Made by a program: the position numbers and the translations under genes
DNA from: a virus
Reading direction: 5' to 3' (one strand)
Virus record (IMG/VR): IMGVR_UViG_3300031539_000104
Coordinates: 1 to 41,667 of that record
DNA length: 41,667 nt
The notes under the pieces: model-generated
Seen by the model: only the letters and a program-made list of their open reading frames with translations
Told to the model about the DNA's origin: nothing
The model's database searches: none
In this document: in pieces, positions 1 through 41,667 of the stretch
Layout of the letters: each line of letters begins with the position of its first letter
Position numbering within the stretch: the first letter of the stretch is position 1

Positions 1-127
1 CGGCGATCGAGACCTGGCGGAAGTGGCATGGGCGGATTGGATTCGAAGCGATCGCGTTTCAGTCGTACCTGGCCGAGGAGTTCGGCGAGCAGTGCCAGGA
101 GAAGCACTACCATCCCGACTACTTCAC
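1..127. repeat. Terminal direct repeat, left copy (contig circularises)
   Basis: Bases 1-127 are identical to bases 41541-41667. An exact 127-base end overlap is what a de Bruijn assembler leaves when it walks round a closed or circularly permuted molecule. The unit genome is therefore 41,540 bp. The repeat is inside the terminase coding frame, which reads through the join without a break, so it is an assembly overlap rather than a biological terminal repeat. Confidence 0.95.
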
Positions 128-455
128 GACACACTACCGGGACCGGCCGATCAAGGGGGAGCCGTTACCGAAGAAGCTGGACAAGGTATCTCGAGCAGAA
201 CGCGTTCAGGAGTTTTTTGAGCTGAACCAGGTCAGGTTCAACTACCGGGATCCGGCGCAGCTGTGCCTGATAGACGAACTGACCATGTTTCCGGATGGAG
301 ACACGGACGACCAGGTGGATGCGGTTGTAGGCTGCCTGACGGAGATCAAGAGGGAGTTGGCAGAATACCGGCAGGAGCACAAATCGACAGTCACGGTAGA
401 CTACGATGACGATACGGGGCAGCCGACGTACGATTTCGATGAGGATGAAGAATGA
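1..455 (+). CDS. terL: Terminase large subunit, C-terminal nuclease part (split by the contig ends)
   Basis: This is the 3' part of the gene that starts at 40358; joined across the circle it encodes about 545 residues. The codon phase here matches the phase at the right end exactly. This part carries the end of the RNase H-fold nuclease domain, including the acidic GDTDDQVDAV stretch near the C-terminus. That is the usual place for the last metal-binding aspartate of terminase nucleases. The tail is very acidic. The stop overlaps the next start as ATGA. Its role is cutting and ATP-driven packaging of phage DNA into the prohead through the portal. Confidence 0.9.
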   Translation, partial: AIETWRKWHGRIGFEAIAFQSYLAEEFGEQCQEKHYHPDYFTTHYRDRPIKGEPLPKKLDKVSRAERVQEFFELNQVRFNYRDPAQLCLIDELTMFPDGDTDDQVDAVVGCLTEIKRELAEYRQEHKSTVTVDYDDDTGQPTYDFDEDEE

Positions 456-772
456 GCAAGCAACCGGAAAGTATCGACCGCAAGCTGATCGCCTGCCCGA
501 TCGACCCGTCGGTCCCGATCATGCACAGCGTGCTGAGGGCCAAGCGGGAGTTTAAGAAGCGGTTCCCGTCGCAGCCGACTTCGGTCTGGATCCCGTATGA
601 CGTGTACCCGCTTCTATGGCACGAATTGCATGGTCAGGTGAGACTGGTGTTCGATGATGGCGACGGAAGCAGGGGACCGATCGTTTCGGGCGTGGATGAG
701 ATCGACGGGCTGAAGGTGTACGTGTACGTGCCACGAAATGACTTTGTGGGCAAGGTGGCAGTAGGAACGTGA
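452..772 (+). CDS. Hypothetical protein next to terminase (106 aa)
   Basis: I do not recognise this protein. The ATG overlaps the terL stop (ATGA), so translation is probably coupled to terL and it likely belongs to the packaging/late transcript. It is a small soluble protein of mixed charge with no membrane segment and no cysteine pair. The C-terminal half is rich in valine and tyrosine (GLKVYVYVP), suggesting beta structure. It ends just before the hairpin at 783-854, so it closes the terminase operon. A DNA-packaging accessory role is only inferred from position. Confidence 0.7.
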   Translation: MSKQPESIDRKLIACPIDPSVPIMHSVLRAKREFKKRFPSQPTSVWIPYDVYPLLWHELHGQVRLVFDDGDGSRGPIVSGVDEIDGLKVYVYVPRNDFVGKVAVGT

Positions 773-782
773 GAAACGGAAT

Positions 783-854
783 GCGAGGCCGGAGATGTGC
801 ATCTGGAACGACATCCCCCGGTCGCAATCTCTCTGGGCGGCCGGGGGGCCTCGC
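783..854 (+). terminator. Hairpin terminator-like structure after the terminase operon
   Basis: GCGAGGCC (783-790) pairs perfectly with GGCCTCGC (847-854). Inside it, CCCCCGGTCGC (815-825) pairs with GCGGCCGGGGG (837-847) with one G-U pair and an 11-nt loop; the two pairings compete for base 847. There is no U tract, only TTAATGTTAT afterwards. It may be a weak intrinsic terminator or an mRNA 3'-end stabiliser. Confidence 0.6.
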
Positions 855-865
855 TTAATGTTATA

Positions 866-902
866 TGTAAACCCTTATCGCATAGTTTACCTGTTGTTTA
901 CA
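866..902 (+). promoter_or_regulatory. Inverted/direct repeat cluster of GTTTAC half-sites (operator-like)
   Basis: TGTAAAC (866-872) is the inverted copy of GTTTACA (896-902), and a third half-site GTTTAC lies at 885-890. They sit in an AT-rich stretch just after a hairpin and end five bases before the GAGGAGG ribosome site of the next gene. This is a typical place and form for a regulator-binding site. I cannot identify a good -35/-10 pair here, so the promoter is not proven. Confidence 0.4.
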
Positions 903-920
903 CATTGAGGAGGTTTGTAC

Positions 921-1358
921 GTGAGTCTTGAAAACTTGTATGCAGGGAACGCGAAACTCACCGGTTTAACAGGACCGGGACCGGATGTCCTATTTCAGGA
1001 TCTTGACGAACTGAGAGCGACGCTGGCCGAATGCCTCACGGAAGCAGAGACTATTCAAACCAGGCTGGCGGGACCGCAGGCGGCCGTTGCGCCTCACGCA
1101 CCCGAACAGAAGGGACCGAAGCTAAGGGCTGAGGCGGGCGTCTTCGCTATCTGGCACAGTAAATCCCGACACCTGTACGGTCAAACCCAACGATTGCAGG
1201 GCCAGCTGCGAAGACTGCGCCAGTTTCTGATTCCGGGTGACCGCGTTGCGGCACAAATGCTGGGTAAGCCGATCGACAGATACGTTGGTCCGGAGTGCGA
1301 GGATCCGGGTGGCCCACCCTGCTCAGACTCGGGCGCGACGGGTCAATCGGAACTCTGA
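921..1358 (+). CDS. Hypothetical protein, alpha-helical (145 aa)
   Basis: I do not recognise this protein. I choose the GTG at 921 because GAGGAGG (907-913) lies seven bases upstream; an in-frame TTG at 915 is too close to that site. Two helical segments rich in leucine, arginine and glutamine (about residues 28-50 and 83-107) look like a helical hairpin or coiled coil. The middle and end are proline- and glycine-rich. It stands alone between two hairpins and under its own operator-like leader, so it may be expressed separately from both the terminase and portal operons. Function unknown. Confidence 0.65.
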   Translation: MSLENLYAGNAKLTGLTGPGPDVLFQDLDELRATLAECLTEAETIQTRLAGPQAAVAPHAPEQKGPKLRAEAGVFAIWHSKSRHLYGQTQRLQGQLRRLRQFLIPGDRVAAQMLGKPIDRYVGPECEDPGGPPCSDSGATGQSEL

Positions 1359-1427
1359 GGGGAGGTGATGCGATGGGCAGTGCCGTTTAGGATTGGGTAA
1401 GTATAACGTGTTGCTTTATCGGCATTT

Positions 1428-1463
1428 AGGCCCCCGGAATCAGAGCGCAACCGGGGGCCTTTT
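1428..1463 (+). terminator. Rho-independent terminator before the portal operon
   Basis: AGGCCCCCGG (1428-1437) and CCGGGGGCCT (1451-1460) form a perfect 10-bp stem with a 13-nt loop, followed by TTTT. It isolates the structural operon from the upstream gene. Confidence 0.9.
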
Positions 1464-1480
1464 GTTGGCAAATTTAACAC

Positions 1481-1510
1481 TTGACAAACGGCTGAAAATT
1501 CCCGTTAGGC
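1481..1510 (+). promoter_or_regulatory. Possible structural-operon promoter (perfect -35, weak -10)
   Basis: TTGACA at 1481-1486 follows directly after the terminator and lies about 80 bases before the portal ATG. The best -10 at 17-18 bp spacing is GTTAGG/TTAGGC, a poor match. The preceding bases TTTAACAC resemble TTTTACAC before the TTGACA at 29085, so the two may share an upstream element. Placement supports it more than the -10 does. Confidence 0.4.
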
Positions 1511-1567
1511 TAAGTGTAGGCGTCGTTCCAGGCGAAGCACACCGGAACTCCGGCCGTCGCGGATGCG

Positions 1568-3412
1568 ATGGCAAGACGAACCGGCAACACCGTACATGAT
1601 TGGCTTCAGGTCAAACGCGACCCGAAGAAGCAGATCCGTGACCGCTATAAAAGGGCGAAGGATGCGCTTCGGGCCAGACGCAACAACTGGCGGAAGATCC
1701 GCCGGGCTTACCATGGCTATGTAAGGAAAACCTCGGGCCGCAGGGGGCGGGCCAATTTTCACTTCCACAAGTTATTCCCGCAGATCGAGCTTGAAGCCGC
1801 GCGCTTCATCACCACGTACTTCCAGCACACACCTTTTGTCGCAGTCTCGCCGACGTCCGGGCGATCGGTTGAGAAGGCTCAGCGGCACGAGCAGGTAGTC
1901 CAGCACTACCTGGAGCACGCGCCGACGTTCTTTCTCGAGATCTGCCGGCTGGTCAAGTACTCGTTCCTGTTCGGGACGGGGTTCATGATCCCCAGCTGGC
2001 GACGGGACGTAGGCAAAGTCCATCGGAGGGTGCCGGTGGTGCTGTCGGGTCAGCACGTCGGGACGGTTGACCACGAAGTCGATGAAGTTCTGTACGAGGG
2101 GCTGTGGTTCAAAACCTTCTCTCCGTTCGATGTGTTCCCGGCTCCGTTTTCATCGTGGATCGACCAGGCGCCCTGGGTGATCGTGGTGGAGTTTGTCCCG
2201 GTCGGCGAGCTCGTCAAGCGGGCCGAAATGGGCGTTTACGACAAAGCCAAGGTGATGCAGGTGGCGCTGAACTGCTACGAGCAGCAAGAATGGGAGATCC
2301 GCCGGTGCCACACAGAGATGGGGGGTAGTGCTCTGGAGCATGATCCTGAGTTGGTATGCCTGCAACATATGTTTGACGGGACGCGCATCACGACCCTGGC
2401 GAATGACGATCAGGTTATCCGCGACGAAACTGGCGTCTTCTGGCACCCGTGGATTCCGATGGTGCAGGGGGTCAAGACTATCGACCCGGACAGCCTGTGG
2501 CCGATCGGATCAGGACGGGCTATTCTCCCAATGCAGCAGCTGGTGAATCTCTACGTGAACGCAATGACGGATCTTACGGTCAGCCATCTCTGGCCGATAT
2601 GGAAATATCGCTCGTCCGGCGTCAACCCGAACGATCTCCTGTCTTTACCAAATCAGCGCATACCGGTGAAGAACATGGACGACGTCGACGTTATCAGGAT
2701 GCCGGAGATGAAACACGACCTTCTGGCAATCAAGACGATGCTCGAGGCAAATATCGAGGAGACGACGGGGTATTTTGGAGCGCAGAAGGGGTTTAGCGAG
2801 CAGAGAAACACGGCCACCTCGGACGCGATTTTCCAGTCTGAAGGGAACACCCGGATCAACAGCGACATATTGACGTTCGAACGGCAGACCCTGATCCCGA
2901 AAGCGAAGATTGTCAGTCAAGTGGTCCAGCAATTCATGCCGGACGAGCTGGAGATCAGTGTGAGCGGACCGGGCGCCAGGGATTTCCAGACAGTCACCCG
3001 TGATGAGATTCGCGGAGAGTTCAATTTCCAGGTGAGCGGACCCACGGAGGCACTCAACCGGGCGGTGGTGCAGCAGCAACTCATTGAACTGTTCTCGAAG
3101 GCACAGGGGACGACTCAGCTCGTGCAGATGCCGAATGGGGCACTGGTACCGGTGCCGGTGCTCGACACGTACAACGCCCTGCGGGACCTGTACGAAGGCT
3201 ACAACCGCAAGAACGTCGACAAGCTGCTGTACCGGCCGGAAGTCTTCGGGCAGCCGCTCAATAATGATCTCCTGTCCCAGTATGGCCTGCCAGCGATTCC
3301 CGGCCTGGATCAGTTAGAGGTGAACCCGCGTACGGGTGCCCGCCGGCGGTCGACGAATCCGCAAAAGGTGGTCAGCAATGCGAATCGTGTCAAAGCGCTG
3401 GAGCTGATATGA
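1568..3412 (+). CDS. Portal protein (head-tail connector)
   Basis: This is a 614-residue portal of the size usual for short-tailed phages. It forms the dodecameric ring at one capsid vertex through which DNA is packaged and released. The central region carries GSGRAILPMQQLVN followed by NAMTD, a pattern typical of portal clip/stem regions. The C-terminal half is glutamine- and asparagine-rich with long helices, as in crown regions. ATG 1568 is the only start after the in-frame stop at 1517, though its ribosome site is weak. The end overlaps the next start as ATGA. It is first in the capsid operon, before scaffold and major capsid genes, the classical order. No direct motif proof exists, so the call rests on pattern, length and context. 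Confidence 0.85.
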   Translation: MARRTGNTVHDWLQVKRDPKKQIRDRYKRAKDALRARRNNWRKIRRAYHGYVRKTSGRRGRANFHFHKLFPQIELEAARFITTYFQHTPFVAVSPTSGRSVEKAQRHEQVVQHYLEHAPTFFLEICRLVKYSFLFGTGFMIPSWRRDVGKVHRRVPVVLSGQHVGTVDHEVDEVLYEGLWFKTFSPFDVFPAPFSSWIDQAPWVIVVEFVPVGELVKRAEMGVYDKAKVMQVALNCYEQQEWEIRRCHTEMGGSALEHDPELVCLQHMFDGTRITTLANDDQVIRDETGVFWHPWIPMVQGVKTIDPDSLWPIGSGRAILPMQQLVNLYVNAMTDLTVSHLWPIWKYRSSGVNPNDLLSLPNQRIPVKNMDDVDVIRMPEMKHDLLAIKTMLEANIEETTGYFGAQKGFSEQRNTATSDAIFQSEGNTRINSDILTFERQTLIPKAKIVSQVVQQFMPDELEISVSGPGARDFQTVTRDEIRGEFNFQVSGPTEALNRAVVQQQLIELFSKAQGTTQLVQMPNGALVPVPVLDTYNALRDLYEGYNRKNVDKLLYRPEVFGQPLNNDLLSQYGLPAIPGLDQLEVNPRTGARRRSTNPQKVVSNANRVKALELI

Positions 3413-3603
3413 CGATCTCGGAATTTGCCCACGTGATGCCGCCGATCGGATACCGACCGGCTCCAAAGTGCTCCGTCTGCGGGAAATCGCAAGATGGGGG
3501 ATATTGGGTAAAGGTAGGTGGCAAGAGCTATTGCAAAGAGTGCTGGAGAGAGCGCGACGCAAGGCCGGTAGATCTGTTGGGAGGGGATCAAAATGGATCT
3601 TGA
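3409..3603 (+). CDS. Small zinc-ribbon protein (64 aa)
   Basis: Two cysteine pairs, CSVC (residues 21-24) and CKEC (42-45), spaced by 17 residues, form a classic treble-clef or zinc-ribbon site. The ATG overlaps the portal stop (ATGA), implying coupled translation. Its 3' end overlaps the next gene by 11 bases. Its job is unknown; small zinc-ribbon proteins in phage head operons may be assembly helpers or nucleic-acid binders. The cysteine motif makes a chance ORF unlikely. Confidence 0.75.
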   Translation: MTISEFAHVMPPIGYRPAPKCSVCGKSQDGGYWVKVGGKSYCKECWRERDARPVDLLGGDQNGS

Positions 3604-4045
3604 CCGGTCAATGTTCGATTACATCTCCGGTCCGAGCGGGATGAAGTACTTCAAGGACCTCTGGGCTCGCCCGACCACCAGGATCGATCCGGACGACGAA
3701 CCGGAGGTGCAACTGAGCAAACTGCGCCGCCGGGTGACACTGCTGCTCAGGGTCAAAGCGGTCCGGCAGACCGAAGGCTTTAAGGTTATCGAAGAAGTCC
3801 TCCTCATGAAGGCGCGAGAGTTCGATAACGACGTCTGGACGGCCATACTGGAGGGTAACAACGACAAGGCGACGTCAATGGCAATAGAGCGAACTGGAAT
3901 CGTTACACTGTTCGAATCGTTCCACGAGGTTGACGACCAAATAAACGCCTCCAGGAAGTTGATGCGCCAATTACAAGGACAGGAAGAAGGGGACGACCCC
4001 CTTGGAGATATCAACATCGAGGATTTGAATGACCAAGCCGAATGA
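3593..4045 (+). CDS. Hypothetical head-operon protein (150 aa)
   Basis: I do not recognise this protein. It is mostly helical and acidic toward the C-terminus (GQEEGDDP, INIEDLNDQAE). It starts inside the end of the zinc-ribbon gene with GGGAGG about eight bases upstream of the ATG, and its own 3' end overlaps the scaffold gene by 17 bases. Position between portal and scaffold suggests an assembly chaperone or head accessory protein, an inference from gene order only. Confidence 0.75.
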   Translation: MDLDRSMFDYISGPSGMKYFKDLWARPTTRIDPDDEPEVQLSKLRRRVTLLLRVKAVRQTEGFKVIEEVLLMKAREFDNDVWTAILEGNNDKATSMAIERTGIVTLFESFHEVDDQINASRKLMRQLQGQEEGDDPLGDINIEDLNDQAE

Positions 4046-4988
4046 AAATCCGAACGCTGGCTCTGGTGACGGCACCGGCAAGGCAGCTGCGACGGAAACA
4101 CCGCCGGACGTGTTGGCGAAGTTTGGTTTGCAGCCGACTGGTACGCCGCCAGGTGACCCAGCGAAGAAGACGAACGATGGCTCAAAGCCACCGGACGCGG
4201 GTGACCCGGACAAAGGGACGACCCCTGGTGATGGCTCCGCAAAGGGTGCTGAAGGCCAAGGCGAGCCGCAGAAGAAGTATGCGGGGAAGTACGACACACC
4301 GCAGGCTCTGGCCGCCGGTTACAGCAATCTGATGAACCACAGTGTCACACTCCAGACGGAGAATAAGACGCTGCGTGAGAAGATGGCTGAAATCGAGGCC
4401 AAGATCAAGGAGATGGAGAAGGGGAAGCCAGCCGGTCAACCGGCCAGCGGACCCGACCCCAAGATCCTGAAGGCGTTTCGTGACAACCCGGCAATGAAAG
4501 CGGCTCGTGATGCCCTGCTCCCCGTGCTCGGGGAGGATGCCTACCAGGCATTTGAAGACGGGCTGATGGCAGCAACATCTGTGAACCAAGCCAGCAACAG
4601 GGAGACCGCGCTGAAGCTCCAGCAACTCGAACAGGAGCGGTTCGAGGCGCAGTTCTTCAAGCAGCGGCCGGACGCCGAGGATCCCGATATCCGGGAGGCG
4701 CTTGCCACGCTTCTCAAGGAAGCAGGGGAGCACGAAGACGATCAGTTCTATCAGATGGGACTGATCGTTGACGCGGTGAAGGGCCGTATGCTTGACACGT
4801 TGATTGAGAAAGGCGTGCTGAGTCGCGTGAAGGCTCTGAGCGAGGAAGACCGCAGGAAGCTGATCGCGGGAAATCTTGTTGCCGGTACAACTGGCGCTGC
4901 GGGGGAAAGCGACGGTACCGGTCCGAATACGAAACGTGAGAGGCAACGCCGGACGTTTTTTGGCGATAAGCCTGACCGGATGAAGTGA
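4029..4988 (+). CDS. Capsid scaffolding protein
   Basis: The 319-residue protein has the composition of a phage scaffold. About the first 85 residues are disordered and rich in glycine, proline, threonine and lysine. A short conserved-looking block (KYAGKYDTPQALAAGY, about residues 84-99) follows, then a charged coiled coil (about 110-132) and further helices, with a basic C-terminus (KRERQRRTFF). It lies directly before the major capsid gene, the usual place. Scaffolds guide prohead assembly and leave or are removed before packaging. Sequence identity in this family is low, so the call depends on architecture and position. Confidence 0.8.
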   Translation: MTKPNENPNAGSGDGTGKAAATETPPDVLAKFGLQPTGTPPGDPAKKTNDGSKPPDAGDPDKGTTPGDGSAKGAEGQGEPQKKYAGKYDTPQALAAGYSNLMNHSVTLQTENKTLREKMAEIEAKIKEMEKGKPAGQPASGPDPKILKAFRDNPAMKAARDALLPVLGEDAYQAFEDGLMAATSVNQASNRETALKLQQLEQERFEAQFFKQRPDAEDPDIREALATLLKEAGEHEDDQFYQMGLIVDAVKGRMLDTLIEKGVLSRVKALSEEDRRKLIAGNLVAGTTGAAGESDGTGPNTKRERQRRTFFGDKPDRMK

Positions 4989-5028
4989 TGAGCCGTTGTG
5001 TTTCTCCCACAGCGCGGGAGAGACAACA

Positions 5029-6234
5029 TTGCCGAACTACATTGAAGGGGTCCAGGACACCGACCTGGTACTCGATGACGAGCGAAAGGCGGATGTTCCA
5101 ACCGAGCTCGAGTGGCTCCGGCCGGATAACGCACCTCTTATCAAACTGACCAGGGGCCGTGAGGGTTACGGCCTGCCGATCAAGAAAGAGCTGACGACCG
5201 ATCCGGAGTTCAAGGTCCTCGAGAAGGAGGAACGCGCCTGCTTTACCGCAATCAACGACGGTGCGGGCTACACGGCGGGCGACACCGCACTCACCGTCGA
5301 CTCGTGCGATCACATAAATCCCGACGATATGCTTCAGGTCCTCGGCGGTGAGATCGTACGCGTCACGGCGAAAAACAACAGCACCAAAGTCGTAACGGTT
5401 GTTCGTGCCTGCGGACAAACGACGGCCGATGCTATCGCGGACAATACGCCGTTGTACACGATCGGTTCCGCGCACGAGGAGTATTCGGCCCTGCCGACTA
5501 TCCTCATGCTGAAGAACCGGAAGCGGGTGAACTACACGCAGATCTTCCGGCTGCCCTTCGGGGTATCTCGGACGCTGAAGCACACGCGCCTGCATACGGG
5601 CAAGAAGGTCCCGGAACTCAGACGCGAGGCCTTCCTCGAGTTTGAGAAACGGATCGAGCGCGCCTTCCTGTGGCAGGAACCGAAGGAGGACGCCACCGGA
5701 GGGCCGAACGGCAAAGTGATCCGCTACACCGGGGGAGTGAATTACTGGATCGTCACGGGTGGCGGCAACGTCACCACCGTGACAGAGACGTTCACCAAGA
5801 CCGGCTGGCTGACCTACGTGAGGAACTGCTTCGAGTATGGCAGTGACACGAAGGTCTTCCTGTGCGCGCCGCTGCTGATCGAGATGCTGGACTACTGGAA
5901 GGACGGGAAGCTGGAAATGAAGCCGTCCGACGAGCTGTACGGCATCCGCGTGGCGGAGTGGGAAACCGGCCATGGCAGGTTGCTGATTGTCCGCGATCGG
6001 GACCTGAAGAACAGTCCTGCCGGCAGCGGGGCTGGCCACGGGGGCACCGGGTTCACCCTTGACCCGGAGAATCTGGGCCTCCGCTACCTTGAGGAGAGCG
6101 ATATGGCTCTCTTCGAGGACGTGGTCAAGGACGGTCACGACGGTTCGGTGGATTGCTACCTGGCAGAAGTCGGTTTGGAACTGGCCCTGCCGGAGACGCA
6201 CTCCAAACTGACCGGCGTCGTGACCTACTCCTGA
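5029..6234 (+). CDS. Major capsid protein (SU10-like / DUF5309-like)
   Basis: The protein that builds the icosahedral shell. I choose the TTG at 5029, giving 401 residues, because GGGAG (5016-5020) lies eight bases upstream and the product then begins MPNYIEGVQDT, followed by an ELEWLRPDNAPLIKL block like the N-terminus of SU10-family capsid proteins. An upstream TTG at 4996 lacks a ribosome site. A beta-rich insertion lies near residues 85-135. A long charged alpha-helical segment with RREAFLEFEKRIERAFLW looks like the HK97-fold spine helix. A G-rich loop (SGAGHGGTG) occurs in the C-terminal third. It sits after the scaffold and is followed by a strong hairpin. Confidence 0.85.
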   Translation: MPNYIEGVQDTDLVLDDERKADVPTELEWLRPDNAPLIKLTRGREGYGLPIKKELTTDPEFKVLEKEERACFTAINDGAGYTAGDTALTVDSCDHINPDDMLQVLGGEIVRVTAKNNSTKVVTVVRACGQTTADAIADNTPLYTIGSAHEEYSALPTILMLKNRKRVNYTQIFRLPFGVSRTLKHTRLHTGKKVPELRREAFLEFEKRIERAFLWQEPKEDATGGPNGKVIRYTGGVNYWIVTGGGNVTTVTETFTKTGWLTYVRNCFEYGSDTKVFLCAPLLIEMLDYWKDGKLEMKPSDELYGIRVAEWETGHGRLLIVRDRDLKNSPAGSGAGHGGTGFTLDPENLGLRYLEESDMALFEDVVKDGHDGSVDCYLAEVGLELALPETHSKLTGVVTYS

Positions 6235-6279
6235 TCCTGATGACAAGCGGACTTGGGATAGGTTAGCTGAAGAAAAACG

Positions 6280-6304
6280 GTGGGCGCCCTTCCCGGGCGC
6301 CCAC
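6280..6304 (+). terminator. Perfect hairpin after the major capsid gene
   Basis: GTGGGCGCCC (6280-6289) and GGGCGCCCAC (6295-6304) form a 10-bp perfect stem with a 5-nt loop. There is no downstream T tract. It may partly terminate, or block exonucleases and so raise major capsid mRNA levels. Confidence 0.7.
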
Positions 6305-6322
6305 ACAGAACCGGAGGAAACG

Positions 6323-6751
6323 GTGGCGAAGAAGAAGAGGACGAAAACCAAGGCTGAGATCGCGGCGGACAACAAGGCTCTGCGCATACGGCTGGCTGAG
6401 ACAGAAGCCAAGCTTGCGCTCCGAGAGGACGAGCCAGCTGAAGCGACGACAGAGCAGGCACCAGAGGCGAGCAAACGGCCGATCGAGAAGCGCGTGTATT
6501 TCTCCAAGGCCGTCCGGCACGACTATCACTTTAGCCGGGCGACGAAGGAGAAGCCCAACGCGCCGGTTAAAGTGTACTCATTCCACGATCACCGCCTACC
6601 GCTGACCAAACCGGAGGAACAGGCCGAGCTGGAGTCGCATCCGGACTTCAACCACGAGTTCTGGCTGGCGGGATCTCAGGCTATTGAGCCGAGGACCCAG
6701 TACGTTGACGGCATAGCGACGGCCGCATCGGAGACAGCCCGGGGCAAATGA
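6323..6751 (+). CDS. Hypothetical virion-operon protein (142 aa)
   Basis: The GTG at 6323 has GGAGGAA (6313-6319) just upstream. The N-terminus is lysine-rich (KKKRTKTKAEI), followed by a predicted coiled coil to about residue 40, an acidic/alanine-rich linker, and a compact region with many His, Phe and Tyr residues (VYFSKAVRHDYHFSR, VYSFHDHRLPL). Its 3' end overlaps the glycosyltransferase start (ATGA). I do not recognise the family. Position after the major capsid gene would fit a head decoration or completion protein. Confidence 0.7.
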   Translation: MAKKKRTKTKAEIAADNKALRIRLAETEAKLALREDEPAEATTEQAPEASKRPIEKRVYFSKAVRHDYHFSRATKEKPNAPVKVYSFHDHRLPLTKPEEQAELESHPDFNHEFWLAGSQAIEPRTQYVDGIATAASETARGK

Positions 6752-7677
6752 ACCTGGTCAAGCTGGACAATTTGCGGCGATCGCCGCCGGACCGCCCTAC
6801 GGTGCGGGTCTGCATCCCCTTTTACGAGGGGTTGCCCCCGCCGGCGGTCCAGTTGAACGAGCAACTGACCCATTCCGGGCTGCCCGGCTATAACGTCGTC
6901 ATTGCCAAGAAGCAGGGAACGATCATTCAGTTTGCGCGCAACGAACTGCTCGAAGGCGAATGGGACTATGCCTTCTTCGTTGATGACGACGTGGGTTTCT
7001 CGCAACTGGAAATGATGCGGAGGGTGGTGGTTGATTCGCCGGACGGCAAGCGGTACGAGTTGCCGATTATGCTGGCCTACCTGAAGACCATTCTGGATCA
7101 CCGGCTGAAGATCTGCGCCGGGTACTACTGCGGCCGGCATTCACCACACCTGCCTCTGGTATACAAGGAGGTTCTTTTCCGAGGGGAGAAGGCCTACCGG
7201 CATATACTGATGCCGCCGGAGACAGGTTTGGGCGAGGTTGACGGGGTCGGAACCGGGTTTATGTGCATCCATCGGACGGTGCTGGATATGTTCAAGAGCA
7301 GGTTCAAAGAGCGCGAGGAGATCACCCGGCGCTACAAGGTATGGCGTGACGCGAACCTGCGCCCCGGGCTGCCGCGTGAGGTAGCCGACTATCTGCAAGC
7401 CTGCAAGCCGGATCTGTTTCCGCCGTTCTGGACGGACCATGTGCATGACCCGTACCGGGCGGAATGGATGAGCGTGGGTGAGGACCTCTATTTCTGCCGT
7501 GAGGCCCGGAAGCTGGGATTCAAGATCTACGTGGACTGGAGCATCCAGGTCGGTCACCAGACGACGATCTTCATTACCCCGGCCAAGTATCGGCACGCGT
7601 ACATGGACGAGGCTGTGGCGCACGAGAAGGAGTTCCTTGCTACTCTCGAGGATGGCGACATTCAGGAGATCACGTAA
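6748..7677 (+). CDS. GT-A fold glycosyltransferase (family 2-like)
   Basis: A 309-residue enzyme with a GT-A layout. The N-terminal strand is VRVCIPFYEG (about 19-28), and the DxD-type metal/nucleotide-sugar site is AFFVDDDVGFS (DDD at 79-81). The acceptor-loop-like VDGVGTGFMCIHR is near 164-176. GEDLYFCREARKLGF (244-258) is followed by a histidine at 270, the usual ED-x-x-F and late His pattern. Its start overlaps the upstream stop, and its stop overlaps the next gene, so it is embedded in the head/connector operon. It likely transfers a sugar to a virion protein or surface glycan; the acceptor cannot be read from sequence. No signal peptide is visible. Confidence 0.8.
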   Translation: MNLVKLDNLRRSPPDRPTVRVCIPFYEGLPPPAVQLNEQLTHSGLPGYNVVIAKKQGTIIQFARNELLEGEWDYAFFVDDDVGFSQLEMMRRVVVDSPDGKRYELPIMLAYLKTILDHRLKICAGYYCGRHSPHLPLVYKEVLFRGEKAYRHILMPPETGLGEVDGVGTGFMCIHRTVLDMFKSRFKEREEITRRYKVWRDANLRPGLPREVADYLQACKPDLFPPFWTDHVHDPYRAEWMSVGEDLYFCREARKLGFKIYVDWSIQVGHQTTIFITPAKYRHAYMDEAVAHEKEFLATLEDGDIQEIT

Positions 7678-8354
7678 TGCTTGACGAGCTGACCGGGCTG
7701 TTTCAGCTGAAGATTCAAAACCAGGACGCGTCCTACGTGTCGCACATCCACACAGTTATCAAGACGACGTGGGCGTTGGTGGCGGCAAGAGCCGACTGGT
7801 GGTTCCTCGAGAGTCCGGATCCGTTAGAAATAACCCTGACTGCTGACGTCGATACCTACGAACTGGAAGCCAAGAACATCGGGCGGATGCTGCACATTGC
7901 CGACAGCGCCGGTCGGGTGATCTGGACGTACAAGGGCCGGCGGCAATTCAACCTGTACCGGGCGGGGCGATCTGACACGTCGTCCGGTACGACCAAGGTA
8001 TTCACGCTGCGCGGCTTGAAGCAGGCACACCCAGTTATTCAGGTCTATCCTCCGCCGGGATCCTCGGTATCTGCTTACCTCCACTATAAGGAAGCAGGAA
8101 CTCTTGACAACCTGCACAAGCTGCCAGTGCCGTGGTCGAAGGTGATCCTACACGGCGGGATGTCTATGATCGCGCCGCCAAAGGCCATGGAGGCCGGGCG
8201 GTGGACGGGTCTGACAGCTCAGGAAGATCAGGCGTTCGTGTACTGGCTCTCGGAGATGGTGCGGCTGGAGACGGGCGCCGCAGACGAGGAAATGGAACTG
8301 GTCGTGGACGATCATCTTCAGAGCCAGCTTGATGAGGTAAACGATCTATGCTGA
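7677..8354 (+). CDS. Head-tail adaptor-like connector protein 1 (225 aa)
   Basis: It lies directly after the glycosyltransferase with a one-base stop/start overlap and ends inside the next gene. The helical ends and beta-rich centre (EITLTADVDTYEL, PVIQVYPPPGSSVSAYLHY) match the usual layout of phage connector/adaptor proteins that bind below the portal. It is the same length as the next gene product and shares this layout, so they may be two stacked connector rings. I see no catalytic motif and no signal peptide. The family name cannot be fixed without a profile search. Confidence 0.6.
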   Translation: MLDELTGLFQLKIQNQDASYVSHIHTVIKTTWALVAARADWWFLESPDPLEITLTADVDTYELEAKNIGRMLHIADSAGRVIWTYKGRRQFNLYRAGRSDTSSGTTKVFTLRGLKQAHPVIQVYPPPGSSVSAYLHYKEAGTLDNLHKLPVPWSKVILHGGMSMIAPPKAMEAGRWTGLTAQEDQAFVYWLSEMVRLETGAADEEMELVVDDHLQSQLDEVNDLC

Positions 8355-9022
8355 TACGACGCTGCATCATTACGGCCCTGGCGGTGTTCCTTGCGACTGC
8401 TTCCGGCAGGGCAGAGACCCTGAACGAAGTGATACAGTCGATCTATCACCGGGGAGTGTATTTCGATACGTCGCGGTTCACAACGCCCGTGCTGCTGGAC
8501 CTGGCCAACCAGGCGCAGGAGTTGATCGCGACGGTGGCTCAGTCCAATGAAGCCGATACGGTTATCGAACTCGGAGCGGCCATCACATACACGCTGCCAG
8601 CCGACTTCTACTTGGTCAAAGCGGTCCTTCTGAATGGTTCTCCGCAGGTCGACGAGGGGGATCCCTTCAACACCGAGCAAGCGCTGCAGTACGTGCCGAT
8701 CGAGGATTACGGCAGCACGGCGCGGCCGCAATCGGGCCGACCACAAGCCTGGTCGATCTGGAACGGCAAGATCCGCCTGAACCGGACGACCTATACGAAC
8801 GCTGATACGATCACGGTCTGTTATATCGCCACGCCGACAGCAATGGCGGACACCGGAGACAGTGTTGACCTGCCAGGCGGATACCTGCCTCTGTTTCGGG
8901 AGGTCCTGATCCAGATGTGCAAGGACTATATCACGATGACACCGGCGTCAGATCAGAAGGCGCTGAGCCTGATTGCGGTGGTGCGCGATTACATACAGGG
9001 ACGGCCAGCCGATGAAAATTAG
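8348..9022 (+). CDS. Head-tail adaptor-like connector protein 2 with N-terminal signal-peptide-like segment
   Basis: The mature part follows the familiar phage adaptor pattern: AAITYTLPADFYLVKAV near residues 77-93, then WSIWNGKIRLNR and DTITVCYIATPTAM in the centre, and LPGGYLPLFREVLIQ near the end. Unexpectedly, residues 1-25 look like a Sec signal: basic LIRR, hydrophobic CIITALAVFLAT and a cleavage-like GRA-ET. GAGG lies about ten bases upstream of the ATG, and no better downstream start is seen. It overlaps both neighbours. A cytoplasmically assembled connector would not be expected to carry an export signal. Confidence 0.65.
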   Translation: MLIRRCIITALAVFLATASGRAETLNEVIQSIYHRGVYFDTSRFTTPVLLDLANQAQELIATVAQSNEADTVIELGAAITYTLPADFYLVKAVLLNGSPQVDEGDPFNTEQALQYVPIEDYGSTARPQSGRPQAWSIWNGKIRLNRTTYTNADTITVCYIATPTAMADTGDSVDLPGGYLPLFREVLIQMCKDYITMTPASDQKALSLIAVVRDYIQGRPADEN

Positions 9023-11432
9023 ACTGCTCATTGCCTTTTCTTGGCTCCTTTTCATTGCGCAAGGCCGCCCGGAAGGGATCTATGACTTTTCGGGCGGCAT
9101 GAATACCTCAAGCAGCTGGCCGTTTGTTGCCGGCAACCAGGGTTACCGATGCCAGAATTTCGTGCTCGATGATCCGGTCGGGACCCTGCGGCCGCGTCAT
9201 GGGTTCCATGCGGTCACGGACAGCCTGGCGGACTATACGCGGATCCGGTCGCTGAACACGTATCGGTTCCAGACATGGGACGGCTTCCTGTTTCAGGTGG
9301 TCCAGCGGGATACGGTGACCAAGGAGTGCGACCTGTATGTCTCGGATGCGAACAAGTACAACCTGAACACAAAGCTGGCCAGCCATCTCTACCCGAATAC
9401 GGGACAATGGGTCAACTGGCTGGGTGCGCAATACTATTTCAACGGTCGACAACCAGCAATCGTGGTCACCGGTGGACCGCACTCGTTTGAAGCGGCGGAG
9501 ATGATACCGCCCGGGCCAGGTCAACTGCTGGCGATCCCTCTTGCCGAAGCGGGGCCGTTGGACGGCGAGTATATCTACGGTGTGGTCGGGCAGATCCCGT
9601 GCAGTACGGTCGTGCCGACCTGGTCCAAGCGTAGCGCCACCCTTTCTCGCGCAATCCCGGTCGACAGCGGCAAGGTACGCCTGACGAATTTCTACGCGAT
9701 GGGGGCAGATTCGGCGTGCGCGGCTCCGGATTCGCTGTGGTATCTGCTGGTACGGACGCGCGGCAACCACAACGACTGGAATGAGGACAGCCTGTTTATC
9801 GTGGACAGCCTGCACAGGGCCAACAGCAGCACCGACACGATTGTCTGGATCGATTCGCTTTCCGACACCCTGCTTGACTCGACGCGGTTCTGGAACTGGC
9901 TGCGCGATCGTCTTGACTTGGCCGGAGGGGACACGGCTGACTTCGCATGGAACAGGGGCCAGCTCAACAAAGGCTACGCGCTGGGGTCAATGACAATGAT
10001 ATCACTGGTATCAGCCGACAGCGGTGAGGCAACGATTTTGCCCGGTACGACCCCCGGCGGCTGTCACCAGGCGAATCTGTACGCCTACACTCTGCTGGAC
10101 AGGGAGACAAACGTCCAGTCCGATACCTCGCGGCTGCTTAGGATCGGTCGGGCATACGGTCAGGGAGATAGCAGTATGACGTTCGGCGTACCTCTCCCAC
10201 CGTCCGGGCGATACTACCGGGTGGTTTACCGGGCGCATATGCTCCTGGGCGAGATTCCGTTGTCACCAGCAGACTATAATCCCAACCCGTGGTCGGGCTA
10301 CCTGTGCCCGCCATTCTACGCCGTGGATACAATCTACGACTCGACAGCGACCACGTGGTTTGACAATCACGATCCCGCAAAGGTGGAAACAGATAACGAG
10401 ATGTACGACCGGCAGTTGCCGGCCAACATCCTCAGCGGGGCCATTATCCATGAGGCGAAGATGTACGGCTGGGATCGGCAACGGATCTATGCGTCACTGC
10501 CGGACACGGCCCGGTTCCCGGCCCTGACAAATGTCGCCTTTGACCTTGACGACGGGGAGCGAATCTACGGGGCCATGTCGTTTGAGGGCTATATCATCGT
10601 CTACAAGGCCAACAGCCGGTGGGTTTTGTTCACGACGGACGGCGAGATTTACAAGCGGTCGAAAGCGAGCAAAGGGATCGGAATGATTGCCCCGCACTCC
10701 CTGAGCCAGTACCAGGGTGCCAATATCTACCTGGGTCCGCAGGGGGTGTCATACGAGGTCGACAGCCGCTACCGGGCGGAAAAGGCAGAACGCCAGGACA
10801 AGTACCTTTCGGATCCAATTCGTAACCTGCTGGTTCGGGATCAAGCCAGCATGGTAGATGCGGTCGGCATCGTGGTCGGCGAGCGCTGGCTGCTGTCGCT
10901 GAGCGGTACCGACACGACGTTCGTGTACTTCTTCCGGACGGGCGGTTGGGGGATTTTCGACTTCGACTTTGCAGATGCGGTCCTGTATGACACGGTAGGC
11001 ACAGAGCACGCCGGGTTCGAGCATCTGTGGTTCATGAAGGACAGTGACGAGCGGCTGTATGTGTGGGATGAGGCCGACAGCACGGACAACGGAAGCCCGT
11101 TCCTGGCGGCATGGGAGAAGCGCTGGCTGTTTCGTGAGTCGTGGGGGTACTCCACATTTCACTCGGCGATCTTGCAGCAGCGATCAACGATGCAGGCAAC
11201 CGAAACGGTATTGCTAACTATGCGCGATGAAGACAGTGTTCTGGTGGGTGTGCTGGCGTTCGATTCGCTGGCAAGTCACCAGTACCGACATGGCCGGTAC
11301 GCGACCTCACCGGCCAACAGGGGTTTTCATCATCTGAATATAGGCCTGTTGGTTGCGAACAGGCCGGAACTACAAATCCAGGGGTTGGATCTGGACGTAC
11401 GACCGGGCGGGCTGACGCGGCCCGGGCCGTGA
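9012..11432 (+). CDS. Large tail nozzle-like structural protein with N-terminal signal-peptide-like segment
   Basis: I start at the ATG 9012, inside the end of the previous gene, giving 806 residues. After the N-terminal 20 or so residues comes YDFSGGMNTSSSWPF, then a GTLRPRHGFHAV segment. A GG(M/I)N block followed by a statement of positions and arginine-rich turn is the usual start of short-tail nozzle/tube B proteins. The rest is beta-rich, with many Asp/Ser/Thr and Trp/Tyr residues as in beta-propeller nozzle proteins. Residues 1-19 (MKIRLLIAFSWLLFIAQG) are basic then strongly hydrophobic and resemble a Sec signal. The protein follows two adaptors and precedes ejection proteins, the T7/P22-type order. 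Confidence 0.65.
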   Translation: MKIRLLIAFSWLLFIAQGRPEGIYDFSGGMNTSSSWPFVAGNQGYRCQNFVLDDPVGTLRPRHGFHAVTDSLADYTRIRSLNTYRFQTWDGFLFQVVQRDTVTKECDLYVSDANKYNLNTKLASHLYPNTGQWVNWLGAQYYFNGRQPAIVVTGGPHSFEAAEMIPPGPGQLLAIPLAEAGPLDGEYIYGVVGQIPCSTVVPTWSKRSATLSRAIPVDSGKVRLTNFYAMGADSACAAPDSLWYLLVRTRGNHNDWNEDSLFIVDSLHRANSSTDTIVWIDSLSDTLLDSTRFWNWLRDRLDLAGGDTADFAWNRGQLNKGYALGSMTMISLVSADSGEATILPGTTPGGCHQANLYAYTLLDRETNVQSDTSRLLRIGRAYGQGDSSMTFGVPLPPSGRYYRVVYRAHMLLGEIPLSPADYNPNPWSGYLCPPFYAVDTIYDSTATTWFDNHDPAKVETDNEMYDRQLPANILSGAIIHEAKMYGWDRQRIYASLPDTARFPALTNVAFDLDDGERIYGAMSFEGYIIVYKANSRWVLFTTDGEIYKRSKASKGIGMIAPHSLSQYQGANIYLGPQGVSYEVDSRYRAEKAERQDKYLSDPIRNLLVRDQASMVDAVGIVVGERWLLSLSGTDTTFVYFFRTGGWGIFDFDFADAVLYDTVGTEHAGFEHLWFMKDSDERLYVWDEADSTDNGSPFLAAWEKRWLFRESWGYSTFHSAILQQRSTMQATETVLLTMRDEDSVLVGVLAFDSLASHQYRHGRYATSPANRGFHHLNIGLLVANRPELQIQGLDLDVRPGGLTRPGP

Positions 11433-11450
11433 ACATGGAAGGAGGGATGG

Positions 11451-11879
11451 ATGGCACAAGGGAGTGTCTACGGGAAGTCGAATGTGAATCTCGGACTGAC
11501 CGACTTTCTGCCGATGGGCAGCGGCGTGCTCGAAGGTCTTGGACAGTACCTATTGGGCGCCGAGGACCGGAAGTTCAAGCGAAAGGCCCGATTCCAGATG
11601 GACCAGGTCGGAAACCAGCTCGAGACGGGTATCACCGGTCTGGACATAGCGGGTATGCTCCCGGCCATGCGAAAGGCGATTCTGCCGCTGATGAATCGTG
11701 CAGCCGGAGCCGGGGCGGCCAGGTACGGATCCGGATCGAGCTACGGGTTGGGTGCCGGCCTGAAAGCGGGAAGTCAAGCCATGGCACCGATGGTCGCTCA
11801 GGCGTGGATGCAGAGGCTGATCGAGGGTCAGAGGAATCTGAGACAACTGCACGGCACCTACGCCCAACTGGCAGCCTGA
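11451..11879 (+). CDS. Small ejection-type internal virion protein (142 aa)
   Basis: GAAGGAGGG lies just before the ATG at 11451. The sequence is rich in Gly, Ala, Met and Gln with amphipathic segments and no catalytic motif (AAGAGAARYGSGSSYGLGAG near 86-105). This resembles the small pore-forming or ejection proteins that precede larger internal proteins in short-tailed phages (the T7 gp14 or P22 gp7 position). Function is inferred from composition and order: nozzle, small ejection protein, coiled-coil protein, giant protein. Confidence 0.6.
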   Translation: MAQGSVYGKSNVNLGLTDFLPMGSGVLEGLGQYLLGAEDRKFKRKARFQMDQVGNQLETGITGLDIAGMLPAMRKAILPLMNRAAGAGAARYGSGSSYGLGAGLKAGSQAMAPMVAQAWMQRLIEGQRNLRQLHGTYAQLAA

Positions 11880-11889
11880 GAGTAGAGCA

Positions 11890-12957
11890 ATGAACGCGGA
11901 ACTGATCGGTCACATACTGATGGGAGGCGCGCACGGGCTTTCCCAACTGAGTGTCCTGAAACAGCGGCAACGAGAAGAAGAAGAACGTGCCCGACGGCAG
12001 TACGAGGCTGAGGCCAGGCAGACAGGACGCGAGGAAGACCTGTTCCGACGCGAAGAAGAACGCTACCGTCGGCGGTTCACCGCGCAGCAGGATATCCAGC
12101 ATCGTCGTGACGTTATCGACACCGAACTGGACGAGCGGGAGCGAGCGGAGGCCAAAGAGCAAGCCGCGCTGATGGGTGACCGCGAGATCCGGGAGAGACA
12201 GGAATCGATCGAGGTGGGCCAGCACGCGGCACGGGTGAAGGCAGGAACATTCGACGCCAGGTACAACCGATGGCTGCGCGGAGGGTATACGCCAGGTACG
12301 CAGGCAGAGGTGAGCGCATTTCGGAAGAAGGCCGGAGTTACAGGCGCGGCGGGGCCGGAGGAGGCGCAGGTCCCGGTTATGCAGCTGTTCTCAACATGGG
12401 CGAAGATGGATCTTGATGAGCGGAAACAAAACGGCGAGACATTCGACGCCTACGTCCAGCAGTACGTGGACGCAGAGCGGAAGTGGGGGAGGGCGCCAGC
12501 AGCCGGAGACAGACTTGAGTTCCGGGGATCCCCAACCGCCGGTCTGCCAACACCGGGGACGCAGTTGCCGCAGGGGGGACAGTTACCACAGCAGTATCCA
12601 CAGACGGGGAATCAGGGGATCGATGTCTATAATCAGATGGCCACAGGGCAGATCCATTTCACTGACGACAAGATCACCTTTGACGAGGACGTTATGCGAT
12701 CGGGGCGGATCGCAGACCCCACCGATACGATGCCAGCTGGGCCAGCGCCTTTGAACTCGCGGGGCCAGCCGGTAGGGTCGGATCAGGATGCCGTCGACCT
12801 GACTCCCGACCTGGATCCCGGGTACTACACGGACCCGGAGCGGTGTCCGGATGCGGCGCGCGCGTATGAACTCATGACGTTCTATGAGCAAAAGGGTTGG
12901 ATGCGACCGCAGGACCAGGAGTGGCTGGATCAGTACCTTGAGAGCGTAGGACTCTGA
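11890..12957 (+). CDS. Coiled-coil internal virion (ejection-type) protein (355 aa)
   Basis: A short N-terminal segment (HILMGGAHGL) is followed by a long highly charged helix of about residues 23-115 dominated by Arg, Glu and Gln, a clear coiled coil. Then comes a compact stretch, a Pro/Gln/Gly-rich linker (about 215-240), and a C-terminal helical part with many aromatic residues. The stop overlaps the start of the giant gene (TGATG). Position second in the ejection module suggests a T7 gp15-like role in the ejected channel, but no homologue is certain. Confidence 0.6.
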   Translation: MNAELIGHILMGGAHGLSQLSVLKQRQREEEERARRQYEAEARQTGREEDLFRREEERYRRRFTAQQDIQHRRDVIDTELDERERAEAKEQAALMGDREIRERQESIEVGQHAARVKAGTFDARYNRWLRGGYTPGTQAEVSAFRKKAGVTGAAGPEEAQVPVMQLFSTWAKMDLDERKQNGETFDAYVQQYVDAERKWGRAPAAGDRLEFRGSPTAGLPTPGTQLPQGGQLPQQYPQTGNQGIDVYNQMATGQIHFTDDKITFDEDVMRSGRIADPTDTMPAGPAPLNSRGQPVGSDQDAVDLTPDLDPGYYTDPERCPDAARAYELMTFYEQKGWMRPQDQEWLDQYLESVGL

Positions 12958-15900
12958 TGGACGAGTTCACGGCAGTTGCAGACCGATACCGGCAGCGGCG
13001 GGCGGAGAACCGGCCGATCCTCGAACCGCCTTCGAGGTTTTTGCTCAAGGCAATCAACTATCGGCTGATCCGCCAGGACCAAGAGGCAACAGAACGCGAG
13101 TACGCCGAACTGCATCCCACCGAGACCGATGTCTACGGCATGGCGGTTGCGGCGCAACCGGCAGGCCAACTCATGCCGGGGGCCGGGCCAGCAGCTCCGG
13201 AAAAGCCGGGTGGTCCGTTTACGATTCCACCGCTGAGCCAGCAGGAGCTGCCTCTGTTTGAACCGGGGATATCCCAGGAGATCGAGCACGTCACCCCGGA
13301 GATGCGCAAAGCCTATCCGTGGCTGACGCCAAAATATATCCAGGAGCGCCCGACACCGCTGACACAGCAGGCAGGGGCCGTCATATCCGACGTCATCGAC
13401 AAGGCGACGCCGGATGTGGTGAAGCTGGCCTACAACCGATCGCTTACCGGTGTGGCGCACGAAATGTTGTTCGGCGAACAGGCCTTCGACTTGAGTGACT
13501 ACGAACCGGGCGTTATCGCTGACCTGACCTCAAGTCTTCTCTCCCTCATAATGCCAGTCGATGCGGCGAGCTTCGTCGTCGGCGGCAGGGTGGGTAAGGT
13601 CGTAGGTCAGACCTTTGCCCCGGCAATCATCCGAAAACTGGTGGCAAACGGCGTAGAGAAAAAGGTAGCGACGTGGGCAGCGGCTACGGCCACACAGGCT
13701 ATGAAGAGCGGATCGGCACTGGCTACGTATGAAGCGGCGAGACCGTTCATTTCCGGGGGAGAAACGGCGGAGATCGGCAAGGGCGCCCTGCGCGGCGGTG
13801 CTCTTGGGTTCGTACTCGGGACCACCGGCGGAGTAACAGCCGGGATGCCCTTACCTGCGCGGCTCGGATCAGAGATAGCGGCGTTCGGCGGGATGTCGGC
13901 GACACTCGAGGGCCGGGCGCCAGGGATCGACGACTTTCTGCAAGCGGCTGGTTTTGTGCTCGGACTGAAGCTCCAGGGGAAGATTACCGGCACATTAAAG
14001 CGACGGACAGCCGAGTGGCTGTACTCCAAGGTCGAGGACGAGGGGTTGACTCTCAAGGAAGCCATGGAGGCGTTCGCAACTGAGGAAGAACCGGTCCGGG
14101 AAGTGCAGGAAGCAGCGAAGCCACAGGCACCACCGGCGCCGGTGAAAGCCCCGCAGGCAGGGAAGCCGGTCAAACCGCCGAAGCCGGCGAGGCCCGGACG
14201 TCCTGCACCGAAACCGCGTCCGGCTGAGCCAGCGAAGGCAGAGGAAGCAGAGCCGGGATACGATGAGACGTTCTGGACTGCTCAGAAGGACGGAACGTAC
14301 GACAAGGTAAAGGGCAAACCAGTCGAAATCTGGCCCGGCCATAGCACATTCGTGTTCAGCAAAGACGGCTTGTACAGGGTCACAGAAGCCTCTACGGGCC
14401 TACGCATCGGGGAGCCTCAGCGGACCGAGGGAGAGGCAATTAAGGACGCCATGGTAACGGTCGAAATGGCAGGGGGACCCGATGCCATTACAAAGGCGAC
14501 CAAGAAGTGGTTCGGATCCTTAACTGCAACGGAGGAGGGTACTAAGGGGGCGAAGCAGCCGAAACCCAAACCGACACCGGCGAAGCCACCGACCAAGGCC
14601 GAGGAAAAGGTGCCGGAAGTGCCGGTAGTCGACGTTGACGGGATATCGGTCGAGGAACCGGTTGCAGAGGCTACTCGTGCTCTCGTAGATGCAGGTGTCA
14701 AGACACTCAGCTCCGGTTTCCACCGAGATTTCTCCAAGGAATTCAACGATGCAGAGCCGTCCTGGGCGATCGTGGTGGATGGCAGACTTGATCCTGCCCT
14801 TGCTGAAGCGATCAAGGAGGTCGATGGGATCTCGGTCAAGCCACGGCAGACCACATCGGGAGAAACGGTCACGGACATCATACTGGACCGCAGTCGGGCG
14901 GATGAAACGGATCCGGAGGCCGCGCGAGAAGTATTCGATAAGCTGGCGGGGTGGATCCGGCTGATTGACGATCACCGCAGACAACATCCCATGGGGCAGC
15001 CCAAGTACATCCCGGATGAGATTGAACGACCGGCGGAGCAAGAAGCTACGCCTGAGAAGCCGCCGGAGCGACCGGTCCCTGAGAGGCCGACCGAGGAAGC
15101 TCAGAAACCGGCGGCACAGCCGGTGGCGCCGGAAGCGGGGGGCAAGCCGGGCAACCTGATCGATCATTTCCACCAGGTGATACGGGACGGGCGGATGCCG
15201 AAGGCACCGGCGGAGGTCATTACGCGGGCCCGGGAGTTTGATCCGGAGCTGAAGGCCGACCGCGACAACGACAAAATCTACGACAGTCTCGAAGCGGCGG
15301 TCGCACGGGAGTACCACGAGCGTATCCGGGGTGTTGACGCCTTCGAGGACCGGCTCAGGATCGCCCAGGAGATCGAGAAAAGCCTTCCGACACGTAGACG
15401 TACCCTTGAGGCCAGTTCGCTCGCCAGACAGCAATTCTCGACGCCGTTGACCCTTGCTGAAGGGATGTTCCAGGCGGCGAAGGTACGACCGGGCGAGAGA
15501 GTCTTCGAACCGACCGCCGGGACCGGCAACCTGATCGCGCCGGTGGCGGATTGGGGCCGAGTGGTGGCCAACGAGCTGCACCGGGACCGGTACGAGATTC
15601 TGGACAATTTGATGGGGGGCCGGGGAGTAACCCAGCTGGACTACCTCGAAGCCGGGGAGTTCCCGCCGTCGGGTGTGGTGCTCACGAACCCGCCATGGGG
15701 GACCGCGAGTCGGTCAGCACTGGCCAAGGCGAACCGTCTGCCTGACCTGGCGGCATCGTTTATCAATAAGAATCTGCGCGAGCTCGCGCCGGGCGGTCGA
15801 CTGGTCGCACTGCTGCCGACCACCTTACTGCCGGGGGAATCTGCGGATCCATGGCTGAGTAAGGTAGCCAAGTACCACACGGTCAGAGCGGTGATAATGT

Positions 15901-18900
15901 CCCCACCGGGAGCCTACGGTAAAGGCAGAGGGACGGATGTAACGTCGTTCACGCTGGTTGTGGACAAGGTTGACCCGAACAAGCGAAGCGATGTGTCACT
16001 GCCGGTCGTGAACGTGTTCCAGGTCCAGAAGGGTGACAAGCTGGCGCTGAAAGACATCGGTGAAACGGTCCGGTTGCTGAAGGTCTTCCTGGGTGAGCCG
16101 CAGACCATGGAGGGATACGGCCTGGCAGGCAAGCGGACGTGGGACGCCTGGCGACAAGCTATTGACAAAATTGCAGATCGGGCCGATATTAAAGAGAAAG
16201 GAGGCGCTGATGTCACCGAAGGACCTCAGGGCCCTACCAAAGTACCTGGAGTACGCGGAGAAATTCGGAGGCCTACCCCCGCTCCAGGAGTACGACCTGG
16301 AGGACCATCCGGAGTATCTAAGCCTCCCCTGGCAGCAACTCCTGCACCCAAGCCAATTCGATCCGAAGCCCCCGCACAAACCGAAGTGGTTTCCGGGGAG
16401 CCCGAAACAGTTCCAGTGGCTGTGGGCAAGGCACCTCGTGAACCACGAAAAGTTAAAAGGGTTGAGCGAGGACGAGCTGGCGATGTCGACAGCCCTATCT
16501 TTACTCGATTTGTACCTGACTATCCAGGACGATCCGGAAGCAATCACCCAAGAATAATCGTTACCACCAAGGGGGCGGTTTCGGCCGGTGTGCCCGACGT
16601 CTCCGACGTCAAAGTGGGCAAGGCCGTCCGGCGGTTGAACAAGACCGGGAAGATCTCAGACGAGCAGCTTGAGTTTGTGGTTCGCGGCGAAGCAACCCTG
16701 GATGCAGGCAGCGGGTTTCTTCACGCTCACGACGTCGGAGTGGGGAAAACGCGGGTGGCCATGGGACACGTCGAGGAGTGGTTCGAAGCCGGCAAGGCCA
16801 ACCGGGTGCTCTACATCACGAGCAATCAGCAGAACGTCAAGAAGGTCATAAAAGAGTGGGCTGACTTGCACGATGGCAAGTTTCCCTACCGGATCGTTGA
16901 TATCCGGGAAGAATTCCCGGATGCCTCCGACGCGCGCAAGGCCAAGGATGTCGACATCCCAGGCTTTGACAAGACCGTCTACTTCGTTAACGCTGACAGG
17001 TATCGGAATTTCCACGACAAAATCATGGATCTCGGAATAGACGCGCTGATCGGAGATGAATGCCACAAGTTCCGGAATCCCGGATCGGCTCGAGGGGCGT
17101 TATGGGTGGCCCTGCACAAGGCCCTGCTGAACCGGAAGGCGCGGATCGTGTATATGAGCGCCACGCCGGGCCGCGACATCGAGGAAATGGGCTACCTGTA
17201 CGGTCTGCGTGAATGGGGTGTCGGAGAGTTCGATATCTGGAAGCGGAAGGTCCATGGCGAACAGGTAACGCTGGGTGATGTCAAGGCAGCGTTTGATGAG
17301 TTCGAGAGTGTGGTAAGTGGCAAGCTCCAAATAGGGGCAAAGCGTCAAACCAGCGAGTTTCATCCGAAAGAGGCTGAACAGGTCGTTCGAGAGCTGGTCG
17401 CTAAGGGTAAAATGCTGACGACGGACCTGTGGCGGCAGGGGGTCGAATTCAATGTGGTTGAAAAACCGCTGACCCGAGATGAATCAGTCACAGTCGACGA
17501 CGCCATGACACTGCTACGGGAGGCTGAGCAGCTCTTTCACGAATACAAGGACGAGAACGAAACGATCAAGAACATATTCGGACCAGCTTCCGGGATTCAA
17601 AGTCTTGCCAAAGAGTTGCACTTCAATATGCGGCTGAGGCGGGCGATCGAGGAAGCCAAGCAGGCGCTGGCGCGCGGCGAGCAGCCGGTGATTTCGCTGA
17701 TCCGGGTGAGCGGAGAAGAAGTCGGAGAAGTCGCTGCCGAGGCTGAACTCGACGTCAAGACTGGCCTTCCAAAGACGCTGACCAACATTATCGAAATGAT
17801 AAACACCCGAGTCGTAGAGGTGACCGATGAGGGGGAGCAAATTGACCACGGAGCCATAGACGAGGCCGTAGTTGCGAAGCAAGCAATGTACGAGAAGGCC
17901 CACCAGGTATGGCCGAAACTGCCGCACCCGATTGAACAACTCAAGGGGGCGTTTGGAGAAAACGACCTGGCAGTCATCACGGGAACATATACGTACGTTG
18001 CCCATGACGAGGCCGGGCGCCCGATCATACGGCGCCGAAACGTCAAGCCGCAGGATCGGATCATCCATAACGCGCAGTTTCAAACAGGCAAGCGCAAAGT
18101 CATGGTGCTCTCCGGCGCCGGCAAGACCGGGATCGACGCTCATGACGTCAATGGCGTGCGGCGGCACATGATCGAAACGGACCCGGAGTGGGGAGCCGAC
18201 ACGTTCAAACAGGCCCTGGGTCGAGTAGATCGTTCCGGCCAGAAGAGCTCGCCGAAGATCAGTTTCGTCACGCTGGGGCTGGCAGGCGAACGCAAGTTCA
18301 TAGGTACGATCGCCAACCGTATGCGGGATCTCGGAGCGACCGCGAAGGGTGCGGCGAGGTCCACCGGAACGGAGTCACTTGGTACGTTCGAGTATGGAGA
18401 CGCGCTTTCTTACCACAGTCTCCGAGAGACGTGGGACGTGATGTCACGTGAACAGCGAATGTTCTTTACCAACCTGACAGCGTTCCGCGATCAGTACGGT
18501 CAGCCGCGAGACGAGTTGCAGGACGTTTCGTATAATACGCTTCAGCAGTTCTGGCGAACGATACAGACCGTACCTCTCGAACAGGCTCAGGCAATCCAAA
18601 AGCTGTATGACGAAACGCATCTCCAACTCGAGGTCGAGAGTGCGAAAAGCGAACTGAATCGGCTTCGCCGAGAGGGTTTGAGTGAGCCAGAGATAGCCAA
18701 GTACTTGGATGACATTGAAGCAGGCAAGTCATGGAAGACGATCCGCCGAGAGCGGCATGAGACGGGAGGGCTGCTCCGCGAGGCGGAACTGACCGACAAA
18801 CTCTTTCTCCACGAGGTTCAGGGTAAGGATGGACACAGGTACGGAATCGTCAGCGGCCTGATTACTGACAGTCTGGCGGACCTGATCCCGTTTCTGGGAC

Positions 18901-21900
18901 GAAAGCCCAACGGGAAGCCGGACATTGTCTATCAGGATTTCAGCTTCGATGAAGGCGGCGGTGTTGCCGGGCTGCGGATCCCGTACATGAGGATCAAGCC
19001 ACTGGCCGAGGCGTTCAAGGCCGAGGGCTTCGGCACCAAAGTGACCCTGGATACACTGCGGGAGGCTCTTGGCGCGGGTGACAAGATTGACCTGGCCAAT
19101 GGGTGGACGATCCACCTGGGCCGGTCAGGAGACCGCGAGGGCAGGTGCGTCGTCAGCGGTCCGAAGATGGTCGACGTGGTTGAGGAAGTCGGTGGCGAGA
19201 AACGGTTGAAGTATGGGCTGAAGTACCATCCCACGGGATTCTACTATGTAGAGGATCCCGCCGAGTTTGCCAGGAAGTTCGGACTGAAGGCAGCGGCGCC
19301 AAAGGGCGATGTCGTCAATCCCAACATTCAGGAGATGCACGGTGGACTTGGGGCAGCGCTTCCGGGCAGAAACGCCAGATTCGCGCAGATGCTACGCCAG
19401 GCGATAAGTGAGAAGGACCGGGATCGCGAGAAGCTGCCGACGGTGATGTTCGAGCCGGAGGCAAAGGACGTGGGTCTGCGGAAGTGGTTCCTGACGCCGT
19501 CGTTCGTGCTCGGAGCCATTCCGGGCATGGAGCCGAAGTTCGGCCGGCCTGCACAGTCGGCAATGAGATCCCTGCTGTTGACTGAGCGGACGATCAAGGT
19601 TGAGACGGCGCAGCGCGACGAGTTTCTGGACAAGACAATTCGCCAGATCCCGACCGCTGATTGGGGGAAGGTCGGCGAGCGGTTCCGGGAGATTTTCGAG
19701 GGGCAGAAGATCAACGCCATCCTCGCACGGACGGATATCAGCGAGAAGACCAGGGAAGCCGCCAAGTCACTGCGGGAGTTCTTCGACAACGACCGGAAGG
19801 AACGGATCCAGATTGCCCGGGACCGGTGGCGCAGCGCAGTACGCAGGCGGGTGGAGAAAGAGTACCGGGTCGAAAACGGCCTCCAGCGCAAGCGATTGCA
19901 TCCGGAGCACGTGAAAGCGATCGAGAAGCTGACGGAAACCGGTCTGGACCAGATCATGCCGCGTGATTGGGGGATCGACGACTACCTGCCGCACTTCTTC
20001 CCGGGCGACTATCGTGTCATTGCGGAATACGCCGACGGAACATCGGAGTTCGTGACCAGCGGGAAGAACAAGATGGACGCCCTGGCGAAGATCGCCGAGG
20101 ACTACGTCGATCGCAACGAGATCAAGCCGGTAGTCTCCTACCGGGTCAACAAGCGACTGTTCATGGATCCGGACGTCACGCGGGTGTCTCGACCGCGTTA
20201 CCGGGCGATCGTCAAGGATCTGCATGAGGCAGCAGAGGTCAGCAGGGAAGAAGTCCAGGCGGCGATGCGCGGTCGGATCGGGGCCAAGGAGTCGCGTCAG
20301 AAACACTTCTTCGCCTTCAAAAAACGGCAGGGCTATCTCGGTTACTCAAAGAACCTTCGGGAGACGCTGACGGTTTACAACCGGGGCTACAACCGCTGGA
20401 AATACCTGACACCGCTGAACGAACAGATCCAGCCGCTACTGCGGAAGATCGGCGGCGAGGGACGGCCGAACACGCGGGCGTACGTGGAGAACATCTTTAA
20501 CCAGCTGTGGGGTTACCAGACTGACGCGTCACGGGCGGTGGACGCGTTCCTCCAGAAAGTGCCGTATATCCGCGACCGTACGACACCCATGGCGCTGGAC
20601 CGGTGGCTGGCGATCGCGAAGTCGGGCGCCTTCACCGGGCTGCTGAAGCTCAACCCTCGATTCCACCTGCTGAACCGGATGCAGACGTTCCAGACACTGG
20701 CTCCCCTGGTGGGGGTGGCAGACTTCGCCGAAGGTCGGCGGTCATATCACAGTGCGGAAGGCAAGGAGCTGCTCCGCAAACACGGCGTACGCTACCTGAC
20801 AGGGGGCAAGCTGGCTGAGGTGGGGGCAGGGACGCGACGGGCTGAGCTGCGCGAGAAGTTCCACGGATTTGCACCGGAGACCTACAACCAGGAGATCGCC
20901 TTCCTGACCATGTACGAGGTGGCTCGGAAACGCGGCCTGTCAGACAAGGAAGCGGCCGACTATGCCTTCCTGCGTGGCAACGTGTTCAGCCAGTTCTGTT
21001 TCCTGAAGACGGACCGACCGCTGTTCACGCGGGGGCCGATCCTCTCCACGATGTTCATGTTCAAGCGGTTTCCGATCAAGGACCTCGAGCTCGGTTACAC
21101 GCTCCTGCGCCACAGCGAGTATCCGGGTTTCGCCAAGTGGCTCGGTGCGCACCTGCTGCTTGGGGGGACGAAATCCTTCCAGGACTTTTACGGGGCCCCG
21201 CTCAAGGCGATCGGGAAGGCGTACGTCCCGTATTCAATCTACAAGGCCATCCGGGAGGAAGATGAGACGCTGGCCGACGTGGTCGCGTTCGGCCTGCCCG
21301 GGCTGCTCGGTATGGATCTGTCATACTCGGTGGATCTGCTCGACGTACCGTTCGGGAAGACACTGGACGAGAAGGTACTCAACCTGGTCATGGGACCGAT
21401 CGGCAACATCACGTACCGGGCATTCAAGGACGCGGCTAACACCAAAGGCGTAGTGGAGAGCCCTATGGAGAGGGGCATCCGCTCGGTTGTGCAGCGGGTC
21501 CCGGGCTTGCGGTGGATGATCGCCCTGGAGCAGCTGGTCCAGGGTGCGGACGAGGGCAAGTATGACTTCCGGAGTGCGACAGGCAAGCTCCGGTTTCAGG
21601 GAGATCTCAGAGAAGTACTCATGACCGCCGTCGGGGCGCGCATGACGAAGCTGGGCTGGCAGGATATCAAGTTCGATGCGCTGTCGGACCTGGCGGCTCA
21701 GCGCGACGAGATCATGGACAAGGTCGTCATGCAGTGGATCAACTCAGGAGAGTACCCGCAAGATTCAGAGTCCAAGGAACGCTGGAATGAGATGTGGCCC
21801 GAGTGGCCGATCAGCTACAAGGGGCTGAAAGCGCGGAAAAAGGCTCGAGAGAAAAGTGCTCAGAGACCGACTGAGGAGCGGGTTCTCAGTGAGGGCGCGA

Positions 21901-21923
21901 AGAAACTGGAGGAAGTCCTGTGA
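12957..21923 (+). CDS. Giant polyvalent virion protein: membrane-active N-terminus, DNA methyltransferase, DarB-like SF2 helicase, large C-terminal region (2,988 aa)
   Basis: Domains in order: a Gly/Ala-rich hydrophobic region (about 190-340); Pro/Lys/Ala linkers (about 380-430 and near 700); a class I methyltransferase with EPTAGTGN (851-858) and NPPW (911-914), the N6-adenine type; another P/A/G linker (about 1080-1190); an SF2 helicase with GVGKT (1261-1265), DECH (1367-1370), SATPG (1401-1405) and QALGRVDR (1752-1759); then a roughly 1,150-residue helical region that ends in hydrophobic segments and a basic tail. MTase plus SF2 helicase in one giant protein is the layout of P1 DarB and of polyvalent proteins described in phages and conjugative elements. 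Placed as the third ejection protein, it may enter the host with DNA and protect it from restriction while the C-terminal part helps membrane passage. The role is inferred. Confidence 0.85.
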   Translation: MDEFTAVADRYRQRRAENRPILEPPSRFLLKAINYRLIRQDQEATEREYAELHPTETDVYGMAVAAQPAGQLMPGAGPAAPEKPGGPFTIPPLSQQELPLFEPGISQEIEHVTPEMRKAYPWLTPKYIQERPTPLTQQAGAVISDVIDKATPDVVKLAYNRSLTGVAHEMLFGEQAFDLSDYEPGVIADLTSSLLSLIMPVDAASFVVGGRVGKVVGQTFAPAIIRKLVANGVEKKVATWAAATATQAMKSGSALATYEAARPFISGGETAEIGKGALRGGALGFVLGTTGGVTAGMPLPARLGSEIAAFGGMSATLEGRAPGIDDFLQAAGFVLGLKLQGKITGTLKRRTAEWLYSKVEDEGLTLKEAMEAFATEEEPVREVQEAAKPQAPPAPVKAPQAGKPVKPPKPARPGRPAPKPRPAEPAKAEEAEPGYDETFWTAQKDGTYDKVKGKPVEIWPGHSTFVFSKDGLYRVTEASTGLRIGEPQRTEGEAIKDAMVTVEMAGGPDAITKATKKWFGSLTATEEGTKGAKQPKPKPTPAKPPTKAEEKVPEVPVVDVDGISVEEPVAEATRALVDAGVKTLSSGFHRDFSKEFNDAEPSWAIVVDGRLDPALAEAIKEVDGISVKPRQTTSGETVTDIILDRSRADETDPEAAREVFDKLAGWIRLIDDHRRQHPMGQPKYIPDEIERPAEQEATPEKPPERPVPERPTEEAQKPAAQPVAPEAGGKPGNLIDHFHQVIRDGRMPKAPAEVITRAREFDPELKADRDNDKIYDSLEAAVAREYHERIRGVDAFEDRLRIAQEIEKSLPTRRRTLEASSLARQQFSTPLTLAEGMFQAAKVRPGERVFEPTAGTGNLIAPVADWGRVVANELHRDRYEILDNLMGGRGVTQLDYLEAGEFPPSGVVLTNPPWGTASRSALAKANRLPDLAASFINKNLRELAPGGRLVALLPTTLLPGESADPWLSKVAKYHTVRAVIMSPPGAYGKGRGTDVTSFTLVVDKVDPNKRSDVSLPVVNVFQVQKGDKLALKDIGETVRLLKVFLGEPQTMEGYGLAGKRTWDAWRQAIDKIADRADIKEKGGADVTEGPQGPTKVPGVRGEIRRPTPAPGVRPGGPSGVSKPPLAATPAPKPIRSEAPAQTEVVSGEPETVPVAVGKAPREPRKVKRVERGRAGDVDSPIFTRFVPDYPGRSGSNHPRIIVTTKGAVSAGVPDVSDVKVGKAVRRLNKTGKISDEQLEFVVRGEATLDAGSGFLHAHDVGVGKTRVAMGHVEEWFEAGKANRVLYITSNQQNVKKVIKEWADLHDGKFPYRIVDIREEFPDASDARKAKDVDIPGFDKTVYFVNADRYRNFHDKIMDLGIDALIGDECHKFRNPGSARGALWVALHKALLNRKARIVYMSATPGRDIEEMGYLYGLREWGVGEFDIWKRKVHGEQVTLGDVKAAFDEFESVVSGKLQIGAKRQTSEFHPKEAEQVVRELVAKGKMLTTDLWRQGVEFNVVEKPLTRDESVTVDDAMTLLREAEQLFHEYKDENETIKNIFGPASGIQSLAKELHFNMRLRRAIEEAKQALARGEQPVISLIRVSGEEVGEVAAEAELDVKTGLPKTLTNIIEMINTRVVEVTDEGEQIDHGAIDEAVVAKQAMYEKAHQVWPKLPHPIEQLKGAFGENDLAVITGTYTYVAHDEAGRPIIRRRNVKPQDRIIHNAQFQTGKRKVMVLSGAGKTGIDAHDVNGVRRHMIETDPEWGADTFKQALGRVDRSGQKSSPKISFVTLGLAGERKFIGTIANRMRDLGATAKGAARSTGTESLGTFEYGDALSYHSLRETWDVMSREQRMFFTNLTAFRDQYGQPRDELQDVSYNTLQQFWRTIQTVPLEQAQAIQKLYDETHLQLEVESAKSELNRLRREGLSEPEIAKYLDDIEAGKSWKTIRRERHETGGLLREAELTDKLFLHEVQGKDGHRYGIVSGLITDSLADLIPFLGRKPNGKPDIVYQDFSFDEGGGVAGLRIPYMRIKPLAEAFKAEGFGTKVTLDTLREALGAGDKIDLANGWTIHLGRSGDREGRCVVSGPKMVDVVEEVGGEKRLKYGLKYHPTGFYYVEDPAEFARKFGLKAAAPKGDVVNPNIQEMHGGLGAALPGRNARFAQMLRQAISEKDRDREKLPTVMFEPEAKDVGLRKWFLTPSFVLGAIPGMEPKFGRPAQSAMRSLLLTERTIKVETAQRDEFLDKTIRQIPTADWGKVGERFREIFEGQKINAILARTDISEKTREAAKSLREFFDNDRKERIQIARDRWRSAVRRRVEKEYRVENGLQRKRLHPEHVKAIEKLTETGLDQIMPRDWGIDDYLPHFFPGDYRVIAEYADGTSEFVTSGKNKMDALAKIAEDYVDRNEIKPVVSYRVNKRLFMDPDVTRVSRPRYRAIVKDLHEAAEVSREEVQAAMRGRIGAKESRQKHFFAFKKRQGYLGYSKNLRETLTVYNRGYNRWKYLTPLNEQIQPLLRKIGGEGRPNTRAYVENIFNQLWGYQTDASRAVDAFLQKVPYIRDRTTPMALDRWLAIAKSGAFTGLLKLNPRFHLLNRMQTFQTLAPLVGVADFAEGRRSYHSAEGKELLRKHGVRYLTGGKLAEVGAGTRRAELREKFHGFAPETYNQEIAFLTMYEVARKRGLSDKEAADYAFLRGNVFSQFCFLKTDRPLFTRGPILSTMFMFKRFPIKDLELGYTLLRHSEYPGFAKWLGAHLLLGGTKSFQDFYGAPLKAIGKAYVPYSIYKAIREEDETLADVVAFGLPGLLGMDLSYSVDLLDVPFGKTLDEKVLNLVMGPIGNITYRAFKDAANTKGVVESPMERGIRSVVQRVPGLRWMIALEQLVQGADEGKYDFRSATGKLRFQGDLREVLMTAVGARMTKLGWQDIKFDALSDLAAQRDEIMDKVVMQWINSGEYPQDSESKERWNEMWPEWPISYKGLKARKKAREKSAQRPTEERVLSEGAKKLEEVL
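16210..16557 (+). CDS. Nested overprinted gene inside the giant gene (115 aa)
   Basis: This ORF lies wholly inside the giant gene in the +1 frame. AAAGGAGG (about 16197-16204) sits about five bases before the ATG, as good a ribosome site as any in this genome. The product begins MSPKDLRALPKYLEYAEKF and is rich in Trp, Pro and Leu, ending acidic; it has the amino-acid balance of a real globular protein, unlike the Arg/Ser-rich shadow frames nearby. The giant protein is a low-complexity Pro/Ala/Gly linker over the same bases, so that frame is the flexible one. The family is unknown. It could alternatively be a relic of a once-separate small gene between methyltransferase and helicase genes that later fused. 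Confidence 0.65.
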   Translation: MSPKDLRALPKYLEYAEKFGGLPPLQEYDLEDHPEYLSLPWQQLLHPSQFDPKPPHKPKWFPGSPKQFQWLWARHLVNHEKLKGLSEDELAMSTALSLLDLYLTIQDDPEAITQE

Positions 21924-21924
21924 T

Positions 21925-22083
21925 CTACCGGCGGGACATATTGCGCAGGAACTTGTCGAAGCCGGTGCGGATAGGTTCGATCACTCGGCGGAGCGCCCGA
22001 GCGACACGTGGTACGACACGGTCAACAAGCCAGATCGCAAAAGCGGCAGCAGCAACGTATTTAATGCCCTCAATTAGATCCAT
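21925..22083 (-). CDS. Small minus-strand membrane protein (52 aa)
   Basis: The minus strand carries a 52-codon ORF with GGAGG five bases upstream of its ATG (at 22083). The product has one membrane segment (YVAAAAFAIWLVD, about 8-20) and then an Arg-rich amphipathic helix, ending NMSRR. A perfect TTGACA on the same strand lies at 22127-22122, with only a weak -10 behind it. The + strand frame over these bases is Arg/Ser-rich and looks like a shadow. It lies just before the lysis/surface block, so a holin, antiholin or exclusion role is possible. It is the only protein gene I call on the minus strand, so expression needs proof. Confidence 0.5.
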   Translation of the reverse strand: MDLIEGIKYVAAAAFAIWLVDRVVPRVARALRRVIEPIRTGFDKFLRNMSRR

Positions 22084-22173
22084 CCGTGCCTCCATGCTAA
22101 ACATCGGCCGGAAGCGAGATTTGTCAAGGGAAATCCGGCAGGTTCGACCCCCTGTCCGGGTTCAGGAGGGCTT

Positions 22174-22458
22174 ATGAGGGTCAAGGGAGCGAAGCTTAAT
22201 GGCAATCTGCTGTGCTGGCTGAAAAAGTACTGGATCCTGATAACCCTGATCTTCGGCTTTGCGGCGTGGCACACGACGGTAAACATCGGGCTGGCCTCTC
22301 AGAAGGAAATCAACGTCCGGCAGTCAGAGCAGATCCAGGGGCTTCAGGAACTGGTGCAGCAGAACACTCAGCTCACCAGGAGCATAGACGGCAAACTGGA
22401 CGTGATCCTGCTGCTTATGAGCAAACGGCCAGTGGACACGACAACTTCGGGGAGGTAG
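22174..22458 (+). CDS. Membrane-anchored coiled-coil protein (94 aa), possible spanin or holin partner
   Basis: AGGAGGGC lies right before the ATG. A basic N-terminus (KGAKLNGNLLCWLKKYW) leads into one membrane segment (about 20-37, ILITLIFGFAAW), then a Gln/Glu-rich coiled coil (about 43-72) and a short tail. An inner-membrane anchor with a periplasmic coiled coil, directly upstream of a lipoprotein gene, recalls an i-spanin/o-spanin pair, and the block also holds an endolysin and holins. The family cannot be named from sequence alone. Confidence 0.65.
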   Translation: MRVKGAKLNGNLLCWLKKYWILITLIFGFAAWHTTVNIGLASQKEINVRQSEQIQGLQELVQQNTQLTRSIDGKLDVILLLMSKRPVDTTTSGR

Positions 22459-22461
22459 ACT

Positions 22462-22896
22462 ATGAGAGTACTCGTTGCACTCGCAGCGGTGGTGCTGATC
22501 GGCCTGACTGGCTGCGGTTCGGTCGAATCCGATCCCGACCAGGTGACAATCAACTTCACGTGGACGGCGGTCGGTGACGACGGTGATGTGGGTCAGGCAT
22601 CCTTGTACGATTTCCGGACAGCCACGGATTCAATGACCCTGTTGAATGATTGGGCGAATGCGCGGGAGATCGACGGTGAACCGGCTCCGGCGATGGCCGG
22701 GACGCCGGAAGCATTTACGGTGACGCTCGAACTGGCGAACGGCACAACCCACTATTTCGCGCTCAAGGTTGCCGATGAATGGTGCCCGGTCCGGCAACGC
22801 AGAAACTGGTCGCAGATATCAAACCTCAAGACGGTCTTCGTTGCTGACGATCGCCCGCCGGGCGCGGTGATAGATCTCGATCTGACGGTCCAATGA
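22462..22896 (+). CDS. Lipoprotein with fibronectin-III-like domain (144 aa)
   Basis: GGGGAGG precedes the ATG at 22462. The N-terminus is a textbook lipoprotein signal: MRVLVALAAVVLIGLTGCGS with the lipobox LTGC and Cys at residue 18. The mature part looks like an FN3 beta-sandwich (INFTWTAVGDDGD, then NGTTHYFALKVADE and NWSQISN near the C-terminal strands). It is probably anchored to the outer membrane or periplasmic face of the host. It overlaps the next gene by four bases. Possible roles are o-spanin-like lysis, receptor masking or superinfection exclusion; none is proven. Confidence 0.75.
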   Translation: MRVLVALAAVVLIGLTGCGSVESDPDQVTINFTWTAVGDDGDVGQASLYDFRTATDSMTLLNDWANAREIDGEPAPAMAGTPEAFTVTLELANGTTHYFALKVADEWCPVRQRRNWSQISNLKTVFVADDRPPGAVIDLDLTVQ

Positions 22897-23603
22897 CACA
22901 CTGGCTGCTCATACTCCTGCTGCTTCCGGCCATGGTAAGGGGAGCGAGCTTCACGCTCGGAGCCGGGAACCATGACGCGGACGCGTCCTATATGTCCAAG
23001 CTGGCCACCGGCACGAACTACGGCTCCGACAACTTGATCCAGATCTACGAGGACGGCACAGCTACCGGTCGGCACCGCGCAGTCGCTGACTGGCCGGAGC
23101 TGAAGGACTCTCTGTACGGGGAAGCGGTTACGTCGTGCAGCTTGTTTGTCAAACTGCATGAGTCCGACAGCAAAGGCGCGACCACCATGCAGTACGGTGT
23201 CTACGGCCTGCTGAGGCACTCCGTTGAGACGGAGATCTGCTGGGATTCGGCGCAGAAGGACCCCGGCGGCGTGGCCTGGACAACGGCCGGGGCCGACGGA
23301 AGCGGCACCGACAGAACCACCACCATGTATGACGTGCATACCGGGGTGGGCGACACGATTGCCGGTCAGTGGTTCGCGTTCGACGTGACGTCACTGGTCC
23401 AGACGTGGGACGGAACCGATACGGCGAACGCACAGGGGTTTATGATTGCGCCGATCGAGGATAGTCATAACTGGAAAAACATCCTCTTTTGCAGTGACGA
23501 CCACGCGACAACCGGAAACAGACCATACGTAAAAGTGGTCACGGCGGAGGGTGGCGAGGTGCTGCTGCCGCGACGCCGGAGGCTGCTCACAGGAGGTGGA
23601 TGA
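22893..23603 (+). CDS. Secreted DNRLRE/CBM-like protein (236 aa)
   Basis: Residues 1-17 (THWLLILLLLPAMVRG) form a strong signal peptide. The mature protein starts ASFTLGAGNHDADASYM and contains TGTNYGSDNLIQIYED, the typical opening of DNRLRE/CBM96-like beta-sandwich domains (xNYGxxxxLxI). It ends in a basic LLPRRRRLL stretch. It overlaps the lipoprotein stop and is followed by a GTG-start gene with its own strong ribosome site. Such domains are common on bacterial cell-surface fibers and adhesins. Here it may be a receptor-binding accessory or a host-surface protein. The signal peptide is odd if it is a virion part. Confidence 0.6.
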   Translation: MTHWLLILLLLPAMVRGASFTLGAGNHDADASYMSKLATGTNYGSDNLIQIYEDGTATGRHRAVADWPELKDSLYGEAVTSCSLFVKLHESDSKGATTMQYGVYGLLRHSVETEICWDSAQKDPGGVAWTTAGADGSGTDRTTTMYDVHTGVGDTIAGQWFAFDVTSLVQTWDGTDTANAQGFMIAPIEDSHNWKNILFCSDDHATTGNRPYVKVVTAEGGEVLLPRRRRLLTGGG

Positions 23604-23604
23604 C

Positions 23605-26055
23605 GTGAAAAGACTGCTGCTTTGCCTGACACTATGCCTGCTGATACCGGGGAGCCTGAACGCTTTCGGCATCGTGAACCGGACGGCGACTCGCGACACG
23701 CTTTCGATACCGTTCCAGGTGCTTGACAGCCTGGCCAAACCGGTCGACCTGGCCAGCGGTGACTCGGTGTATGTCACCGTCTTCTCACCCGGCGGTACGG
23801 TGGTGTTCAAGGATTCGATGGCCTACGACGACGCCAGCATCAAGGCCTACGATTGGGAGGATTTCAACGGCGGCAAGCACTACGCGTACACCGAACAGGT
23901 GTCTGTCCTTGACGGATCGAGCACGTCGGACGGGGTGTTCACCTACATATTGGTTGTCGACGACAACACGGGTGCAGACCTCATCACGCCGTTCCACGGG
24001 TACTTCCAGATCATCAACTCGAATTTCGAGAGCGGGCTGGATTCAGCCGGGCTGGCGGCGGAGCGCTCCGGCAAGGCGCTTGACAGCCTGCATCTGATAA
24101 TCGACTCGCTCCTGGCGGCACTGGATACACTTCAGAACACGCCGATGGGCCTGACCGACGTGAATCTTGTGTGCAACGGCGGATTCGAATGGTCAGCCAC
24201 AAGCGCCCGTCGTTGGAGCAAGCAGTCAGGGACCGGATCCGGTTCCATTGATACGGTCACCAACAGCGCCGGCGCAGGACGCTACCTCTTCACGATCCCG
24301 TCAGGTACGGACGACACAATCACCTATATACAGCCACTATATGTCGACTCGGGATATTTCGCCCTGAGTGCCGGGTTCTGTACAGGGGCGCTCGCGAACC
24401 TCTGGGTCGGCGTCGTTGACAGTATCACGTCCGACACGCTCGGCCTGATATACTTCAACTCGGGCGCCGGGCCAAATTTTTACCGCATACGGGAGACGGC
24501 CGTTCGGATCGAGAGTGGGTACAGCAGGCTGTGCAACGTCTTCATAAGATTCACCTCCAACGTCTCCAATACTCAGGTCGATGAAGTCAAGCTGGTGCGC
24601 ATAGCCCCTTTGTACCAGTTCGCGGAAGATACACTGGCGGGCGGTGAGCAGCTCGCGATTATGCCGGACGACTGGACCGGGCCAGATTCAGTAGCGTACC
24701 AGGGTGAAGCTGCTGGAGTGGATAGCGCTTTCATGCAGAGGATGGCGAACCGGCAATCGGATTCAGCTCAAATGATCGAGGATACGCTCTCGGACGGTGA
24801 GAAGGTGGCGGTGATGCCTGACGACTGGATGGCGCAAGACTCTGCCGGGTTCCAGGGTGCGGCGTCCGGATTGACCAAGGAGCAGGTTGCAAAGGCGGTA
24901 GCGGACACCTTGAGGGATGATACGATCCCGGTAAACTCGGTTAAGATCTCGGACGACGCCGTGGCGGCGAGCTCTCTCGAGGCGGCATTTGACGGGCAGG
25001 GCACTTCTGTCATGTCGCTCCGGGGACTGGAACTCATCGCGACCCAACCGGGTGACACCGCCTTCAAAATTCGGGGAATAGGCAGGGCACCCGGAATGTT
25101 TGTCCAGGGGGGTGACACGGCCACTGGGGCTGAATTCATCGGTGGTGACAAGGTGGAGGTCGTCGATATAGGCACGCGGGGAATGGGCATTTATATTTCG
25201 GCTCCACAGGGCATGGGTGCGATGATAAAGGGTCGCTATGACGGTCTTTTCTGTCTTGCCACCGAACCTGGCGGCGACGGCATTGTGGGCCACGGCGGTA
25301 GTTGGACGGGCGTTTCCGGTTGCGGTCTGCGTCTGACCGGCGGGCGACCGTTCTGGGGCACGCTCTACGGGGACCTTTACGGCAGCGTTGATACGGTACT
25401 CTCGCTCCCGGACAGCAAGTTTTCTGGTGGCTGCGGCGGGAGCGGGTCGAACAACTGGAACGTGGTTGTTGTCGATACGACCGGCGGCCAGATCCGTGGC
25501 GCCGTATCAGGCGCCAGACTGACCGTCCGAACCCTGGCACAGGCCCTTGAAGGCTTCCTGTGGACGGGCAGCTCGGGGGCGACCGCCTTCACCGTTGACC
25601 TGGATACGTTTACCGTGGACGTAACGAAAGCGGGCACGTTCTTAGAAGACGGACCGCAGGACACGATCGTGGTGGCCCAGACCGACCAGGTGGACACGGT
25701 GTGGGTGACATACACCAGCGCAGTGATCCCGCCAGCCCAATCTCCGGAGCTGACAACGGTCTTCTGCTACTACTATCGCGGGGGAGAGCCGTACCGGGGC
25801 GCCTACCTGCTGGTGCGAAACGAGAACGTGGCCACCGACACGACCCAGGGGGTGATCTTCGGACCGGTCCGCGAGGGAATGCGGACGGACAGCACCGGTC
25901 TGGCGTACGTGACAGTGCCCAAGAGCTACATTTTCCACGACAGCCTGACGTCGCTCTATGACATCTCACTGACGGTCGCCGGTCGCGTGGTCGCTGACTG
26001 GCCGGACGTGTATCTGCCGGATCAGGATTCCCTGCGCCTGGAGGTCACCAAGTGA
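23605..26055 (+). CDS. Large secreted tail-fiber-like protein with repeats (816 aa)
   Basis: I start at GTG 23605 because AGGAGGTGGA (23591-23600) lies just upstream. Residues 1-20 (KRLLLCLTLCLLIPGSLNA) are a clear signal peptide. A beta-rich N-terminal part is followed by a carbohydrate-binding-like stretch (about 185-335). Two similar units of about 51 residues come next (AEDTLAGGEQLAIMPDDW near 339 and IEDTLSDGEKVAVMPDDW near 390). Then a Gly-rich region like a beta-helix (about 470-640) and a beta-sandwich C-terminus follow. The overall form is that of a phage fiber or receptor-binding protein, and its size and position after the virion operon agree. Export by a signal peptide is unexpected for a fiber. 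Confidence 0.65.
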   Translation: MKRLLLCLTLCLLIPGSLNAFGIVNRTATRDTLSIPFQVLDSLAKPVDLASGDSVYVTVFSPGGTVVFKDSMAYDDASIKAYDWEDFNGGKHYAYTEQVSVLDGSSTSDGVFTYILVVDDNTGADLITPFHGYFQIINSNFESGLDSAGLAAERSGKALDSLHLIIDSLLAALDTLQNTPMGLTDVNLVCNGGFEWSATSARRWSKQSGTGSGSIDTVTNSAGAGRYLFTIPSGTDDTITYIQPLYVDSGYFALSAGFCTGALANLWVGVVDSITSDTLGLIYFNSGAGPNFYRIRETAVRIESGYSRLCNVFIRFTSNVSNTQVDEVKLVRIAPLYQFAEDTLAGGEQLAIMPDDWTGPDSVAYQGEAAGVDSAFMQRMANRQSDSAQMIEDTLSDGEKVAVMPDDWMAQDSAGFQGAASGLTKEQVAKAVADTLRDDTIPVNSVKISDDAVAASSLEAAFDGQGTSVMSLRGLELIATQPGDTAFKIRGIGRAPGMFVQGGDTATGAEFIGGDKVEVVDIGTRGMGIYISAPQGMGAMIKGRYDGLFCLATEPGGDGIVGHGGSWTGVSGCGLRLTGGRPFWGTLYGDLYGSVDTVLSLPDSKFSGGCGGSGSNNWNVVVVDTTGGQIRGAVSGARLTVRTLAQALEGFLWTGSSGATAFTVDLDTFTVDVTKAGTFLEDGPQDTIVVAQTDQVDTVWVTYTSAVIPPAQSPELTTVFCYYYRGGEPYRGAYLLVRNENVATDTTQGVIFGPVREGMRTDSTGLAYVTVPKSYIFHDSLTSLYDISLTVAGRVVADWPDVYLPDQDSLRLEVTK

Positions 26056-26249
26056 TTCCGAGGAGCATCAGGAAAGCAGCATACGGCGCGTTGCACAAGG
26101 TCTTCCTGCTGATCGTTTACGCCGGGTTGGTGGCGATCGCCATCTCGAAGATCTTTGAGATGTTCACATGGCCCAGCTGGCAGACACTGCTGGTGCTGGC
26201 GCTCACCATGATAGGGGGCCTGCGGGGTCTGGTGAGGGAGCTGAGCTAA
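26052..26249 (+). CDS. Holin-like two-TM protein (65 aa)
   Basis: The GTG overlaps the stop of the fiber gene (GTGA). The protein has a basic N-terminus and two membrane segments (about 18-32, FLLIVYAGLVAIAIS, and about 46-58, LLVLALTMIGGL) separated by a short aromatic loop, ending with charged residues. This is the usual size and shape of small holins, and the next gene is a cell-wall peptidase. It would form holes in the inner membrane and time lysis. Holins are diverse, so the call rests on topology and context. Confidence 0.75.
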   Translation: MIPRSIRKAAYGALHKVFLLIVYAGLVAIAISKIFEMFTWPSWQTLLVLALTMIGGLRGLVRELS

Positions 26250-26653
26250 TGCCACGGTTCTCGGTCCAATCGCTGACGGCGCTCGAGACCTGCCACCCGG
26301 ATCTGGTGCGCCTGTTCATGGCGGTAATCGAGCACGTGAACTGCAAGATCCTGTGCGGGCACCGGACCGAGGCTGAGCAGCAGGCGGTTTACCGGGCGGG
26401 CAAGTCGCGGCTACAGTGGCCGGACAGCCATCACAACCGTTGGCTGAGCGAAGCGGTCGACGTGGCGCCGTGCCCGATCGAGTGGCGGGACCGGGAACGG
26501 TTCTTCTACCTGGCCGGCTTTGTCATGGCGTTTGCCGCCCGGATGAAGATCGACCTGCGGTGGGGCGGCGATTGGGATGGAGATATGACAACGCGAAACA
26601 ACCAGCTGGACGATCTGGTGCATTTTGAACTGACAACGGGAGGGACTGCATGA
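26249..26653 (+). CDS. M15-family endolysin (cell-wall peptidase, 134 aa)
   Basis: The product matches the D-Ala-D-Ala/L-Ala-D-Glu peptidase (M15) pattern. SHHNRWLSEAVDVAP (60-74) carries a metal-binding His and Asp71. RWGGDWDGD (104-112) is typical of phage M15 endolysins. The final HFEL (125-128) supplies the second His. The RTEAEQQAVYRAGKS segment near 39-53 is a family hallmark. It has no signal peptide, so it needs the holin to reach peptidoglycan. GAGGGAG lies eight bases upstream of the ATG, which overlaps the holin stop. It cuts peptide stems of peptidoglycan at lysis. Confidence 0.92.
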   Translation: MPRFSVQSLTALETCHPDLVRLFMAVIEHVNCKILCGHRTEAEQQAVYRAGKSRLQWPDSHHNRWLSEAVDVAPCPIEWRDRERFFYLAGFVMAFAARMKIDLRWGGDWDGDMTTRNNQLDDLVHFELTTGGTA

Positions 26654-26844
26654 ACGGAGAGTTTCTTGGTCTCGGTCGCACCTGGTGGGCCTTCGTGCTC
26701 ATCCTCGTCGCGACCACGATCCTGCTGGCAACCGGCAAGGTCGATGCCGCTTTCTGGCGGGAGGTCGTCACCTGGGCGTTCGGCATAGCCGGGGGGAAAT
26801 CGGCACTGTGCGGAGCCGCCAAAGCAATCAAGGTCAACAAATGA
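26650..26844 (+). CDS. Second small membrane protein of the lysis block (64 aa)
   Basis: The ATG overlaps the endolysin stop (ATGA). A TM segment at about 11-28 (WWAFVLILVATTILLAT) is followed by a short loop and a second, weaker hydrophobic segment (VVTWAFGIAGGKSALCG), then a basic tail. It may be a holin, antiholin or pinholin-type partner of the holin at 26052. Family unknown. Confidence 0.65.
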   Translation: MNGEFLGLGRTWWAFVLILVATTILLATGKVDAAFWREVVTWAFGIAGGKSALCGAAKAIKVNK

Positions 26845-26855
26845 GAGGAGGGGAG

Positions 26856-27374
26856 ATGAAACTGCTTCTGGTAGTGCTGCTGGCGCTGCTGGTGCTGCCC
26901 GTGCATATCACTGTGGCACAGCAGCCAGCGGCCAGCTTCTCGGGCGTGATCTGCGGATCCGCGCTCGCCACGGATGACTTCCGCCAGTGGGCGGGAGGCT
27001 TGCAGGCCGGCACGGAGTTCCCGATCGACGGGGAACGGTATCTGAGCTTCCGAACGCTCTACACGAAATGGAATTTCGGCGAACTACAGGCGATGCAGGC
27101 GACGGCTCTGCTGAGCTGGTATGTGAGCCAGGACCTGGCGTTCTACACCTTAATGGGCGCGGACGCCTGGCTCGACGGTGACCAGCACGGCGCCGACTTT
27201 CTGACCGGTGTCGGCCTGTCCGCTCGATTATACACAGCAAGCGGGACCGAGTGGATGGTGCCGTTCAGCGTCGATGTGTTCGCCGAAACGGTCTTTGCGG
27301 ACGTCGATCACCCGACGGGGAATGTACTCCAGGCAAATGTGGGGTTGAAGTTCGCCAGGCCGATCGCGCGGTGA
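26856..27374 (+). CDS. Secreted outer-membrane beta-barrel-like protein (172 aa)
   Basis: I choose the ATG at 26856, preceded by GAGGAGGGGAG; an earlier ATG at 26841 is in frame but poorly placed. Residues 1-21 (KLLLVVLLALLVLPVHITVA) form a strong signal peptide, with mature start near QQPAASF. The rest alternates hydrophobic and polar residues with aromatic girdles (YLSFRTLYTKWNF, FYTLMGADAWLD, LKFARPIAR), like a small eight-strand barrel. Being the last gene before a strong terminator, it may be expressed late or in the lysogen; blocking of a host receptor is one possible role. Confidence 0.6.
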   Translation: MKLLLVVLLALLVLPVHITVAQQPAASFSGVICGSALATDDFRQWAGGLQAGTEFPIDGERYLSFRTLYTKWNFGELQAMQATALLSWYVSQDLAFYTLMGADAWLDGDQHGADFLTGVGLSARLYTASGTEWMVPFSVDVFAETVFADVDHPTGNVLQANVGLKFARPIAR

Positions 27375-27385
27375 GGGGGGAGAGG

Positions 27386-27416
27386 AAAGGCCCGGCGTGC
27401 GCGGCGCCGGGCCTTT
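27386..27416. terminator. Strong bidirectional terminator
   Basis: AAAGGCCCGGCG (27386-27397) and CGCCGGGCCTTT (27405-27416) make a perfect 12-bp stem with a 7-nt loop. The flanking A and T runs let it work in both directions, ending the virion/lysis transcript on the + strand and the tRNA transcript on the minus strand. Confidence 0.85.
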
Positions 27417-27426
27417 GGTGTCTGTG

Positions 27427-27500
27427 TAGGGGAGAGGGGATTCGAACCCCCAACCTTGGACTTAGTAGGACCCCGCTCTATCCAATTGAGCTACTCCCCC
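27427..27500 (-). tRNA. tRNA, Arg-like body with anticodon ACT in a mismatched anticodon stem
   Basis: Read on the minus strand: acceptor GGGGGAG/CTCCCCT, D-arm GCTC-AATTGGATA-GAGC, T-arm GGGGG-TTCGAAT-CCCCT and 3' A73, with no encoded CCA. The D-arm GGATAGAGC and the AGGTT variable loop resemble tRNA-Arg(TCT/CCT). The anticodon loop CTACTAA would give ACT at 34-36, an unusual anticodon; TCT or CCT would be expected. The anticodon stem pairs 27:43 (G-A) and 30:40 (T-T) are mismatched. The gene may be degenerate or have a special use. Confidence 0.75.
27463..27493 (+). repeat. Anticodon/D-arm segment repeated in the small-RNA gene
   Basis: The + strand carries TAGTAGGACCCC (27463-27474), GCTCT (27475-27479) and GAGCTA (27488-27493), which are the antisense of the tRNA anticodon and D arms. 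The same three blocks recur in the same order at 27561-27572, 27579-27583 and 27584-27589. Confidence 0.7.
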
Positions 27501-27527
27501 AATCTACAGAAAGGTAGTATTTTCCCC

Positions 27528-27555
27528 TTGACATCTCAAGGAAATTGCCGATACT
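27528..27555 (+). promoter_or_regulatory. Sigma-70-type promoter for a candidate small RNA
   Basis: TTGACA (27528-27533), a 16-bp spacer and GATACT (27550-27555). Transcription would start around 27561-27563. An inverted repeat GGTAGTAT (27513-27520)/ATACTACC (27551-27558) brackets the promoter and overlaps the -10, as a repressor site would. Confidence 0.65.
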
Positions 27556-27560
27556 ACCTA

Positions 27561-27694
27561 TAGTAGGACCCCAAGGAAGCTCTGAGCTAAACCTTGGTGT
27601 TTTAGCCGGGAGAATCACCCGATAGCAAACCGGGAGGTGCTACGCGGCTAAAATCGCGGGCGGAGCACGGACGGTGTTCCGCCCCTTTTTTTTT
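27561..27694 (+). ncRNA. Candidate small RNA (about 130 nt) with 5' end complementary to the tRNA anticodon arm
   Basis: A promoter (TTGACA/GATACT) and a strong terminator bracket about 130 bases with no credible ORF. The predicted transcript folds into three hairpins. Hairpin 1 is CCAAGG (27571-27576)/CCTTGG (27592-27597). Hairpin 2 is TTTTAGCCG (27600-27608)/CGGCTAAAA (27645-27653), with inner TAGCA/TGCTA (27623-27627/27638-27642) and a CCGGGAGG loop. Hairpin 3 is the terminator. Its first 12 nt, UAGUAGGACCCC, are the exact antisense of tRNA positions 26-37, including the anticodon. Confidence 0.55.
27658..27694 (+). terminator. Rho-independent terminator of the candidate small RNA
   Basis: GGGCGGAGCAC (27658-27668) and GTGTTCCGCCC (27674-27684) form an 11-bp stem with one G-U pair, then nine T (27686-27694). 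Textbook intrinsic terminator. Confidence 0.92.
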
Positions 27695-27732
27695 CGCTGC
27701 CGAGAAACCTGACAAACCAGACCAGATTCCTC

Positions 27733-27760
27733 TTGACAATCCCAGGGCAGTCATTATACT
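27733..27760 (+). promoter_or_regulatory. Sigma-70-type promoter for the integrase
   Basis: TTGACA (27733-27738), 16-bp spacer, TATACT (27755-27760), about 100 bases before the integrase ATG. A further TTGACA at 27806-27811 has no clear -10 at proper spacing. Confidence 0.75.
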
Positions 27761-27863
27761 AAAGTCGTACTGCCAGAACCTGTCAGTGCTGCCCACCATA
27801 TTCCCTTGACATCGTTGCGCTACACCAGAGGTGCTACCTGTAATTGCAACTCGGAGGGGCAAA

Positions 27864-28769
27864 ATGAACCCGCATGAAACCTTAGCCGTGGACTCCTTCA
27901 TATTTAACTGTGAGGCAAAACGGCTGACTGACAAAACTCTATCGGTCTACCAGGAGCGGCTTGACTACCTGATCCGGTGGGCCGCAGAGAAAGACCAATC
28001 GCTTTTGACCCTGCAAACATCCGACGTCCAGCAATATCTACTATCGCTCATGCGACGGGGCTTGGCCGGCATCACGATCAATGGTCGTCTGAAACTGTAT
28101 CGCCAGTTCTACCGCTACCTGCTGAGTCAGGAGCTGATCGGACATGATCCGACAGGCGGCATTCCCCTGGTCCGCTGCGAGAGACGGGTCAGACCGGTGA
28201 CCTCTCGAGAAGATCTCAAACGGGTCATCAGGGCCGTACGTCGGCGTCGGCGAGGTCAATTTTTCGGCCTGCGAGCTGAGATCATGCTCATGCTGGGCTA
28301 CGACACGATGTGTCGGCTCAACGAGCTGATCTCGATCCGGTTGGACGATATGTCGATCCGGGACCGGACGGTCCGTGTATTCGGCAAGGGCCGAAAGGAG
28401 CGGATCCTCGGCTTCGCACCGACGACAGCCGCGCGGCTGCTGGTGTATCTGGCACAGCGGGCGAAGCTCGAGATCCCGGGCGAGCTGCTGTTTTCGACGA
28501 AACGCGGCCGTCGGCTGATCTACCGAAACGTGCGGCACATATTCGAGCGGTGCGGCCAGCTGGTAGATCCACCGGTTGCACTGGCTCCCCACCAGCTGCG
28601 CCGATCGGCAGCCACACACTACTACGAGGACATTGGCAATATCCTGTTGATCCGCAACATCTTGGGGCACGAGGACGTCACCACCACCCAGCAGTATCTC
28701 AAGGTCGAGCAGCAGGATGTTCTGCGGTCGTACGAACGGCGGACGCCGGTGTCCGCCCTGAACATATAG
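27864..28769 (+). CDS. int: Tyrosine recombinase (phage integrase, XerC/D-like, 301 aa)
   Basis: I start at ATG 27864, preceded by CGGAGGGG; an in-frame TTG at 27831 has no ribosome site. The N-terminal SAM-like core-binding domain is about residues 4-90. The catalytic domain (about 110-290) has R151 (CRLNE), K175/K178 (GKGRKER), H243-x-x-R246, H269 (GHE) and the nucleophile Y278 (QQYLKV), a full tyrosine-recombinase set. The length is that of simple XerC/D-type recombinases without an arm-binding domain. It stands under its own promoter next to a tRNA gene and a tRNA 3'-half, fitting site-specific integration into a host tRNA gene. It indicates a temperate lifestyle. Confidence 0.92.
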   Translation: MNPHETLAVDSFIFNCEAKRLTDKTLSVYQERLDYLIRWAAEKDQSLLTLQTSDVQQYLLSLMRRGLAGITINGRLKLYRQFYRYLLSQELIGHDPTGGIPLVRCERRVRPVTSREDLKRVIRAVRRRRRGQFFGLRAEIMLMLGYDTMCRLNELISIRLDDMSIRDRTVRVFGKGRKERILGFAPTTAARLLVYLAQRAKLEIPGELLFSTKRGRRLIYRNVRHIFERCGQLVDPPVALAPHQLRRSAATHYYEDIGNILLIRNILGHEDVTTTQQYLKVEQQDVLRSYERRTPVSALNI

Positions 28770-28876
28770 TTGAGCGCCGGGGCCGGATCTGTCCAGTCAC
28801 TCATATCCTTTCCCAGATGTCAGTGACACGGCGTGTTCCACCGGTCCCGGCTGCTGAAAAAAGCTGAAAAAAGAGC

Positions 28877-28911
28877 TTGACAGGATGTGTGACAATGTGC
28901 TTACTTGTAAG
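28877..28911 (+). promoter_or_regulatory. Promoter/operator of the RHH repressor
   Basis: TTGACA (28877-28882) with a weak -10 near 28900 (17-18 bp spacing). The palindrome CTTACTTGTAAG (28900-28911) covers the presumed -10 and start region, just before the RHH gene. This arrangement suggests autoregulation. Confidence 0.5.
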
Positions 28912-28922
28912 TGGAGAGCACA

Positions 28923-29075
28923 ATGCCAAAGCCGAAATCAAGAGATGAACATTTGTCGGTCCGGGTCCCGACGGCTCTGAAGCGCTGGATCGAACGCCAG
29001 GCGCACACTGAAGGTCGCAGCATGAGCGACTGGATATGCAGGCAACTGGAGCGGATCCGGAAAGAGGCGCCGTGA
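28923..29075 (+). CDS. Small ribbon-helix-helix DNA-binding protein (50 aa)
   Basis: The 50-codon ORF begins MPKPKSRDEHLSVRVPTALK. LSVRVP is the beta-strand and the following two helices (ALKRWIERQAH and SMSDWICRQLERI) give the Arc/CopG/MetJ-type RHH fold. GGAGAG is about seven bases before the ATG. A palindrome over its promoter suggests it represses itself. No cI-like HTH repressor is visible in the genome, so this may be the main lysogeny or integrase regulator. Confidence 0.75.
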   Translation: MPKPKSRDEHLSVRVPTALKRWIERQAHTEGRSMSDWICRQLERIRKEAP

Positions 29076-29084
29076 ATTTTACAC

Positions 29085-29114
29085 TTGACAGGCAACGGAC
29101 CGGGCCGATATATG
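29085..29114 (+). promoter_or_regulatory. Possible promoter after the RHH gene
   Basis: TTGACA (29085-29090), 18-bp spacer, TATATG (29109-29114). The preceding TTTTACAC resembles the TTTAACAC before the TTGACA at 1481. It could drive the early operon. Confidence 0.5.
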
Positions 29115-29193
29115 TAAATGACAGCAGGACCTTGAGACAGGTGATATCTTCTTTCGTGGGACTCGCGGTAAGTTCCCGCGCCATCGGTAGTAA

Positions 29194-29235
29194 TACCGGG
29201 GGGCGGAATCGAACCGCCGACCCCCTGTTCCACAG
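29194..29235 (-). other. tRNA 3'-half, candidate attP core
   Basis: On the minus strand this reads as a tRNA from the anticodon loop to the 3' end: loop CTGTGGA (anticodon GTG if in register), stem strand ACAGG, variable GGGTC, T-arm GGCGG-TTCGATT-CCGCC, acceptor strand CCCCGGT, and A73. The bases that should complete the 5' anticodon stem strand do not match, and no D-arm or 5' acceptor strand follows. Carrying only the 3' half of a tRNA is what an attP for integration into a tRNA gene looks like, and the integrase lies about 425 bases away. A73 is not typical of tRNA-His, so the identity is uncertain. Confidence 0.65.
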
Positions 29236-29242
29236 ATTGAAG

Positions 29243-29296
29243 GTCACCTCTCTTAAAGGCCCGAATCTAAAGCCTTTACCACCAGAGAGGGGTGAC
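29243..29296 (+). promoter_or_regulatory. Nested hairpin sequestering the next ribosome site
   Basis: GTCACC (29243-29248) pairs with GGTGAC (29291-29296), TCTC (29249-29252) with GAGA (29285-29288), and inner AAAGGC (29255-29260) with GCCTTT (29272-29277). The 3' strand contains the GAGAGGGG that would serve the ATG at 29302. Confidence 0.5.
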
Positions 29297-29301
29297 TGCG
29301 A

Positions 29302-29472
29302 ATGCAACACCATCCATTTAGGCGATTAGAGGGTCTTTCCGCACCAACACGTACTCCTGACTTCTCGGACCGTCTGTTCCCACCTCTAATCATATCCATA
29401 ATACTGTATTTCGGGACGCACCTGATCCTGTTCGCGCTCAAGCACATAGGCTTGATCGCGTGGACGCGGTAG
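29302..29472 (+). CDS. Small single-TM protein (56 aa)
   Basis: The ATG at 29302 follows GAGAGGGGTGAC, which is locked in a hairpin. The N-terminal half is Arg/Pro-rich, and residues about 27-53 form one long membrane stretch (LIISIILYFGTHLILFAL, then HIGLIAW). It lies between the candidate attP and the replication genes. No family is recognised; the hydrophobic stretch makes a random ORF less likely but does not prove expression. Confidence 0.4.
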   Translation: MQHHPFRRLEGLSAPTRTPDFSDRLFPPLIISIILYFGTHLILFALKHIGLIAWTR

Positions 29473-29542
29473 GTCCGGAATATGGTGGGCACAACTGATT
29501 AGCAGGTAGGTGATCGCGTGACTGATTCCAGATCACTAATAA

Positions 29543-29575
29543 GGCCGTTTGCTGACGGGGTTGCGGCAAACGGCC
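29543..29575 (+). promoter_or_regulatory. Leader hairpin of the replication operon
   Basis: GGCCGTTTGC (29543-29552) and GCAAACGGCC (29566-29575) form a perfect 10-bp stem with a 13-nt loop, ending just before the AAGGAG ribosome site of the first early gene. No T tract. It probably influences translation or RNA stability. Confidence 0.6.
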
Positions 29576-29587
29576 CGCAAGGAGACG

Positions 29588-29833
29588 ATGAAGATGGGCA
29601 GAATTGAAATCACGAATCTGAACACAGACTGCTCGGTCCAGGTGGACGGCGATGCGGCTGACGCGCTGCTGGAGCTGGTCGAACAGGAAACCGGCTGTGA
29701 CCTGACCAGCGAGCGGAACGTCAGCATCAGCATCCAGGACCGACCGGTGCCCAAGCCGGTCGCTTGGGATCAGATCGCCGAGATAGACGGCGAGGATGGC
29801 ACGTCTCAAGTCGAACCGGTCGAAAAGGGGTAA
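29588..29833 (+). CDS. Small acidic early protein (81 aa)
   Basis: I use the ATG at 29588 because AAGGAG lies about four bases before it. The sequence shows alternating strands and helices (RIEITNLNTDCSVQVDGD, ADALLELVEQETG) and an acidic, Pro-containing tail. It lies directly before the Sak4-like ATPase. I do not recognise the family. Possible accessory factor for recombination or replication. Confidence 0.6.
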   Translation: MKMGRIEITNLNTDCSVQVDGDAADALLELVEQETGCDLTSERNVSISIQDRPVPKPVAWDQIAEIDGEDGTSQVEPVEKG

Positions 29834-29873
29834 GCGGGGCACGAGTCTCAAGCATGACGAAGGAGCGAAAAAG

Positions 29874-31220
29874 ATGGCTAAATACGACAATTTCTTTACG
29901 GACCTGGCTAACACGCAACCGTACTTGAAGGTTGCGGTGCAGGGCCAGGCAGGGTCCGGCAAATCGTACACCCTTGCTCTGATCGCAGCCGGACTGTACG
30001 AGCGGATCGGCAGTAAGAAGCCGATCGTTATCTTTGACACGGAGCGGAGTGCCAAGTTCCTCCGGCCGTTCTTTGCGGAGCGCGGGATACCGGTGTTGCT
30101 GAAGGACTCCCGCTCGCTTTCGGATCTCATCGACTCCATGGACTACTGTGCTGCAGGCAACGCCGAGATCCTCCTCATCGACTCCATCACGCACGTCTAC
30201 GAGGGGTTCCTTCAGGCCTACCAGCAGAAGAAGGGCCGCAACCGCATCGAGTTTCAGGATTGGGGTTTCCTGAAGCCAACGTGGAAACGCGAGTTCAGCG
30301 ACCGACTGGTGCTGATTCGCGCCCACGTGGGGTTCAGCGGCCGCGAGGGGTACACGTACTCCTACGAGGTCAATGAGGAGACGGGCAAGCGCGAACTCAT
30401 CAAGGACGGCGTCCGCATGAAGGTCGAGGGGGAGACGGCGTACGAACCCGATGTCCTGATCCGAATGGAGCGATACGAGCGGCTGCTGGGGCCGAACAAA
30501 GAGGTCTGGCGTGAGGCGACGGTCATCAAGGATCGGGCGGACCTGATCGATGGTAAGGTTTTCCGGGATCCGACCTACGAGGACTTCAAACCGGTCGTCG
30601 AGTTCCTGCTCTCAGACGTCGCAGAACCGACGGAGACCACATCGGGTGACGATTGGGATCTGATCGGTGAAGAAGACAATCACCGCGCCGAGCGGGACCA
30701 GTGTAAGATCCTGCTGGAGAGGAACAATGCACTGCTGGATCAGGTAGCGGCCGGAACCGCCAAGGACGCCAAGTCACTTCGGCTGGCGCTCATGCAGCAG
30801 GCGTATTTCGGCGAGACGTCCGATCTCGCGATCTCGCGCATGAACAAGGGGCAACTGGAAGAAGCCAACAATCGGCTCACGGAACTGGTGAGGCTGGTCG
30901 GGCGGATCAGCAACGGCGAGCAGCTCGTGTATCCGATCTCGAAGGCGGCAGACGCAGCTCGTCTTGAGCACCTGGAGACCACCAACCTCGGTGAGGCGTC
31001 GACAGAGCAGCTCACGCAGTATCTCGATCATCTGACCAAGACGTACCGGGAGATGAAGAAGGCAGCGAAACCAACGGAGGCAAAGCCGAAGGCAGCGAAG
31101 CCAACAGGTGTGAAACCGAAGCCGAAGGCAGCTGGGAAGAGACAGCGGGTCAAGACAGCGGCTGGCAAGGCTGAGGGAAGCGCGTCGGCTCCTCGTCCCG
31201 CGCAGGTGGAGCAGGTCTGA
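29874..31220 (+). CDS. Sak4-like RecA-fold ATPase (AAA_24-type, phage recombination/annealing)
   Basis: I start at ATG 29874 because AAGGAGCG lies about eight bases upstream; a longer in-frame ORF starts at 29796 without a site. Walker A GQAGSGKS is at residues 24-31, and Walker B AEILLIDSIT at about 97-106. The FDTERSAKF segment (about 54-62) fits phage RecA-like Sak4 proteins, which anneal single strands for phage recombination. The C-terminal third is helical and then a Lys/Pro/Ala-rich tail, an addition beyond the ATPase core. It leads the early operon, in the usual place for a recombination function. Confidence 0.8.
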   Translation: MAKYDNFFTDLANTQPYLKVAVQGQAGSGKSYTLALIAAGLYERIGSKKPIVIFDTERSAKFLRPFFAERGIPVLLKDSRSLSDLIDSMDYCAAGNAEILLIDSITHVYEGFLQAYQQKKGRNRIEFQDWGFLKPTWKREFSDRLVLIRAHVGFSGREGYTYSYEVNEETGKRELIKDGVRMKVEGETAYEPDVLIRMERYERLLGPNKEVWREATVIKDRADLIDGKVFRDPTYEDFKPVVEFLLSDVAEPTETTSGDDWDLIGEEDNHRAERDQCKILLERNNALLDQVAAGTAKDAKSLRLALMQQAYFGETSDLAISRMNKGQLEEANNRLTELVRLVGRISNGEQLVYPISKAADAARLEHLETTNLGEASTEQLTQYLDHLTKTYREMKKAAKPTEAKPKAAKPTGVKPKPKAAGKRQRVKTAAGKAEGSASAPRPAQVEQV

Positions 31221-31292
31221 GGGGAACCCGACCTGGGGACGAGAGCCGACGCAGCGAAAACTGCCGCACCTTCGGGGTGGTTGAGACAGGTT

Positions 31293-31342
31293 GCCGGGCG
31301 GTAGACATCGGGAATGACATCAGGGCAAGGGTGCCGCCCGGC
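31293..31342 (+). other. Long intergenic hairpin (early gap 1)
   Basis: GCCGGGCGG (31293-31301) and CCGCCCGGC (31334-31342) form a perfect 9-bp stem round a 32-nt loop that contains two GACATC copies. It fills the gap between the ATPase and the coiled-coil gene. Confidence 0.6.
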
Positions 31343-31365
31343 GCCGCAAAAACGAAAGGTGGACC

Positions 31366-31620
31366 ATGGGATATCTGGAGAACTTGAAAGAGGAACGGAG
31401 CCATTACCAGAGATCTATTGGTGTGTTCCGACCAAAGGTGGAGTGGCTGGACGCAGAGATCAAGCGGGTCTCGGGAGATTTATCCAACCTGAAAAACGAA
31501 CGGAGCAAATACGCCAAGACGGTTGCCACATTTCAGCGAAAGGTGGACTGGCTGGACGGAGAGATCGAGCGGATCGAGCATGAAGGAGAGCAGGCAGCGG
31601 AGCCAGCAGCCACACAATAG
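31366..31620 (+). CDS. Coiled-coil protein with internal duplication (84 aa)
   Basis: AAAGGTGG lies six bases before the ATG. The protein is two copies of a roughly 35-residue helical unit: LKEERSHYQRSIGVFRPKVE followed by WLDAEIKRVS, and LKNERSKYAKTVATFQRKVD followed by WLDGEIERIE. This makes a regular antiparallel or parallel coiled coil. The tail is Ala/Glu-rich. Function unknown; it lies between two structured intergenic regions. Confidence 0.7.
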   Translation: MGYLENLKEERSHYQRSIGVFRPKVEWLDAEIKRVSGDLSNLKNERSKYAKTVATFQRKVDWLDGEIERIEHEGEQAAEPAATQ

Positions 31621-31627
31621 GAGAAAA

Positions 31628-31695
31628 CGTCCGGAGTGGGGGCCGTGGCCGTCCCTTGGATCCCCCCTGGGACGGTTCGCGGCCCTGGCCGGACG
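31628..31695 (+). other. Three-tier intergenic hairpin (early gap 2)
   Basis: CGTCCGG (31628-31634)/CCGGACG (31689-31695), GGGCCG (31640-31645)/CGGCCC (31680-31685) and CCGTCCC (31649-31655)/GGGACGG (31669-31675) nest perfectly round a 13-nt loop, covering nearly the whole gap. Confidence 0.7.
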
Positions 31696-31716
31696 AATGG
31701 AGCGAGAAGGTGAGCG

Positions 31717-31977
31717 ATGGAAGAACTGACGAAGCGCGTTGCCGTACTTGAGCGCGAGATGGCCGACCTGCCAAACAAGGAAATATGGTTCTGTCAAATC
31801 GAGTTTACTTTTCCATGCACAACAGAACCGTCAAAGGTGAGATATCCGGGGGATGCGGACGTTGACTTCGCTCGCAGGGCGTTCGAGGAGGGATTACGTC
31901 AGCGTTTGAGTTTGGCCTTCCCCGGCAATGATGGAATCCATTGGACTGTGGTCGGCCAACCTAAGCGGGAATCATAA
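31717..31977 (+). CDS. Hypothetical early protein (86 aa)
   Basis: AGAAGGTGAG precedes the ATG. A helical N-terminus (TKRVAVLEREMADL) is followed by a beta-rich part with WFCQIEFTFPC. The last base overlaps the next ATG. I do not recognise it. Confidence 0.6.
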   Translation: MEELTKRVAVLEREMADLPNKEIWFCQIEFTFPCTTEPSKVRYPGDADVDFARRAFEEGLRQRLSLAFPGNDGIHWTVVGQPKRES

Positions 31978-32336
31978 TGAGCCATGACGATCAGGACATA
32001 GCCAGCGCACTGAGGCTGCTGGCGGAAAAGGGCGTCACGATCGACCCTGAGAAGGTCAAGCGGGAGCAGCTGGCGAGGATATTCTGCCAGGTGTTCGATC
32101 ATGCCAGGGTCCGCGACCACCATTTCGGTTACGTCATCTGTACCCGTTGCCAGGATCGGATCGGCGACAATCTGGCCGGACCGCTCATGTGGGACACTGA
32201 CAATGTGTATATGGGGCACAAGCAGTGCGCCAAGTGCCAGCGGAACTACGCAGCCCTGTCAGAGGCAGAGAAGCTGCTGTGCCCGGACCCGTTCGGGCCT
32301 GAGGTGGAGGAAGATGACGAACAGTGCGATGAGTGA
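31977..32336 (+). CDS. Zinc-binding early protein (119 aa)
   Basis: An N-terminal helical part (about 1-40) is followed by CTRC (55-58) and CAKC (84-87), a four-cysteine zinc site. The C-terminus is very acidic. The ATG overlaps the previous stop. The next gene starts inside its 3' end. Possible DNA-binding or regulatory protein; family unknown. Confidence 0.65.
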   Translation: MSHDDQDIASALRLLAEKGVTIDPEKVKREQLARIFCQVFDHARVRDHHFGYVICTRCQDRIGDNLAGPLMWDTDNVYMGHKQCAKCQRNYAALSEAEKLLCPDPFGPEVEEDDEQCDE

Positions 32337-32541
32337 TCTGCCGAAGGTGGGTGACATCGTCGAGATCGGCGAACTGCGTTACCGGGTGTGCTACGTCAAC
32401 GAGGGCAAGCGGCGGGTGAGTCTGGATCTGCTTGGACCGGCCAAGGTCCGGCCGACACTGGTGCCGACCAGGGCGGCGCGGGAGATGGGGAAACGGGCGG
32501 CGCGCAGGGATAGCCTTGAACGCGACAGAGTGAGAGAGTGA
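32314..32541 (+). CDS. Small beta-rich early protein (75 aa)
   Basis: I choose the ATG at 32314, eight bases after GAGGT; another ATG at 32329 is possible. The product has an SH3/KOW-like strand pattern (VGDIVEIGELRYRVCYVN) and then a basic helical tail. It overlaps the zinc-binding gene by 23 bases. Function unknown. Confidence 0.55.
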   Translation: MTNSAMSDLPKVGDIVEIGELRYRVCYVNEGKRRVSLDLLGPAKVRPTLVPTRAAREMGKRAARRDSLERDRVRE

Positions 32542-32543
32542 AT

Positions 32544-32675
32544 ATGCCGGGACCGGACAAATCAGCATCACACGATCCTTTCCTTAGACCATACCAACGT
32601 GTGTTCCGTCCGGCCCGGCACCAATTTCCGAAATTTCCGTTTTTTTCCGGTCTTATATGGGGTATGACGCGATGA
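32544..32675 (+). CDS. Possible small protein within structured gap (43 aa)
   Basis: An ATG right after the previous gene opens a 43-codon frame rich in Phe, Pro and Arg (FPKFPFFSGL near the end). It stops with an ATGA overlap onto a 14-codon frame that itself ends with ATGA on RNase HI. The chain of overlaps suggests real coupling, but the region also forms a long inverted repeat, so it may only be a leader. Confidence 0.3.
   Translation: MPGPDKSASHDPFLRPYQRVFRPARHQFPKFPFFSGLIWGMTR
32545..32620 (+). other. Long nested inverted repeat plus T-rich repeats (early gap 3)
   Basis: TGCCGGGACCGGAC (32545-32558) pairs with GTCCGGCCCGGCA (32608-32620) with one bulge, and CACACG (32569-32574) with CGTGTG (32598-32603) inside it. 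Directly after come three TTTCCG copies in AT-rich sequence and seven T (32640-32646). Could be a terminator, regulatory RNA or origin. Confidence 0.6.
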
Positions 32676-32712
32676 GAGAAGGGGTTAGCATTTTCAACAT
32701 CGAGGCGATCCC

Positions 32713-33165
32713 ATGAGCAGGGAAGTAATCGATCTGTTCACTGACGGCGGGAGCCGTGGCAATCCCGGCCCGTCGGCGATCGGAGTGGTCGTTGTGCGCG
32801 CACGGTACGTGATTCACGAGCACGCTTCCCCGGTCAAGCCAGGCACGAACAACGAGGCCGAGTACACGGCTCTGCTCTGCGGGCTGATACACTGCCGCAA
32901 GCATCATTCGGGAGCCACAGTGATATGCCACATGGACAGCAAACTGGTGCACCATCAGGTCACCGGGCTCTGGCGTGTGCGCAAGGACTCGCTGAGACAG
33001 TTACGTCAATCGGTGACCAGGGCGGCGGAAGACTTGTTGTTCGTTGACTACCGTCTGGAGCGGCGATCGCACCCGATGATTGCACGAGCGGATCTCCGGC
33101 TGAATCTACTGCTGGACAGGATGGAGCGCAGGGCGATCGCGCGGGAGGCTGGAATCAGAACCTAA
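32713..33165 (+). CDS. rnhA: Ribonuclease HI (150 aa)
   Basis: The fold and active site match RNase HI: FTDGGSRGNPGP (D11), NNEAEYTAL (E48) and MDSKLVHHQV (D75), with the fourth acidic residue likely D126 in ARADLRLN. It removes RNA from RNA-DNA hybrids, for example primers during phage replication. GAGG lies about seven bases before the ATG. The C-terminus is shorter and more basic than in the host-type enzyme. Confidence 0.9.
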   Translation: MSREVIDLFTDGGSRGNPGPSAIGVVVVRARYVIHEHASPVKPGTNNEAEYTALLCGLIHCRKHHSGATVICHMDSKLVHHQVTGLWRVRKDSLRQLRQSVTRAAEDLLFVDYRLERRSHPMIARADLRLNLLLDRMERRAIAREAGIRT

Positions 33166-33180
33166 TCGACAGTGTTTGGT

Positions 33181-33240
33181 GCGCGGGACACGGAGAGCCA
33201 GTCACCCAAAAGTCCCCCATTCTGGACTCCGTGCCCGTGC
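33181..33240 (+). other. Long inverted repeat (early gap 4)
   Basis: GCGCGGGACACGGAG (33181-33195) and CTCCGTGCCCGTGC (33227-33240) pair almost fully, with CCAG (33198-33201)/CTGG (33222-33225) extending the stem. It fills most of the gap after RNase HI. Confidence 0.6.
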
Positions 33241-33275
33241 ACACAACACAGCATGGACGCACGAAAGGAGCATGG

Positions 33276-33611
33276 ATGCTTACGCTACAAGAAGTCAGAG
33301 AACATTTCCCCAAAATGGAACGCGATCAGATCGACGAACTGCGCCGGTTGCCGGAGTGGAACCTGGGGTATGCGCTTGGACGGATTCCTCCGGATCATGC
33401 CATGTTCTGCGACCTGGACCACGCGACGGGCATCTATATCGTTCTGGCGGACCGGAAACCACAGTGCAACCTGAGGGCCTTCACGCTCGGTTGGCTGGAT
33501 GGTGGTCGAGAACTGCGAGCTCCATCGTCGTTGGTCAGGGCCAAAGCAGTCACACAGAGTATCTGCTGGGCGGCGAAGCAGATGGGTGACATGGACAGGA
33601 GGCTCAACTGA
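33276..33611 (+). CDS. Hypothetical early protein (111 aa)
   Basis: AAAGGAG (33264-33270) selects the ATG at 33276. It is helical at the start (LTLQEVREHFPKMERDQ) with a Trp/Tyr/Pro-rich centre and basic C-terminal helices. No known motif. Confidence 0.6.
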   Translation: MLTLQEVREHFPKMERDQIDELRRLPEWNLGYALGRIPPDHAMFCDLDHATGIYIVLADRKPQCNLRAFTLGWLDGGRELRAPSSLVRAKAVTQSICWAAKQMGDMDRRLN

Positions 33612-33613
33612 GA

Positions 33614-33844
33614 GTGAAGGCTCGTCGCAGCACCATTCTCGATCGACACCGGGAGCGACAGGCAGCCTGGCGGATAGTGCGCAAGGCCTTATGGGGATAT
33701 CCGGATCCGGTCTGCTGTTGTTTCGGACGATCAGGGCGGCGACCGGACGAGGACGAGCAATCACTGAGCGCCTACCGGCGCGAGCAGGCAGAGCGGCCGG
33801 TCCGGGAGCCAATGTTCTACCGGCGGAACCGTCAACGGTACTGA
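33614..33844 (+). CDS. Arg-rich small protein (76 aa)
   Basis: GTG start right after the previous stop. The sequence is highly basic (RHRERQAAWRIVRKALWG) with a CCC cluster near 34-36 and acidic middle. Likely nucleic-acid binding if real; the ribosome site is only moderate (GGAGG at 33598-33602). Confidence 0.5.
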   Translation: MKARRSTILDRHRERQAAWRIVRKALWGYPDPVCCCFGRSGRRPDEDEQSLSAYRREQAERPVREPMFYRRNRQRY

Positions 33845-33857
33845 GTAGAGGGGTACG

Positions 33858-34349
33858 ATGCGATCGAGGATCATTCGACCAGGGTTCTTCAGCAATGAGA
33901 AGCTGGCGCGGCTGGGATGGGCGGCAGGCAGGCTGTTTCAAGGGCTGTGGTGCCTGGCCGACCGGGCGGGACTGTTGAAAGACATCGTAGCGACCATCCA
34001 CGGGAACATTTTCCCGCACAATCCAGAGGTAAATGTGGATAAGTTGCTGTCAGACCTGCACAGGGGGGGGTTCGTCAAACGCTATCGCGTGGGGCAACGG
34101 CGGTACATTCAGATAATCAACTTCACCCAGCACCAGCCGATTCATCCGAAAGAGGCACGGTCGATTATCCCGCCTCCGCGACCACGGAAAAGCCGTGGTC
34201 CGACCCTGGTCTTTCCCGGAAATTCCCCGGCGATTCCACGGCTCGACCGCCCGTCTTCTACCTCTATACCTCCTTCTACACCTACACCTTCTTCGCAGCG
34301 CGACAGGCAAGCCGGTGTCAAACAAAACGGTTGGGAGGATGACAAGTGA
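33858..34349 (+). CDS. Phage replication protein with N-terminal winged helix (163 aa)
   Basis: GAGGGG precedes the ATG. The N-terminus (SRIIRPGFFSNEKLARL, then AAGRLFQGLWCLADRAGLLK and a GGFVKRYRVGQRRYIQI strand pair ending FTQHQPIHPKE) fits the winged-helix start found in phage replication proteins. The rest is a Pro/Ser-rich disordered tail with no helicase motif. It likely binds the origin and recruits host replication proteins, as there is no phage polymerase. Confidence 0.7.
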   Translation: MRSRIIRPGFFSNEKLARLGWAAGRLFQGLWCLADRAGLLKDIVATIHGNIFPHNPEVNVDKLLSDLHRGGFVKRYRVGQRRYIQIINFTQHQPIHPKEARSIIPPPRPRKSRGPTLVFPGNSPAIPRLDRPSSTSIPPSTPTPSSQRDRQAGVKQNGWEDDK

Positions 34350-34978
34350 ACGATATGCCAAGAGTGAGGACTCTGACCGGGCCGGAAGGATCGGCGACGA
34401 TCGTCAGGGATGACGACGGTCAGATCTCGAGCGTCTCAGTGACATTGTACGGCGAGCTGCCGACACTGCGTAGCGCGCGGTTCAATAGGTCGGTGTCGAT
34501 CGCTTCGAACCGACGGAAGAAGATGGCGCAGCGGGTGTGGTTCCTGAAGATCTGCACCATGGGTGATCTACGCATGGTCCTGTGGGAGCTTCAGCGACAG
34601 CAGGCCGGGCAAGGAAAGCGGACTGAGATTCAGGTCTCGGTGGCGCGGAAGCGCAGGTTCAAGGACAAAAAGAACCTGTACGTGGCTGTCGATGAACTGC
34701 TCTTGGATGCGCTGGTGCGGCAGGAGGTGATCTACGACGACAACGACGGGAATATCGAGCTGGAGTGCAAGCAGGTGCCCAAGTCAGCGGACATCGCCAA
34801 CGGCCAGCCGTATGTGTTCCTGCTGTTCAGACCGCACCCAAGCCGGTGTTCTCAGGGAACGCGAAAGCGGTTCCGCAAGGAGCTGGCGGAACGGAAGCAT
34901 GAGGGGGAGTACGTGAATGCTGTGGCACAGTGGCCGGGGAGAACCATGCTACCCGTGCGGTTCAGAGGAAAGTTGTGA
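34346..34978 (+). CDS. RusA-like Holliday-junction resolvase (210 aa)
   Basis: The GTG overlaps the previous stop and has GGGAGG eight bases upstream. DKKNLYVAVDELLLDALV and VIYDDNDGNIELE in the centre match the RusA-like pattern DxDN...LLDAL...vIyDD...ie. The first motif reads DKKN, not DxDN, so an active-site change is possible. N-terminal ~75 residues are extra. It would cut branched DNA before packaging. Confidence 0.55.
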   Translation: MNDMPRVRTLTGPEGSATIVRDDDGQISSVSVTLYGELPTLRSARFNRSVSIASNRRKKMAQRVWFLKICTMGDLRMVLWELQRQQAGQGKRTEIQVSVARKRRFKDKKNLYVAVDELLLDALVRQEVIYDDNDGNIELECKQVPKSADIANGQPYVFLLFRPHPSRCSQGTRKRFRKELAERKHEGEYVNAVAQWPGRTMLPVRFRGKL

Positions 34979-35226
34979 TCTACGTCGACGAGGCCAGGAA
35001 TCGCTACGGCAGGTTCGTGATGAGTCACCTGTTTGCCTGTCCGGCGGATCCTGACGAGCTGGACCTGTTTGCGGGGCGGCTGGGTCTGCGCCCGGAATGG
35101 CGGCACAACGACCACTACGATGTCTGCCAGTCTTGGCGGCGCAGAGCTATCAAGGCCGGCGCGGTTCCCGTGAGCGGTCAGAGGCTGAGACGGCTTGTGG
35201 CCGAGATGAGAGGGCACGTGAGGTAA
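34975..35226 (+). CDS. DUF4031-family protein (83 aa)
   Basis: The GTG overlaps the RusA-like stop, with AGAGGAAAG ahead. The N-terminus IYVDEARNRYGRFVMSHLFA and the centre PEWRHNDHYDVCQSWRRRAIKAGA match the short DUF4031 family found in many phages, function unknown. Confidence 0.8.
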   Translation: MIYVDEARNRYGRFVMSHLFACPADPDELDLFAGRLGLRPEWRHNDHYDVCQSWRRRAIKAGAVPVSGQRLRRLVAEMRGHVR

Positions 35227-35228
35227 CT

Positions 35229-36074
35229 GTGAATGGCCTGGATCTATGTTCCGGCAGCGGTATGTTCAGCCTTGCGCTCAGACATATCGTGCCAGGATAC
35301 CGGACGGTCGGGTACGTCGAGGCGGAGCCGTACCGTCAGGCGCTTCTTGTCTCGCGTGCATGGCAAGGGTATCTGGACGATGCCGCAATTCACAGTGACC
35401 TCAGATCCTTCGATGGGAGCAGCCTATCGGGACTGGTTGACATCGTTACCTGCGGCTTCCCCTGTCAGCCTTTCTCTGAGAGCGGGCCGCAACTTGGAGA
35501 AGATGACCCCCGGAACCTGTGGCCGGACGTCCTACGAACCATTCGCGTGGTGGGACCGGAGTATGCGCTGCTGGAGAACGTTCCAAGGCTCCTTAGCTTC
35601 CGGTACTTTGGCACCATTCTCGGCGACCTGGCCGAGAGCGGGTATGACTGTGAATGGGATTGTGTTTCAGCGGCGCTCGTTGGGGCTTGGCACCGGCGGA
35701 CGCGCGTCTGGATACTGGCCCACCCCCAAGAGCCATCCGAGTGGACCGGATTATGCCCGTGCGAATCGAGCAGCGAGCGGCGCCGACGATCTCCTGACAT
35801 TCCTGCACAAGCGGCGCCGGTTGGCACCGACGCCGAGAGCTGCCGACTATCGCGGCACGGGACCGCGCGGCAGCAAAAGTCAGATTCATCGGGAAAAACA
35901 CAAGTGCCTGGATGGGTTCCTGGCGAACTGGTCTCCAGCTGGTGGAATCGTGAACCCCGACTGGCAAGACTGGTACATGGGGTGGCCAATGGGATGGACC
36001 GCGATACCTGCTCTGGCGACGGCATCGTACCGCAGGTGGTTGCGCGAATTCTCGATGTTTCGAGCGATGGTTGA
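35229..36074 (+). CDS. dcm: DNA cytosine-C5 methyltransferase (281 aa)
   Basis: I start at GTG 35229, five bases after GAGG. C5-MTase motifs in order: I GLDLCSGSG (3-11), IV GFPCQPF (76-82, catalytic Cys79), VI ENV (116-118), VIII HRRTRVW (155-161), and the late VHGVANGMDR and GIVPQVVA (motif X). The target-recognition region between VIII and X is short. It methylates cytosine to block host restriction. An overlapping frame covers nearly all of it. Confidence 0.9.
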   Translation: MNGLDLCSGSGMFSLALRHIVPGYRTVGYVEAEPYRQALLVSRAWQGYLDDAAIHSDLRSFDGSSLSGLVDIVTCGFPCQPFSESGPQLGEDDPRNLWPDVLRTIRVVGPEYALLENVPRLLSFRYFGTILGDLAESGYDCEWDCVSAALVGAWHRRTRVWILAHPQEPSEWTGLCPCESSSERRRRSPDIPAQAAPVGTDAESCRLSRHGTARQQKSDSSGKTQVPGWVPGELVSSWWNREPRLARLVHGVANGMDRDTCSGDGIVPQVVARILDVSSDG

Positions 36075-36090
36075 AGGGAGGAAGGGATGA
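35233..36090 (+). CDS. Overprinted WPTP-type phage protein in dcm +1 frame (up to 285 aa)
   Basis: Covers almost the same bases as dcm in the +1 frame. It contains RDWLTSLPAASPVSLSLR, EPFAWWDRSMRCWRTFQGSL, FSATWPRAGMTVNGIVFQRR, SGYWPTPKSHP and NPDWQDWYMGWPMGWT. These match a phage family I know as separate genes elsewhere (WRTxQ, WPRxGMxxNG, WPTP, LNPxxxxWLMGxPxGW). Its stop overlaps the next ATG as ATGA. Start uncertain (35233 or ATG 35380). Function unknown. Confidence 0.6.
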   Translation: MAWIYVPAAVCSALRSDISCQDTGRSGTSRRSRTVRRFLSRVHGKGIWTMPQFTVTSDPSMGAAYRDWLTSLPAASPVSLSLRAGRNLEKMTPGTCGRTSYEPFAWWDRSMRCWRTFQGSLASGTLAPFSATWPRAGMTVNGIVFQRRSLGLGTGGRASGYWPTPKSHPSGPDYARANRAASGADDLLTFLHKRRRLAPTPRAADYRGTGPRGSKSQIHREKHKCLDGFLANWSPAGGIVNPDWQDWYMGWPMGWTAIPALATASYRRWLREFSMFRAMVEGRKG

Positions 36091-36413
36091 GATTCATCAA
36101 ACGGCTGAGGACTGCCTTCTATCTACGGCCAGAGCTGCTGGACTTCGCACACGACATGGAAACGACACTCCGGCGCCACGACCACAAAACTCACTGGAGC
36201 ACGTGCCGGACGGAGTATCTGGTTTTGAGGCTACGCAACAAAATTTTGGAACTCTCACTCGCAATTGTGGCGGAGCGATCAGCATCTGAGCTGCGAGCGG
36301 AGGCCGTGGATGTGGCGAACTACGCCATGATGATCGGGGATGTCGCGTCGCGAAAGCGGATAGCCTACCAATGGTTTGAAGACGAGACGGTCAGGAGGAT
36401 GCAGCACAGATGA
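36087..36413 (+). CDS. MazG-like small phage protein (108 aa)
   Basis: GGGAGGAAGGG precedes the ATG, which overlaps the upstream frame's stop. The HWSTCRTEYLVLRLRNKILEL and EAVDVANYAMMIGDV segments fit the small phage MazG-like helical pattern (EaaDVANfammiaD). Possible nucleotide pyrophosphohydrolase relative; the catalytic residues are not all clear. Confidence 0.5.
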   Translation: MRFIKRLRTAFYLRPELLDFAHDMETTLRRHDHKTHWSTCRTEYLVLRLRNKILELSLAIVAERSASELRAEAVDVANYAMMIGDVASRKRIAYQWFEDETVRRMQHR

Positions 36414-37192
36414 GCATACCGTACACCACACGGACGTGGAACCCGGTGACCGGGTGCTCCTGGGTCAGTCGAGGCTGCGACAACTGCTACGCTAAACGCT
36501 ACGCCGAGACCCGGCTGCGGAAGTGCGCGCGGTACGACAGCGACCATCCGTTCAAGGTGACGGTCCATCGGGATCGGCTTCGTGAACCGATCGGGTGGCG
36601 AAAGCCGCAGCGAATGCTCGTCTGCTCGATGGGCGACCCGTTTCATCCGTTGGTATCGGATGAGGTCCGCTCTGAGATCTTCGCCACCATGGCCGGGGCA
36701 CCACAGCATAGGTTTCTCCTGCTGACGAAGCGCGCCAGGTCAATGATCGGCTTTTGGCAATCAGTGGAGTGGGAGCTGTTCGGCACGGCGCCCGAGCTGG
36801 AGCACATCTGGCCGGGGGTCTCGGTTGAAGATCAGGACACCGCTGACGAACGGATCCCGACTCTGATATCGCTTGAATCGGAGTACCGCTGGGTGTCGAT
36901 CGAACCGCTTCTCGAGCCGATCAGGCTGAATGTTGCGCTCGGTGAGATAGACTGGCTCGTGATCGGGTGTGAGAGCGGGGCCGGTGCCCGTCCCTGCGAG
37001 GATAGCTGGATAGAGGACCTGCTGAACCAGTGCTGGGATCTGAACATTCCGGCGTACGTGAAGCAGGTGCAGATCAATGGAAAGGCCGTGAAGAAGATGG
37101 GGCGGTTCCCGCCGTCGCTGCAGGTGCGCAAGATGCCGGCGGAGTTGAGGCTGCCACAGGACGCCGAGTTTGAGCTGGACGGGAGGTACTGA
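36410..37192 (+). CDS. Phage Gp37/Gp68 family protein (DUF5131, radical-SAM-like, 260 aa)
   Basis: The N-terminus TWNPVTGCSWVSRGCDNCYA places Cys16, Cys23 and Cys26 in the CxxxxxxCxxC pattern of this family, followed by RYAETRLRKC. The PLLEP and VIGCESGAGARPC segments near 165-195 are also typical. It is widespread in phages; the substrate is unknown. The start overlaps the previous stop. Confidence 0.85.
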   Translation: MSIPYTTRTWNPVTGCSWVSRGCDNCYAKRYAETRLRKCARYDSDHPFKVTVHRDRLREPIGWRKPQRMLVCSMGDPFHPLVSDEVRSEIFATMAGAPQHRFLLLTKRARSMIGFWQSVEWELFGTAPELEHIWPGVSVEDQDTADERIPTLISLESEYRWVSIEPLLEPIRLNVALGEIDWLVIGCESGAGARPCEDSWIEDLLNQCWDLNIPAYVKQVQINGKAVKKMGRFPPSLQVRKMPAELRLPQDAEFELDGRY

Positions 37193-37194
37193 AC

Positions 37195-37545
37195 ATGAGG
37201 AAGTGGATACCCTTCAGGGTCCACATCGGGGGTAGCTTATCGGACAGAGGCTACTATGTGGGCCTCTGGACACGACGGTACGGCTATCGGATTGAGCTTA
37301 TCGTTTCCGTTCCTCTGCGATGGGGCCACCAACTATCCCCGCTGGTGGTCAAGCACAGCGTCTTCAATTGTCGGCAGTTGCATTTCTGGATTCGCCTGCT
37401 GCCGTGGCCGTTCATCTTCGCCTGTGACCTTTGTCTGTACTGGATACGGTTGGGCCTGTGGCTGGGCGTAGACGAGATGGACAGGCTGGCTGCGCTGGAG
37501 TGCAGGTTGAGGGCAGAGTATGACAGACGGCGTGACGAGGGATGA
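37195..37545 (+). CDS. Hypothetical membrane-associated protein (116 aa)
   Basis: The ATG is just after the previous stop. A beta-rich start is followed by a hydrophobic stretch (LPWPFIFACDLCLYWIRLGLWLG, about 68-90, quoted in part) that may span the membrane, and a charged end. No known family. Its last 16 bases are repeated at the end of the gene at 38223. Confidence 0.55.
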   Translation: MRKWIPFRVHIGGSLSDRGYYVGLWTRRYGYRIELIVSVPLRWGHQLSPLVVKHSVFNCRQLHFWIRLLPWPFIFACDLCLYWIRLGLWLGVDEMDRLAALECRLRAEYDRRRDEG

Positions 37546-38226
37546 ATGACCTGGCCTGACGACTACATCGACAAGGTGATCTGCGGCGACTGTCTTGAGG
37601 TCATGAAGGGCATCCCCGACGGGGCGGTTGATGTTATTATCACAGATCCAGTTTGGCCGAACTGCAATGTTGTCATGGCGGGTAGTGATGATGCTTATCG
37701 TTTATTCGGCCGGGCCGTCCAGGAATTTAGGCGGATCACTAAGCCACTGGTGATTCATCTTGGTTGTGATTCCGACCCTCGATTTTTGTCGGCAGTCCCC
37801 GATTCTTTTCCATTCGTTCGGACCTGCTGGTTACGCCGCACCCCACCGACCTATAAAGGCAACATTCTGTATGGGGCAGACGTGGCGTACGTATTTGGCG
37901 ATGGCGCACTCCCTGGGGATGGTTCAAGGCTGTTGCCTGGAGAATGTGATTCTTCATCCCAGGGGCATCGAGATGATTGGAATACCCATCCCTGTCCAAG
38001 AAAGGAGACTCACGTACAATGGTTGGTTGCTAAATTCTCGCGGCCCGGGTGGCTTATCCTTGATCCATTCGCGGGGTCCGGTACGACGCTTTCCGCGGCC
38101 CGGGGGACTCGTCATTTCATCGGCATCGAGATTGAACCCAATTATTGCGAGATAGCGCGGGCACGGCTACGACAAGAGGAACTGTTCGCTGAACCAGACA
38201 ACAGCAACAAAGGAGAAGCCAAATGA
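37546..38226 (+). CDS. N6-adenine/N4-cytosine DNA methyltransferase (226 aa)
   Basis: The N-terminal GDCLEVMKGIPDGAVDVIIT leads to TDPVW (33-37), in place of DPPY/W, and the late LDPFAGSGTTLSAAR with FIGIEIEPNYCEIARARL is motif I and II. The order is the beta class. It likely modifies A or C at a short site to resist restriction. The valine in DPVW is unusual for an active enzyme. Confidence 0.85.
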   Translation: MTWPDDYIDKVICGDCLEVMKGIPDGAVDVIITDPVWPNCNVVMAGSDDAYRLFGRAVQEFRRITKPLVIHLGCDSDPRFLSAVPDSFPFVRTCWLRRTPPTYKGNILYGADVAYVFGDGALPGDGSRLLPGECDSSSQGHRDDWNTHPCPRKETHVQWLVAKFSRPGWLILDPFAGSGTTLSAARGTRHFIGIEIEPNYCEIARARLRQEELFAEPDNSNKGEAK

Positions 38227-38717
38227 TTGAAGTCAAAGCTCCACGAGGGCCGCAACCACATGAGATCAAGGGCAGAGACACCATATTCCTGTCCGGGTCA
38301 ATCGAGATGGGAACCGCCGAACACTGGCAGGCGCGGGTTGTCCGGGAACTGACGGACTTCGACGTTGTGATCTTCAACCCCCGGCGGGACGATTGGGACT
38401 CAACCTGGCGGCAGTCAAGGGAAGACTCCCGATTCAAAGAACAAGTAGAGTGGGAGTTGCGGTGGTTGAGGGCGTCGACGATGCAGTTCATTTGCTTCGA
38501 CCCGAATACCAGGTCACCCATCACACTGTTGGAACTTGGCATCATCATGCAGTTGCCGAGCGTCCGGCCAGCGATTTGCTGCTGTCCAGAGGGCTTCTGG
38601 CGGCGGGGCAATGTCGAAATCGTGTGTGATTGGGGGTGCATAGACCTATACCACAACTTTGCTGCGGCTATGGACGCACTTCGGGTGGCACTGACCCGGG
38701 CGCGTGACGAGGGATGA
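38223..38717 (+). CDS. Nucleoside 2-deoxyribosyltransferase-like protein (164 aa)
   Basis: FLSGSIEMGTAEHWQ (22-36), FNPRRDDWDSTW and FKEQVEWELRWL match the phage/bacterial nucleoside 2-deoxyribosyltransferase-like family. A catalytic glutamate may be in the EQVEWEL helix. It could act on nucleotides or bases for DNA. Overlaps the upstream stop (ATGA). Confidence 0.7.
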   Translation: MIEVKAPRGPQPHEIKGRDTIFLSGSIEMGTAEHWQARVVRELTDFDVVIFNPRRDDWDSTWRQSREDSRFKEQVEWELRWLRASTMQFICFDPNTRSPITLLELGIIMQLPSVRPAICCCPEGFWRRGNVEIVCDWGCIDLYHNFAAAMDALRVALTRARDEG

Positions 38718-38720
38718 TGA

Positions 38721-38957
38721 ATGGCTGAACTACCACTACAATCCGCCGTTTGGCGATGGACAGAAGATCAGATACTATTGTTGTCCGGGCCAGATCGCCG
38801 AGCAGACGAGACCGCCACCGAAGCCGCTCAACGATCCCGTGATCCATGTACGGTGCCTCCGCGATGGATAGAAGATCAGATTCTATTGCCGAACGTAGAG
38901 ATCATCCGGCGAGCAATTAACGAAACGGAGGAGCCCATCCAGGACGAACAAGAATGA
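38721..38957 (+). CDS. Hypothetical protein with internal repeat (78 aa)
   Basis: GAGGG lies seven bases before the ATG. It contains RWTEDQILLLS and RWIEDQILLPN, from an imperfect 28-bp DNA repeat. The stop overlaps the next ATG. A competing 55-codon frame (from GTG 38704) with a CC..C motif overlaps it, so the true frame is not certain. Confidence 0.5.
   Translation: MAELPLQSAVWRWTEDQILLLSGPDRRADETATEAAQRSRDPCTVPPRWIEDQILLPNVEIIRRAINETEEPIQDEQE
38753..38780 (+). repeat. 28-bp direct repeat, copy 1 (copy 2 at 38861-38888)
   Basis: The two copies match at 26 of 28 positions: GCGATGGA, then C or T, AGAAGATCAGAT, then A or T, CTATTG. They are 108 bp apart and in the same reading frame. Confidence 0.85.
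38861..38888 (+). repeat. 28-bp direct repeat, copy 2
   Basis: Second copy of the repeat at 38753-38780, differing at two bases. Confidence 0.85.
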
Positions 38958-39193
38958 AACACGAGGTGGGCGAGGTGTACAGCAGCAGGTCGATGGCCAG
39001 CCCGAAGATCTACCTGCTCTTCCAGGCCGAGACACGTGAGGAATGGGACTACCTCTGCGACGATCTCTCGCAGAGGGTTGGCAGGAAGGGCGCCGATCTG
39101 CGGCTGAATGAGAAGGACAGGAGGCTCATTGTCTTGCTCGTGCCAGACAAGGGCGGGATTGGATCCTGCGAGGATTGCCCAGAGGCGGTGTAG
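38954..39193 (+). CDS. Hypothetical early protein (79 aa)
   Basis: The ATG overlaps the previous stop (ATGA). Acidic and basic residues are mixed, with a strand YLLFQAE and a Cys pair (CEDC) near the end. No known family. Confidence 0.6.
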   Translation: MKHEVGEVYSSRSMASPKIYLLFQAETREEWDYLCDDLSQRVGRKGADLRLNEKDRRLIVLLVPDKGGIGSCEDCPEAV

Positions 39194-39202
39194 GCAAGAG
39201 GT

Positions 39203-39967
39203 ATGTTGCAGGTACTACTGACAGAAACACAGAGCCGGGACTGTCTCAGAGCGGCGCGGTCGCTGGTCAAGGGACCGGAGAACCCCGGCACTGAGCGATA
39301 CCGGACCGAGTTGCGGTGTCAACTCGATCGCGCCGAGCAACTGGCCGGGCGAGTGGCGGTACTGAAATGGCTGGCGGATGCCGATCTGCCGCTGCCTGAC
39401 GAGACACGCGATGCGCTCCGAGCCGAGACGTACGGTCCCGGGCAGGATGTGCCCCTCGTCGGCGGCTTTCTCGTGCCCCAGGTGAGGATCTGCACCTTGC
39501 CCGCGTACGCGTGGTGGCTTCTGGTCAGCAAGTACGAGTTTGCATCTTCGGTGTGGATCTGTGCTTCGCCAGGCCACGGGCGGTGCGCACAGGTCGGAGA
39601 CTTCGACCGTGAGTTGCGCTGCAACCTGATCGGGTACGTGTACTGGCGGGATTTCTTCGATGCCGACGGCCTGCCATGGTTTTCGTTCGGCGTGGGGCAG
39701 CGGCTGCTGGACCGCCGGTTCCTCGGTACGATGGTCCGGCTGGCCCGACAGCGGAAGGCGATCGAGCGGAAGGGTGACCTGAAAGCGGTGCAACAGTCGG
39801 CGGCGAAGCTCGTGAGCAAGCAGACCGTCGGGCAACCTATGGAAGGCGCAGAGAAGTACGGCCTGCCGATCGAGTGGTTCCGGACCGATTGGGACGAGCT
39901 GCTTGAGCAGCTCCGGTCACAGATGGTCACGGGGATGTTCCCGGACCTGGATAATGGGAAGACGTGA
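39203..39967 (+). CDS. Hypothetical protein before terminase (254 aa)
   Basis: An N-terminal helical region (about 8-70) precedes an aromatic-rich part (AYAWWLLVSKYEFASSVWIC, then GYVYWRDFFDADGLPWFSF). Its stop overlaps the terminase small-subunit start. No family recognised. Position suggests a DNA-packaging or regulatory role. Confidence 0.65.
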   Translation: MLQVLLTETQSRDCLRAARSLVKGPENPGTERYRTELRCQLDRAEQLAGRVAVLKWLADADLPLPDETRDALRAETYGPGQDVPLVGGFLVPQVRICTLPAYAWWLLVSKYEFASSVWICASPGHGRCAQVGDFDRELRCNLIGYVYWRDFFDADGLPWFSFGVGQRLLDRRFLGTMVRLARQRKAIERKGDLKAVQQSAAKLVSKQTVGQPMEGAEKYGLPIEWFRTDWDELLEQLRSQMVTGMFPDLDNGKT

Positions 39968-40437
39968 TGGCAGCAGACCGGTCGATTACAACCCATTTCC
40001 GGCTCACGCCGAAGAAGCAACAGGCGATGGCGCGATTGCTGAAGGGTGATCGTCCGGCGGACGTGGCCCGGGACTTGAATGTTACCGACCGGACGATCCG
40101 CAACTGGCGGCACGATTTCCAGAATCTGTTTCTGGATACGAGTGAGCGCTGGCTAAAGATAGTGGCGGCAATGACGCAGAAATCGCTGAAGGTCTACGAG
40201 CAGTACCTTCAAGGCAAGGGGGATATGACAGGCGGCGACCTGTGGGCTGCCAGGGATTTCCTGAGATCGGTGGGGATCCTTCAGGGAGATCGGCCGCTTG
40301 TCGACCAACGGCAGGTCCATATGCACAAAACAGACATCTTTGTCAACAGGCAACCGGATGAAGAGTTCGCGGACAAGGCGCCGGCGCAAATCAAGCGACT
40401 TACGCGAGTACTTGAGCGATCCCAGGGCGAGGGTTGA
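39967..40437 (+). CDS. terS: Terminase small subunit (156 aa)
   Basis: The N-terminus RLTPKKQQAMARLLKGD and the following PADVARDLNVTDRTIRNWRH form a helix-turn-helix, as in TerS DNA-binding domains. A helical middle part follows and the C-terminus (RLTRVLERSQGEG) probably contacts TerL. The ATG at 39967 overlaps the prior stop, with GGGAAG ahead. It recognises phage DNA for packaging. The 3' end overlaps terL by 80 bases. Confidence 0.8.
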   Translation: MAADRSITTHFRLTPKKQQAMARLLKGDRPADVARDLNVTDRTIRNWRHDFQNLFLDTSERWLKIVAAMTQKSLKVYEQYLQGKGDMTGGDLWAARDFLRSVGILQGDRPLVDQRQVHMHKTDIFVNRQPDEEFADKAPAQIKRLTRVLERSQGEG

Positions 40438-41667
40438 GCTGTGCACCGAGCACTTCTATTTGTTCTGGTGGTGGTACTTCCCGCACTACCACCGGTACGA
40501 AATCCCGGAATACAAAGTACCCGTCATGGGACAGGCGCGTGCTCCACGGTTGCTGGACATCGAGCCGCGCGATCACGGGAAATCGGTCGTCTGGAGTTGC
40601 GGATATCCCCTGTGGGTGACGCTGACGAATCCTTACGGGCGTCCCGTCGAACATCTGGACGGCGGGGGCTTCCGATATCTGCCAGGCGACGAGGAAATCA
40701 TCTGTCAACTGAGCTACGGCGGCAGTCTGCCCCGGAAGTGGATGCGCAGGCACAAGCGGGAGCTGACCACCAATCGGCGACTGATTGCCGACTTCGGAGA
40801 ACAGTCGACGGAAGGGCTGCCGGGCGGTGTGTGGACGAAAGACGAGATTGTCCTCCGGAACGGCGGGCACATCTACTCAAAGGGGTCTTTCGCACAGATC
40901 CGTGGCGATCACCCGACCGAGGTAGTTGTCGACGACCTCGAGGACCGGAAGGAAGCCAAGAACCCGGACATCCGCGCGAAGGTGCGGGAGTATTTCTACG
41001 CCGATGCCTACGGCGCGTTGGAGCCGGACTCGCGGTTGAAGGTAGTCGGCACTATCGTGCACCCGTCGTCCCTGCTGAAGGAGCTATACGACAAAGAGAT
41101 CGAACCGCCGGTCGGACTGAAAGGTCAGAGTCGGTATGAAGAAAAGTGGCAGAAGTTTCGATTCGAAGCGGAGCTTCCGGACGGATCGCCTCTGGCGCCG
41201 GAGATCTGGCCGCACGATGCGCTGGCATGGCGTAAGGCGACGGTGCCCCGGTCGGTCTGGATGAGCGAGTATATGAACAGACCAGAGACATCGGCCAGCC
41301 CGGTCTTCCCGGAGGCTTGGTTCAAGAAGGAAGACAACGGCTTCGAGTATGATGCGAAGTTCAAGGAAGAAGTGCTGCCGGAGCTGCGGCGCATCTCGTT
41401 CATTGATCCGAACGTGGGAGAGGACGAGCGGGATGACTGGACGGCAATCGTCACGGTGGGATACGCCCTCGCGCGTGTTCCCGAGATCTATGTCCTCGAG
41501 GTTAAGCAGTTCCGATCGTCGTTCCGGCAACGTGTGGCGGCGGCGATCGAGACCTGGCGGAAGTGGCATGGGCGGATTGGATTCGAAGCGATCGCGTTTC
41601 AGTCGTACCTGGCCGAGGAGTTCGGCGAGCAGTGCCAGGAGAAGCACTACCATCCCGACTACTTCAC
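40358..41667 (+). CDS. terL: Terminase large subunit, N-terminal ATPase part (continues at base 1)
   Basis: Reading in the frame that enters base 3 of the window, the ATG at 40358 opens the gene inside terS. The N-terminus is basic (RTRRRRKSS). The ATPase domain has RDHGKS (71-76), a variant Walker A, and VVVDDLED (189-196), Walker B. The nuclease domain begins near ISFIDPN. With the start of the window it makes a protein of about 545 residues, the usual TerL length. The start could also be a later TTG/GTG. Confidence 0.88.
   Translation, partial: MKSSRTRRRRKSSDLREYLSDPRARVELCTEHFYLFWWWYFPHYHRYEIPEYKVPVMGQARAPRLLDIEPRDHGKSVVWSCGYPLWVTLTNPYGRPVEHLDGGGFRYLPGDEEIICQLSYGGSLPRKWMRRHKRELTTNRRLIADFGEQSTEGLPGGVWTKDEIVLRNGGHIYSKGSFAQIRGDHPTEVVVDDLEDRKEAKNPDIRAKVREYFYADAYGALEPDSRLKVVGTIVHPSSLLKELYDKEIEPPVGLKGQSRYEEKWQKFRFEAELPDGSPLAPEIWPHDALAWRKATVPRSVWMSEYMNRPETSASPVFPEAWFKKEDNGFEYDAKFKEEVLPELRRISFIDPNVGEDERDDWTAIVTVGYALARVPEIYVLEVKQFRSSFRQRVAAAIETWRKWHGRIGFEAIAFQSYLAEEFGEQCQEKHYHPDYF
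41541..41667. repeat. Terminal direct repeat, right copy
   Basis: Identical to bases 1-127; see the left copy. Confidence 0.95.

Follow-up and report, generated by a model that had tools for sequence, protein, structure and literature searches.

The locus and its surroundings

The window analysed here is a 41,667-base phage record from IMG/VR, and its genes include those for a portal, a major head protein, a Sak4-like protein and a 2988-aa helicase of the strawberry-notch type. A DUF5131 protein (E 3e-65) is encoded at 36410-37192, with a DNA methylase gene on each side (35097-36074 and 37546-38226). About 490 bp of non-coding DNA separate the end of the last late gene (27374) from the ATG of a tyrosine recombinase gene. 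Both a tRNA gene on the minus strand and a candidate small RNA (sRNA) unit on the plus strand lie inside this spacer (Table 1). The recombinase gene starts 170 bp downstream of the candidate sRNA, and its product begins with the core-binding domain, without a separate arm-binding domain. The second promoter in the spacer, as judged from its match to the consensus, probably serves the recombinase gene.

Table 1. Features of the spacer and the adjoining recombinase gene; positions are those of the window.
Feature	Position	Strand	Basis or remark
Phage tRNA, anticodon ACU, Arg-like body; proposed sRNA target	27426..27500	-	ARAGORN and alignment
First TAGTAGGACCCC copy, antisense strand of tRNA nt 26-37, anticodon included	27463..27474	+	sequence
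Candidate tRNA promoter TTGAGA-17-TACCTT, weak, 8/12	27511..27539	-	consensus match only
Nested dyad, outer AGGTAGTAT/ATACTACCT, inner CCTTGA/TCAAGG	27512..27559	.	self-inverted score p 0.001
sRNA promoter TTGACA-16-GATACT, 10/12	27528..27555	+	TTGACA 27528-27533, GATACT 27550-27555
Candidate sRNA, about 134 nt	27561..27694	+	start site inferred from promoter
5' tail, antisense to tRNA nt 26-37	27561..27572	+	mostly unpaired in predicted RNA
Hairpin 1, CCAAGG/CCTTGG	27571..27597	+	predicted fold
GCTCT/GAGCTA blocks, antisense relics of tRNA D stem, D loop lost	27579..27589	+	gapped alignment
Hairpin 2, TTTTAGCCG/CGGCTAAAA	27599..27655	+	predicted fold
Intrinsic terminator: 11-bp stem 27658-27684, T9 27686-27694	27658..27694	+	sequence
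Second promoter TTGACA-16-TATACT, 11/12	27733..27760	+	consensus match
XerC/D-like tyrosine recombinase, 301 aa, ATG after GGAGGGG	27864..28769	+	domain comparison

The candidate sRNA unit

An earlier note on this DNA had proposed that a promoter and a terminator bracket about 130 bases with three hairpins and no ORF, and this description is borne out. Exact TTGACA-N17-ATACT sites occur only twice in the 41.7 kb, at the sRNA promoter and at the second promoter; the strength and the start site of the former are predictions. Among the plus-strand terminator-like sites listed, this terminator has both the longest stem and the longest T run. The predicted fold consists of three hairpins (MFE -61 kcal/mol, z -5.09), and none of 200 shuffled sequences was equally stable. 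If the transcript begins at 27561-27563, its tail is predicted to be mostly single-stranded. No convincing ORF or mini-ORF was found in the three plus-strand frames of the stretch. In an Rfam search no family reached the threshold at the sRNA, and the tRNA was the sole match above it. FsrA, Yfr1 and CC0196 were rejected, as these matches were sub-threshold and fell on the tRNA and on a hairpin at 27386-27416. At the level of sequence, the segment is a structured non-coding RNA with its own promoter and terminator, as an antisense sRNA should be, and it is tentatively predicted to be a free-standing small-RNA gene.

The -35 boxes of the divergent tRNA and sRNA promoters adjoin within the nested dyad (TTGACA followed directly by TCTCAA). 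The dyad may represent these adjoining boxes, or an operator. Four of the five window copies of the 9-mer AGGTRSTAY lie in the spacer (27512, 27559, 27635, 27829), and one copy covers the -10 box of the sRNA promoter; because the motif was defined from these very sites, the count is no independent test. CCCTTGACATC also occurs twice, at 27525 and 27803. Both repeats are probably binding sites for a phage regulator, and the clustering of AGGTRSTAY points to a putative bound protein that controls the spacer region. Arm sites of the lambda Int type were considered for these repeats, but the recombinase begins at the core-binding domain, and the repeats are therefore read as regulatory sites.

The phage ACU tRNA and its kin

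ARAGORN names the tRNA as a tRNA-Ser, by the ACT anticodon alone. This identity was rejected: the molecule has a short variable loop, not the long variable arm for seryl-tRNA synthetase, and an Arg-like body that aligns with phage tRNA-Arg of the TCT and CCT types. Arginyl-tRNA synthetase of E. coli reads A20, C35, U36 and A73. All four residues are kept in the window tRNA, the anticodon of which reads a serine codon. Its anticodon stem contains two mismatches (27-43 and 30-40), and mismatches in the middle of this stem were found in many tRNAs with an ACT anticodon. About 24 further families of such tRNAs were collected by pattern scans of viral contigs and bacterial genomes. Arg-like ACU tRNAs occur in phages that are not related and in a small number of bacterial genomes (L011, L028, L036, L037, L039, L048, L057, L058, L062), and it is misleading to annotate them as tRNA-Ser. 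At L028 (275-349) and L036 (1687-1762), the ACU tRNAs adjoin what appear, on reading the sequence by eye, to be transposase genes. L035 carries a tRNA-Arg TCT at 134-207 and, 900 bp off, a copy with an ACT anticodon and a broken 3' half (1107-1181). This pair is an example of ACT copies arising via partial duplication.

The exact arm CGGGGTCCTACTAAGTCC is also present in another phage (L011-L013), on a tRNA with a different body. The arm core AGAGCGGGGTCCTACTAAG was found in none of 84,980 GTDB prokaryote species genomes, in a scan that covered this arm variant only; a host tRNA with this core is therefore unlikely. The earlier suggestion that the sRNA might act on a similar host tRNA thus found no support.

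The match between the sRNA and the tRNA

TAGTAGGACCCC is present in identical form at 27463-27474 and 27561-27572, 98 bp apart. The first 12 nt of the predicted RNA had been claimed to be exactly antisense to tRNA nt 26-37, anticodon included, and this holds. An exact shared word of at least 12 between the tRNA and the 330-bp spacer arose in 69 of 20,000 dinucleotide shuffles (0.35%). Read in the tRNA sense, the spacer runs TAGCTC-AGAGC-(ttcctt)-GGGGTCCTACTA, which equals tRNA nt 8-37 minus the D loop; a single gapped alignment of these ordered blocks gave p 0.0035. The alignment supports the claim that the 5' part of the RNA derives from the antisense strand of the tRNA with its blocks in order, and a similar layout was found at two independent ACU-tRNA loci.

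The predicted duplex has 18 bp and -29.1 kcal/mol, a value reached by one in 5000 shuffled tails, and the net gain from co-folding the sRNA with the tRNA is -13 kcal/mol. The paired stretch is gap-free on the tRNA (about nt 21-37), with a 6-nt bulge on the sRNA side. The 12-nt tail match is the longest exact match kept, and it lies at the predicted unpaired 5' end; no other close match to TAGTAGGACCCC was found within the phage. The complementarity is thus beyond chance and lies in a region predicted to be accessible, with the phage tRNA as the proposed target. It is plausible, from these models of pairing, that the sRNA regulates or sequesters the phage tRNA.

Parallel loci and searches for relatives

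No relative of the window sRNA was found in the searched collections, so that there is neither covariation nor conservation to show. Searches with the integrase and the portal gave no usable relatives, and neither a tRNA nor an sRNA-like sequence was present on the loci retrieved for the Sak4-like relatives (L006-L010). The 16-mer TAGTAGGACCCCAAGG matched three viral contigs. These matches are attributed to chance, as all fall in coding sequence, two of them in collagen-like Gly-Pro-Gln repeats, and there is no tRNA on those loci. A check of seed and target conservation accordingly found no close relatives, but analogous pairs at L026 and L038 and none at L011.

For each ACU tRNA, both strands of the flanking 300-400 nt were searched for a copy of that tRNA's 5' half, with shuffles as the reference. 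Three loci stood out: the window and, from the further families, L026 and L038. An antisense copy was found in L026, a phage contig, with 42 columns aligned (p below 0.0005), and in L038, a contig of an Anaerolineales MAG on which the locus adjoins an endonuclease VII gene (p 0.0025). In both, a copy antisense to the anticodon arm lies 38-54 nt beyond the locus's own tRNA, with a -10-like box 6 nt before it (TAAAAT in L026, TATAAT in L038). Neither locus has a consensus -35 box, and L038 has no T run. In the predicted RNAs most of the antisense part is unpaired, and a GC-rich hairpin comes after it, with UUUUAAUUU in L026; the L026 stretch has a terminator-like end. The next gene in L038 is convergent, and the sRNA-like stretch of L038 was found in none of the 99 further genomes of its family that were searched. 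No tyrosine or serine recombinase was found in the 57.6-kb record of L026, and no tyrosine recombinase in the L038 contig. The base opposite A34 is retained in all three copies, and each therefore tracks the ACU tRNA of its own locus rather than a standard tRNA-Arg. L011 has an arm identical to that of the window, yet no copy was found in its 32.6-kb record; the tRNA/sRNA pair is therefore not obligatory.

As for controls, the retrieved loci contain about 200 further tRNAs, a partly redundant set; these gave only same-strand matches to neighbouring or decayed tRNAs and no unselected antisense case. A dedicated scan for tRNA-Arg TCT with a downstream antisense copy returned 74 loci, with an extended match in one family (L081, L083, L087, L103, L124, L137). 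There, TTAGAAGGCAGTTCTGCTC lies 49 nt downstream, antisense to the anticodon arm (L087 8448-8600). The extension is missing in the relatives L065, L102 and L113, and the family was therefore discounted as near chance. On these few cases, the antisense copy appears to be associated with ACU tRNAs.

Interpretation

The reading that we favour, with a probability of about 0.4, is that of a real phage antisense sRNA directed against the phage ACU tRNA. The transcript would start near 27561-27563, as its promoter suggests, form three hairpins and stop at the T9 terminator. By sequence and predicted folding, the 5' tail, a perfect complement to tRNA nt 26-37, would remain mostly single-stranded. Together with the GCUCU block it would then bind three parts of the tRNA: the anticodon loop, the 5' side of the anticodon stem and the 3' side of the D stem. 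Such pairing would mask the anticodon and open the arm, keeping the tRNA, or its precursor, inactive for as long as the sRNA is made. Since the two promoters stand back to back, transcription of the sRNA and of the tRNA may also exclude one another. The tRNA combines arginine identity residues with a serine-codon anticodon, so that one possible use, which is speculation, would be the silencing of a mistranslating tRNA, for example in the lysogen; it is likewise speculative that an arginine-charged tRNA that reads serine codons is harmful unless silenced. The promoter, the terminator, the strong fold, the complementarity and the recurrence all speak for this reading. Counting against it are the weak tRNA promoter, the missing copy in L011, the failure to find a relative of the window sRNA in the searched collections and the gaps in the parallel loci (no consensus -35 box in either, no T run in L038). 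So does the orientation of the window copy, which shares the strand of the tRNA just as a decayed tandem duplicate would; such neighbours occur in the controls.

That orientation is also what would be expected if the spacer is an attP and 27561-27589 is a degraded fragment of a tRNA 5' half, left by a past integration or a tandem duplication, with complementarity as a by-product. The spacer sits between the late genes and an adjacent tyrosine integrase, the usual place of an attP, and the AGGTRSTAY and CCCTTGACATC repeats cluster in it. The copy is a 5' tRNA fragment that ends in the anticodon loop beside a recombinase gene, as at tyrosine-integrase attachment sites in tRNA genes, where the anticodon is a known crossover subsite (PMC4383910). 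The Islander collection lists anticodon-centred attP sites in 2083 islands and 5' tDNA fragments in 159 (PMC4383910). Decayed tRNA copies beside tRNAs are known, moreover, in other phages examined. Unlike the Islander sites (PMC4383910), however, the intact tRNA sits 98 bp off in the phage genome and not in a host; the core AGAGCGGGGTCCTACTAAG was found in no searched bacterial genome; and no tyrosine or serine recombinase was found in the record of the best parallel, L026, nor a tyrosine recombinase in the L038 contig. An attachment site or decayed copy also leaves the promoter, the terminator and the strong fold unexplained, and on balance we consider this account, the main rival, somewhat unlikely.

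The independence of these three elements from the tRNA match would suit a genuine phage sRNA that acts on something else (an mRNA of the phage or the host, or a protein), in which case the match records its origin from tRNA sequence only and has no present function. The occurrence of the arm without an sRNA in L011 agrees with this. Against it, the match falls exactly at the predicted unpaired 5' end, where the longest exact match has been kept, the phage holds no second close TAGTAGGACCCC match, and L026 and L038 share the bias towards the anticodon arm. Other targets seem quite unlikely to us. As the terminator lies between the sRNA promoter and the recombinase gene, the RNA could instead be a leader of that gene resembling a T-box, in which pairing with the tRNA decides on read-through. 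The likeness to a T-box riboswitch lies in a terminator-bearing RNA that is predicted to pair with a tRNA anticodon arm. However, no Rfam T-box match was obtained at E up to 5, the pairing would extend over 12-18 bp of the arm, whereas a T-box pairs through a codon-like triplet and with the 3' end of its tRNA, and the fold shows no obvious competing antiterminator. The recombinase also has a better promoter of its own past the terminator, and the convergent gene in L038 does not suit a leader. A T-box-like leader is very improbable.

The antisense reading can be extended. The unusual tRNA, with an arginine-type body and a serine-codon anticodon, and the antisense neighbour masking its arm might form an RNA-only switch or a toxin-antidote pair, with at least three separate origins (window, L026, L038). 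This extension we hold to be unlikely as a whole.

Relation to known systems and significance

The lambda OOP, P1 c4 and P4 CI RNAs are phage antisense regulatory RNAs. Like them, the candidate is short and structured, has its own promoter and terminator, lies in a regulatory region of the temperate phage type and is predicted to be complementary to another phage RNA. Those RNAs pair with phage mRNAs or leaders, whereas the sole long complement in the window phage is the anticodon arm of a tRNA. The proposed sequestering of a specific tRNA by an RNA recalls the CreTA toxin-antitoxin system, in which CreT sequesters its tRNA through codons in a translated mini-ORF (PMC8501985). Unlike CreTA (PMC8501985), the window unit would use antisense pairing, has no mini-ORF and has no Cas genes among the genes scanned. 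An unusual anticodon loop is shared with phage tRNAs whose anticodon loops are altered (PMC10264068). However, those tRNAs keep their decoding identity, whereas placing ACU on an Arg-like body changes which codon is read. No account of a phage RNA antisense to a tRNA turned up in text searches of open-access papers.

If the locus is a relic of an attachment site, it would still be instructive, as a tRNA fragment on which a promoter-terminator unit has grown up. If the antisense sRNA is real, a single phage would encode both a tRNA that is expected to misread serine codons and the RNA that silences it, and the pair would offer a simple route to testing the purpose of odd phage tRNAs.
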